A stretch of DNA of 42,667 bases from Nitrospira sp. (lineage in GTDB: Bacteria; Nitrospirota; Nitrospiria; Nitrospirales; Nitrospiraceae), in contig JAHFEW010000030.1 of assembly GCA_023248215.1 (NCBI GenBank), positions 2,517 to 45,183 of the forward strand, in the 5' to 3' direction. Shown here one piece after another: positions 1 through 42,667 of this stretch (position 1 is its first letter; each line of letters begins with the position of its first letter). Under the pieces are notes generated by a model, which saw nothing but the letters and a program-made list of their open reading frames with translations, ran no database searches and was not told the DNA's origin. Both the position numbers and the translations under genes were made by a program.

Positions 1-1
1 C

Positions 2-889
2 TCAGGGTGTTCCTTTCAGCGGCAGTGCTGTCCGCATCGGTCCCAGGTGAGGAAAGACCTTGAGCAGCGCGAGAAGCTTGTCCGCAACGGCCTCCGTTCC
101 CAGCGCCCATTGCTTCTGACGGACGACCCAGCGACTACGCGAGAGGTAGGAAAGTCCGCTCATTTCTTTCCAACTAACCGGACTGGGTTGATTGTCCGCA
201 TCCGCGGCGTGCAGGTAAATCAACGGGACATACCCCAGCTCGACGGCTTTGTGCATCAACCTGACAATGGTCGACAGCGGGAGCAAGCGAAAATATGTTC
301 CGCCGATCACCCGGATCCCATGCGTATTGATCACGTTGTGTCGATAAATGGGGAACTCGAAAAGCCGGCTTCCTGAGAAATCCCAGATATCGTAGGCACC
401 GGTATTCTTTCGAGGCGTACTCGTAACGAGGCTGGAGTCGTAGATAAATCCGGCCTCAGCCAGGGTTGAGTAGGCCCAGGGGGAGCGCTCGTCGATGGAG
501 AAGTTCGGCGCCCTGAATCCGATGACCCGTTGTCCGCAGGCATCTTCGAGAGCAGTCCTGGCGCGACGGACGTTGTGCAGAAACTCCGTGCGATCCAGCG
601 TGAACACATTCTCATGTTGATCGCTGTGGCAAGCGATCTCGTGACCAAGCCTGGTCATTTCCCGCACGAGGTCGGGCTGGTCTCTCGCAATCTGGCCGGT
701 GGTGAACAAGGTGATGTTCGAATGGCTATCGGTTCCGCGGAGCACGGACAAAATCCGATGGACCCCTCTCCACGTTTGCTCCGGGTTCGTCAGCGGCCGG
801 AGTCCCATATCGAACATCGTGGCATGCTTGTAGTCCTCCAAATCCACCGAAAGATAGCAGGCGTGCCGGCTGTTCGTCATGGCGATCAT
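2..889 (-). CDS. Polysaccharide deacetylase (NodB-type, carbohydrate esterase 4)
   Basis: A 295-residue protein of the NodB/CE4 deacetylase family, which removes N- or O-acetyl groups from polysaccharides with a bound metal. The N-terminus carries the SVDLEDY motif, whose aspartates match the first catalytic motif. HSDQH near residue 88 is the metal-binding His-x3-His motif, and FRAPNFSID near residue 125 is the third motif. The C-terminal part resembles the extension seen in deacetylases of exopolysaccharide loci. The stop codon (TGA) is at 2-4, so the gene is complete. The start is either the ATG at 889 or one nine bases further in (MTNSRH). I see no signal peptide, so the protein may act in the cytoplasm or at the inner membrane. 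It points away from the main EPS locus but probably modifies the same polymer. Confidence 0.85.
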   Translation of the reverse strand: MIAMTNSRHACYLSVDLEDYKHATMFDMGLRPLTNPEQTWRGVHRILSVLRGTDSHSNITLFTTGQIARDQPDLVREMTRLGHEIACHSDQHENVFTLDRTEFLHNVRRARTALEDACGQRVIGFRAPNFSIDERSPWAYSTLAEAGFIYDSSLVTSTPRKNTGAYDIWDFSGSRLFEFPIYRHNVINTHGIRVIGGTYFRLLPLSTIVRLMHKAVELGYVPLIYLHAADADNQPSPVSWKEMSGLSYLSRSRWVVRQKQWALGTEAVADKLLALLKVFPHLGPMRTALPLKGTP

Positions 890-1075
890 TAACCTGCTTG
901 CGTTTGGTACCTGTAAATCAATTCACGAATGCGATCACAGAGCGCACTCTCCGGCTCTGCCATGGAGGATTGCAGGGCTCGATTCATGTGTTCGATTGGA
1001 AGGACCGACGACTATGCGTGGCTCCCAAGAGTACTCTTCTGACAAGAGGGATTCCAGACCACGCGGTGGGCTGGC
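890..1075. other. Intergenic spacer, no gene seen
   Basis: A 186-base gap between two minus-strand genes. Short reading frames here have no start context or recognisable product. The promoter of the deacetylase should lie in this gap, but I could not pick a convincing -35/-10 pair. Confidence 0.5.
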
Positions 1076-1705
1076 TTACCGGCCGAAATGATAGGCAACG
1101 CCGAACATGAAGAGGTTCGCGCGGTAGTCCGCCGTAACGTTGCTGCGGCTGAAGGTGAAATGGGCGAAGTTATACTTGTATTCGATGAACGGGGCGATTT
1201 TAGGGGTGAGATAATATTTCACGCCCGCCAAAACATTGAAGCTCGGCGCAAACGACGCTTCCGGTCTGAAGTTCCCATCCGAGATATTTCCCATATTGAG
1301 TCCGATACCCAGCCCCGCATAGGGCTCGACTTTGTATTGATAGCCCGTGACGCGAACCAAAGCATTAAACGCGAGGGAATGGACCAGGAAGTCGCTACCT
1401 GGAATGGGTCCTGAGAGAAGGAGATTGGTGCCTTGCCGCGGGAGGGTCTGTGCTTTGACATTGGAAGCCGATCGGTACATGTCCACTTCGAGACCGAACC
1501 AATTGAAACCGCGGTCATCAAAGTAATGACCGAACTTCCCGCCGAAGGCCAGGTTGTTCTGCAAATCGAGTTTGCCGACGTCCGTGGTATCGAGGGTGGC
1601 CAGGTTCGGTCCTACAGCAAACCCGACATAGTTTTCTGCATGGGCGAGCGCGGGGGCGCACAGTATGACAAGTCCCACCAAGATACCCAACTGCCTGCGG
1701 AACAT
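1076..1705 (-). CDS. Outer-membrane beta-barrel protein (OmpA/OmpW-like porin family)
   Basis: A 209-residue protein with a clear signal peptide (MFRRQLGILVG..., ending ALAHA-EN near residue 23) and alternating hydrophobic/aromatic strands typical of an eight-stranded barrel. The last residues, VAYHFGR, look like a terminal beta strand, although the classical terminal Phe is not the last residue. I chose the ATG at 1705 and not the longer upstream frame because it is preceded by a strong GGAGG ribosome-binding site four bases away and starts the signal peptide exactly. The internal pattern (VGPNLATLD, GLEVDMYRS, PYAGLGIGLN, APFIEYKYNF) fits the outer-membrane beta-barrel superfamily. Ligand and role cannot be told from sequence. 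Confidence 0.75.
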   Translation of the reverse strand: MFRRQLGILVGLVILCAPALAHAENYVGFAVGPNLATLDTTDVGKLDLQNNLAFGGKFGHYFDDRGFNWFGLEVDMYRSASNVKAQTLPRQGTNLLLSGPIPGSDFLVHSLAFNALVRVTGYQYKVEPYAGLGIGLNMGNISDGNFRPEASFAPSFNVLAGVKYYLTPKIAPFIEYKYNFAHFTFSRSNVTADYRANLFMFGVAYHFGR

Positions 1706-1753
1706 AGATCCTCCACCTGGACGAACGAACGGCCCTGCCTGCTCGCTGAGTGC

Positions 1754-1782
1754 TACAATAACGGGCTTGATGCGAGGTGGCA
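1754..1782 (-). promoter_or_regulatory. Candidate sigma70 promoter for the barrel gene
   Basis: On the minus strand TTGCCA (1782-1777) and TATTGT (1759-1754) are separated by 17 bases. The -10 element lies about 49 bases upstream of the ATG at 1705, leaving a normal leader. This is motif matching only. Confidence 0.4.
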
Positions 1783-1797
1783 AGAGAGAAGTGTGTC

Positions 1798-4068
1798 TTA
1801 GAACTGGTTGCAGGATGACTCGTTCCGATGCAGCAGCGTCGGCCGCAGACAGAACCCGCGCCAGGGCGACTGATCCCAGGACCAGTTCAGCAGTGCGTAC
1901 TCGGTGTGGGTCACACGGTTGTCCATGGTCCGTCCGAATCCGCCGATCCGCAAGGAGAAGCCGGCAGGTAGCCAGAAGTCTTTCACGAGTCCGAACTCTG
2001 TGAAGTTGCCGGCAAAGTAGGCGGGATCACCTTGCTCATTGACGAAATGCTCTCCGCGCCAAATGGTGACATAGGGCCGCCACCCTTCCAGGTTCACGCC
2101 GGCCGTCAGTTGGTAGCCACGTCCACGGACGATGGGCGAGCTGCTTTGTGTCGGCTCGTTCTGACTATTGAGGTAGAGGGCCATCACATCGACCTCGCGA
2201 AACCACGATAAGGCGGACCAATATCGGCTGGGCTGGAACGTAAACTGCGGTCCAAATGCCGTCAGAAAATTGTTCGATGCCGACCGGTCTCGCGGCAGAC
2301 CAGGTCCGAGAAACGTGCGGAATTCCGAGTACTGCGCCCCGCCGCTGTGGTTCCAATAGACCTGGCTGTTAAAGGAGAAGAGTCCCGCGCTCACCCGCCC
2401 CGCATACCCGACATCAAATCGCTCCGGCTTTTGATACGTCTCGATCTGGTTCCAGTTGATGAACAGATCCTGCTGGTAATGTTCCCGGTTGACCAGCAGT
2501 TGGAACCCCTGTTCGATGGGGCGCGAAAAGAGGGACGCGTCGTCGAAGAGCGCATCCACGAACGGGTGGTTACGCTTGAGGGTGCCCGCAATCAGCAACA
2601 CCTCGGGTAGGAACTCGTACTCTGCGGACAGGATCGGCTGGACCGTGTGAAACCTCTGTGTATCCCCGATCGGCAAACCGGCGAAGACGCCGATATTCAA
2701 GTTCAATCTGGGCGACGGGCTGTACCGGAGGACCGGAGAGACATATTGGCCGGCGAAGGTGCTGTTTGACACAGGCCGCCCGCCTATCTGCCCGAGGCCG
2801 GAGTAGGCGATGTTATAGACATAGGTCAGCGTGTCGAGCTTGGCCGTGAAACGAGGCGTGGCCTCCGTTGCCTGGTCCGTGGAGGCTGGCGCATTCTGCG
2901 CGGGGAAGAGATCTCTCAGCAATCGGCCGTCGGCGGTGTCCCAATTCCAATTGAAGACGAGATACTGCTGGTTGACCCACTTGAACGTGTCTCGGTTCTG
3001 GTAATTGATGCCGTCCTCGGTGAAAAAGGCTCGGATCCGTCGTGCCTGCACGCCGAACTCAATCGAGGCGGAATCGCCTAGCGGGATCATTTTAGACAGG
3101 CCGAATTCGGGGAAGTTGCTTGCTGCGTATTCCGGATCACCCTGCTGGCTCAGGAAATGGCCTCCTCTCCAGAAGGAAACGGATGGCCGCCATCCGGCGA
3201 GATCGAGCCAGACGTTCAATTCAGAGGCGTGACCACGAACGGCCGGACTATTGGCCATGGGCTGGTTGAAGGATGTGAGATAGGTCATACGAATGCCCAG
3301 CTGATTCCACCAGGCCAACGCCGGAATATAGCGCGATGGTTCGAAGACGAGTTCTGGCCCGATGGCCGTCACGAGGTTGTCGGCGGTGTTAAACGAGCGA
3401 TCCAATTTCAGCAGGGCTTGGCCGTTATGGACCCAATGGGCCTGGCCGTTGAAGCGGAAGGGCCCGGCTCTTAGTTGTCCCGCATAACCGACATCATATC
3501 GATTGGTGGCGGAGCCGCCGAATGCTTGCTCCCAGTTGATAAACAGATCCTGCCGGTAATACTGTGAGTTCACCACGACCTGTGCGCCCTGTTCGATCGG
3601 CCGCACAAAGCGGTTGGCGTTGTCGAAGACCGCGTCGTGAAAGTCCCGGTGCGGTACCGCGAGTGTGCCGAGCAACGCGGTCACTTCCTCAGTCGGTGTA
3701 TATTGGAGGCGGATAATAGGCCGGACTTGCGAGACTTCCGTGTCATAGCCGAACGGCATGTTGGCGAACAGGCCGAGGTCCAGCTCCACGGAAGAGAGGA
3801 GGCGCTTTCGCAGGTAGACATTCAGCAGATTGCCGATGAGGGTCGTATCCCGCCCCAGGCCGTTGGTGAATGTGTTGTCTTCGAGACCTTGTTTTTCAAA
3901 GTTGAGCAAAAACGTCGTGGTTTCGAGCCGCAGGTCCAGATCGTGGGGGGTGGAAGTGGAAGGCGCTGTGTTATCCGCTGAGGCCGTGAACGCACGGAAG
4001 AACTCGATCAACGTCCAGGCGATGACCAGTGGGAGCACACGCCATGTGAGGGGGCCGGGCTGCAGCAC
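1798..4068 (-). CDS. Large outer-membrane-type protein with two tandem homologous halves
   Basis: A 756-residue protein that I do not recognise as a characterised family. A hydrophobic N-terminal segment (about residues 10-30, ending TASA-DN) looks like a signal peptide. The rest is rich in aromatic, alternating strands expected of beta-barrels. It consists of two related units, about residues 45-390 and 405-745. RPIEQG occurs at 156 and 516, QDLFINW at 173 and 533, and (Y/F)DVGYAG at 191 and 551, always 360 residues apart. A GWRP...WRG..F..(Q/E)QGDP.Y block also recurs. A linker rich in Ala/Thr/Pro (about 388-405) joins them. The start is a GTG at 4068 without a clear ribosome-binding site; an internal GTG near 4038 is an alternative. 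The gene is divergent from the flippase gene, so a role at the cell surface linked to EPS is possible but unproven. Confidence 0.6.
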   Translation of the reverse strand: MLQPGPLTWRVLPLVIAWTLIEFFRAFTASADNTAPSTSTPHDLDLRLETTTFLLNFEKQGLEDNTFTNGLGRDTTLIGNLLNVYLRKRLLSSVELDLGLFANMPFGYDTEVSQVRPIIRLQYTPTEEVTALLGTLAVPHRDFHDAVFDNANRFVRPIEQGAQVVVNSQYYRQDLFINWEQAFGGSATNRYDVGYAGQLRAGPFRFNGQAHWVHNGQALLKLDRSFNTADNLVTAIGPELVFEPSRYIPALAWWNQLGIRMTYLTSFNQPMANSPAVRGHASELNVWLDLAGWRPSVSFWRGGHFLSQQGDPEYAASNFPEFGLSKMIPLGDSASIEFGVQARRIRAFFTEDGINYQNRDTFKWVNQQYLVFNWNWDTADGRLLRDLFPAQNAPASTDQATEATPRFTAKLDTLTYVYNIAYSGLGQIGGRPVSNSTFAGQYVSPVLRYSPSPRLNLNIGVFAGLPIGDTQRFHTVQPILSAEYEFLPEVLLIAGTLKRNHPFVDALFDDASLFSRPIEQGFQLLVNREHYQQDLFINWNQIETYQKPERFDVGYAGRVSAGLFSFNSQVYWNHSGGAQYSEFRTFLGPGLPRDRSASNNFLTAFGPQFTFQPSRYWSALSWFREVDVMALYLNSQNEPTQSSSPIVRGRGYQLTAGVNLEGWRPYVTIWRGEHFVNEQGDPAYFAGNFTEFGLVKDFWLPAGFSLRIGGFGRTMDNRVTHTEYALLNWSWDQSPWRGFCLRPTLLHRNESSCNQF
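1833..3936 (-). repeat. Internal tandem gene duplication (two ~360-codon units)
   Basis: The coding sequence holds two homologous units with a constant offset of 360 codons for three separate motifs. The repeats are diverged at the DNA level and are best seen in translation, so this is an old duplication and fusion rather than a recent assembly duplication. Confidence 0.75.
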
Positions 4069-4235
4069 AATGGGAGCCGATCATAAGAGGGACCGGTGCG
4101 ATACGTCAACGCGGAAGCTGTCCTGTTCCGCCGGCCGGCGCCTTGACATGAACTTGGCAAAGGCGCGATATCGGCCCCTGTTGCGCCGATTGACAACCCG
4201 CGATGCGTGATGGCCTGGCAGGGGGGACATTTCAT

Positions 4236-5600
4236 ATGGGGTGGAACGGTGTTCGCCAGGGGATTCTTCTCTCCCTGCTGACCGCCGCGCAACTGCTTTC
4301 CTCGTTCGGCATTCAGTGGTATACGGTCGTGCGCTTGGGAGCAGGGACGGACACCGACGCGTTGTATGCGGGGGCGACATTTCTGCAGCTGTTCTCGGCG
4401 GTGGTGATGGAACCGCTGTCGTTCGTACTGGTGCCGCTGCTGTCCGCCCGTCAGGAGCATGAACGACGGCTCTTGGCCTGGCCGCTGTTCCTGGGGATCG
4501 GCTCGTGCTTCGCCGCCGCGGCCCTGGTCTCGTGCGGCGTGGCTCCCTACCTCGTTCCCGCGATGGTCCCTGGGTTTTCGGATGCCAGTCTGCAACTCAC
4601 CGTCGATCTGGCGCGGATTCAACTGGCGGGGCTCGTGGGGGTCGCCTGTTTCACGGTGCTTTCCGCGCTGTATCATGCGCGGAACCAGTTTCTCTGGACG
4701 GCGATCTCGCTCCTGCTCTGCTCCATTCTGGGATGGTGTGTCTTGGTCGTGGGTTTATCGCAGGGCGGGGTGAGGCTCGCGGCCTGGGTTCAGGTGTTCA
4801 TATGTACTGCTCCCGCATTGCTCCTGTTGAAGGGGTTAGGGGGATGGTCGCGCGGTTCCTCGGACGTCAGCGCCGAATTTTTTCGAGAATTGCGGACTCG
4901 CATGCGCCCCCTGTTGTTGAGTGCTGCCTACGTCCGGACCGGATTCGTGGTGGATCGCTTTCTGACCTCATTCCTCGCCTCCGGGAGTCTGGTTATTCTT
5001 GAATTGACCTGGCGAGTGTTGGCAGCCGTCGTCCGGGTATTCAATCAGGGGTTGGTCACTCCGGTTGTGCCGACCCTTGCGAAGCTGGCTCAGGCCGGGA
5101 CTTGGGGAGAATTTGTACGGCTCTGTCGCGCACGGCTGGTTTGGATGGCAGGACTCAGTGCGCTGGCGCTCGCCGGTCTGTCGGCAGTGGTAATTCTTGG
5201 GCAGAGTATCGGATCATGGGCCGGCGGACAGTCGGGACAGGGGGGGCTGACTGCCGACGCGATCGCGACCCTTCGGATGACATTGTTCGCCTGCGCGGGT
5301 GTGCTGTTGTGCGGGGGAATCAATTACGTCTTGGTCAATGCGTTTTATGCCGAAGGCGAAATGGGAATTCCGGCCAAGGTTGAGGCGACGGCAAGTACCG
5401 TGGGACTCGTCGTCAAAGGTCTCGGGTTCCTCATGGGGGGACTGATTGGAATCGCCGTGGCGATCAGCTTGCAGTATGCGCTGACCAGCCTGCTCCTCGG
5501 CAGTGCCCTCTATCGCCGCGTGATGCCCCGGCTTTGTGAAAGCCCCTCCGAGCCTGTCGGGCCCTGTCTTGCCGTCGAGCCTTCAGAGCGCCCGTCATAA
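4236..5600 (+). CDS. MurJ/MviN-like lipid-linked oligosaccharide flippase
   Basis: An integral membrane protein of 454 residues with about 12-14 hydrophobic segments. It fits the MOP (MATE/PST/MVF) exporter superfamily. The N-terminal stretch (LGAGTDTDALYAG.F) matches the MurJ pattern in which an Asp-containing loop precedes the next helix. Family members flip undecaprenyl-linked intermediates from the cytoplasmic to the periplasmic side. In an EPS locus it would act as the Wzx-type step. I chose the ATG at 4236 (MGWNGVRQG) because a G-rich ribosome-binding site lies upstream and because the longer form from 4203 adds residues that do not look like MurJ. It is the first plus-strand gene of the EPS locus. 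A housekeeping lipid II flippase is possible but less likely in this setting. Confidence 0.75.
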   Translation: MGWNGVRQGILLSLLTAAQLLSSFGIQWYTVVRLGAGTDTDALYAGATFLQLFSAVVMEPLSFVLVPLLSARQEHERRLLAWPLFLGIGSCFAAAALVSCGVAPYLVPAMVPGFSDASLQLTVDLARIQLAGLVGVACFTVLSALYHARNQFLWTAISLLLCSILGWCVLVVGLSQGGVRLAAWVQVFICTAPALLLLKGLGGWSRGSSDVSAEFFRELRTRMRPLLLSAAYVRTGFVVDRFLTSFLASGSLVILELTWRVLAAVVRVFNQGLVTPVVPTLAKLAQAGTWGEFVRLCRARLVWMAGLSALALAGLSAVVILGQSIGSWAGGQSGQGGLTADAIATLRMTLFACAGVLLCGGINYVLVNAFYAEGEMGIPAKVEATASTVGLVVKGLGFLMGGLIGIAVAISLQYALTSLLLGSALYRRVMPRLCESPSEPVGPCLAVEPSERPS

Positions 5601-5650
5601 GCTAAGGGTCGTCGAGTCATCTTCACCTCTGACACAAGAGCGTCACGCTC

Positions 5651-6856
5651 ATGATGCATCGGGATTCACCAGGCGGCGGACGCGCGTCGTTCACGGGCAC
5701 TTCGGATGTTCGATCGGGCTTGCGGCGGCGATTGCTGGCGGTCGCGTCGGTGCTCCTCTCCCTGCTTGCACTGGCGCTGCTGCTGGAGGTCGTCTTACGC
5801 TGGCTTCCGGTGAATGAGGGGCTGCGGGGCCTCTCAGTGGACGAGCAGAACCCTGTGTATCGACTCGCCGCTCATCGGGAGGCGGTGTATTCGAGGGGAT
5901 GGAATTTCTCGATCGTCAATCGCATCAGAACCAACAATTATGGATTTGTGAACGATCATGATTACGATCCGTCGGCGAAGACACCGCTGTTGGCCGTCAT
6001 CGGGGATAGTTTCGTGGAGGCCGTGATGGTTCCGTTTCCTCAAACGGGAGTGGCCCGGCTGGGCCACGCCGTTGGTTCGGCCGGACGCGTGTACGGGTTC
6101 GGGACGTCGGGCTCTTCCCTGAGCCAGTATTTGGCCTATGCCCGCTATGTGCGCGATACCTTCCATCCGACGGGTTTAGCGGTGGTGATCGTCGGCAACG
6201 ATTTCGATGAAAGTCTCCGCAAGTACAAGCGTGAGCCTGGCTTGCACTACTTCGCCGATTCGCCCGACGGAAATCTGGAGTTGATACGAATGGACCGGCC
6301 GGTGCCCTGGTGGCGGGATATTCTGGCCGGGTCCGCTCTGGGGATGTACCTGTACGTCAATCTGGAAGTTCGAGAGGTCTGGAAACGATTCGCCTATCGT
6401 CCTGGAGCGCCGACGGTCGGGACCCAGCGCTTCGTTGGGAATACGGCGGCGGATGCCTCGCCTGCCCGAGTGGACGACTCAGACCGAGCGATAGACGCAT
6501 TCCTGCAGAGGCTGCCGGAGATGTCCGGGCTTGCTCCCTCCCGCATCGCGCTGGTCATTGACGGGATTCGGCCTGAACTCTACGATATCAGCCGTCTTAA
6601 GTCTGTCGCGGATACCTATTTCGCCGTGATGCGAACACATGTGATGGACCGGGCCAGGCAAAGAGGTTTCGAGGTGATCGACATGCAGCCGGCCTTCCTG
6701 GCAGATTACGGGCAGCGTCACCTGAGATTCGAGTTTCCCGATGACAACCATTGGAACGCCGCCGGGCATGAGGTGTTCGCCCAGGCTGTGCAACAATCGG
6801 GGGTCTATCGCAAGACGTTTGGGGTCGGTCCTGCAGGTGGAGTCGGCGCGCAGTGA
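5651..6856 (+). CDS. Membrane-anchored SGNH/GDSL-like protein (possible polysaccharide O-acyl modification)
   Basis: A 401-residue protein with one hydrophobic segment at about residues 25-50 (LLAVASVLLSLLALALLLEVVL) followed by a periplasmic domain. GDSF near residue 117 matches the catalytic Ser block of SGNH hydrolases. DDNHWNAAGHE near residue 361 matches the Asp-x2-His block. An intermediate block (VVIVGNDFDE) contains the Gly-Asn signature. Family members are esterases or acyltransferases; in EPS loci they often add or remove acetyl groups on the polymer, as in AlgX/AlgJ-like proteins. The start is one of two adjacent ATGs at 5651 with a weak ribosome-binding site. The specific substrate is not visible. 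Confidence 0.7.
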   Translation: MMHRDSPGGGRASFTGTSDVRSGLRRRLLAVASVLLSLLALALLLEVVLRWLPVNEGLRGLSVDEQNPVYRLAAHREAVYSRGWNFSIVNRIRTNNYGFVNDHDYDPSAKTPLLAVIGDSFVEAVMVPFPQTGVARLGHAVGSAGRVYGFGTSGSSLSQYLAYARYVRDTFHPTGLAVVIVGNDFDESLRKYKREPGLHYFADSPDGNLELIRMDRPVPWWRDILAGSALGMYLYVNLEVREVWKRFAYRPGAPTVGTQRFVGNTAADASPARVDDSDRAIDAFLQRLPEMSGLAPSRIALVIDGIRPELYDISRLKSVADTYFAVMRTHVMDRARQRGFEVIDMQPAFLADYGQRHLRFEFPDDNHWNAAGHEVFAQAVQQSGVYRKTFGVGPAGGVGAQ

Positions 6857-6867
6857 CCCGAGGATGA

Positions 6868-7911
6868 TTGGCGGATATGTCAGGAATAGCAACGGCAGTT
6901 GACCGGCAGAATAGGGCCGACGTCCGCGCGCCAAGCCGCGTGATCCGCGTGTTGTATCTGTTTCCGGGTGAGGCCGACGGTTCGGCCATGATTTTTGCGA
7001 AGAAACAGGTGGCGGCGGTGCGAGAGGCCGGTGTGGTCAGTGAGACGTTCTGTTTGGAGTCTCGCACGGACTTGACGCAGGTGCGCCGAGAGTCCCAGCG
7101 GCTGCGCGATGCCGTCGCCTCCTTCCGGCCCGATCTCGTGCATGCGCAGTACGGAACTATGACGGCGCTCTTTGCAAGCCTGGCTACGACGGTGCCCCTT
7201 GTGATCACGTTTCGCGGCAGCGATCTCAACCCCGCTCCGAGCGACCCTTGGCTCCGGTCGATGGTGAGACGCTGGTTGTCCCAATGTGCCGCGCTCAAGG
7301 CGGCGCGAATCATTTGCGTGAGTGAACGGCTCAAGCGCAGGTTGTGGTGGGCCAGGGATCGAGCTGTCGTGTTGCCGTCCGGTGTGGATACGGATTTGTT
7401 CTTTCCCCGGTCTCAGCCTGAGGCGAGAAGAGAACTCGAATGGGAGCTGCACGAACGAATCGTGCTGTTCAATGCCGGGATGTCACCGGCCGTGAAGCGT
7501 CTGGATCTTGCGCAGGCGGCGGTGAACGAGGCGGCAAAGCAATGCGGCCGGATGCGGTTGGTGGTGTTGGACGGATTGGTGCCTCATCGGACTGTGGCGG
7601 CCATGCTGAACGGGGCCGATTGCTTGCTCCTGACCAGCGATTGGGAAGGTTCGCCGACAATCGTGCAGGAGGCGCTGGCCTGTAACCTGCCGGTCGTGTC
7701 AGTCGATGTCGGAGATGTCCGCGAGCGGCTGGCCGGGGTGACTCCGTCTAGAATCGTAGAACGGACTCCGCAAGCACTCGCCCAGGGATTGGCCGACATC
7801 CTCGCTGGTCCTGGGCGTTCCAATGGCCATGCCTCCATCGTACAGGTCGCGCAAGACCACATTGCCCGACAGACAGTTGCTCTGTATCGTGAGGCGCTGG
7901 GGATCACATGA
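6868..7911 (+). CDS. Glycosyltransferase family 4 (GT-B fold)
   Basis: A 347-residue GT-B glycosyltransferase. The N-terminal half has the usual VLYLFPGEADGSA start and HAQYGTMTALFA pattern. The C-terminal nucleotide-sugar domain has LLLTSDWEGSPTIVQEALACNLPVV, which holds the E-x7-E motif of family 4 (long stretch summarised: key residues are the two Glu in EGSPTIVQE). The start may be the TTG at 6868, with GAGG just upstream, or the ATG at 6877. It likely adds one sugar to the lipid-linked EPS unit on the cytoplasmic face. The gene begins 11 bases after the previous stop, consistent with co-transcription. Donor and acceptor cannot be told. Confidence 0.85.
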   Translation: MADMSGIATAVDRQNRADVRAPSRVIRVLYLFPGEADGSAMIFAKKQVAAVREAGVVSETFCLESRTDLTQVRRESQRLRDAVASFRPDLVHAQYGTMTALFASLATTVPLVITFRGSDLNPAPSDPWLRSMVRRWLSQCAALKAARIICVSERLKRRLWWARDRAVVLPSGVDTDLFFPRSQPEARRELEWELHERIVLFNAGMSPAVKRLDLAQAAVNEAAKQCGRMRLVVLDGLVPHRTVAAMLNGADCLLLTSDWEGSPTIVQEALACNLPVVSVDVGDVRERLAGVTPSRIVERTPQALAQGLADILAGPGRSNGHASIVQVAQDHIARQTVALYREALGIT

Positions 7912-8003
7912 GGGCGGGGGATCGATGCGGTCCTGAAATGTTCGAATCGTGGGGCTACCGAGTGGGATCGGGACAAATTGTGAGGGAGCGCGTGCGGCAA
8001 CCA

Positions 8004-8022
8004 CTGTGTGACAGGCACACAG
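8004..8022 (+). promoter_or_regulatory. Hairpin overlapping the ribosome-binding site of the carbamoyltransferase gene
   Basis: CTGTGTG (8004-8010), a five-base loop, then CACACAG (8016-8022) form a perfect 7-bp stem. Its 3' arm runs into the purine-rich AGAGGGG (8021-8027) ahead of the ATG at 8036. It could tune translation, or be chance. The 124-base gap 7912-8035 contains no other recognisable feature. Confidence 0.35.
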
Positions 8023-8035
8023 AGGGGCATGTGGC

Positions 8036-9871
8036 ATGCTGATTCTGAGCATCAACGAAGGCATTGATGCATCAGTTGTCTTATGCAAAGACGGGAGAGT
8101 TGTCTTCGCCGTCCAGGAAGAACGGTTGAGCCGCGAGAAGGGTTCCATCGGGTTCCCCTCGCAGGCGGTCATGCATTGCTTGAAAACCTATGGGTTGGAT
8201 GCCCGGGCGATCGACCACCTGTGTTTCAGCAATCTCGGCAGCCCTGCGAGTGAAACCCGCGAAGATCTCTTCAACTACTACGCGAGGGGCGCACGATCGT
8301 GGCGAGAGCTCTTGCGGGCGGGTGATCTGTCAGGTGTTGCAACCAGATTTGTTGGTATGCTGCCCCATTCAGTCGAGGAGATGGGGCGGGCCTGGTGGTC
8401 CTCACGGAAAAGTGCAGCAAGCAATCTCGCAGTTGAGCGGCAGTTGGCGCGTTGCGGTCTCGACGGCATTCCGATCAGCCGGTTTCACCACCATTCAAAC
8501 CATGCGGCCTCCGCCTATTACGCGCTGCGCAAGAATTGGCAGGAGCCGCATCTGGTGTGCACGTTGGACGGGGGAGGCGACGATGCCTGTGCCCATGTGT
8601 ATCTCGCGCAGAACGGGGAGCTGCGGCTGCTAGCCTCGACGCCCACCGGGCATTCGCTGGGGAATATCTATGCCTCTGTCACGTTCATGTTGGGCATGCG
8701 TCCGCATGAACATGAATACAAGGTGATGGGCCTGGCTCCCTATGCGGATGCGGAGCAGGGACGGGAAGTGGCGAAATCGTTCGCCCGTTACCTCGATCTC
8801 GATCCTGGAAATCCATTGCGTTTCAAGCGAACCATTCCCGAACGGACGAGTGCGATTCTGCCGAGACTGCTACAGGATTTTCGCAGGGTGCGCTTCGACC
8901 GGCTGGCCGCCGGGTTACAACTCTTTACGGAGGATCTGATCCAACGATGGATTGGAGCCGCCGTGCACAAGACGGGGGTACGAAATGTGCTGGCGGCAGG
9001 CGGCGTGTTTATGAACGTGAAAGCCAATCAGCACATCGCTCAACTGCCCGGCGTGGAGTTTTTCGATGTGTTCCCCTCCTGTGGCGATGAAACGTTGCCG
9101 TTCGGCGCCGTGTGGCAATGTCATCTCCGTCAGGGCGGAACACTTGCCGACATCCACTTCGATGACATCTATGTGGGGCCGGAGGCAGGCGCAGACCTGG
9201 CCGAAGCGCGGGCCAGGTACGGGGATGTCGTGGACTTTCATCAGCTCGATGATCCGGAAGTTCGGACGGCTGAGTTGCTCGCACAGGGCCACATTGTGGC
9301 TCGTTGTTCCGGACGGATGGAGTTCGGCGCGAGAGCGCTCGGCAATCGGTCGATTCTCGCAGATCCCAGCCGGCCGGCGGTGGTGGGTGCCATCAATCGT
9401 ATGATCAAGCAGCGGGACTTTTGGATGCCCTTCGCACCGGCCATCCTGGGAGAGCAAGCCGGACGATACATCCTGGTTCCAACGGCATTGCCTCGACCTC
9501 GCATCGCGCCCTTTATGATGCACGCGTTCGAGACCACGGACTGCCGCTCTGAATTCATCGCCGCTGTTCACCCCGCCGATGCGACGGCGCGTGCACAGAT
9601 GGTATGGCGCGATGTGAACCCGCGCTTTCACTCGCTCATTGAGGCGTTCGGGCGGTTAACTGGCCGGTGGGTCCTGCTGAATACGTCCTTCAACCTTCAC
9701 GGGTCCCCCATCGTCAGCGGGGCCTGTGATGCGGTTGAGGTTCTCCTCCGGTCCGGTCTCGAGTATCTGGTGATCGATCGGTACCTCATTACGAAGCGCC
9801 ATGGCACAGAGCCGTCCCTTGCGCCGCCGGTTCTGGACAGCGCGCGCCCGAGAAGCCCGGCTCAGCCCTGA
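8036..9871 (+). CDS. NodU/CmcH-type O-carbamoyltransferase
   Basis: A 611-residue carbamoyltransferase that transfers a carbamoyl group from carbamoyl phosphate, through carbamoyl-adenylate, to a hydroxyl of a sugar. The N-terminal domain shows VVFAVQEERLSREKG and the HHSNHAASAYY metal/active-site block near residue 151. LDGGGDDACAHVY lies in the nucleotide-binding part. The C-terminal domain carries the strongly conserved FGARALGNRSILADP and FWMPFAPAIL blocks and a NTSFN(L)HGSPIV block. Length and domain order are standard for the family. In this operon it should decorate a sugar of the EPS or its precursor; NodU acts on Nod factors and related enzymes act on LPS and antibiotics. The substrate is inferred only from context. 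Confidence 0.9.
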   Translation: MLILSINEGIDASVVLCKDGRVVFAVQEERLSREKGSIGFPSQAVMHCLKTYGLDARAIDHLCFSNLGSPASETREDLFNYYARGARSWRELLRAGDLSGVATRFVGMLPHSVEEMGRAWWSSRKSAASNLAVERQLARCGLDGIPISRFHHHSNHAASAYYALRKNWQEPHLVCTLDGGGDDACAHVYLAQNGELRLLASTPTGHSLGNIYASVTFMLGMRPHEHEYKVMGLAPYADAEQGREVAKSFARYLDLDPGNPLRFKRTIPERTSAILPRLLQDFRRVRFDRLAAGLQLFTEDLIQRWIGAAVHKTGVRNVLAAGGVFMNVKANQHIAQLPGVEFFDVFPSCGDETLPFGAVWQCHLRQGGTLADIHFDDIYVGPEAGADLAEARARYGDVVDFHQLDDPEVRTAELLAQGHIVARCSGRMEFGARALGNRSILADPSRPAVVGAINRMIKQRDFWMPFAPAILGEQAGRYILVPTALPRPRIAPFMMHAFETTDCRSEFIAAVHPADATARAQMVWRDVNPRFHSLIEAFGRLTGRWVLLNTSFNLHGSPIVSGACDAVEVLLRSGLEYLVIDRYLITKRHGTEPSLAPPVLDSARPRSPAQP

Positions 9872-9886
9872 TAGAGGAACCGCCGA

Positions 9887-11320
9887 ATGGAATTTTATCT
9901 TGTGCTGGCCGCCTCCACAGCAAGTATCGCCGGACTCGCCGCGTTGCTGTACTCGAGAACGGGCAGCCTGTCCTTCCCCCTGGGAATTCTCTTTCTGTAT
10001 TTTTGGTCGATCCACGGCGGGTGGTCTATCGTAGCCGATGGACTGGGAGCGGACAGCCAGCAACAACATCACTACCTGTACGGCAAAGTGTTTCCCGTGG
10101 AGTTGAACGAGGAGTATCTGTGGACGTTGTTGTTCTACGCCGGATTCATCATGGTGATCGAGTTGACGGCACTCTATCTTGTGAAGGGAGTTCGCCCACG
10201 GACGGACTCGCGCGTGCCGGCGTTGTGGATTTCTCACACCAGCATCCTCGTCATCTCCGCTGTCGCCGCTCTGGCGAGCTTTCTGATCGTGAAGGATCAG
10301 CTGGCGACCGCCGCGCTCCTGGGCAAGTCCGGATATTCCGTGACTCGCGGAGGATTGGGGGAGATGGTTCCGTTGTTCACCCTGCATCAGGTGCTCAACC
10401 GCGTGGCGCTCTTTTCTCTCGCGATTGGGATCGCCGTATGGTTCACCGGTCGGCAAGGGCGCTGGCTCGTCGGGGATGCCACCTTCTCAACCGGGGTAGG
10501 ATATAGTCTCCTGCTCGGCGGGCTGTTTCTCTATGTCACAATCCTAGGGAACAAGAACGAACTCTTCTCCGGACTGATCCTCGGCGGGCTCTTGTATCTC
10601 GCCAATACCAAGATTGTGAAGTGGGGCATCGTGGGAGTCGGCTCAGGATTGGTGTTTGTGGGGATCGCGCTCGTGGATTTCTTGCGGGCGTTTCCTCTCA
10701 TGGGACTGTGGGAAGGCATCGACTGGTGGGAGGCCATGCAGTGGGTGCCGGAAATTCGCGCAAGCAACGAAGCGTTCGGCGCCCATCTCTCTCTGTACGG
10801 GGTGTTGTACTTCCATTCGCCGTTGACCTACGGATCGAGCCTGACCTCTCTGTTGGCCTCGGTGGTCCCCCGCATTGTTTGGCCGGACAGACCGGGCGAC
10901 ATTTATTCGCACTATGCGGCCACGGTTGGAATTGCAGAGGGCGTGGGAGAGCAGGGCTTCAGTCTTCATCATGCGACCGGGTGGTATCTGAATTTCGGCT
11001 TGCCGGGGCTGCTGCTCGGCGCGGTGATGTGGGGATGGGTTTGGAGTCAGTGTTTTAATGCATATACAGTTGCAGGAGAGAAGCGGTATCGCGGGCCGCG
11101 ATGGCAGTATATTTTTGCGATCCTGGCTCCCTGGGGATTTGTGGCCTATATTCCTCCGCTGATTCGAGCGGGCCTCGAAGGGTACAAGGGACTGGTGATT
11201 GAAGGCCTGTTGGTCCCGACGATCGTCATCACGATCGCTTCCTATGGAAGCAGTCTCTTCACTCGCCTGTTCTCAACGCTGCCGCCGGCCGCCGACGGCA
11301 CTCCGGCACGTACGGAGTAG
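9887..11320 (+). CDS. Multi-spanning membrane protein, probable Wzy-like polysaccharide polymerase
   Basis: A 477-residue protein with about ten to twelve hydrophobic helices and a longer periplasmic loop in the second half (roughly residues 300-360, containing YGSSLTSLLASVVPRIVWPDRPGD). This topology and the VP.I.WP.RP motif fit oligosaccharide repeat-unit polymerases, which join lipid-linked repeat units in the periplasm. Sequence conservation in the family is poor, so the call rests on topology, the motif and position between transferases and the export genes. It starts 15 bases after the carbamoyltransferase stop and ends 6 bases before the next start. Confidence 0.6.
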   Translation: MEFYLVLAASTASIAGLAALLYSRTGSLSFPLGILFLYFWSIHGGWSIVADGLGADSQQQHHYLYGKVFPVELNEEYLWTLLFYAGFIMVIELTALYLVKGVRPRTDSRVPALWISHTSILVISAVAALASFLIVKDQLATAALLGKSGYSVTRGGLGEMVPLFTLHQVLNRVALFSLAIGIAVWFTGRQGRWLVGDATFSTGVGYSLLLGGLFLYVTILGNKNELFSGLILGGLLYLANTKIVKWGIVGVGSGLVFVGIALVDFLRAFPLMGLWEGIDWWEAMQWVPEIRASNEAFGAHLSLYGVLYFHSPLTYGSSLTSLLASVVPRIVWPDRPGDIYSHYAATVGIAEGVGEQGFSLHHATGWYLNFGLPGLLLGAVMWGWVWSQCFNAYTVAGEKRYRGPRWQYIFAILAPWGFVAYIPPLIRAGLEGYKGLVIEGLLVPTIVITIASYGSSLFTRLFSTLPPAADGTPARTE

Positions 11321-11326
11321 ATCGAG

Positions 11327-12463
11327 ATGGATGCAGGAGAGCGACTGCCGTTCGTGACGGTCCTTGTTCCGTGCCGGAACGAGGCGGACTTCATCGAACG
11401 TTGCCTGAAGTCCGTTCTGAACAATGGGTATCCATTGAGTCGGCTCGCGGTGCTGGTTGTCGACGGGATGAGCGAGGATGGAAGCCGCGAGGTGCTCGAC
11501 GCGTACACAGGAATCTATGCCTGTCTTCGTGTGATCGATAACCCCGGTAGAACGACACCGAAAGCGCTCAATCTCGGCGTGCGCGAGGCGCAGGGGGACG
11601 TGGTGCTGAGGGTGGATGCGCATGCGCGTCTTGAGCCGGGCTATATCCGGCGCTGCGTCGAAGCCCTGCGAGAGTACGATGCCGATGTGGCCTGTGGCCT
11701 GATGAGGACAGTTCCTGCGGTGGCCAGCCCTATCGGACAGGCGATCGCCGCTGCATTGAGCCATCCGTTCGGCGTCGGGAATTCGTATTTCCGCATTCAT
11801 GTGTCGCATCCGACGTGGGTGGATACGGTGTTTTGCGGCTGCTACCGCCGGGAGGTGTTTGATCGCGTGCTGATTTCCGAGGTTACCGGTGGGAGCGAGG
11901 ATGTATCGCTGGCGCCCAGGCCGATCGATCGGCAAGGTCCGTTCAATGCAGAGCTGATACGAGGACAGGATATGGATTTCAGTCTCCGGCTCCGAAAGGT
12001 TGGGGGCCGCATGCTCCTGGTTCCCGACATTGCGAGTGACTACTATGCCCGCTCCACCATGACCTCGTTTTGGCGACACAACTGGAATAACGGCGTCTGG
12101 GCGATCTTGCCCTTTGCCTATAGTGAGGGCATGCCGATTTCCCTGCGCCATCTGATTCCGCTGCTTTTCGTGGCGGCGGTGCTCGCCACGGCAGCAGTGG
12201 GAATCGTCGTACGACCCTTCCTGTGGCTGAGTGGCACAATCCTCGGAGCATATGGGATGGTGAACGTGGCGGCGTCTCTTCATGAGGCATGGACTGAGAA
12301 GTCGTTCGTCCGCCTTGTCATGATGCCGTTCGTATTTGCGACGTTGCATCTGAGTTACGGAATTGGATCACTCTGGGGGCTTGCCCGGTTGATCGGGCTG
12401 CCTCAGTTCTGGAGAAAGGTGGGCTTGGCCGGAGAGGGTCGCGCCTCCGCCGTCGAGTCCTGA
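11327..12463 (+). CDS. Family 2 glycosyltransferase, membrane-anchored (ExoA-like)
   Basis: A 378-residue GT-A glycosyltransferase. VTVLVPCRNEADFIERCL opens the Rossmann-like domain, VVDGMSEDGS follows, and RVDAHARLEPGYI carries the DxD-equivalent metal site. GQDMDFSLRLRKVGG matches the catalytic-base and Q/R-x2-R/W region. Two or three hydrophobic helices near residues 270-365 anchor it to the membrane, as in ExoA of succinoglycan synthesis. It likely extends the lipid-linked repeat unit. The donor sugar is unknown. Confidence 0.85.
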   Translation: MDAGERLPFVTVLVPCRNEADFIERCLKSVLNNGYPLSRLAVLVVDGMSEDGSREVLDAYTGIYACLRVIDNPGRTTPKALNLGVREAQGDVVLRVDAHARLEPGYIRRCVEALREYDADVACGLMRTVPAVASPIGQAIAAALSHPFGVGNSYFRIHVSHPTWVDTVFCGCYRREVFDRVLISEVTGGSEDVSLAPRPIDRQGPFNAELIRGQDMDFSLRLRKVGGRMLLVPDIASDYYARSTMTSFWRHNWNNGVWAILPFAYSEGMPISLRHLIPLLFVAAVLATAAVGIVVRPFLWLSGTILGAYGMVNVAASLHEAWTEKSFVRLVMMPFVFATLHLSYGIGSLWGLARLIGLPQFWRKVGLAGEGRASAVES

Positions 12464-12494
12464 ATTTCATGCGTCAAATGGGGGACCCTGTGGC

Positions 12495-13124
12495 ATGAAA
12501 CGCCTTTGTGATGTTCTGGTGGCATCCTGTGCCCTCGTCTTGTTGAGCCCGATCCTGTTGGTGTTGGCGATGCTCATCAAGGCGGGCGATGGAGGTGCGG
12601 TGCTGTATCGCGGGCATCGTGTGGGGTTGGGAGGCCGGCCGTTTCGTATGGTCAAGTTTCGTACGATGGTCGAGCATGCCGATGTCCTCGGCGGTCCCTC
12701 GACGCCGGCGGGCGATCCACGCGTGACTGCGATCGGGCGCTGGTTGCGGAAGTACAAGCTGGATGAATTGCCGCAGCTCATCAACGTCTGCAGCGGAGAG
12801 ATGAGCTTGGTCGGTCCGAGACCAGAGGTGCAACAGTATGTCGATCTCTACACGGAGGAGGAACGAGCCATCCTGACGGTCCGGCCCGGGTTGACGGACT
12901 GGGCAAGCTTGTGGAATATCGATGAGGGAGCGTTGTTAGAAGGGAGCCCCGATCCGGAGAAAACCTATCTGGAGACGATCCGTCCGGTGAAGATCCGGCT
13001 CCAGTTAGAATATGTGCAGCGCCGCAATTTCCGGACGGACCTGCAGATTCTCGTGCACACCTCGGTCGCGCTGGCAGGCGGAAAACGGTCGTGCCCGGTC
13101 ATGCTGGTTATGGGGAAAGGGTAG
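12495..13124 (+). CDS. Initiating sugar-phosphate transferase (bacterial sugar transferase, PssY/WcaJ-C family)
   Basis: A 209-residue monotopic enzyme that transfers a sugar-1-phosphate from a UDP-sugar to undecaprenyl phosphate, the priming step of EPS synthesis. The N-terminal KRLCDVLVASCALVLLSPI is the reentrant membrane helix with its preceding basic residue. VKFRTMV, the DELPQL block and SLVGPRPE are the conserved catalytic and phosphate-binding motifs, followed by VRPGLTDWASLW. It is the short form without the extra N-terminal helices of WcaJ or WbaP, which fits the small phosphoglycosyl transferases. Which sugar primes the unit cannot be read out. Confidence 0.9.
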   Translation: MKRLCDVLVASCALVLLSPILLVLAMLIKAGDGGAVLYRGHRVGLGGRPFRMVKFRTMVEHADVLGGPSTPAGDPRVTAIGRWLRKYKLDELPQLINVCSGEMSLVGPRPEVQQYVDLYTEEERAILTVRPGLTDWASLWNIDEGALLEGSPDPEKTYLETIRPVKIRLQLEYVQRRNFRTDLQILVHTSVALAGGKRSCPVMLVMGKG

Positions 13125-13128
13125 TCGC

Positions 13129-14124
13129 GTGGAAGGGACGGTGCAGTCAGGCAGTTCAATGACGGTCGGACAATCCCTCCTGCGGATGATGCTGCTGATC
13201 CGTGCCGTTGAGGAACGGATCGGTGAACTGGTCTCAGCGGGAGAGATCAAAACCCCCTGTCACTTGTCCATCGGACAGGAGGCGATTGCCGCCGGCGTCT
13301 GCGCGGCACTGGGGCGGCAGGATACGGTGTGGGGCGGCCATCGATCGCACGGCCATTACCTGGCAAAGGGTGGAGACCTGAATGCGATGATGGCGGAGAT
13401 CTTCGGCAAAGCGACGGGCTGCTCCAAAGGACGCGGCGGCTCCATGCACCTCATCGCCCCCGCGCAGGGCCTGTACGGCACGGTCCCCCTGGTCGGAGCG
13501 ACCGTCCCGCTGGCGGTGGGCGCCGGGCTGGCGTCGAAACTCCGTCACGAGCCGCACGTGGCCGTGGCATTTTTCGGCGATGGCGCCACGGAGGAAGGCC
13601 ATTTTCACGAGTCCCTGAACTTGGCTGCGCTCTACCGGCTTCCTGTTTTGTTTGTGTGCGAGAATAACTTCTACTCCACGCACATGGCACTCTCGGAGCG
13701 TCGGCTGAAGGATAATATCGTGCAGGCCGCCGAGCCTTCCGGAATGCCGGGCCTTCGTCTGGACGGGAACGATGTCCTGGCGGTCTTCGACGGTGCGGTG
13801 CAAGCCGTGACGAGGGCGAGGGCCGGCGAAGGGCCATCCCTCTTGGAATGTCGGACGTACCGGTGGCGCGGTCACGTCGGTCCGGCGTGGGATATTGCAG
13901 TCGGGGAACACCGTCGCCGTGAATTGGATGAATGGCTGCCGAAAGATCCCATCATGCGCTTAAAACGGCGCCTGGTAGATGAGGGAGTCTCCGCACAAAA
14001 ACTGGATGCCATGGCGCCTGTCATCCGAGATGAAGTCGAGGCCGCCGTCGCGTTTGCGCGCCTGTCGCCCTCGCCCGATGAGAGCGACCTCTTGAGACAT
14101 GTCTATGCCCCACGGAGAAAGTAG
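13129..14124 (+). CDS. TPP-dependent dehydrogenase/decarboxylase E1 component, alpha subunit
   Basis: About 331 residues of the pyruvate/branched-chain/acetoin E1-alpha family. GDGATEEG at about residue 150 through ENN near residue 177 is the thiamine pyrophosphate motif (GDG-x(25-30)-NN). HRSHGHYLAKG and KGRGGSMHL are also family hallmarks. The open frame continues upstream into the preceding gene, but GTG at 13129, five bases after that gene's stop and behind a GGAAAGGG site, is the likely start; GTG 13141 and ATG 13159 are alternatives. No E2 or E3 gene is present, so the pair may carry out a non-oxidative decarboxylation or C2 transfer in sugar synthesis. That last point is inference from context. 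Confidence 0.85.
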   Translation: MEGTVQSGSSMTVGQSLLRMMLLIRAVEERIGELVSAGEIKTPCHLSIGQEAIAAGVCAALGRQDTVWGGHRSHGHYLAKGGDLNAMMAEIFGKATGCSKGRGGSMHLIAPAQGLYGTVPLVGATVPLAVGAGLASKLRHEPHVAVAFFGDGATEEGHFHESLNLAALYRLPVLFVCENNFYSTHMALSERRLKDNIVQAAEPSGMPGLRLDGNDVLAVFDGAVQAVTRARAGEGPSLLECRTYRWRGHVGPAWDIAVGEHRRRELDEWLPKDPIMRLKRRLVDEGVSAQKLDAMAPVIRDEVEAAVAFARLSPSPDESDLLRHVYAPRRK

Positions 14125-15106
14125 CCACGCCATGCACCGGCTCACCTACGCACAGGCGATACGAGAAGCCCATGCTCAACTCTTGCGGCATGATCCGCGG
14201 GTCTTTGTCTGCGGCCAAGGCGTATGGAACCCATGGTATGCCGGGACCAGCCTCCAGGATCTGGATAAGGAATTCGGTCGCGAGCGGGTCTTCGATTGTC
14301 CCGTCTCCGAAAATGCCACCACGGGGGCTGCCATCGGCGCTGCGATCGTCGGCATGCGACCGATCGTGTTTCATGCCCGGATGGATTTTATGCTCCTGGC
14401 GGCCGACCCAATTGTGAATCAGGCGGCCAACTGGTCCTACCTGTTCGGAGGGCAGGTGGGCGTGCCCGTTGTCATTCGTTCGGTCATCAATCGGGGGGGC
14501 GAGCAAGGGGCGCAGCATTCACAAGCGTTACAGGCGTTGTTCGCACACGTGCCGGGATTGAAAGTGGTGATGCCCAGCACCCCGCATGATGCGAAGGGTC
14601 TGCTCATCGCCGCCGTCCGGGATGGGAATCCAGTGCTCTACCTCGACGACCGCTGGCTCTATGAACTAGAGGGAGATGTGCCGGAAGATCTGTATGAAGT
14701 GCCGATCGGAACGGCGGCGCTGCGCCGCAGTGGGAAAGATGTCACGGTAGTGGCCACGTCGTACATGGCGGCTGAAGCGGTCAAGGCGGTCGAGACGTTG
14801 GCGCAACGGAGCATCGACGTTGAGTTGATCGACTTGCGGTCGATCAAACCGTGGGATCGAGACCTCGTGTATTCCTCAGTCGGAAAGACCGGCCGGTTGG
14901 TTATCGCGGATGCAGCATGGATGAGCGGGGGCATCGCGGCAGACATCGCCGCCGCGGTCGCCGGTGAGATCTTTCATGCGTTGAAGGCTCCGATTGCCCG
15001 CGTCTGCCTGCCTGACGTCCCAGCCCCTACCGCTGCCGCACTCGAGCGAGTCTATTATGTCGGCGCCGAGGACATCGTCGCCGCTGTGGAGAAGGTGCTT
15101 TTGTAG
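14099..15106 (+). CDS. TPP-dependent dehydrogenase/decarboxylase E1 component, beta subunit (transketolase-like)
   Basis: A 335-residue E1-beta/transketolase pyrimidine-domain protein. Motifs include DCPVSENATTGAAIGAAI, which carries the conserved Glu that activates the TPP aminopyrimidine, and the C-terminal ELIDLRSIKPWD block of the transketolase C domain. The 5' end overlaps the alpha-subunit gene by 26 bases if the ATG at 14099 is used; ATG 14105 and ATG 14132 (MHRLTYAQA, where family similarity begins) are alternatives. The two subunits normally form an alpha2-beta2 heterotetramer, and the overlap suggests coupled translation. The region RSVINRGGEQGAQHSQ holds the usual substrate-binding loop. 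Confidence 0.85.
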   Translation: MSMPHGESSHAMHRLTYAQAIREAHAQLLRHDPRVFVCGQGVWNPWYAGTSLQDLDKEFGRERVFDCPVSENATTGAAIGAAIVGMRPIVFHARMDFMLLAADPIVNQAANWSYLFGGQVGVPVVIRSVINRGGEQGAQHSQALQALFAHVPGLKVVMPSTPHDAKGLLIAAVRDGNPVLYLDDRWLYELEGDVPEDLYEVPIGTAALRRSGKDVTVVATSYMAAEAVKAVETLAQRSIDVELIDLRSIKPWDRDLVYSSVGKTGRLVIADAAWMSGGIAADIAAAVAGEIFHALKAPIARVCLPDVPAPTAAALERVYYVGAEDIVAAVEKVLL

Positions 15107-15128
15107 GGCGCCCGCTCTTCTTTTCTTT

Positions 15129-16241
15129 ATGGCTTATCACGTTCCATTCATCGACCCGCGCAGTCACTACGCGAAGCTCAAGCCGGAAATCGATCGAGCG
15201 ATCATTGAGTGTTTGGCTAACGGCGATTTGGTTAATCGGCACCAACTCAAGGATTTCGAGCGTCACCTAGCGGAATTCGTGGGCGTCAAGTATGCAGTCG
15301 GCGTCAACAGCGGCTATCACGCCTTGTATTTTGCCCTCCTCGGAGCCGGCGTCGGACTGGGCCATGAAGTGATTACGGTTGCCCATACGTTCGTTGCGAC
15401 GGTCTCGGCTATCGTCCATTGCGGAGCGCAACCGGTCTTGATCGATGTGGGGCTTGATTACAACATGAATGTCGATCTGATCGAGTCTGCCATCACGCCG
15501 AGGACGAAGGCCCTGCTGCCGGTCCATCTCAACGGACGGGTGTGCGATATCGACAAGATTCTGGCGCTCGCCGAGAGGTACGGGTTGGCCGTGATCGAGG
15601 ATGCGGCGCAGGCTCTCGGCGCGACCTATGACGGGAAATGCGCCGGGAGCCAAGGGCGGGCCGGCTGCTTCAGTTTTTATCCCTTCAAGGTGCTTGGGGG
15701 ATTCGGCGACGGGGGGGCCATTACCACCAACGATCCCCACCTTGCGCGAATGGCCACTTTGCTGCGCTACAATGGGGAAGATCGCGAAACGGGTGAATAT
15801 CACTATCACGGACAGACGGCGCTTCTGGACAACGTGCAGGCTGCGGTTCTGGATGTGAAGCTGCGGTATCTGCCCGAATGGATTGCCCACCGGCGTCGGA
15901 TCGCGGATCTCTATCGTCGTGGTCTTTCCGGGATCCGGCAATTGCGCTTGCCTCATTTCGATGAGGCCCGCCGAAAGGATATCTACCAAAACTACGTAGT
16001 CCGCACGACCGTCCGCGACCAATTGCGCGCCTATTTGAAGGAGCAAGGCGTCGAAACGCTGGTCCACTGGCCGAAACCCATGTGGGAGCATAAGGGATTG
16101 GGCCTCGATGTCCCGACTGCTCCGGAAACCCTGTCTCTCTGCCGAGAAGTGCTGTCTCTCCCGATGAGCGCGGAGACCACGGAAGATCAGGTCGACAGGA
16201 CTGTCGCCTGCCTCCAATCGTTCTTCTCGAAGTACCCGTGA
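15129..16241 (+). CDS. DegT/DnrJ/EryC1-family sugar aminotransferase
   Basis: A 370-residue PLP enzyme that transaminates keto-sugars on a nucleotide carrier. VPFIDPRSHY opens the family pattern, VGVNSGYHALYFAL is the substrate/PLP pocket, VIEDAAQALGA holds the PLP-contacting Asp, and SFYPFKVLGGFGDGGAI places the Schiff-base lysine at K187. The start is the ATG at 15129; the frame is open further upstream over the E1-beta gene but those residues do not belong to the family. No clear ribosome-binding site precedes the ATG. It probably works on the 4-keto product of the dehydratase encoded at 17196-19166, giving an amino sugar for the EPS. Confidence 0.9.
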   Translation: MAYHVPFIDPRSHYAKLKPEIDRAIIECLANGDLVNRHQLKDFERHLAEFVGVKYAVGVNSGYHALYFALLGAGVGLGHEVITVAHTFVATVSAIVHCGAQPVLIDVGLDYNMNVDLIESAITPRTKALLPVHLNGRVCDIDKILALAERYGLAVIEDAAQALGATYDGKCAGSQGRAGCFSFYPFKVLGGFGDGGAITTNDPHLARMATLLRYNGEDRETGEYHYHGQTALLDNVQAAVLDVKLRYLPEWIAHRRRIADLYRRGLSGIRQLRLPHFDEARRKDIYQNYVVRTTVRDQLRAYLKEQGVETLVHWPKPMWEHKGLGLDVPTAPETLSLCREVLSLPMSAETTEDQVDRTVACLQSFFSKYP

Positions 16242-17014
16242 CCGTACCAGACTACAGCTCCGTGACCGAAAAAGTCGGAGACTGGGTGACGCAGGAGGCG
16301 TTATCCATGGTCTATACCCGTTATCGCTACGCGTCGGAATTCTGTCGGGGCAAGCGGCTTTTAGAGGTGGCTTGCGGCCAAGGTGTCGGGTTGGGATACC
16401 TGGCGAAACATGCGCGGCATACGGTGGGAGGAGATATCACGGAGGAGTTGCTTGCGAGCGCACGTGGCACGTTGCAGGGGACGCTCCCGTTGCTGAGGTT
16501 GGACGCCGAGGCGCTGCCGTTGTGCGCGGCAACCAGGGACGTGATCGTCTGTTATGAAGCGATCTACTATGTCGAACGCCCCTTACGATTCTTGCAAGAG
16601 TGCCGTCGAGTTCTGGCACCTCAGGGGCTCCTTCTCCTGTGCACGGTGAACCCGGAGTGGCCTGATTGTAATCCCAGCCCGCACAGTCGTCGGTATTACT
16701 CGTTACACCAACTGTCGGCATTGCTGCAAGAAGCCGGGTTTCGGGCGGAAGCCTTCGGCGCCTTTCCTGTCACCACGGCGTCGGTCTGGGCCTATTGTCT
16801 GTCATGGATCAAGCGCGCCGCCGTCACCTTGCACCTGATTCCGTCCACTATGAAAGGGAAGCGATTTCTCAAGCGCCTCTTTCTCGGGAGACTTGTTCGG
16901 TTCCCGGCCACCGTGGATGATGGCATGACCACCTATTGTTCACCCATGCGGATCTCCAGCGACCGGCCGATTCCCGGCTATAAAGTTCTGTTCGTGGTAG
17001 GCCGACCTGCCTGA
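16238..17014 (+). CDS. Class I SAM-dependent methyltransferase
   Basis: A 258-residue methyltransferase. LLEVACGQGVGLGYLA is motif I, which binds S-adenosylmethionine, GGDITEELL gives the acidic ribose contact, and LDAEALPL and VIVCYEAIYYV follow as motifs II and III. The start is a GTG overlapping the aminotransferase stop by four bases (GTGA), implying translational coupling. In this locus it likely methylates a sugar or its amino group. The C-terminal part is less typical and may give specificity. Confidence 0.85.
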   Translation: MTVPDYSSVTEKVGDWVTQEALSMVYTRYRYASEFCRGKRLLEVACGQGVGLGYLAKHARHTVGGDITEELLASARGTLQGTLPLLRLDAEALPLCAATRDVIVCYEAIYYVERPLRFLQECRRVLAPQGLLLLCTVNPEWPDCNPSPHSRRYYSLHQLSALLQEAGFRAEAFGAFPVTTASVWAYCLSWIKRAAVTLHLIPSTMKGKRFLKRLFLGRLVRFPATVDDGMTTYCSPMRISSDRPIPGYKVLFVVGRPA

Positions 17015-17079
17015 CCCCTTGCTGTTTGCCGCTGACTGGCTCACAGACCTCCTCCCATTTCATTCCGCCGTTCATGGGG

Positions 17080-17115
17080 CCTAGGCCTCACCCTAGGCCA
17101 AGCCCTAGGGCTGGA
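17080..17115. repeat. Three CCTAGG palindromes at exact 12-base spacing
   Basis: CCTAGG starts at 17080, 17092 and 17104, so the three copies lie on the same helical face only roughly (12 bases apart). Each is flanked by GC-rich bases, and the first is part of the longer palindrome GGCCTAGGCC. It sits in the 181-base gap (17015-17195) between the methyltransferase and dehydratase genes. It could be a protein-binding array or a short tandem repeat. I see no gene in this gap. Confidence 0.6.
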
Positions 17116-17195
17116 TTCGATCATTGCAGACAGGGTATGTTCTGTAGCTTGAGCCGGGGAGAGCTCCCGGCAAGTTTTTTTATCCGGGATGGACG

Positions 17196-19166
17196 ATGCC
17201 GACTCCGTTCTCGACAACGTTCACGGCGGCTCAACGGCGACTGCTGCTCTTTGTCGCCCATTTGGGTCTTGCCGCCTTGGCGAATTGGCTGGCCTTTCTC
17301 CTCCGTTTCGATGAGGACATTCCGTCGCAACAGTGGGACCTGTTCATCTCCATGCTCCCGCTGTTATTGGTGATCAGGGCGCTCACCTTTTATCCGTTCC
17401 GGCTCTACGACGGTCTGTGGCGGTACACGAGCCTCTGGGATGTTCGGGATCTGGCCCTGAGTATCGCGATGAGCACGTTGGCCTTTGCCGGGATGGTCCG
17501 ATTCGGGATGGGGGTGCGGGCCTATCCCTCTTCCATTTTTGTGATCGATGCCTTGCTGCTCTTGTGCCTGTTGACCGGCCTGCGGATGGCCCCTCGGCTG
17601 ATCCGGGAAACGGGATGGATTGGGACCGGCCGGAAACGGGTGCTGATTGTCGGAGCCGGTGATGCCGGGGCCATGATCGTGCGAGAAATGCGGAACAATC
17701 CCACGTACGGCTATCGTCCGATCGGCTTCATTGACGACAATCTGAACAAAATCGGTCATCGTATTCACGGTGTGACGGTGCTGGGCACCAGGGACAGTCT
17801 GCCCCGAGTCGTGGCCGAGCAAGGCCCCGACGCCGTCCTCGTTGCTATGCCCAGTGCGACTCCCGCCACGGTTCGGGCGGTGGTGAAGGCTCTGGAGCCA
17901 TTTCATCTTCCCATTCAAACCCTGCCCAATCTGCGCGACCTGTTGCAGTGTCGAGTCGAGGTCAGCCAGATTCGCAATCTTTCCATCGAAGACCTGCTTG
18001 ACCGGGCTCCCGTCGATCTGGATCCCGAGCCGCTCCGCAAGCTGGTGGAGGGCGAACGCGTGCTGGTCACCGGGGCCGGAGGGTCGATCGGCGCGGAGTT
18101 GTGTCGGCAGGTGGCCAAATTGTCTCCCGCAGCGTTGGTGCTCCTCGATCGCTACGAAAACGGACTCTTCGGGGTGGCGAACGACCTGGTTGCTGCGGGG
18201 CATGCCTTCATCTCTCCGCTGGTCGGAGATATCACGGATGTCGGCCAAATGAACCGGTTGTTTGCCGAGTACCGCCCGACGCTGGTGTTTCATGCCGCTG
18301 CGCATAAGCATGTGCCGCTGATGGAGGCGAATCCCTGTGAGGCGGTGCGGAACAATGTGACGGGAACCAGAATTGTCGCGGAGGCGGCCCATCGACATGC
18401 AGTCGGCCGGTTCATCCTCATCTCGACCGACAAGGCCGTGAATCCCGTGAGTGTGATGGGGGCGAGCAAAGGTGTCGCGGAACTGCTTCTACAGGAACTG
18501 GCCCGATCGTCCCGCACTATTTTTGCCAGCGTGCGATTCGGCAATGTCCTGGGAAGCAACGGGAGCGTCGTTCCATTGTTTCTCGATCAGATCAGGGCGG
18601 GCGGCCCCGTGACGATTACGGACCCGGGCATGCGCCGCTTTTTCATGTTGGTCAGCGAGGCCGTGCATCTGGTGCTCCACGCGGCGGGTCTGGCGCGGGG
18701 TGGTGAACTGTTCGTGCTGGAGATGGGCGAGCAGATCAGCGTGGTCGATATGGCGCGAAATCTGATCCGTTTGTCTGGGTTTGTCCCCGACAAGGACATT
18801 GCCCTGACGTATTTCGGTTGCCGCCCCGGCGAGAAGTTGATCGAGGAGCTGGTGGGCCGTCAGGAAACGGTGGAGGCGACGTCTGTCCCCAAGGTGCTCT
18901 GTGTTCGGTCCGACCATGCACGCGATTTCTCCCACCTGTGTGCGCTCATCACGCGGCTGGAACAGGCGGCGGCCGAGGGGAACGTGCCGAAACTGTTGGC
19001 CACCCTCGGTGACATTCTTCCCACGTACCGCCCATCAGGCTTGTCCCCTGTTCAGGGAAATCCGGGTGATTCTGAAGGCACCACGCCCGAGGAACCACTG
19101 CCCTCTTCCGGCGATGCCGTAACCGCCGCCGAGCTCTCGCCGACCGGTTCGCGCAGGCGGGGGTGA
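17196..19166 (+). CDS. Membrane-bound UDP-sugar 4,6-dehydratase (CapD/WbpM/PglF type)
   Basis: A 656-residue nucleotide-sugar dehydratase. Four hydrophobic helices lie within about residues 10-130, followed by a CoA-binding-like Rossmann domain (VLIVGAGDAGAMIVREM) and the catalytic SDR domain. The NAD(P) motif GAGGSIG begins at residue 293. The catalytic Tyr of SDR enzymes is replaced by Met in SVMGASK (M421, K425), which is normal for this subfamily. STDKAVNPVSVMG and RFGNVLGSNGSVVP are further hallmarks. The enzyme makes UDP-4-keto-6-deoxy sugars, usually from UDP-GlcNAc, the substrate for DegT-type aminotransferases such as the one at 15129. The final ~45 residues are low-complexity and probably not part of the fold. 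Confidence 0.92.
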   Translation: MPTPFSTTFTAAQRRLLLFVAHLGLAALANWLAFLLRFDEDIPSQQWDLFISMLPLLLVIRALTFYPFRLYDGLWRYTSLWDVRDLALSIAMSTLAFAGMVRFGMGVRAYPSSIFVIDALLLLCLLTGLRMAPRLIRETGWIGTGRKRVLIVGAGDAGAMIVREMRNNPTYGYRPIGFIDDNLNKIGHRIHGVTVLGTRDSLPRVVAEQGPDAVLVAMPSATPATVRAVVKALEPFHLPIQTLPNLRDLLQCRVEVSQIRNLSIEDLLDRAPVDLDPEPLRKLVEGERVLVTGAGGSIGAELCRQVAKLSPAALVLLDRYENGLFGVANDLVAAGHAFISPLVGDITDVGQMNRLFAEYRPTLVFHAAAHKHVPLMEANPCEAVRNNVTGTRIVAEAAHRHAVGRFILISTDKAVNPVSVMGASKGVAELLLQELARSSRTIFASVRFGNVLGSNGSVVPLFLDQIRAGGPVTITDPGMRRFFMLVSEAVHLVLHAAGLARGGELFVLEMGEQISVVDMARNLIRLSGFVPDKDIALTYFGCRPGEKLIEELVGRQETVEATSVPKVLCVRSDHARDFSHLCALITRLEQAAAEGNVPKLLATLGDILPTYRPSGLSPVQGNPGDSEGTTPEEPLPSSGDAVTAAELSPTGSRRRG

Positions 19167-19167
19167 T

Positions 19168-20886
19168 GTGCCGGCGTTGTGCTCTGATGGGGGCCTTGTC
19201 TCCGCCGCTCAATCTCACCACACTGCGTCCTGTTCGAACCCGGCCTGTTTTGTGAGAGTATCTCGCGTCTCATGTAGTTTCAGTCTCGGCTTGGCGATAT
19301 GGTTGGTCTTGAGCGGGATCGCTCTGGCATCCAGCAACCTGCCGCTGCACCACTGGGGCTACGAAGCCATCGAGCGCTTGATCGCGTTGGGAGTGATCGA
19401 TCGGGCATTAATTGGTGCCAAGCCGTATAGCCGAATGCAGGCGGCTCAGTTTGTGGCTCGCGCGATCGAACGAGTGCGCGCCGACCAGGTGGAACTGGAT
19501 GGCCGTGAAGCGATCGCCGAGCCGCTGTTGGAACGGTTGATGGCAGAATTCCGTCCCGAGTTGATCAGGCTTGGCGTGGTGCGTGGGCGTGGGTCGGAAG
19601 GGCGGGAGGCACTCCGTTACGGCATGCGGGTGCAGACCGAGGTCGATGCTTCATCCATCGGCGGCGGTCAAACCGTCCGGTTCCGTGAGAACCGCGGCGG
19701 TGAATATTATGTGAATGGTGTCCAGAACCAAACCGATGTGCGCGGATGGGTTGAGCTGAGTGACTGGGCTGCGCTGATGGTGCAGCCGAAATTCATCAGC
19801 AACCGCCATCTCTTGGGCATCGGCGCCACCAACAATAGCGACAATTTTTACATGCGAGAGTTCAGCCTCAAATTGATCTATGCGAACATCGCGTTGGAGG
19901 CAGGGCGAGGCACGCAATGGTGGGGGCCGGGGTATCACGGATCCTTATTGCTGACCGATCATGCCTTTCCCATGGACATGATCAAGCTGGGGACGGAGCG
20001 TCCGTTTCAATTGCCGGGCTTTCTGAGCGGGCTTGGGGACTGGAAGGTCAACGCGTTTCTTGCTCAACTAGAGCGCAATCGAGATTTTTCGCGAGCCAGA
20101 GTCTTCGGCCTGCGCCTCAGCTACCTGCCGACCTCATGGCTTGAATTTGGACTGACCCGGCTCACCCAGTTCGGCGGACGCGGGCGGGACCAATCGTTCC
20201 CGGAAACGATCGTTGATACATACATCCATCCGTCGAATCAAAGCGGCAATCAAGATGTCAACGAACAGGCCATGGCCGACTTCCGCCTGCGCATTCCCTC
20301 TGTGCCCTATCTGATTCCGTTTCCTGCCGGCCTGCAGTTCTATGGAGAGATCGGGACGGAAGATAAATGGTCGCAACTTCCCATCCCCAGCCGGACGGCG
20401 CTCTTGGGAGGTGTCTATATTCCGCAGGTATTTCAGGGCGATACCATGGATCTGCGGATCGAGTACGCCGATACCGATTTCGGACGCCAACGACATCCCG
20501 AACTCGTACGGGTCTGGTACAACAACGGCACCTATACCAGCGGGATGCGCTATCGCGGGTTTCCGCTTGGCCACCATATGGGAACCGATGGGGTCGATTT
20601 TTTTGTGCGCTCTACCCGGTATCTGACGGACTCGTTGCAGCTGGGCGCGAACTTCAATCTTCAGGAACGGGATCGCGGACAACCCATCCATGAGAAGAAG
20701 CGGGAAGTGGCTATCGACCTGACTTGGTGGTGGTCGAACCGGACCCAATTCACCGTCGGCTACACGTTCCAGCGCATCAAGAATCCCGGGCAGGTGTCCA
20801 CTATCACGCCCTTTGCCGAAGCGTATGCCGCCGGGGTCGAGGCCCAGAACCATTTGTTCTGGACTTCTCTGGCCGTGCAGTTTTAG
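19168..20886 (+). CDS. Wzi-like outer-membrane capsule assembly protein
   Basis: About 572 residues from GTG 19168. The region LGLAIWLVLSGIALASS looks like a signal peptide core, so the GTG at 19252, which starts just before it, may be the true start (544 residues). After the signal comes WGYEAIERLIALGVIDRALI, a segment resembling the SLH-like helix pair found ahead of Wzi barrels. RGTQWWGPGYHGSLLLTDHA is the signature of Wzi. The C-terminal part is beta-rich and ends in VQF, a classical barrel terminus. Wzi binds capsule at the cell surface, so the locus product is likely retained at the surface. The GTG at 19168 overlaps the dehydratase stop region and has a G-rich site upstream. Confidence 0.85.
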   Translation: MPALCSDGGLVSAAQSHHTASCSNPACFVRVSRVSCSFSLGLAIWLVLSGIALASSNLPLHHWGYEAIERLIALGVIDRALIGAKPYSRMQAAQFVARAIERVRADQVELDGREAIAEPLLERLMAEFRPELIRLGVVRGRGSEGREALRYGMRVQTEVDASSIGGGQTVRFRENRGGEYYVNGVQNQTDVRGWVELSDWAALMVQPKFISNRHLLGIGATNNSDNFYMREFSLKLIYANIALEAGRGTQWWGPGYHGSLLLTDHAFPMDMIKLGTERPFQLPGFLSGLGDWKVNAFLAQLERNRDFSRARVFGLRLSYLPTSWLEFGLTRLTQFGGRGRDQSFPETIVDTYIHPSNQSGNQDVNEQAMADFRLRIPSVPYLIPFPAGLQFYGEIGTEDKWSQLPIPSRTALLGGVYIPQVFQGDTMDLRIEYADTDFGRQRHPELVRVWYNNGTYTSGMRYRGFPLGHHMGTDGVDFFVRSTRYLTDSLQLGANFNLQERDRGQPIHEKKREVAIDLTWWWSNRTQFTVGYTFQRIKNPGQVSTITPFAEAYAAGVEAQNHLFWTSLAVQF

Positions 20887-20918
20887 GCTACCGGCTGAGT
20901 CGTCTGGCCGGTCGTTGT

Positions 20919-20947
20919 TTGACTGTTCTTCCAAGGTGGATTACAAA
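20919..20947 (+). promoter_or_regulatory. Candidate sigma70 promoter ahead of the export genes
   Basis: TTGACT (20919-20924) and TACAAA (20942-20947) are separated by 17 bases, about 42 bases upstream of the ATG at 20989. It would let the export protein and chain-length genes be expressed apart from the sugar-synthesis genes. Motif match only. Confidence 0.4.
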
Positions 20948-20988
20948 ACAGCGCGGGGTCCGACCCTGCGGAGGGGGCTTGGGAAGCC

Positions 20989-23622
20989 ATGTTACAGGGG
21001 ATCGTGTTCCATCACCGTGCCGCCCCCCGCTCGCGCTCGGTCGTCTGGGTTCACGGGGTCATCTGGACCCTGATCCTCTCCATCCTCCTTCCTCCTTCGC
21101 TCCTGGCCCAGAACCTCTCGTCTCAGTCGGCGCCTCCAGGGGGCATGCAGCAACTGGGGTCTGGATCGGCCGGTGGGTTACTGACCCCCGGTGGTTTCAA
21201 TGCCCCTGGGATGGGGGGCGTGCTGGGCCAGGCGATCGTGACGAACCCAACTGCGTTGCAGCCGATCGTACCGACCCAAACACCCTGTCCGGTCCCCTTC
21301 TCCTCTGATCTCAGCTCGAAGGGGACGGTTCCCAATTTGAACGACTATTGGCCTGTCGAGCCGAGCAGCCTCTTGCCCAGCTCGATCGAACAACGGATGA
21401 AGCAGGAGCAGGAAGAACGCGATCGCCGGCAGGAAAAGCTTCAGGCCGAGAAAGAAAAATCGAGCATCGAGTATCAGGTTCAAGCGGAGCGTGAGAAAAA
21501 GGGCGCGGGTCAGTTACAATTTGAGCAGAGTCTCATCCCTGGTCTCCCATCGTCCGCTGGTCAATCTCCCGTTCAGCCAGGAAGCCAACCCGGAGGCCAA
21601 CGGGGAATGACGCGCCCATTGCCGGAAAAGAAGGCATTCGCGGCAGAACAGCTGCGTCAGCAGGATTTTAACATCGAGGAGGCCTTCGCCGAATTTTCCG
21701 TACTGCACGGGGTGAAGAGCCATTTGCGCCAATTCGGTTACGATTTCTTCGATGCTCAGGCCAGTACGTTCTCGCCGATCCAAGACATTCCGGTCGGACC
21801 GGATTTCATTGTCGGGCCGCAAGACTCGCTCGCCGTGCACATTTGGAACGTGCCCGACCCCAATTTCAATCGGAGCTTTATCGTGCCGGTCGAACGCGAT
21901 GGCATGATCGTGATCCCGCAGGTGGGGGCGATCCCCGTGGGCGGACAAACGTTTTCTCAGGTGGAGCAAACGGTGCGGGCGAGGTTGAATAATCTCCTGA
22001 AGCGGTTTGAGTTGCATGTGTCGATGGCACGGATCCGGACAATCAAGGTTTTTGTCGTGGGCGAAGTCATTCGCCCGGGCGCGTATGAAATAAGCGCGCT
22101 GGCGACGACGTCCAACGCGCTGTATGCCGCCTGCGGCCCGACCCGTTCCGGATCGTTGCGCCAGGTCAAGGTGATGCGTGAAGGCAGGAGCGTGGCTGAG
22201 CTTGATCTGTATGATTTCCTGCTGCGAGGAGATCGGCGATTCGACCAACGATTGCAGTCCGGCGATGTGGTACTTATCCCGCCGGTCGGTCCGGTTGTCG
22301 CGATCAGCGGATCAATCAAGCGACCAGCCATCTATGAGGTGAAGCCCGGTGTGCGCTTGACCGAGCTGCTCGATCTGGCCGGCGGCCTCACTCCGCTTTC
22401 CGACCGTCAGCGGTGCCACCTCTTTCGTCTCGATCCTGAGCGCGGCCGCATAATGGTCGACGTGGATTTGGTCGGCGCCCTGGCCTCCCAGGGGCATGAG
22501 AAAAGCCGACCCGGCGTCGCGGGGGGCGATCCCCTTCTACTGGACGGGGATTATGTGCGGATTGGTATTCTCCCGACGCAAATTACCAATGTCGTGAGCC
22601 TGGTCGGGGCGGTGAAAAGCCCAGGACCCTATGAATACCGTCCTGGTATGAAGGTAAAAGACCTCCTCATCCATGATCAGCTGACGGTAGAGGCCTATGC
22701 AGATCGTGCCGAGATCGTGAGGACAGACCCTATCACCTATCAAACCCGGGTCATTCAATTCAGCCCCAAGGCCTTGCTTGAAGGGAACGCCGGCGAAAAT
22801 CATGAGCTCCAACGGTTAGATCAAGTGGTTGTTGCCAGCCAGCATCGGCCCCCCAACCTGGTGTTGGTGGAAGGCGAGCTCAAACGGCCGGGATACTTCA
22901 CGATCGAAATGGGCGAGCGGTTGAGTTCGGTACTCAAGCGGGCCGGCGGCGTCACGCCGAACGCCTTTCCCGCCGGGTTGGTGCTTTCGCGGGAGTCCGT
23001 CAAGCTTCGGCAGCAGGCGGAGCTGGAGCGGTTCGTGGCGTCGGAGCGCCAGCGTCTGACGGCACAGTCGGCCGGAATGGCGGCAGGATCCACCGGACTG
23101 AGCACCGCCGCGGTTTTGACCGCTGGGGGAGGGCTTGCAGAACAACAGGTGCTGTCCTTGCGTCTCCAGCAGTTGGAAGCGATTACCGCGCGACTGGAGC
23201 TGGGGCGTGTGGTGATCCGTATGGAGTCGGTCGACCAGCTCGAGGGAACCGAAGACGACATCATCTTGGAAGGGCGGGATCGGATTCTGATGCCGACGCC
23301 ACCGCAAACGGTCAGCATCATCGGGTCGGTGAAGAATCCCAGTACGATCGTATATCGGCCGGGCCTGGGCCTGGATGAGTATTTGCGGCAAGCAGGTGGA
23401 TTGACGGAGGATGCCAATAAGAAAGAAATGTATGTGATGCGGGCCAACGGCACCACCGATTCGGCCTACCTTGCTGTCAAGGAGGTACGCTCAGGAGATA
23501 CGATCGTGGTGCCTCAGAAAATCGAAGCCCGTACGCCACAACTTGCACTCTGGCAGACGGTGGCAAGCATTATCGGTAGCGTGGCGCTCACCGCCGCCGG
23601 CATCGCCGTCGTCGGTCGGTAA
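20989..23622 (+). CDS. Large Wza-like polysaccharide export protein with multiple SLBB domains
   Basis: An 877-residue periplasmic/outer-membrane export protein, over twice the usual Wza length. The N-terminus has a signal peptide (VIWTLILSILLPPSLLAQ-N) without a lipobox cysteine. A charged, Glu/Lys/Gln-rich helix at about residues 130-170 is probably a coiled coil. The polysaccharide-export domain lies near 270-350 (YDFFDA, VGPDFIVGPQDSLAVHIW). Several SLBB units follow, marked by repeated VxVxGxVxxPGxYxx patterns (FVVGEVIRPGAYEI, VAISGSIKRPAIYEV, VSLVGAVKSPGPYEY, VLVEGELKRPGYFTI, VSIIGSVKNPSTIVY). A hydrophobic C-terminal helix is present. A good ribosome-binding site precedes the ATG. It should form or gate the export channel with the Wzz-like partner downstream. 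Confidence 0.9.
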   Translation: MLQGIVFHHRAAPRSRSVVWVHGVIWTLILSILLPPSLLAQNLSSQSAPPGGMQQLGSGSAGGLLTPGGFNAPGMGGVLGQAIVTNPTALQPIVPTQTPCPVPFSSDLSSKGTVPNLNDYWPVEPSSLLPSSIEQRMKQEQEERDRRQEKLQAEKEKSSIEYQVQAEREKKGAGQLQFEQSLIPGLPSSAGQSPVQPGSQPGGQRGMTRPLPEKKAFAAEQLRQQDFNIEEAFAEFSVLHGVKSHLRQFGYDFFDAQASTFSPIQDIPVGPDFIVGPQDSLAVHIWNVPDPNFNRSFIVPVERDGMIVIPQVGAIPVGGQTFSQVEQTVRARLNNLLKRFELHVSMARIRTIKVFVVGEVIRPGAYEISALATTSNALYAACGPTRSGSLRQVKVMREGRSVAELDLYDFLLRGDRRFDQRLQSGDVVLIPPVGPVVAISGSIKRPAIYEVKPGVRLTELLDLAGGLTPLSDRQRCHLFRLDPERGRIMVDVDLVGALASQGHEKSRPGVAGGDPLLLDGDYVRIGILPTQITNVVSLVGAVKSPGPYEYRPGMKVKDLLIHDQLTVEAYADRAEIVRTDPITYQTRVIQFSPKALLEGNAGENHELQRLDQVVVASQHRPPNLVLVEGELKRPGYFTIEMGERLSSVLKRAGGVTPNAFPAGLVLSRESVKLRQQAELERFVASERQRLTAQSAGMAAGSTGLSTAAVLTAGGGLAEQQVLSLRLQQLEAITARLELGRVVIRMESVDQLEGTEDDIILEGRDRILMPTPPQTVSIIGSVKNPSTIVYRPGLGLDEYLRQAGGLTEDANKKEMYVMRANGTTDSAYLAVKEVRSGDTIVVPQKIEARTPQLALWQTVASIIGSVALTAAGIAVVGR

Positions 23623-23639
23623 ACGGAACGTCATCTATC

Positions 23640-24866
23640 ATGAGCCGGTTACTGGATTCTCCACAGGTCGTCATGACCTCCTCTCGCGGTAATGGAGCGA
23701 ATCTGCCTCCTCACGACGCGCTCGGACCGCTCGACCTCTGGTCGGTGCTGTCCCGACGACGGGGCCTGATTGCGGCGATCCTGCTGGCTTCGTTCCTCGG
23801 GGCGTTCGGCGTCAGTGTATTTCTCCTCCCCAAGGCCTATGAATCGACGGCAACCCTGCTGCCGCAGCTGGATTCCAAAGAAGGCGGGAGCCTTGCTGCA
23901 TTATTGACGGCCACAGGGGCCGGCGGCATGGCGCAGAATCTCGGTGCGGGGCTTCCCGCTATACCGACCACGCCCACCGACGTATTCATGGCCATCCTGA
24001 AATCGCGGGTGATGGCCGATGAGGCCATTGCCAAGTTCAATCTGATGGCGGTCTACGGCGAACAGACGATGCACGATACGCGCACCGAATTGGCGGAACG
24101 GGTTCACATTACCTTGTCGAAAGAAAAGGTCATCAAGGTGACGGTGGAAGATCGCGATCCCAAGATGGCCGCCGATATCGCGGCCTACTTCGTGGCCAAT
24201 CTGGATCGGCTAAACCGTACGTTGAACGTCAGTAAGGCGAGCCACAATCGTGAGTTCATTGAGCGGCGTCTCGCGGAGACGCAAGTGGGACTCGTGAAAA
24301 CGGAAGAGGCCTTGCGGGATTTTCAGACGAAGAACAAGGCGGTTGCCGTCGAGGCACAGTCGAAGGCCATGATCGAGGCTGCGGCGATGATTCAGGGGCA
24401 GATTACCGCCTACGAAGTGCAGTGGCAGGTGATGAGTGCCTACCTCTCCCCGGACAACCCCGATCTTTCTCGTGTTCGTTCCAGTCTCGAGGAATTGAAG
24501 AAGCAGCTGAGCCTGCTCGAATCCGGCAAAGGCGGGAAGGGGCAGTTGCCCGGGGACCGGCTCCATCCGGCGATGATCACGGTGCCGGATCTGGCCCTGC
24601 AATATGGGCGGCTGTTCCGAGAGTTGAAAGTGCAGGAAACCCTCTATGCCCTGCTGACATCGCAGTACGAGCAGGCGAAGATTACCGAAGCTCGCGATAC
24701 CCCCACCGTTCAGGTCCTAGACCCGCCCGTGCCGGCCGACAGGCACATCAAGCCGCGCGTTTTCTTCAATACGCTTGCGACCGGTCTCATGGGATTGTGC
24801 GTCGCCATCGTCTTGGCGTATGTGCTAGAAGGCCGGGCCCGCCGGAAAGATGCCCTCTCGTCCTGA
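23640..24866 (+). CDS. Wzz/GNVR-domain polysaccharide chain-length (co-polymerase) protein
   Basis: A 408-residue inner-membrane protein. One transmembrane helix near residues 40-60 (LIAAILLASFLGAFGVSVFLL region) and one near 375-398 (ATGLMGLCVAIVLAYVLEG) bracket a large periplasmic domain. The region around VLDPPVPADRHIKPR ahead of the second helix is the GNVR/proline-rich motif of the family. No Walker motifs follow, so no fused BY-kinase is present. Such proteins set chain length and couple polymerase to the Wza channel, encoded immediately upstream. A second start at 23673 (MTSSRG) is possible. It closes the EPS operon. Confidence 0.85.
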   Translation: MSRLLDSPQVVMTSSRGNGANLPPHDALGPLDLWSVLSRRRGLIAAILLASFLGAFGVSVFLLPKAYESTATLLPQLDSKEGGSLAALLTATGAGGMAQNLGAGLPAIPTTPTDVFMAILKSRVMADEAIAKFNLMAVYGEQTMHDTRTELAERVHITLSKEKVIKVTVEDRDPKMAADIAAYFVANLDRLNRTLNVSKASHNREFIERRLAETQVGLVKTEEALRDFQTKNKAVAVEAQSKAMIEAAAMIQGQITAYEVQWQVMSAYLSPDNPDLSRVRSSLEELKKQLSLLESGKGGKGQLPGDRLHPAMITVPDLALQYGRLFRELKVQETLYALLTSQYEQAKITEARDTPTVQVLDPPVPADRHIKPRVFFNTLATGLMGLCVAIVLAYVLEGRARRKDALSS

Positions 24867-24880
24867 CCTCTTCCAGAAAA

Positions 24881-24910
24881 TTGACGATTTTTCAACGGCA
24901 ATGGTAGAAT
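24881..24910 (+). promoter_or_regulatory. Sigma70-type promoter of hpnH
   Basis: TTGACG (24881-24886) and TAGAAT (24905-24910) are separated by 18 bases, in a locally AT-rich stretch. The leader to the ATG at 24987 is about 70 bases and ends with AATAGGAGATAGGG, a strong ribosome-binding site. Confidence 0.6.
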
Positions 24911-24986
24911 CCGAGCCGTTCGCCTGCTAGAGACCCAGAGTCTCAGTCGGTCACCACTTTCACACTTATGAGAATAGGAGATAGGG

Positions 24987-26003
24987 ATGGCTGTTCCAGT
25001 CTCCCAGATGTATACAGTGAGCAAGTACGTGTTGGCCCAGAAACTCAGGGGGGTCAAGCGGTACCCGCTCGTGCTCATGCTCGAGCCGCTGTTTCGGTGC
25101 AATCTCGCTTGCGCGGGATGCGGCAAGATTCAATATCCGGATCATGTCCTGGATAAACGGTTGACGCCGGCACAATGTTGGGCCGCGGCCGATGAATGTG
25201 CGGCGCCCATCATCAGCATTCCCGGCGGCGAACCGCTGATTCATCCGGAGATGGCCGAGATCGTGCGCGGGCTCGTGGCGCGTCAGAAATATGTGTATCT
25301 CTGCACCAATGCGATTCTGATGGAGCGGAAACTCGACGAGTATCCAGCGTCGAAGTTTCTCACCTTCAGTGTGCACATGGATGGCCTGCGGGACGAGCAT
25401 GACCTGGCGGTCTGCCGGGACGGCGTCTACGATGTGGCGGTGAAGGCCATCAAGGCCGCGCTGAAACGCGGCCACCGGGTCACCACCAACACGACCCTCT
25501 TCGACGATGCCAATCCGGAACGGGTACGGAAGTTTTTTGACGAGATGATGGGGCTGGGCGTCGAGGGCATGATGATCTCGCCCGGGTACAGCTATCAGAA
25601 GGCGCCGGACCAACAGCATTTTCTCAAGCGCAGCCGAACGACGGAATTGTTTTCCAAGATTCTGAGCAATCGGAAGCGCGGCTGGCAGTTCAATCAGTCG
25701 CCGTTGTTCTTGGAGTTTCTCATGGGCAAGCGGGAGTACCAATGCACGCCGTGGGGGAATCCGACGTACAACGTCTTTGGCTGGCAACGCCCCTGTTATT
25801 TGCTTCAGGAGGGCTATGCCTCGAGCTTCCAGGAGCTGATGGAAAAGACTGAGTGGGACTCCTATGGTACCGGACGGAACGAAAAATGCGCGGACTGCAT
25901 GGTGCACTGCGGGTATGAGGCCTCGGCCGTGGAAGACACGTTCGGGTCTTTGTCCGGATTTGCGAAAACCGTGAAGATTACGCTGCTGCCGAGTGCGCGA
26001 TAG
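24987..26003 (+). CDS. hpnH: Radical SAM adenosylhopane synthase HpnH
   Basis: A 338-residue radical SAM protein. The Fe-S cluster motif is C38-x3-C42-x2-C45 in FRCNLACAGC. PLVLMLEPLFRCNLAC and CGKIQYPDHVLDKRL match the HpnH family closely, as do ISIPGGEPLIHPE and FSVHMDGLRDEHD. A cluster of C-terminal cysteines (CTPWGNPTYNV, CADCMVHCGYE) is also typical. HpnH adds the 5'-deoxyadenosyl group to diploptene to give adenosylhopane, the first step of extended hopanoid synthesis. No other hopanoid gene lies in the window. Its own promoter separates it from the EPS operon. Confidence 0.93.
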   Translation: MAVPVSQMYTVSKYVLAQKLRGVKRYPLVLMLEPLFRCNLACAGCGKIQYPDHVLDKRLTPAQCWAAADECAAPIISIPGGEPLIHPEMAEIVRGLVARQKYVYLCTNAILMERKLDEYPASKFLTFSVHMDGLRDEHDLAVCRDGVYDVAVKAIKAALKRGHRVTTNTTLFDDANPERVRKFFDEMMGLGVEGMMISPGYSYQKAPDQQHFLKRSRTTELFSKILSNRKRGWQFNQSPLFLEFLMGKREYQCTPWGNPTYNVFGWQRPCYLLQEGYASSFQELMEKTEWDSYGTGRNEKCADCMVHCGYEASAVEDTFGSLSGFAKTVKITLLPSAR

Positions 26004-26091
26004 GCCCGGCTGCGGTTGTTCCTACGGCGTGGAGCGGTGCGGTCGCTGAGCCGGCCGACCGCTGCACGAATCACCATTCACGCTGCAAGAG

Positions 26092-26487
26092 ATGACTATG
26101 ACTGACGCCAAATACCATGCCTCGGAGACCGGTAGCCTTACAGGACGGGTGTTTCGTCCTGGCTCCCCCGCAGAATTGAGCGAGGCGATTGAGCTCGCCT
26201 TTGACTATCGAGGGGATATTACCGTTGAACTGAAATCCGGTAGTCAGGTCACCGGCTATCTGTTCAACCGAACGGCGACGGGCGAGCAGCCCACGATTGA
26301 ACTCTTTCCTGCAACCAGTAGCGGTACCCTGACGATTCCATTCTCAGAGGTGGCGACGATTGCCTTCACCGGTGAAGACACGGCCACGGGAAAGTCCTGG
26401 GAAACCTGGGTCGCAAAAAAAGACTCCGAACGACAGCGAGAGGTGGAGCGGGTGGCGGCGGACGCCAAGGCCCGAGGCCACTTGTAG
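26092..26487 (+). CDS. Small conserved-looking protein of unknown function
   Basis: A 131-residue soluble protein with no signal peptide or membrane segment. The core (about residues 25-95) alternates short beta strands: DITVELKSGSQVTGYLFNR, TIELFPATSSGTLTIPFSEV and VATIAFTG. The pattern of a strand, 'SGxxVTGYL', and a later 'IPFSEVATIAF' strand is reminiscent of small Sm-like barrels, but no family motif proves this. The C-terminal third is charged and helical (KKDSERQREVERVAADAKARG). It lies 88 bases after hpnH, same strand, so co-transcription is likely. ATG 26092 and ATG 26098 are both possible starts. Function not recognised. Confidence 0.65.
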   Translation: MTMTDAKYHASETGSLTGRVFRPGSPAELSEAIELAFDYRGDITVELKSGSQVTGYLFNRTATGEQPTIELFPATSSGTLTIPFSEVATIAFTGEDTATGKSWETWVAKKDSERQREVERVAADAKARGHL

Positions 26488-26634
26488 TTGCTGCCCCAGA
26501 TTTTCCGCAGACCTTTTTTTGAAATCTGCCCGCCTGGACCAGTTCTTCTTCAAGCCGCTAACTCCCTCCGCTCGCAGCTAAAACCTGCGTCACTCTTTTC
26601 CTCGATGCCCCCTCCGTTTGGCTCTACGCATTTG
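26488..26634. other. Intergenic region without a recognised gene
   Basis: Together with the promoter stretch to 26771, this is a 284-base gap. One 7-bp inverted repeat (26497-26503 with 26522-26528) is present, without a following T-run. No coding frame with a plausible start was seen. Confidence 0.5.
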
Positions 26635-26663
26635 TTGACAACGAGGGGGGGCTATGCTAGAAG
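26635..26663 (+). promoter_or_regulatory. Candidate sigma70 promoter for the 26772 gene
   Basis: TTGACA (26635-26640), a 17-base spacer with a G7 run, then TAGAAG (26658-26663). The -35 box is perfect, the -10 box is fair. The leader would be about 100 bases. Confidence 0.4.
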
Positions 26664-26771
26664 GATCGGCCTCAAATTTTTGGGCACCCCGTGTCGATGA
26701 GGCCTCTCCTAGCATGGTCTTAAACAGGGTGTGAGTGAGGCTAAAAAATAATTCCGACACGGGTCATACGT

Positions 26772-27311
26772 ATGCGACGGCGGATAGCGAACAGTAGGAA
26801 AGCCGCCTGGCATTTTGTTGGTTTTTTGGGCCTGATCGGGTTACTGTTCGCACCGGCCGTTTTGTTTGCAAGCCACGCTGCTGACCATCGATTTACGGTC
26901 GAAGGTTTTGTGTGTGGCAAGGACGGTCGCCCGAGCACCAAGATCGAGGTGCTCGTAAAAGATACACGGATCACGGTAGGTCAAACCGTGACGACCGATG
27001 ATGACGGGTACTATAAAGTTACCCTGCATCTGCACAACGACAACGTAGGCGACCCGCTGTTGGTTGAAGCCGGCGGGGAGCCGCAGAATTTTAAGATTCA
27101 GTTCGATCCGAATGACTTGGAGACGGAACGAAAGCTCCGGGTCGATTTCGGAAGTGGGTGTGCGCGCGATCTCGGTCCTCCGCAGTGGGTATTGTACGGC
27201 GTGGGTGTCGCGGCTGTTGCTATTGTGGGATTGATTGGGCTAAAGATCTCCCGCAAGCGGATGCGCGAAGAGCAACGGCGAAGGAAGGGGCAGGGGAAGC
27301 GGCAGAAATAG
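26772..27311 (+). CDS. Secreted, membrane-anchored protein with a carboxypeptidase-regulatory-like beta domain
   Basis: A 179-residue protein. A signal or anchor helix spans about residues 14-32 (VGFLGLIGLLFAPAVLFAS). The middle (about 38-115) reads FTVEGFVCGKDGRPSTKIEVLVKDTR...TDDDGYYKVTLHLH, the pattern of a carboxypeptidase regulatory-like/transthyretin-type beta sandwich. A second hydrophobic helix follows at about 138-157 (WVLYGVGVAAVAIVGLIGL), then a strongly basic cytoplasmic tail (RKRMREEQRRRKGQGKRQK). So the beta domain faces the periplasm. It stands directly ahead of the respiratory cluster but a terminator separates them. Role unknown; an accessory or assembly role for the neighbouring complex is only a guess. 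Confidence 0.65.
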   Translation: MRRRIANSRKAAWHFVGFLGLIGLLFAPAVLFASHAADHRFTVEGFVCGKDGRPSTKIEVLVKDTRITVGQTVTTDDDGYYKVTLHLHNDNVGDPLLVEAGGEPQNFKIQFDPNDLETERKLRVDFGSGCARDLGPPQWVLYGVGVAAVAIVGLIGLKISRKRMREEQRRRKGQGKRQK

Positions 27312-27403
27312 GGTACGGTCCGTGGGGCATTGTTCCTCGCCGGATCGAATAGGCTGAAGTAGGCGGGGAAGTCAAAACGTGGCCTCGTTGTATTCTGAGC
27401 ATT

Positions 27404-27454
27404 GACGCTTATGCTGGGGCTTAATTTTAGGCTTTAGCGAAGCGTCTTTTTTTT
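27404..27454 (+). terminator. Probable rho-independent terminator
   Basis: GACGCTT (27404-27410) pairs with AAGCGTC (27440-27446), followed at once by eight T residues (27447-27454). The loop is long (29 bases), so the structure is weaker than a classical terminator. It would end the transcript of the 26772 gene before the respiratory cluster, or act as an attenuator in its leader. Confidence 0.55.
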
Positions 27455-27528
27455 CTGTCGAAGGTAAAGGTAATAGGTGTCGGCGCGGGAGTGAGCGTCG
27501 GCATGAAGAAAGGAGCGGGGAATTATTT

Positions 27529-28101
27529 ATGAAACAGGCAGGCATGAATAGGTTGGCGCTTGCGGTCGGCATCATTGGATTTGGACTGGCTGTGGTTGGC
27601 TGCGGTGGCGAAGCGGAAGGCCCGATCGTTCCTCCGCCGCCGGCCCCAGCGGAATATGCCGATAAGCATATGCCTGCCGGATGGTGGGCGGATCCAAAGA
27701 TTATCGAAGAGGGCCGTGAGTTGTACATCGGCGGCAAAAATCCCGATGTCAATTGCGCGAGCTGCCATGGCAAAGACGGAAAGCCGGTGAAAGCCGGAGC
27801 GCGGGACTTTCGAAACGGCGAACGCATGAAGCTCTATTCTGATTCGGTCTGGCTCTGGCGCATTTCCGAGGGTGTTCCCAATACTAAGATGAAGCCCTGG
27901 AAGAGCAAGTTGTCCGAGGAAGATCGTTGGAAGATCATGGCCTTTGAGCGGACATTCGGTTTGACCGGAAAAGGATGGGATCCCAACAAGAAAGACTGGG
28001 TTCCTGCTGCTGAAGTTAACGGTGCGGCAGCGCCTACTGCGGCACCGGCGGAAGCTCCCGCTGCGGCTCCTGCCGCGGCAACGGGCAAGTCCGGCAAGTA
28101 A
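27529..28101 (+). CDS. Monohaem cytochrome c lipoprotein
   Basis: A 190-residue protein with a lipoprotein signal ending LAVVGC (Cys25), so it should be lipid-anchored on the periplasmic side. The haem c site is C76-ASC-H80. KMKPWK near residue 122 offers the likely axial Met. SDSVWLWRISEGVPNTKMKPW resembles the related cytochrome at 36424. The C-terminal ~30 residues are an Ala/Pro-rich flexible tail. First gene of the eleven-gene respiratory cluster, with a good GAAAGGAG site. It is expected to shuttle electrons for or within the complex. Confidence 0.85.
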   Translation: MKQAGMNRLALAVGIIGFGLAVVGCGGEAEGPIVPPPPAPAEYADKHMPAGWWADPKIIEEGRELYIGGKNPDVNCASCHGKDGKPVKAGARDFRNGERMKLYSDSVWLWRISEGVPNTKMKPWKSKLSEEDRWKIMAFERTFGLTGKGWDPNKKDWVPAAEVNGAAAPTAAPAEAPAAAPAAATGKSGK

Positions 28102-28142
28102 CAGTGTTCTGATTTCCGACTGGGGAGGAGCGGCGAGACATC

Positions 28143-29846
28143 ATGAAAATCTGGCAACGTTGTTTGTTGGCCATGTTTGCGATTGTGGCGGTATTGGGGG
28201 GTGTGGCATATGCCCAGGCTCCCGGTGCGCCCCCCGTGGAGTTCCCCTACACCGGGAATCGCACGGCAGTATGGATCGTCGCTCAGCTCCACATTCTCTT
28301 TGCGGGGTTCATTCTCGGCGCTCCGATTTTCGTCGTGATCTCTGAATGGCTGGGATATCGGAAGCAGGACCCGCGTTATGACCGATTGGCCAAAGAGGTC
28401 ACGAAGGTCACGGTCATTCTTTACAGTATGACTGCGCTGACCGGCGGCCTCTTCATCTTCGTCTTGTTGGCGACCTACCCGCAATTCACTACCTGGCTCA
28501 TCAATCACTTCTTCCTGATTTTCGCGGTGATCTATCCTTTGCTGTTCATCGGCGAGACCATCATTCTCTACATGTATTTCTATACGTGGGACGCTTGGAA
28601 GGGAGAGAAGAAGGGGCGCCATATTGCATTGGGCGTGCTGCTGAACCTCATCGGGACCATCACACTCTTCGTGATTGACGGTCCGACCTCCTTCATGAAT
28701 ACCCCGGTCAGGGCCGAGGGGGTGTCGCCGGCGGAATTTCTGGCGAGCGCCTCGCTGTGGGATAAGGTGTTCAACTACAGCTGGATGCCGCTCAATCTCC
28801 ATAGGCTTGTCGGGAACGTAACATTCGGCGGATTCATCGCTGGACTGATTGCGGCCTACATGTTCATGGGTGCGAAGAAGGACGAAGAGCGAGCCTACTA
28901 TGATTGGATGGGGTTTGTCGGCAACATGATCGGTGTCGGCGCACTGTTGTTCCTGCCGTTTATGGGCTATTTGCTGTCCTATGAGCTGTGCGATTACGAC
29001 GCCTCGATTTGTCCCTACATGATGGCCGACCAGTTGTCGATGTTCTTCGAAATGCAGGGCGCCATGGTTGGCCTGATTTTCTTGGCCAGCAACTATTACA
29101 TTTGGCTGAGTATGAAACGGATTGAAGGTGTCGAGCGTGTTCGTATGACCGTGATTGCGCCGATGGTGATGGTACTGCTGCCCATCGTCATGACAAAGGT
29201 CCTCACGGACTATCCGGTTCCTGATGCCACGTCCTTGGCGTTCCTATTGCCGCTCCTGTTGGCTCCGGTGATTCTGGGGCGATTCATTCCGTTGACCGTC
29301 TCGTCCAGCACGGTCATTAAGGTCGGCTTCTTGATGGTGGTCGTCGGGAACGCGATCTGGATGACGCCGCATGGATTCGTGCCGACCGGCGCCAAGCTGG
29401 TGGCGGAGTTGGAATTGCCGTCCGATTGGAACTTCCTGGCGCTCATGCCGGCGAAAAATTCAGCGGCGTTTACCTTGATCTTTGTGACGGTGGTGAACTA
29501 TGTCATTTACAACCGTGCCGTTTCGCAAGGCACCATCGTCTGGGGGAAGATCGATTTTGCCTCGCAATTCGTTTTGGTCTTCCTGGCCTTTAGCGCCATT
29601 TGGACCATGGGGCTGATGGGTGCGGTACGATCGCTGTTGCGGAAGTATTTCCATACATACAATCTGCTGCCTGATTTCACCGCCGAGTCCTTCACGCCGA
29701 CCCTGTCCTATTCGGCCTGGTGGATCACCGGGATCACGGTGATCTTTTATGCAGTGGTCAGCTTTGCCATCCTCGTGACATTGCGCCCCACAGATTCGAA
29801 GGGCCACGCGCACGAGGGAAGCCCTGTGCCGGCTGGTGCCAAGTAG
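28143..29846 (+). CDS. Cytochrome bd-like integral membrane protein, paralogue 1
   Basis: A 567-residue membrane protein with an N-terminal signal-like helix (LLAMFAIVAVLGGVAYAQ) and about a dozen further helices, more than the nine of CydA. It shares with CydA-type proteins a histidine in the first core helix (H50, AQLHILFAGF) and another in NLHRLVGN (H220); H410 (MTPHGFVP) is a further candidate haem ligand. The GRQPW-containing quinol-binding Q-loop of CydA is absent and no CydB gene is nearby. It is clearly paralogous to the protein at 33824. Published work on Nitrospira describes bd-like proteins as possible oxidase or complex III components; which applies here cannot be decided from sequence. 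The C-terminal tail is hydrophilic. Confidence 0.8.
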   Translation: MKIWQRCLLAMFAIVAVLGGVAYAQAPGAPPVEFPYTGNRTAVWIVAQLHILFAGFILGAPIFVVISEWLGYRKQDPRYDRLAKEVTKVTVILYSMTALTGGLFIFVLLATYPQFTTWLINHFFLIFAVIYPLLFIGETIILYMYFYTWDAWKGEKKGRHIALGVLLNLIGTITLFVIDGPTSFMNTPVRAEGVSPAEFLASASLWDKVFNYSWMPLNLHRLVGNVTFGGFIAGLIAAYMFMGAKKDEERAYYDWMGFVGNMIGVGALLFLPFMGYLLSYELCDYDASICPYMMADQLSMFFEMQGAMVGLIFLASNYYIWLSMKRIEGVERVRMTVIAPMVMVLLPIVMTKVLTDYPVPDATSLAFLLPLLLAPVILGRFIPLTVSSSTVIKVGFLMVVVGNAIWMTPHGFVPTGAKLVAELELPSDWNFLALMPAKNSAAFTLIFVTVVNYVIYNRAVSQGTIVWGKIDFASQFVLVFLAFSAIWTMGLMGAVRSLLRKYFHTYNLLPDFTAESFTPTLSYSAWWITGITVIFYAVVSFAILVTLRPTDSKGHAHEGSPVPAGAK

Positions 29847-29886
29847 GGTGGTCACAATACTGGAAGGGCGATAAACGAGGGCACTC

Positions 29887-30693
29887 ATGGGAAACGTGAT
29901 TAAGAAGTCGATAGTTGGAATCGTGGTTGGTGGGATTCTGTTCGGAGCGACCAACGCCCTGGGATTTCCGTTTGTGTTCCAGGCGTTGTTTTTTGGCTAT
30001 GCCATGCTCGGTGCCATCGTCTTTATTATTCTCGATCTTCCTACGCTCAAGCCGTTCGGTGGGGTGAAGGCCGTCGGAGCCTTGATCGTGTTCTATTCCA
30101 TTCTCTCTGTCACATTCATTGCCGTCGGGTCCATGTGGCCGCAGTATGATCCGGAAGACGAAAAGGGCAAGATCGACAAGATTCTGAAGCCGAAACGAGA
30201 GCAATACGAAGCCGGCAAGGTCGACGTCTTGTTGCAGCGCGCCAAAGCGTTGGATGAAAAGGCGAAAGAGTTGACGGCCCGATTGCAGGCGCTGGGTGCG
30301 GCGCAGGCTCCTGCCGATCAAAAGGCCGGCGGCGGCGCCGCTCCTTCCGCCACGACCGCCGCAGCAAGTGGAGATCTTGCCAAGTTGGGCGAGGAGCAAT
30401 GGCAACTTCAGGAATGTTACAACTGCCACAAGTTGAACGGCGAAGGCGGGAAGAAGCGCGGTCCCGAGTTGGATAACATCGGAAACCTGCTGACAGCCGA
30501 AGAAATCGCGAAAAAGATTCTCGACCCCAAGAGTTATAAGGCCGAAGGCTTCGAGAAGGAGTTCGAAAAGGGAAAAATGCCGGATAAGTACAAGGACCTG
30601 ATGGAACCAGGTGATGTACAGGCGTTGGCGGGCTGGCTGGCCGGCTATAAGAATGCTTCGGTCAATACACCGAAGCCGATCAAGATGAAGTGA
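29887..30693 (+). CDS. Membrane-anchored cytochrome c with N-terminal helices and coiled-coil linker
   Basis: A 268-residue protein. Three hydrophobic helices lie in the first ~85 residues, followed by a charged helix (KIDKILKPKREQYEAGK through KELTARLQAL, about 98-140) that is probably a coiled coil. An Ala/Gly-rich linker leads to a cytochrome c domain with C177-YNC-H181. KMPDKYKDLMEPGD near residue 230 offers the axial Met. The gene ends by overlapping the Rieske gene start by four bases. The arrangement places the haem domain in the periplasm on a stalk, as a fixed subunit of the complex and not a soluble carrier. Confidence 0.82.
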   Translation: MGNVIKKSIVGIVVGGILFGATNALGFPFVFQALFFGYAMLGAIVFIILDLPTLKPFGGVKAVGALIVFYSILSVTFIAVGSMWPQYDPEDEKGKIDKILKPKREQYEAGKVDVLLQRAKALDEKAKELTARLQALGAAQAPADQKAGGGAAPSATTAAASGDLAKLGEEQWQLQECYNCHKLNGEGGKKRGPELDNIGNLLTAEEIAKKILDPKSYKAEGFEKEFEKGKMPDKYKDLMEPGDVQALAGWLAGYKNASVNTPKPIKMK

Positions 30694-31637
30694 GCATCAT
30701 GCAGCCGAAACTGAAATCCAAGGTTCGTTGTTCGGACAGTGAAGTCGGAGAAGTGCGCCGGGTCATCATAGACCCGCTGTCTCACGAAGTCAGCCACATC
30801 GTGGTGGGCGGCGTAGGGGCGGGGTTAGTCGAGCGTCAAGTCCCTATGGGGCAGATTCAGGGAGTGACCGACGACGTGGTGACACTCCGCTGTACGTCGG
30901 CGGAGTTCGCGGCTTTGCCGGTCTTTAGACGCGAAGACTATGTGACGACCCACGAGGTCGAAATCCCCCACCTTGAGGAGCGCATCCATGTGACGCCGGG
31001 CGAAGTGCTCGTGCCTTTCCCTGAGCTCGAACGAAGCGTGAAGCGGCGGACCTTCTTCGCCAACTTTACCCATGCCATCGGATTCCTGATCGGCCTGCCG
31101 CTCGCATTTCCTGTCCTGCGCTACCTCATGAAGCCGATGTATGCCCCCTTCGACAACCAGTGGCTGAAGATCGGCAACTCCGGAAAAATCAAGCAGGAAG
31201 ATGTCGGCGTTCAGTTCAAGTACAAGCGCAAGATCAAAGAAGCTTACATGCCTGAACAGGAAATCGACAAAAACGTGTGGGTCCTGAAGGCCACTCCCAA
31301 AGTCTTGGAAAGCATCTATCAAGGCAAGGATATGGAGTTCCGGGACGCGACAGGAAAGGCTCTCTGGACCAATAAGAAGGATGTGCCGTACATCGCATTT
31401 TCCGGCAAATGTCCCCATCTCGGGTGCGGATTCAAATGGCGGACGCACAAGACGCGGGGGCAGGTGTTTCTCTGCCCATGTCATTTGAGCATTTACGATG
31501 CCGCCGGCAAAGTGCTGGATGGGCCGGCTCCGCGCGCGCTGGATCCGTTGCCGATTAAGGTCACCGCCGCAGGCGAGATCACCATTATCGATATGGAATT
31601 CAAGGCGGGCACCAAGGCCCAGGTTCGGATTGTCTAA
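30690..31637 (+). CDS. Rieske iron-sulfur protein fused to an N-terminal PRC-barrel-like domain
   Basis: A 315-residue protein in three parts. Residues ~5-80 (SKVRCSDSEVGEVRRVIID, HEVSHIVVGG) match the PRC-barrel pattern, a small beta domain normally found in RimM and photosynthetic reaction-centre H. One membrane helix follows (about 122-142, FTHAIGFLIGLPLAFPVLRYL). The C-terminal Rieske domain binds a 2Fe-2S cluster through C241-PHLG-C246 and C262-PC-H265, with H243 as the other ligand. The second box reads CPCHLSIYD instead of CPCHGS. The start is GTG 30690, overlapping the previous stop, or ATG 30699. It would pass electrons from quinol at cytochrome b (next gene) to the c-type haems. The PRC part should face the cytoplasm. 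Confidence 0.88.
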   Translation: MSIMQPKLKSKVRCSDSEVGEVRRVIIDPLSHEVSHIVVGGVGAGLVERQVPMGQIQGVTDDVVTLRCTSAEFAALPVFRREDYVTTHEVEIPHLEERIHVTPGEVLVPFPELERSVKRRTFFANFTHAIGFLIGLPLAFPVLRYLMKPMYAPFDNQWLKIGNSGKIKQEDVGVQFKYKRKIKEAYMPEQEIDKNVWVLKATPKVLESIYQGKDMEFRDATGKALWTNKKDVPYIAFSGKCPHLGCGFKWRTHKTRGQVFLCPCHLSIYDAAGKVLDGPAPRALDPLPIKVTAAGEITIIDMEFKAGTKAQVRIV

Positions 31638-31638
31638 A

Positions 31639-32754
31639 ATGGATACGACTACGCAGCCGACAACTACGCAGCCCTCAGCCATCGAAAAAGTCTTTGCCTT
31701 TGTCGACGAACGTGTCGGGCTTAAGACCCTGCAGGCCAAGATGTTGAACGAGCCCGTCCCCGGCGGGTCACGTTGGGCCTACGTCTTCGGCTCGGTCCTG
31801 CTGTTTATCTTCATCATGCAGGCGGTCACCGGTATTTTGTTGATGTTCTATTACGTGCCGACTGCCGACCACGCCTATGCCAGTACGCAGTACATCATCC
31901 ATTCGGTTGATTACGGCTGGTTTTTATTGGGCTACCATTTCTGGGGCTCGACGGCGATGGTCGTCTGCGTCTTTGCGCACATGTCTCAAGTCTTTCTGTG
32001 GGGCGCCTACAAGAAACCTCGCGAATTGATTTGGTTGGTGGGGTTGGCGCTGTTCGGAATCGTCATGGGATTTGGGTTTACCGGATACCTCCTACCCTGG
32101 GATCAGCGGGCCTACTGGGCCACGACCGTCGGCGTCGAGATCATGGATAAGACGCCGCTTCTCGGCGACTTCATGGCCCGATTCCTGAAGGGCGGGGCGA
32201 CGCCTGGACAGATGACGCTGAGCCGCTTCTTCGTGATTCACGTCATGGTGCTGCCGGCTGCCTTGATGGGCCTGGCAGGGTTGCACGTGTTCTTGTTCCG
32301 CAAGGCCGGCCCGGCCGGACCGTTCCGCGGCACGGTCGAAGAAATTAAGGCCAAGACCGATTATTTCTTTCCCCGCCAAGTTTGGAAAGACATCGTCGGC
32401 ATGGTCCTGGTGTTCCTCTCCATCTGTAGCTTGGCCTTTTGGGAGCCAGTCGTTCTCCTTGAAGAGGCAACCCCGGATCCAGGCGACTACCATCCTGAGC
32501 CAGAGTGGTATTTCCTCTTCCTCTTTCAGCTCTTACGCCTAAAGATCTTTGCCGGAGAGTTCGGCCAGTTTCTGGGCGCCATCGCCTTGCCTGGCGCGTT
32601 CATGGCGCTCTTGGCAGCACTGCCCTTCATCGATCGCAGTCCTGAGCGAAATATCTTTAAGCGACCGATCGCCTTGATCGGATGGATTGTGGTCATGGCG
32701 AGCATTGTGATCTTCACCGTGGCAGCCATCATTAACCGCGAATTTCTCGAATAG
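31639..32754 (+). CDS. Cytochrome b (bc1/b6f type) of a complex III-like enzyme
   Basis: A 371-residue cytochrome b. Two haem-binding His pairs are H100-x13-H114 and H201-x14-H216; the x14 spacing of the second pair is the b6-type pattern. The quinol-oxidation-site motif reads P288-EWYF, preceded by HPEP. It is one chain combining the b6 part and a shortened subunit IV-like part with about three more helices. The ATG at 31639 lies one base after the Rieske stop; the frame is open upstream but those residues overlap the Rieske gene in another frame. It provides the two b haems and quinone sites of the complex. Confidence 0.92.
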   Translation: MDTTTQPTTTQPSAIEKVFAFVDERVGLKTLQAKMLNEPVPGGSRWAYVFGSVLLFIFIMQAVTGILLMFYYVPTADHAYASTQYIIHSVDYGWFLLGYHFWGSTAMVVCVFAHMSQVFLWGAYKKPRELIWLVGLALFGIVMGFGFTGYLLPWDQRAYWATTVGVEIMDKTPLLGDFMARFLKGGATPGQMTLSRFFVIHVMVLPAALMGLAGLHVFLFRKAGPAGPFRGTVEEIKAKTDYFFPRQVWKDIVGMVLVFLSICSLAFWEPVVLLEEATPDPGDYHPEPEWYFLFLFQLLRLKIFAGEFGQFLGAIALPGAFMALLAALPFIDRSPERNIFKRPIALIGWIVVMASIVIFTVAAIINREFLE

Positions 32755-32772
32755 GCGGAGGGTCTTGGGCAC

Positions 32773-33795
32773 ATGACTGGTCGAGAGACAATGTCGTCAT
32801 TCAAGTTGGGTCTGAGTATCCTGTGGCCTGCCTCCTGGACTGCCTTGCCGGTCAAGATGGCGTTTGCCGTGTTGTTTATGGCGATGGGCTCGATCCACCT
32901 TGAAACGAAGCTCGGGATAACCTTCCTGATGCTGCTCGTGAGCCCGGTCAGCGTCTTTGCGTTTTTCGTCATCTCAATGGGGATGGGCTTCCATTTTGGA
33001 GAGGGGATCGGGCTTCCTGTGCTGTTCCTGCTCTGCATTCCGATCGATATCTGGGCCTTGGGCCTCGTGGCACGGACCGTCTTTTTAGAGCAATTGCGTC
33101 TTGAACCACCGGCCTCGCTTGGCCTGAGCCTTTGGGTCAGGTTTGCGATCGCCGGGGCCATATACCTTCCCCTCTTATGGCTGATCGAGGGCGGGGCCAC
33201 CGATATCGCGCGCTCCACCGTCCAGTCAATTTTGGACATGGAGTCCCTCAAGCATCTCCCGGTAGCCGAACGGATCGGCTTGGAATTCACGGCATGGGGC
33301 AGTATCTCCATGATCGTTCTGGTGGCACTGACTTTCATCGGGCTGTCAATTTTGGGCAAATTGGTGCAAGGCCGTGCCGCAACTGCTCAACCGGCCGGCG
33401 ACAGCTACCAAGGTCTGATTTCACGTTGGGATATGCTTCGAGTGCCGGCCGATCAGGGATTGATGTTGACGGCATTCACTGCCACCGGGGCTGTGCTGAG
33501 CATCTTGTTTTGGACGGTCCTGCCGGTGTCGACGCCACATCCCCATGAATGCTGCAAACCTTCGGAAGTGACGGTTGCGCCCGCCTTCGATGCACAGAAG
33601 TCGCTCACGAAGGGAGAGAAAACGATTAAGGACGCGGAGCTGAAGATTGCGGCGCTCGAACAGCAGGCTGCTGAGGACGAGAAAGATAAAACAAAGGGCG
33701 CTAAAGACAAACCTGGTGTCAAAGAAGGCTCTGCCAAGAACGAGGGCAAAGCTTCGCAATCAACAGCCGGGAAACCGGCGGGAAGCGGCAAATGA
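32773..33795 (+). CDS. Unknown six-helix membrane protein with HPHECC motif and charged tail
   Basis: A 340-residue protein not recognised as any known family. It has about six hydrophobic helices (for instance FAVLFMAMGSIHL, FLMLLVSPVSVFAFFVIS, ISMIVLVALTFIGLSILG and LSILFWTVLPV). Right after the last helix comes H256-P-H-E-C-C261, a compact set of metal or haem ligand-type residues on the outer face. The last ~75 residues are a Lys/Glu/Ala-rich helix and linker. There is no CxxCH motif. It sits between cytochrome b and the second bd-like gene, so it is probably a structural or cofactor-binding subunit of the same complex. ATG 32773 has a GGAGGG site ten bases away; ATG 32791 is an alternative start. 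Confidence 0.7.
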   Translation: MTGRETMSSFKLGLSILWPASWTALPVKMAFAVLFMAMGSIHLETKLGITFLMLLVSPVSVFAFFVISMGMGFHFGEGIGLPVLFLLCIPIDIWALGLVARTVFLEQLRLEPPASLGLSLWVRFAIAGAIYLPLLWLIEGGATDIARSTVQSILDMESLKHLPVAERIGLEFTAWGSISMIVLVALTFIGLSILGKLVQGRAATAQPAGDSYQGLISRWDMLRVPADQGLMLTAFTATGAVLSILFWTVLPVSTPHPHECCKPSEVTVAPAFDAQKSLTKGEKTIKDAELKIAALEQQAAEDEKDKTKGAKDKPGVKEGSAKNEGKASQSTAGKPAGSGK

Positions 33796-33823
33796 CATCA
33801 TGGCGAATGACGAGGTGAGAACA

Positions 33824-35710
33824 ATGATACACCAAGGTCGGAAGGTCACAAATCAGGGGAGCCAGCTTGCAGGCCGTGCGGCCTTGCTGGCCGGATGTGC
33901 TGCATTGCTGGGAGTGGCGGGAATCCCCGACTTGGTTCTGGCGCAGGACTCCGTCGCCGCACAGGCTCCGACCGCCTACCGGGACCTTCCCTTTATCGGC
34001 AGCCGCAACCTGGTGTGGATCATCGCCCAACTCCATCTCCTGCTCGCGGGATTCGTCCTGGGCGTGCCGATTTTTGCCTGGTTGTGCGAAATCGTCGGCT
34101 GGAAATCGGGCGACAAACGCTACGACAAGTTGGCGAAAGAGTTCACCAAGCTCTTAACCTCATCTTACGCGACCACCGCCCTGTTCGGTGGGATTTTGCT
34201 GTTTCTCCTAATCGGCTTCTACCCGAAGTTGATGGCGTACCTGACCGACATCTTTTTCCCCTCCTTCCTTGTGTATTGCGCGCTGTTTCTTGTGGAGACG
34301 GCCACCCTCTACCTCTATTGGTATGGATGGGATGCCATGGCGGAAGGTAATGGGAAGAAATTTCATATTTTCCTGGGCCTCCTCCTGAATGTGTTTGCCT
34401 TCTTCATTATGATCGTGCCGAACTCTTGGGCGACCTTCCAAGCCAGTCCTGTTGTCCTTGCCGAGGGTACTGATTTCGAGCGTGCCTGGGCCGCGACGTG
34501 GAATCCAACCTGGTGGCCAGTGAATGTTCATCGGTTGATCGCCAACGTGGTGCTCGGCGGCTACATTTGCGGTGCCTATGCCGGCATCAGGTATCTGTCG
34601 GCGAGGAGCCAGGAAGAGCGGTATCACTATGATTGGATGGGGTACGTCGGCAACTTTATCGGCGTATTCGGTCTTCTCCCTCTGCCCTTCGCCGGTTATT
34701 GGCTGATGCGCGAAATTTATCAGTACAACCAACAGATGGGCATCACCCTCATGGGCGGATTCCTGTCATGGCTGTTTATTCTGCAAGCCATGTTGATCGG
34801 AGTGCTCTTTCTCGGGTCGAACTATTATTTCTGGCTCGGCATCACCCATCGAATACCAGGGTCGGAAACTCAGTATCGGAAGCCGATCATGGCGATGTTG
34901 ATCATTCTTCTGCTGTGCTTGGCTGTCTGGATGACGCCTCATTCGCTCGTCGCCAGCTTGGCAGAGGCCCAGCAGATGGGAGGCACCCACCATCCTTTGC
35001 TGGGTGTGTTCGGTGTCATGTCGGCCAAGATGACTGTCGCCAACCTGATGGTGCTGGTCACATTCATGAGCTTCATTATGTACTGGCGAGCGGGGAAGCA
35101 AGACACGGCCGGCTGGGCCAAGGTTGCCAAAGCCGTCATAGGCGCCGTTCTCGCCCTTGCCGGCATCGCGGTCATTGTTCTCGGAGTCTGGGGGTATTTC
35201 GTCCCGGCGATCATTCGCATTAATTACTTCTCCACATCACAAGTGGGCATTGTCATCTTCGTGATGTTGACGATTACGCCTCTCACCGCGCTGCTTCTGA
35301 AGAGCGCGAAGACCACGACCGAAATGGTCTGGGGGAGAATGCCGCCTCGCGCCGGTTATGCGCTGGTGCTGAATGCGGTCATGGTCATTCTGCTCATGAC
35401 GTTGATGGGGTACGCCCGCTCCTCCTCGCGCGTTCATTGGCATGTGTATGGGGTCATGCGTGATTCGTCTCAATATGCCTTCTCTCCCGCGCTGGGTTAC
35501 GCGGCAGCCTTAATGGCCTTGAACACGTTCTTGTTCTGCATGTTAGTGGCCTTCATTTTCTGGGTGGCCACCATGGGAGATAAGGCGAAGGCGTCGGCTG
35601 CGGGCGCAAAAGGGAAAGCCGAGCCAGGAGGTATTCCGGCAATGGCAGGCGGTTCGCAGACGTTGGATGAGGCCGCGAGTGATGCTTCGGTCGGACACCG
35701 TCCAGTCTGA
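33824..35710 (+). CDS. Cytochrome bd-like integral membrane protein, paralogue 2
   Basis: A 628-residue membrane protein with an N-terminal signal-like segment (LLAGCAALLGVAGIPDLVLAQ) and about 13-14 helices. It shares many blocks with paralogue 1 (AQLHLLLAGF, HYDWMGYVGN, GSNYYFWLG, MTPH). Candidate haem ligands are H71, H236 and H373. It also has two histidine clusters absent from paralogue 1: H389-H390 (GGTHHPLLG) and H538-W-H540 (RVHWHVYG), possible extra metal or haem sites. No CydA Q-loop motif is seen. I chose ATG 33824 because GAGGTGAG lies six bases upstream; the frame is open back to 33647 over the previous gene. ATG 33800 is possible. Oxidase or membrane subunit of the complex. Confidence 0.8.
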   Translation: MIHQGRKVTNQGSQLAGRAALLAGCAALLGVAGIPDLVLAQDSVAAQAPTAYRDLPFIGSRNLVWIIAQLHLLLAGFVLGVPIFAWLCEIVGWKSGDKRYDKLAKEFTKLLTSSYATTALFGGILLFLLIGFYPKLMAYLTDIFFPSFLVYCALFLVETATLYLYWYGWDAMAEGNGKKFHIFLGLLLNVFAFFIMIVPNSWATFQASPVVLAEGTDFERAWAATWNPTWWPVNVHRLIANVVLGGYICGAYAGIRYLSARSQEERYHYDWMGYVGNFIGVFGLLPLPFAGYWLMREIYQYNQQMGITLMGGFLSWLFILQAMLIGVLFLGSNYYFWLGITHRIPGSETQYRKPIMAMLIILLLCLAVWMTPHSLVASLAEAQQMGGTHHPLLGVFGVMSAKMTVANLMVLVTFMSFIMYWRAGKQDTAGWAKVAKAVIGAVLALAGIAVIVLGVWGYFVPAIIRINYFSTSQVGIVIFVMLTITPLTALLLKSAKTTTEMVWGRMPPRAGYALVLNAVMVILLMTLMGYARSSSRVHWHVYGVMRDSSQYAFSPALGYAAALMALNTFLFCMLVAFIFWVATMGDKAKASAAGAKGKAEPGGIPAMAGGSQTLDEAASDASVGHRPV

Positions 35711-35776
35711 TTGGGAAGTGATTTTTCTCTGGCCCGCCCGGGGTGGGCAGTGATCTTTATCCTTTGTTGAGGGCTT

Positions 35777-36397
35777 ATGAGCGAAGTTGTCAAACTGCAG
35801 CTAATCGGTCTCTGCGTCGTCGGCTTCGGTACAATCATTCTCCTGTTCATCAAGGCCCAATTTGCCCGGGTTATCGGCTTTGTGTCGATCGTGCTCGGGT
35901 TGTTTGCCCTGGTGGCACTCGCCGTCCCGCAGATGGCCTCTCTGCCCCCGGCAGAGGAAAGTATCAACATCGCCGATATCAAAACCCCGACGGACATGGC
36001 CTCGATCGGCCAGAAGATATTTTTCAGCAAGGGCCAGTGCGCGCTCTGTCACTCGATCGGTCCGAGCGAATCGGCGCGTTGTCCTGATTTGAAAGGCATC
36101 GGGTCTAAACTGTCTCGTGACTTCATGTTCGAGAGCTTGACGGAACCGCAAGCCTATATCTATTTGGACTACCGCCATGAAGGCATCCCGAAGGAATATC
36201 CGGCCCGGATGCCGCATATCAACAAGAACCCCATCGGCTTGTCCAAGAATGAAATTCTGTCGGTCATCGCGTTCTTGCAACAGATGAGCGGTGAGCCGAT
36301 CAGCGTGAACCCGTCTGAATTGGATCTGCCGCGTGCGACACCGGCGCCTGTCAAGGCGGCTGATGCCGGTTCGCTCGCTATGGCTCAGGTTCGATAG
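35777..36397 (+). CDS. Membrane-anchored monohaem cytochrome c
   Basis: A 206-residue protein. Two hydrophobic helices (about residues 4-25 and 32-52) anchor a periplasmic domain with C88-ALC-H92. RMPHINKNPIGLSKNEI near residue 145 offers the axial Met and ends with the usual C-terminal helix. The start ATG follows GAGGG. The spacer 35711-35776 contains a short GC-rich inverted repeat. Probably a fixed subunit linking the Rieske centre to other haems or to NXR-side electron carriers. Confidence 0.85.
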   Translation: MSEVVKLQLIGLCVVGFGTIILLFIKAQFARVIGFVSIVLGLFALVALAVPQMASLPPAEESINIADIKTPTDMASIGQKIFFSKGQCALCHSIGPSESARCPDLKGIGSKLSRDFMFESLTEPQAYIYLDYRHEGIPKEYPARMPHINKNPIGLSKNEILSVIAFLQQMSGEPISVNPSELDLPRATPAPVKAADAGSLAMAQVR

Positions 36398-36423
36398 TCG
36401 TCGGCGAAGTAGAGGAGGAAGAT

Positions 36424-37149
36424 ATGGGAGGCGTACTCGTTAGGCCGATTATTCTCACGGTCCTCATTTATCTCTTTTTGAAGTTTATCGTCCCAACTCT
36501 ACCGCATTCCGCGCCGTTGCCCTCGAGCTTGATCTTCCTGTACTTGATGCTGACAACTGCGGGCATCGTGATTTTTGCGACCTTGAGCGGTGCGTCGAAG
36601 GATGCATTCTTCGGCCCGATCTTCCGTTTTCTGACCGGCGAAAGCGGAGGGGCTCTCAGCAGCGCACGATATCTCGTGTTGGCACTGTTCCCGTTGCTCG
36701 TCGGGTGGCAGACTTATGGGAGCACAGCTTTCAGTGACGCGCCTCCGGCAGAGAACCGCACCATTCACCCCGCTCCTCCTGGTGAGTACACTGGGCTGTC
36801 GAATCCCGTTCCGAAAACGCCGGATAACATTATGTACGGCAAGGGCCTGTATGCCTCGCGCTGTTCACCTTGCCACGGTAATTTCGACGGCAAGGGGTTT
36901 GCCGCGCCTGGTTTTACGCCTCCGCCGGCGAACTTTAAAGATCCCACGACGATCGCCATGCTTCAGGAAAGTTTCCTGTTCTGGCGGATCAAGAAGGGCG
37001 GCGTAGGCCTTCCCGTCGAAGGCATGCCCTGGAAATCGGCCATGCCGCGTTGGGAGCTTGAGTTGTCTGACGAAGATATTTGGAAAGTCATTATGGGTGA
37101 GTACGATGGAGCCGGACAAAAACCACGAACGTGGGATGAGTCCGAATAA
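36424..37149 (+). CDS. Membrane-anchored monohaem cytochrome c
   Basis: A 241-residue protein with three hydrophobic helices in the first ~100 residues and a C-terminal cytochrome domain with C147-SPC-H151. SFLFWRIKKGGVGLPVEGMPWKSAMPRW gives the axial Met region in shortened form GMPWKSAMP; this resembles the 27529 cytochrome. A very good GAGGAGGA site precedes the ATG. The fold type (NIMYGKGLYASRCSPCHG...GKG) is that of class I cytochromes found in complex IV/III assemblies. Confidence 0.85.
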   Translation: MGGVLVRPIILTVLIYLFLKFIVPTLPHSAPLPSSLIFLYLMLTTAGIVIFATLSGASKDAFFGPIFRFLTGESGGALSSARYLVLALFPLLVGWQTYGSTAFSDAPPAENRTIHPAPPGEYTGLSNPVPKTPDNIMYGKGLYASRCSPCHGNFDGKGFAAPGFTPPPANFKDPTTIAMLQESFLFWRIKKGGVGLPVEGMPWKSAMPRWELELSDEDIWKVIMGEYDGAGQKPRTWDESE

Positions 37150-37189
37150 TTCCTCCGATCAGGGATTGCTGAGCAACTAAGGGGAGCGT

Positions 37190-38017
37190 ATGGCACGAGT
37201 GAGGAGACCAGGAGCGAGATGGTGGGTTGGGGCTGTCGGCCTCGTAGGGCTGTGTCTGGCCACCGGATTACAGCCGGCCTTTAGCCAACAGAGCGTGTCC
37301 GTGCGTGCCACGCTTGTGAAGGGAGCTCTTCCGGCCGATGATCCAACGGCAGCCGTGTGGGCGACTGCTGCGGTCTCTGAATTTCCCATGTCTCCTCAGG
37401 TGCATTGGCCGGTCCGCATTACCGAAGTCACTGCGAAGAGCGTCAAAGTCCGCGGATTGCACGATGGGACCACAGTCGCGATCCTAGTGGAGTACAGCGA
37501 CCCCTCTGAAGACCCTGACGACGCAGCGGCACTTGAATTCATGGTCGGTGACACCAAGGCGCATTTTGCCCATGGCCAACCGATGGCTCAGGTCGAGGGC
37601 GGTCCCGTCAATATCTGGTATTGGAAGAATAAGGACGGCAAAGGCGTCGACATGGGAGCGAAGGGTTTCGGCACCCTCAAACCCCATGCGCACCAAGATG
37701 TGAAAGCCAAGGGTGTGTATCAGGGAGGTGCTTGGAAAGTCGTGTTCTCCCGTCCCTTTCACACTGAACATGTAGACGAAGATACTCAATTCAAGCCAGG
37801 GGAGTTTGCCAGTATCGCCTTTGCAATTTGGGACGGCAAAAAGACGGACACCGGCCAACCGAAGGAAAAGGGCTCCGAAAAAGCGATTTCGTCCTGGTGG
37901 TACTTCCGGGCTGATGCGCCGCCGGACTATTCGCCGTACATGTACGCATTACTCGCGGTGGCCTTAGCGCTGGGCTTTGAGTTGGTCCTCGTGAGACGTT
38001 TAAAGAAAGGGTCGTGA
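37190..38017 (+). CDS. Ethylbenzene-dehydrogenase-family haem-binding protein (NXR gamma-like), membrane-anchored
   Basis: A 275-residue protein with a signal peptide (WWVGAVGLVGLCLATGLQPAFS-Q) and a C-terminal helix (YMYALLAVALALGFELVLV) followed by basic residues. The periplasmic domain has the beta-rich pattern of the gamma subunits of ethylbenzene dehydrogenase, DMSO-type enzymes and nitrite oxidoreductase: AVWATAAVSEFPMSPQ at the start, VAILVEYSDPSEDPDD, and QVEGGPVNIWYWKNKDGKG, the block where the b-haem Met/Lys ligands lie in relatives. Such domains bind one haem b. Here, tied to the membrane and inside a complex III-like operon, it may dock NXR-related electron flow. Exact ligands are not certain. 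Confidence 0.78.
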   Translation: MARVRRPGARWWVGAVGLVGLCLATGLQPAFSQQSVSVRATLVKGALPADDPTAAVWATAAVSEFPMSPQVHWPVRITEVTAKSVKVRGLHDGTTVAILVEYSDPSEDPDDAAALEFMVGDTKAHFAHGQPMAQVEGGPVNIWYWKNKDGKGVDMGAKGFGTLKPHAHQDVKAKGVYQGGAWKVVFSRPFHTEHVDEDTQFKPGEFASIAFAIWDGKKTDTGQPKEKGSEKAISSWWYFRADAPPDYSPYMYALLAVALALGFELVLVRRLKKGS

Positions 38018-39033
38018 GCATGAGGGCGTGGCGAAGAATACGCGTGATCGGAGCGGTAGCAGGGGTGGTCGGACTCTCGGGCCTCGTCGGAGCCGGGGGT
38101 TGTTCGATGTTTCAAAACGAACAGGCCGCGAAGGGCAAAAAGCTCTATGCCCACTATTGCATGCATTGCCACGGGGAAAACGGAAAACAGAATGAGGGCT
38201 TTAATTGGTCCTCCATGACGGATCCCAAGCCCAAGGACCTCTCCAATAAAGAAGAGATGGGCACATTTAAAGACGAAGAAATCTTCAACACCATCTCGCG
38301 CGATATGAAAGATACGGGGCCAGGCGGGGACAAGATCGGTGACGACGAATTTGCGGTCCCGACCATGCCGACGTTCAAGCACACGCTTTCGGAAGAAGAA
38401 ATCTGGGGCATCGTCGGATATGTGCGGTCGCTGCACGGCAAGAAGCTGGAATTCAACGTCGAGGGCCGAAAGAAAGAACTCCAGGCGGCGGTCCAAGCGG
38501 CAGAGCAGAAATTTAAGGACGCCGAACGTGTGGCGCAGGAAGCCGAAAAGAAAGCCAGCGATGAGGCGGACAAGAAGGGCGTCGAAGTAGACGATAACGC
38601 CTACCTCAAAGAGATGCAGCTCATGGGCCAGGCGAAAAAGGAACTCGATCAGGCGACCCTGGCCTTGACGAACTTCACGACCAGGCCCGGGAAAGGCATC
38701 AATATCACCCGCCCTGATTTAGCTATGAAGCCGGAAGCCGCGACAAAACTCGCCGAGGTCGGCAAGCAACTGTATATGACTAAATATGGCTGCAACGGTT
38801 GCCACAAGATTGGCGATGAGGGCGGGAAGGTCGGCCCTGCGCTCGATCGTGCGGGATTCCGCCTCAACCCCACCTGGGTCTATCGTTGGCTGCGAAACCC
38901 GCAGGCCATGAAGTCCGATACTCGCATGCCAAGCTTGGGGCTCAATGATGCTGACGCGAAAGCCGTGGCCCTCTATCTGAAAACGCTTCGCGCCCCGAAG
39001 CCAGACAAGCCTCTCGGAAAGGTGGGCGACTAA
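38014..39033 (+). CDS. Dihaem cytochrome c, likely lipoprotein, with central coiled coil
   Basis: A 339-residue protein with two haem c sites, C49-MHC-H53 and C260-NGC-H264. The N-terminal segment VVGLSGLVGAGGC may be a lipobox (Cys30), though the -3 residue is not Leu. Between the two haem domains lies a long charged helix (about residues 150-225) that should form a coiled coil. The second domain has RMPSLGLNDADAKAVALYL, with the axial Met. GTG 38014 overlaps the previous stop by four bases; ATG 38020 is the other choice. Last gene of the cluster; the structured repeat begins five bases after its stop. Confidence 0.87.
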   Translation: MSMRAWRRIRVIGAVAGVVGLSGLVGAGGCSMFQNEQAAKGKKLYAHYCMHCHGENGKQNEGFNWSSMTDPKPKDLSNKEEMGTFKDEEIFNTISRDMKDTGPGGDKIGDDEFAVPTMPTFKHTLSEEEIWGIVGYVRSLHGKKLEFNVEGRKKELQAAVQAAEQKFKDAERVAQEAEKKASDEADKKGVEVDDNAYLKEMQLMGQAKKELDQATLALTNFTTRPGKGINITRPDLAMKPEAATKLAEVGKQLYMTKYGCNGCHKIGDEGGKVGPALDRAGFRLNPTWVYRWLRNPQAMKSDTRMPSLGLNDADAKAVALYLKTLRAPKPDKPLGKVGD

Positions 39034-39080
39034 TCGGCTAGCAGGATGCTGAAAAAGTCCGCCGGCTTTGTGGGGACAAT

Positions 39081-39142
39081 GGGCGCTCACCGACTCGCGC
39101 CCGTGCGCAAACGTGACGCTCCTTATTCGTCGCGTCGCGCAC
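39081..39142. ncRNA. Hairpin module, copy 1 (strand unknown; structured RNA or DNA element)
   Basis: Hairpin A: GGGCGC (39081-39086), ten-base loop, GCGCCC (39097-39102). Hairpin B: outer stem GTGCGC (39103-39108) with GCGCAC (39137-39142), six-base bulge, inner stem GACGC (39115-39119) with GCGTC (39132-39136), twelve-base loop. Copy 2 has the same lengths with paired base changes. Confidence 0.55.
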
Positions 39143-39173
39143 CTCAGAGGCTCCACGTACCGCCATGGGAAAA

Positions 39174-39193
39174 GAGCCTGTCTCGGCAGGCTC
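39174..39193. repeat. Inverted repeat between the two hairpin modules
   Basis: GAGCCTG (39174-39180) and CAGGCTC (39187-39193) form a perfect 7-bp stem with a six-base loop. No T-run follows, so it is not a classical terminator. Confidence 0.5.
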
Positions 39194-39236
39194 GGGGTGG
39201 GCGGGTAAGAATGTGACGCGTCGCCTCTAAGACACT

Positions 39237-39298
39237 GCCGGCTCACCGCCTCGCCGGCGTCCACAGACGTGGCGCTCATTATTCTTCGCGCCGTGGAC
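39237..39298. ncRNA. Hairpin module, copy 2 (strand unknown; structured RNA or DNA element)
   Basis: Hairpin A: GCCGGC (39237-39242), ten-base loop, GCCGGC (39253-39258). Hairpin B: outer stem GTCCAC (39259-39264) with GTGGAC (39293-39298), six-base bulge AGACGT, inner stem GGCGC (39271-39275) with GCGCC (39288-39292), twelve-base loop. The loops are nearly the same as in copy 1 while the stems differ in a compensated way. Confidence 0.55.
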
Positions 39299-39413
39299 CT
39301 CGCTGCGGCCTTGCTGGACGGAATTTTTGAGCATCCTGCGGGGATGTTGTTCTATTGTGCTACGTGTGTGGGCTATTGAATTTCTAGTGCCAACAGAGTT
39401 TTTCCGCATCCTG

Positions 39414-40361
39414 CTAGTGCGTACTGTTGAACGTGCCGAGCCAGATGCCGAACAAGACCACGGCTCCGGCATAGACGTGTTGCTGAAACATGCTGAAGGC
39501 CGCATGCGGGGTCACCGGGGCTTTCAATCGTTGTACCTGCCACAGGAAGAGGCCTGCGAGCAAGGCCAAGACCAGGTAATATCCCATCCGCAGGCCTGAC
39601 AACTGTCCGGCCGATATCAGGCAGACCACCATCCCCGAGAGGAAGATGCCGACGGCTTCAGGTACGGCCTCGCCGAAGAAGAGTGCGGACGATTTCACTC
39701 CGATGCGGCGGTCATCCTCCCGGTCCTGCAGCGCATAGATCGTATCGTAGGCCATGGCCCAGCAGATCGTGGCGCCAAAGAGCAGCCATGCCGGCGGGTC
39801 GACGGTGCCGCGCGAGGCACCCCAGGCCATGATAGCTCCCCATCCGAACGCGATCCCAAGAACCGCCTGTGGGATCTGGACCCATCGCTTGCTGAATGGA
39901 TAGATGGCCGCCAGGAACAGAGCGATGGGACTCAGTAGCATCGTGAAGGGATTGAGTGTCAACACCAGGAGGGCCGCGATCATCACGAGGATAAGCGCGA
40001 CGAGCAGCGCTTGCCGTGGCACCAGGCGGCCCGCGGCGAGCGGTCGGCTGCTGGTTCGCGCGACATGTTTATCAAAATTGCGGTCGGCCAAATCGTTGAA
40101 GACCACGCCAAGACTGCGCATGACGAATGCGCCGAGGACAAATACTCCCATCAGCGAAATCGGCGGACGACCGTGATTCGCCAAGACCAAGGACCAGAGG
40201 CTGGGCAACATCAGCAGCCATGTGCCGGATTGGTTGCGGAGGCGGATGAGGTCAGCGACGGCGGTCCAGGACCAGGGCGGCGCTGATCGATCGACTGGAT
40301 CGTTCGCGAGAATCACGGCCTGGACCATAGCGGAGCACAGCGGGCCTGTCAACGCGGCCAA
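39414..40361 (-). CDS. UbiA-family polyprenyltransferase (UbiA or MqnP type)
   Basis: A 315-residue integral membrane prenyltransferase with about eight or nine helices. The first Asp-rich motif is N89-DLADRNF-D97 and the second is around D206-D217 (DTIYALQDREDD); both bind Mg-pyrophosphate of the polyprenyl donor. LIRLRNQSGTWLL at the N-terminus is typical of 4-hydroxybenzoate polyprenyltransferases and of the closely related MqnP of the futalosine menaquinone route. Which one applies depends on the organism's quinone; menaquinone is expected in Nitrospira. The start may be TTG 40361 or ATG 40328. Its TAG stop (39414-39416) lies inside the end of the structured repeat. Confidence 0.88.
   Translation of the reverse strand: MAALTGPLCSAMVQAVILANDPVDRSAPPWSWTAVADLIRLRNQSGTWLLMLPSLWSLVLANHGRPPISLMGVFVLGAFVMRSLGVVFNDLADRNFDKHVARTSSRPLAAGRLVPRQALLVALILVMIAALLVLTLNPFTMLLSPIALFLAAIYPFSKRWVQIPQAVLGIAFGWGAIMAWGASRGTVDPPAWLLFGATICWAMAYDTIYALQDREDDRRIGVKSSALFFGEAVPEAVGIFLSGMVVCLISAGQLSGLRMGYYLVLALLAGLFLWQVQRLKAPVTPHAAFSMFQQHVYAGAVVLFGIWLGTFNSTH
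40324..40352 (-). promoter_or_regulatory. Possible promoter within the 5' end of the UbiA-family gene
   Basis: On the minus strand TTGACA (40352-40347) and TATGGT (40329-40324) are 17 bases apart. If used, translation would have to start downstream of ATG 40328, which is hard to reconcile with the protein, so this may be chance. Confidence 0.25.
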
Positions 40362-40373
40362 TGTGGCGGGCGG

Positions 40374-40403
40374 TTGTTATGCCGTCACAAGATTGGGTAT
40401 AAC
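40374..40403 (+). promoter_or_regulatory. Candidate promoter of the caspase-like lipoprotein gene
   Basis: TTGTTA (40374-40379) and TATAAC (40398-40403) lie 18 bases apart. Transcription would begin near 40410, almost at the GTG start (40413), implying a leaderless or very short leader mRNA. Confidence 0.4.
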
Positions 40404-40412
40404 GAGTCTATT

Positions 40413-42398
40413 GTGCGGCAATACCTGTGCGGATGGATAGGGTCGAGTGCGCGGTGGTCATCGAGGCGTCCTCTCGCGGCGTTATTGTCGGTGCTGCTGT
40501 TCTCGGCGGGATGCCAATTCTTCGCCCAACGTAGCGGCATTCCCACCAACTACAATCTTCCCCTGACCGTTCAGCTGCGGATGGATCCAAGCATCGCTGC
40601 GGCCTCTGTCGAGTATCGTAACGCCTGCGGCCAAGCTGTCGCCGTGCCCATTCATGACGCGCTGCAGAAGCAACTGAAGAAGCGCCTGGTGCAGGTGTTC
40701 GAGCGGGTTCAGGTTGAGGCAGGGGCTTCGGCCGGCGTACCTGACGGCGTGGTGGATGTCGCGCTGGGGTTTCGCGAGGTGAATCTGTTCGTTCCCCGCA
40801 AGGCCAATAAGTCGTATCCCGCGACTGTGACGCTGGGTTTCGACTTTTCCTATACCGATTACCAAGGCGTGGTGCTCCACAGCAAGAAGCTGCAAAGTGC
40901 CGCGACAGGAGAGGTAGAGGCTCGGGCGGACACCTGTGACATCAGTGGTCTTGACAAGGTGGCGCAGGAGGCGATTGCGACGGTGGTGGAGGGTGTGGCG
41001 CAACAGCTCGGGACCGCCACAAAAATCCGCGAGCAGGCCCAGTTCAAAAAGACCGGTCGCATGGGGGGCGTCCAACCGAGGCCGGCGCAGTCTGCTGTGC
41101 CGGCTGAGGCTGCGTTGCCGATTGTGCCGGTCGTCCCAGCTGCGGCGGCGCAACCGGGCGAAGTGTCACCGACATTTGCCTCGCCCGCGACGCCACCTGT
41201 GGAAACGCCATCGGCGACGACCAAACTGTCGTTCCGCACCATTATTCGTGACGACAATCAGAACCACGTCCTGGAGCAGCAGGAAGTCTTCAGCGTGGAA
41301 TTCGAAGTCAAGAATGAGGGGGCAGGGGTCGCACAAGCGGTCGAAATCGACCTGAGTGGACATGCCGCCATCGTGGGAGGACTCAAGACACCCGTCTCCT
41401 TGGGGGTGTTGCAACCGGGCGAGGTTCGGCGTGTGGCCGTCGAGGGCAAAGTGGGAGTGGTGTCGAACGTGGAGCAGGCAGAACTGATTTGTGCCCTGCG
41501 CGCCTCGCCCAACGTCGAGCTCCCGGCGGCGAAGAAATTTTTCGTGGCGATTCGTCCGGAACGGATCGATGCAGTGGAGGTGTTGTCGGTCGATGTCGAC
41601 CAGCTTCCGAAAATGAACGGGAAATCAGCGCAATCGCATGCCGTCGGTATCGCCATTGGTGTGGGAGCATTTCGTGATTCGACCATGCCGGCCAGGAAGT
41701 TTGCCGCGCATGATGCGGAGGTGATGGGCGGGTACTTTAAGCGTATCCTGGGCATCCCTTCGCAGCAGGTCAAGGTCGTGATCGATAACCAAGGACTCAA
41801 GGACGACTTAATCGAGGTCTTCGAACAGTGGCTGCCGAAACAGAGTGCGTCGCAACAAACGGCCTACATTTACATTTCCGGCCGGGCCGTGGTGGATCAA
41901 GAAACAGGCGCCGTCTCCTTGCTTCCCTACGATGGCTCGATGACCGCCGCAAACCGGATATTTTCGCTCGCCCGGCTTCAACGTGCCCTGACTCGTGCGT
42001 CGCTGAAGCAGGCCGTGCTGATGTTGGATCTGTCACTGGAACCATCTCCCGGCTCCGTGCCGTCCCGGGCCGTGCCGCCGCAGTGGAGCCAACAGGATAC
42101 TGAGGGCGACAAAGACCGACTCATGCTGATGGTGGGGAATTCGGCAGTTCAGGAGGCGCAGGCCTATCAACCGGGACAGCACGGGCTATTCACCTATTTC
42201 TTGTTGAAAGGGCTGCGCGGAGCCGCCGATCTCGATAAGAATGGGACCGTGTTGACCGGAGAGCTCTGTGCGTATGTGCATGGGCAGGTCGATGCGGTCA
42301 CGCGGACACAGTCAGGCACGGCGCAACAGACACTCTGTTTGCCTCCGCCCGGCGAATTCTCGCCCCTCCGAGGAATTCCTGTCACGAAAGTTCATTGA
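40413..42398 (+). CDS. Lipoprotein with a degenerate caspase-like (C14) domain
   Basis: About 661 residues from GTG 40413 (674 from TTG 40374). The signal ends with a lipobox, LLFSAGC (Cys34). Residues ~40-205 resemble periplasmic lipoprotein domains with a conserved NACGQAVAVPIHDALQKQL start. An Ala/Pro-rich linker (about 225-280) leads to a beta domain (RTIIRDDNQNHVLEQQE..., CARDB-like). The C-terminal ~250 residues follow the caspase-like fold: AIGVGAFRD, KFAAHDAEVMGGYF, then YIYISGR where active members have SGHG (R491 in place of His), and LMLDLS where they have LDxC (S541 in place of Cys). LFTYFLLKGLRGAADLDKNG is the usual C-terminal block. It is therefore probably a non-catalytic binding or sensing protein. 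Start uncertain. Confidence 0.72.
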   Translation: MRQYLCGWIGSSARWSSRRPLAALLSVLLFSAGCQFFAQRSGIPTNYNLPLTVQLRMDPSIAAASVEYRNACGQAVAVPIHDALQKQLKKRLVQVFERVQVEAGASAGVPDGVVDVALGFREVNLFVPRKANKSYPATVTLGFDFSYTDYQGVVLHSKKLQSAATGEVEARADTCDISGLDKVAQEAIATVVEGVAQQLGTATKIREQAQFKKTGRMGGVQPRPAQSAVPAEAALPIVPVVPAAAAQPGEVSPTFASPATPPVETPSATTKLSFRTIIRDDNQNHVLEQQEVFSVEFEVKNEGAGVAQAVEIDLSGHAAIVGGLKTPVSLGVLQPGEVRRVAVEGKVGVVSNVEQAELICALRASPNVELPAAKKFFVAIRPERIDAVEVLSVDVDQLPKMNGKSAQSHAVGIAIGVGAFRDSTMPARKFAAHDAEVMGGYFKRILGIPSQQVKVVIDNQGLKDDLIEVFEQWLPKQSASQQTAYIYISGRAVVDQETGAVSLLPYDGSMTAANRIFSLARLQRALTRASLKQAVLMLDLSLEPSPGSVPSRAVPPQWSQQDTEGDKDRLMLMVGNSAVQEAQAYQPGQHGLFTYFLLKGLRGAADLDKNGTVLTGELCAYVHGQVDAVTRTQSGTAQQTLCLPPPGEFSPLRGIPVTKVH

Positions 42399-42519
42399 GC
42401 ACCAAGGTGTTGCCAGCGCGGCGGACTTTTTCCCCAGGGAGGACGGCAGGTGACGACGTGCGCAGCTGGCGGGGTCGTATGCTGATCGAAAGAGATTTTG
42501 TAGCGATCGCATCTCTGCA

Positions 42520-42549
42520 TTGACAGGTGTTTCACGTCCTGAGTAAGAT
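42520..42549 (+). promoter_or_regulatory. Promoter of the tRNA-Thr gene
   Basis: A perfect TTGACA (42520-42525), 18-base spacer and TAAGAT (42544-42549) lie 39 bases upstream of the tRNA 5' end. Confidence 0.6.
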
Positions 42550-42588
42550 CGCGCTTCCGATTCGTGTTCGGTGTGTTGCCTCAGGAAA

Positions 42589-42664
42589 GCCGGCGTAGCT
42601 CAGTTGGCAGAGCAGCGGTTTCGTAAACCGCAGGTCGGTGGTTCGATTCCACTCGCCGGCTCCA
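42589..42664 (+). tRNA. tRNA-Thr (anticodon CGT)
   Basis: A 76-base tRNA with acceptor stem GCCGGCG pairing CGCCGGC, D-arm (AGCTCAGTTGGCAGAGC), anticodon stem GCGGT/ACCGC with loop TTCGTAA, variable loop, T-arm with GGTTCGATTCC, discriminator T and encoded CCA. The anticodon CGT reads ACG (Thr). Confidence 0.97.
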
Positions 42665-42667
42665 GAA

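Follow-up and report, generated by a model that had tools for sequence, protein, structure and literature searches.

A hairpin cassette of about 70 nucleotides, called M1 here, is a real and widespread structure, and two copies of it lie in the window, a stretch of 42,667 nucleotides from a Nitrospira sp. contig (JAHFEW010000030.1, positions 2,517 to 45,183 of the forward strand). On balance we hold that M1 is probably an interchangeable structural cassette of the palindromic repeats of Nitrospira, a genus central to nitrification, which is borne here by an IS5-type MITE, is kept as folded DNA and is selected by a protein.

Modules and carrier element in the window

The stem coordinates and sequences of two hairpin modules, as given in a first-pass annotation of this DNA, agree base for base with our direct reading. 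In copy 1, hairpin A is formed by GGGCGC (39081-39086) and GCGCCC (39097-39102), the outer stem of hairpin B by GTGCGC (39103-39108) and GCGCAC (39137-39142), and its inner stem by GACGC (39115-39119) and GCGTC (39132-39136), with the bulge AAACGT at 39109-39114; the stems of copy 2 (39237-39298) are GCCGGC/GCCGGC, GTCCAC/GTGGAC and GGCGC/GCGCC. Both are copies of M1, which consists of hairpin A and then the bulged hairpin B. The loop of hairpin B had been called conserved, and its TTATTC is indeed kept, but the variable bases counted in that loop form an additional 18th pair (model columns 47 and 54), which is C/G in copy 1 and A/T in copy 2. The annotation described the modules correctly and missed the IS5-type MITE around them; they are internal parts of a longer element, which occupies 39038-39417 together with its target duplications and has the following features.

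39038-39041, no strand: left target duplication CTAG (same four bases at 39414-39417)
39042-39413, + strand: carrier element, MITE-like, 372 bp, with both modules inside (dispersed repeat; empty sites; IS5-family ends)
39042-39063, + strand: left terminal inverted repeat CAGGATGCTGAAAAAGTCCGCC (pattern matches)
39076-39145, + strand: left M1 module (covariance model R1, 94.9 bits; pair counts)
39081-39102 and 39103-39142, + strand: hairpins A and B of the left module, with the bulge at 39109-39114 and CTC following
39122-39129, + strand: closing pair of the left module, enclosing TTATTC
39146-39228, + strand: central palindromic arm (AGAGGCTCCACGTACC .. GTGACGCGTCGCCTCT), found without modules in three other carriers (L115, L116, L119) and paired in the predicted fold
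39174-39211, + strand: second hairpin insert (GAGCCTGTCTCGGCAGGCTC and GGGGTGGGCGGGTAAGAA) at the tip of the central arm, carried by some copies and lacking in others
39232-39301, + strand: right M1 module (covariance model R1, 99.7 bits)
39237-39258 and 39259-39298, + strand: hairpins A and B of the right module, with CTC following
39316-39340, - strand: internal sequence that pairs with the left end (..TTTTTGAGCATCCTGCG) as the basal stem in the predicted fold
39397-39413, - strand: right terminal inverted repeat (CAGGATGCGGAAAAACT on the - strand), matching the end CAGGCTGCGGAAAAACTC of an IS5-type insertion sequence
39414-39417, no strand: right target duplication CTAG, which on the - strand supplies the TAG that ends the ubiA open reading frame (39414-40361)

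The true ends of the carrier are CTAGCAGGATG..GAAAAA at 39038 and ..TTTTTCCGCATCCTGCTAG ending at 39417, while the left-end copy found at 39324-39340 lies inside the element and is not a carrier end. A search of the genome with GGATGNTGAAAAAGNCC, allowing at most two mismatches, gave 275 matches against 9 for the reversed pattern used as control, and the target duplications of carrier copies are pairs of CTAG, CTAA or TTAG, that is YTAR. The terminal inverted repeats match the ends CAGGCTGCGGAAAAAC of an insertion sequence known from a congener; this insertion sequence is 1317 bp long, has the same ends as the carrier together with a CTAG duplication, and encodes a transposase of the IS5 family (NF033581, E 3.5e-84; Pfam DUF772 and DDE_Tnp_1). 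In at least 18 relatives the same two genes are separated by a short spacer in which the element is absent, and CTAG occurs just once at the insertion point in one ortholog (L247). Taken together, the ends, the duplications and the empty orthologous sites establish that the window copy is a lineage-specific MITE insertion of IS5 type. No transposase gene is contained within its 372 bp, and the only long open frame which crosses it (38719-39279, - strand) is mostly antisense to a cytochrome gene. Like other MITEs driven by IS5 elements, the carrier has terminal repeats of about 18 bp and CTAG/YTAR duplications that match those of the congener's insertion sequence; unlike them, it is elaborate inside, with many arms and with hairpin cassettes that can be exchanged.

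The element sits at the stop codon of ubiA (- strand), the coding frame of which appears unharmed because the target duplication retains the TAG. The second exchangeable insert consists of a GC hairpin and then GGG(G/T)TGGGCGGGTAAGAA, and it was also seen at another position in three other loci. On the other side of the element lies a run of cytochrome c genes (35777-39033), which includes a gene resembling the gamma subunit of type II ethylbenzene dehydrogenase/DMSO reductase enzymes (37190-38017) and possibly related to nitrite oxidoreductase.

Distribution of M1

The collection of genomic copies by a covariance model, which the first-pass annotation had proposed, was carried out with the model R1 (18 pairs, built from 30 distinct M1 copies), and the copy numbers in the source genome are derived from these searches. 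M1 was found at 80 places of the source genome at E <= 0.1, with 77 of the matches at E <= 4e-8, and R1 matched in 37 of the 61 genomes searched: in all 28 congeners and in the majority of the family's other genera, while M1 is nearly absent outside the family. When a strict M1 pattern was run against a named collection of 84,980 species, only records of Nitrospira or "Nitrospirae bacterium" matched. Each genome offers some 80 natural variants of a shape that is possibly recognised by a Nitrospira protein.

The stretch of the window itself is a dispersed repeat with 56 matching pieces at no fewer than 40 places of the source genome; most of these copies have the right-hand module alone, a few have both, and one has the left module alone. 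Plasmids, phages and viral contigs gave no match to M1, and no leading- or lagging-strand bias was visible by eye in the listed positions of two complete genomes with a putative origin. In the literature library searched, no relevant description of small repeats of Nitrospira was found, and in RepRanger Nitrospira moscoviensis appears solely as a table row.

Covariation of the paired positions

The paired changes between the two modules had been taken as a sign of selection on structure, and the wider collection of copies supports this: covariation lies far above that of the two controls against which it was judged, namely shuffled alignments and alignments in which the pairing was slid. Among 66 distinct copies taken from relatives only, 99.2% of the pair cells are paired and double changes occur at 10 of the 18 pairs. 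These copies contain 119 double-change cells, against 33.1 +/- 7.9 in shuffles (0/500) and 2-4 in slid controls, figures which carry kinship, since the M1 copies share descent and their pair cells are therefore not independent events. The 30 copies of the source genome gave 96.3% paired cells and 66 double-change cells against 18.7 when shuffled, and sliding the M1 alignment lowers pairing to 24-50%. Loss of pairing in other copies had been named as the outcome that would speak for chance or recent duplication; many other copies keep their pairing, so this objection does not hold.

Across 138 distinct copies the flanks ACAC and CTC are almost invariant, and the hairpin A loop TCACCGNCTC and the 6-nt bulge are largely conserved. 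The 18th pair, which closes the TTATTC loop, behaves otherwise; its two columns are the most variable of all M1 columns (1.7 bits each), yet it is Watson-Crick in 132 of the 138 copies and is found in all four states (AT 74, TA 22, CG 20, GC 16, non-Watson-Crick 6), several of which occur on one stem background. The unpaired TC/TC mismatch which adjoins it is retained in 120 of the 138. Species differ in their closing pair at two orthologous loci, where G-C stands against A-T (L057 and L059 against L062; L084 against L055), and these differences can be read directly through the common flanks of the loci.

Exchange of M1 among carriers

The number of M1 modules per carrier is 0, 1 or 2. Three loci (L088, L106, L109) have M1 in place of the central arm. 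Unfilled carrier sites read ..TCG followed by CTC.., and the corresponding filled sites read ..AAG, then the cassette ACAC..GAC, then CTC... M1 is also present in at least two further types of palindromic carrier whose ends are unrelated: type II carriers have arms beginning with GCGCAACGCGCGGCC.. or GCAGAACGCGCACGAT.. inside basal stems, and type III carriers have CCGCATGATGCATGAAC.. ends (four loci). At one orthologous locus of three species the left half is of type II throughout, while the right half, which is of type II in L086 and L212, resembles the MITE in L216. The junction between the halves lies at M1, so that this module can act as a point at which carriers are swapped. As a separate observation, the basal stems of type II elements, four loci being examples, vary in sequence from locus to locus, and about 20 of their bases pair in the predicted folds.

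In its organisation, though not by descent, M1 appears closest to the modular repeats of BOX type. The BOX elements of S. pneumoniae and S. suis are likewise interspersed repeats of modular build, which combine a basal fold with a hairpin module in their interior (PMC3049150), and this module may be absent, single or repeated, as the number of M1 per carrier also varies. In S. suis the same boxB module is found between two different kinds of ends (PMC3049150). M1 differs in that it comes from another phylum, has another sequence, is a GC-rich cassette of two hairpins and occurs in three or more types of carrier; moreover an RNA fold has been proposed for BOX, whereas the wobble count of M1, given below, points to DNA.

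How M1 may be maintained

In the window, the two M1 copies would be the side arms of a MITE that is non-autonomous and that an IS5-family transposase, acting in trans, presumably placed in the ubiA stop codon. M1 would be maintained as folded DNA, either single-stranded during replication or extruded as a cruciform, in a shape made up of hairpin A with its TCACCGNCTC loop and hairpin B with the 6-nt bulge, the TC/TC mismatch and the closed TTATTC loop; pairing would be held strictly Watson-Crick, although several pairs are free to change their identity. A protein that reads the folded DNA by its shape and its loop bases may select for M1, perhaps a Y1/HUH nuclease that works in trans, or else a host protein that binds hairpins, and M1 may move between carriers by recombination or copying at the common ..CTC docking point.

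Recognition by a transposase-like protein had already been suggested in the first-pass annotation, and it fares unevenly: the number of M1 copies tracks the number of Y1 genes, but no Y1 gene examined adjoins a module. Over 23 genomes, the number of M1 copies and that of Y1 (HUH) genes gave a Spearman rho of 0.78, a relation noticed post hoc among three transposase families and based on counts that depend on draft assemblies. Independent contrasts gave r 0.73 (p 4e-4, on a one-locus tree), and the partial correlation given the rve transposases is 0.71 (p 2e-4). In 8 of the 23 genomes M1 is present without a Y1 match. Neither the number of IS5-type transposases nor genome size was significant as a driver of M1 number. 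We regard the correlation as a lead which points toward Y1.

One form of the DNA view is that M1 is a REP-like unit, itself mobile, that a Nitrospira transposase of the RAYT/Y1 (HUH) kind cuts and copies. REP/BIME elements and M1 have in common that they are high-copy imperfect palindromes with bulges and paired hairpins, for which a function at the DNA level has been proposed (PMC2817692, PMC3733652), and the GC-rich, bulged palindromes of M1, their DNA-like constraint, the fixed, unpaired ACAC and CTC that flank them on either side and the agreement of copy number with Y1 gene number would fit such a unit. Two traits however define REP sequences, namely a GT(A/G)G head and a position beside a RAYT gene (PMC2817692). 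M1 has neither a GTAG nor a GTGG head, no such head being found beside it where the fixed flanks are ACAC and CTC, and no M1 was found in 92.6 kb around 30 Y1 genes, a result on which we reject the idea that M1 is the REP belonging to a Y1 transposase close by. Where the flanks of RAYT-like genes were read, they held GGGTCAGGTCTTGCAATCAC-type repeats instead. We consider this explanation unlikely, although it stands somewhat above the others weighed below. The RAYT-like Y1 genes (about 290 aa, six loci), which score just below the NCBIfam cut-off for RAYT, have the GGGTCAGGTCTTGCAATCAC-type repeats near their ends, an arrangement like that of the long-TIR "TIRtrons" of Di Nocera et al. (PMC3733652).

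The ends of IS200/IS605 elements and the attC sites of integrons are folded single-stranded DNA that is read by its shape; some of its bases are bulged or unpaired, and the sequence of its stems is fairly free. M1 resembles them in its bulge and in the freedom of its stem sequence, and differs in lying neither at the ends of a Y1 element nor in a cassette array. It is conceivable, with a chance no better than that of the REP-like unit, that M1 is a self-standing single-stranded DNA cassette which a Nitrospira Y1/HUH enzyme reads in trans and which, having no gene or ends of its own, spreads through entry into other mobile elements at the ..CTC docking point. Since the Y1 hypothesis is a special case of the DNA view, the confidences placed in these explanations overlap.

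DNA or RNA

Another explanation, doubtful and slightly less probable than the REP-like unit, is that M1 acts as RNA, as a 3'-end, terminator or mRNA-stability element read from the flanking genes, a role of the kind proposed for many REP and BOX elements. In keeping with it, M1 is intergenic, in this case between convergent genes, its loop bases are conserved and its predicted RNA fold is very stable (z -4.8). The wobble pairs tell against it. In 138 distinct M1 copies there are 22 G:T and 33 A:C cells, so G:T is not favoured and G:U would be tolerated no more than A:C, unlike the RNase P RNA of 20 congeners, for which the same count gave 86 G:U against 7 A:C. The contrast has p 5e-12, in a comparison where the structure of the RNase P yardstick was predicted with G:U allowed, which favours G:U, where the M1 copies share descent, and where an RNA role on both strands would look identical to DNA constraint. 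Nor do the flanking genes, taken from crude open-frame calls, reveal an orientation bias of M1 (37 to 27 relative to the left gene; tandem pairs 10 same-strand and 8 opposite), and Rfam searched at gathering and relaxed thresholds gave nothing relevant for M1.

As there is neither a preference for G:T nor an orientation bias, folded DNA is favoured over strand-specific RNA, and M1 appears constrained as DNA. Of the two possibilities raised in the first-pass annotation, the extruded DNA hairpin is thus preferred on the wobble and orientation results, and the RNA is disfavoured by these and by the lack of an Rfam match. M1 is a case in which covariation, usually read as proof of RNA structure, appears to stem from folded DNA. 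The count of G:T against A:C, with an RNA of the same genomes as yardstick, is a simple test which could be used elsewhere.

Template switching

Paired changes with conserved loops had been called a classic sign of structural selection, and the covariation is strong; alone, however, they are not decisive, because template switching between the arms of a hairpin also produces compensatory changes without selection on the fold (PMC8794818). That the paired changes are altogether such a mutational by-product of replication is the least probable of these explanations: it is a known route to strictly Watson-Crick arms with few intermediates (PMC8794818), and few are likewise seen in M1, but a tract copied up to the closing pair should erase the TC/TC mismatch, which stays, together with the 6-nt bulge, while the closing pair takes all four states, and the conserved loop and flank bases would in addition require selection or a very recent spread. 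Selection on a specific shape of M1 is the better reading than template switching alone, because TC/TC is kept beside a freely covarying closing pair; template switching may contribute to the outer stems.
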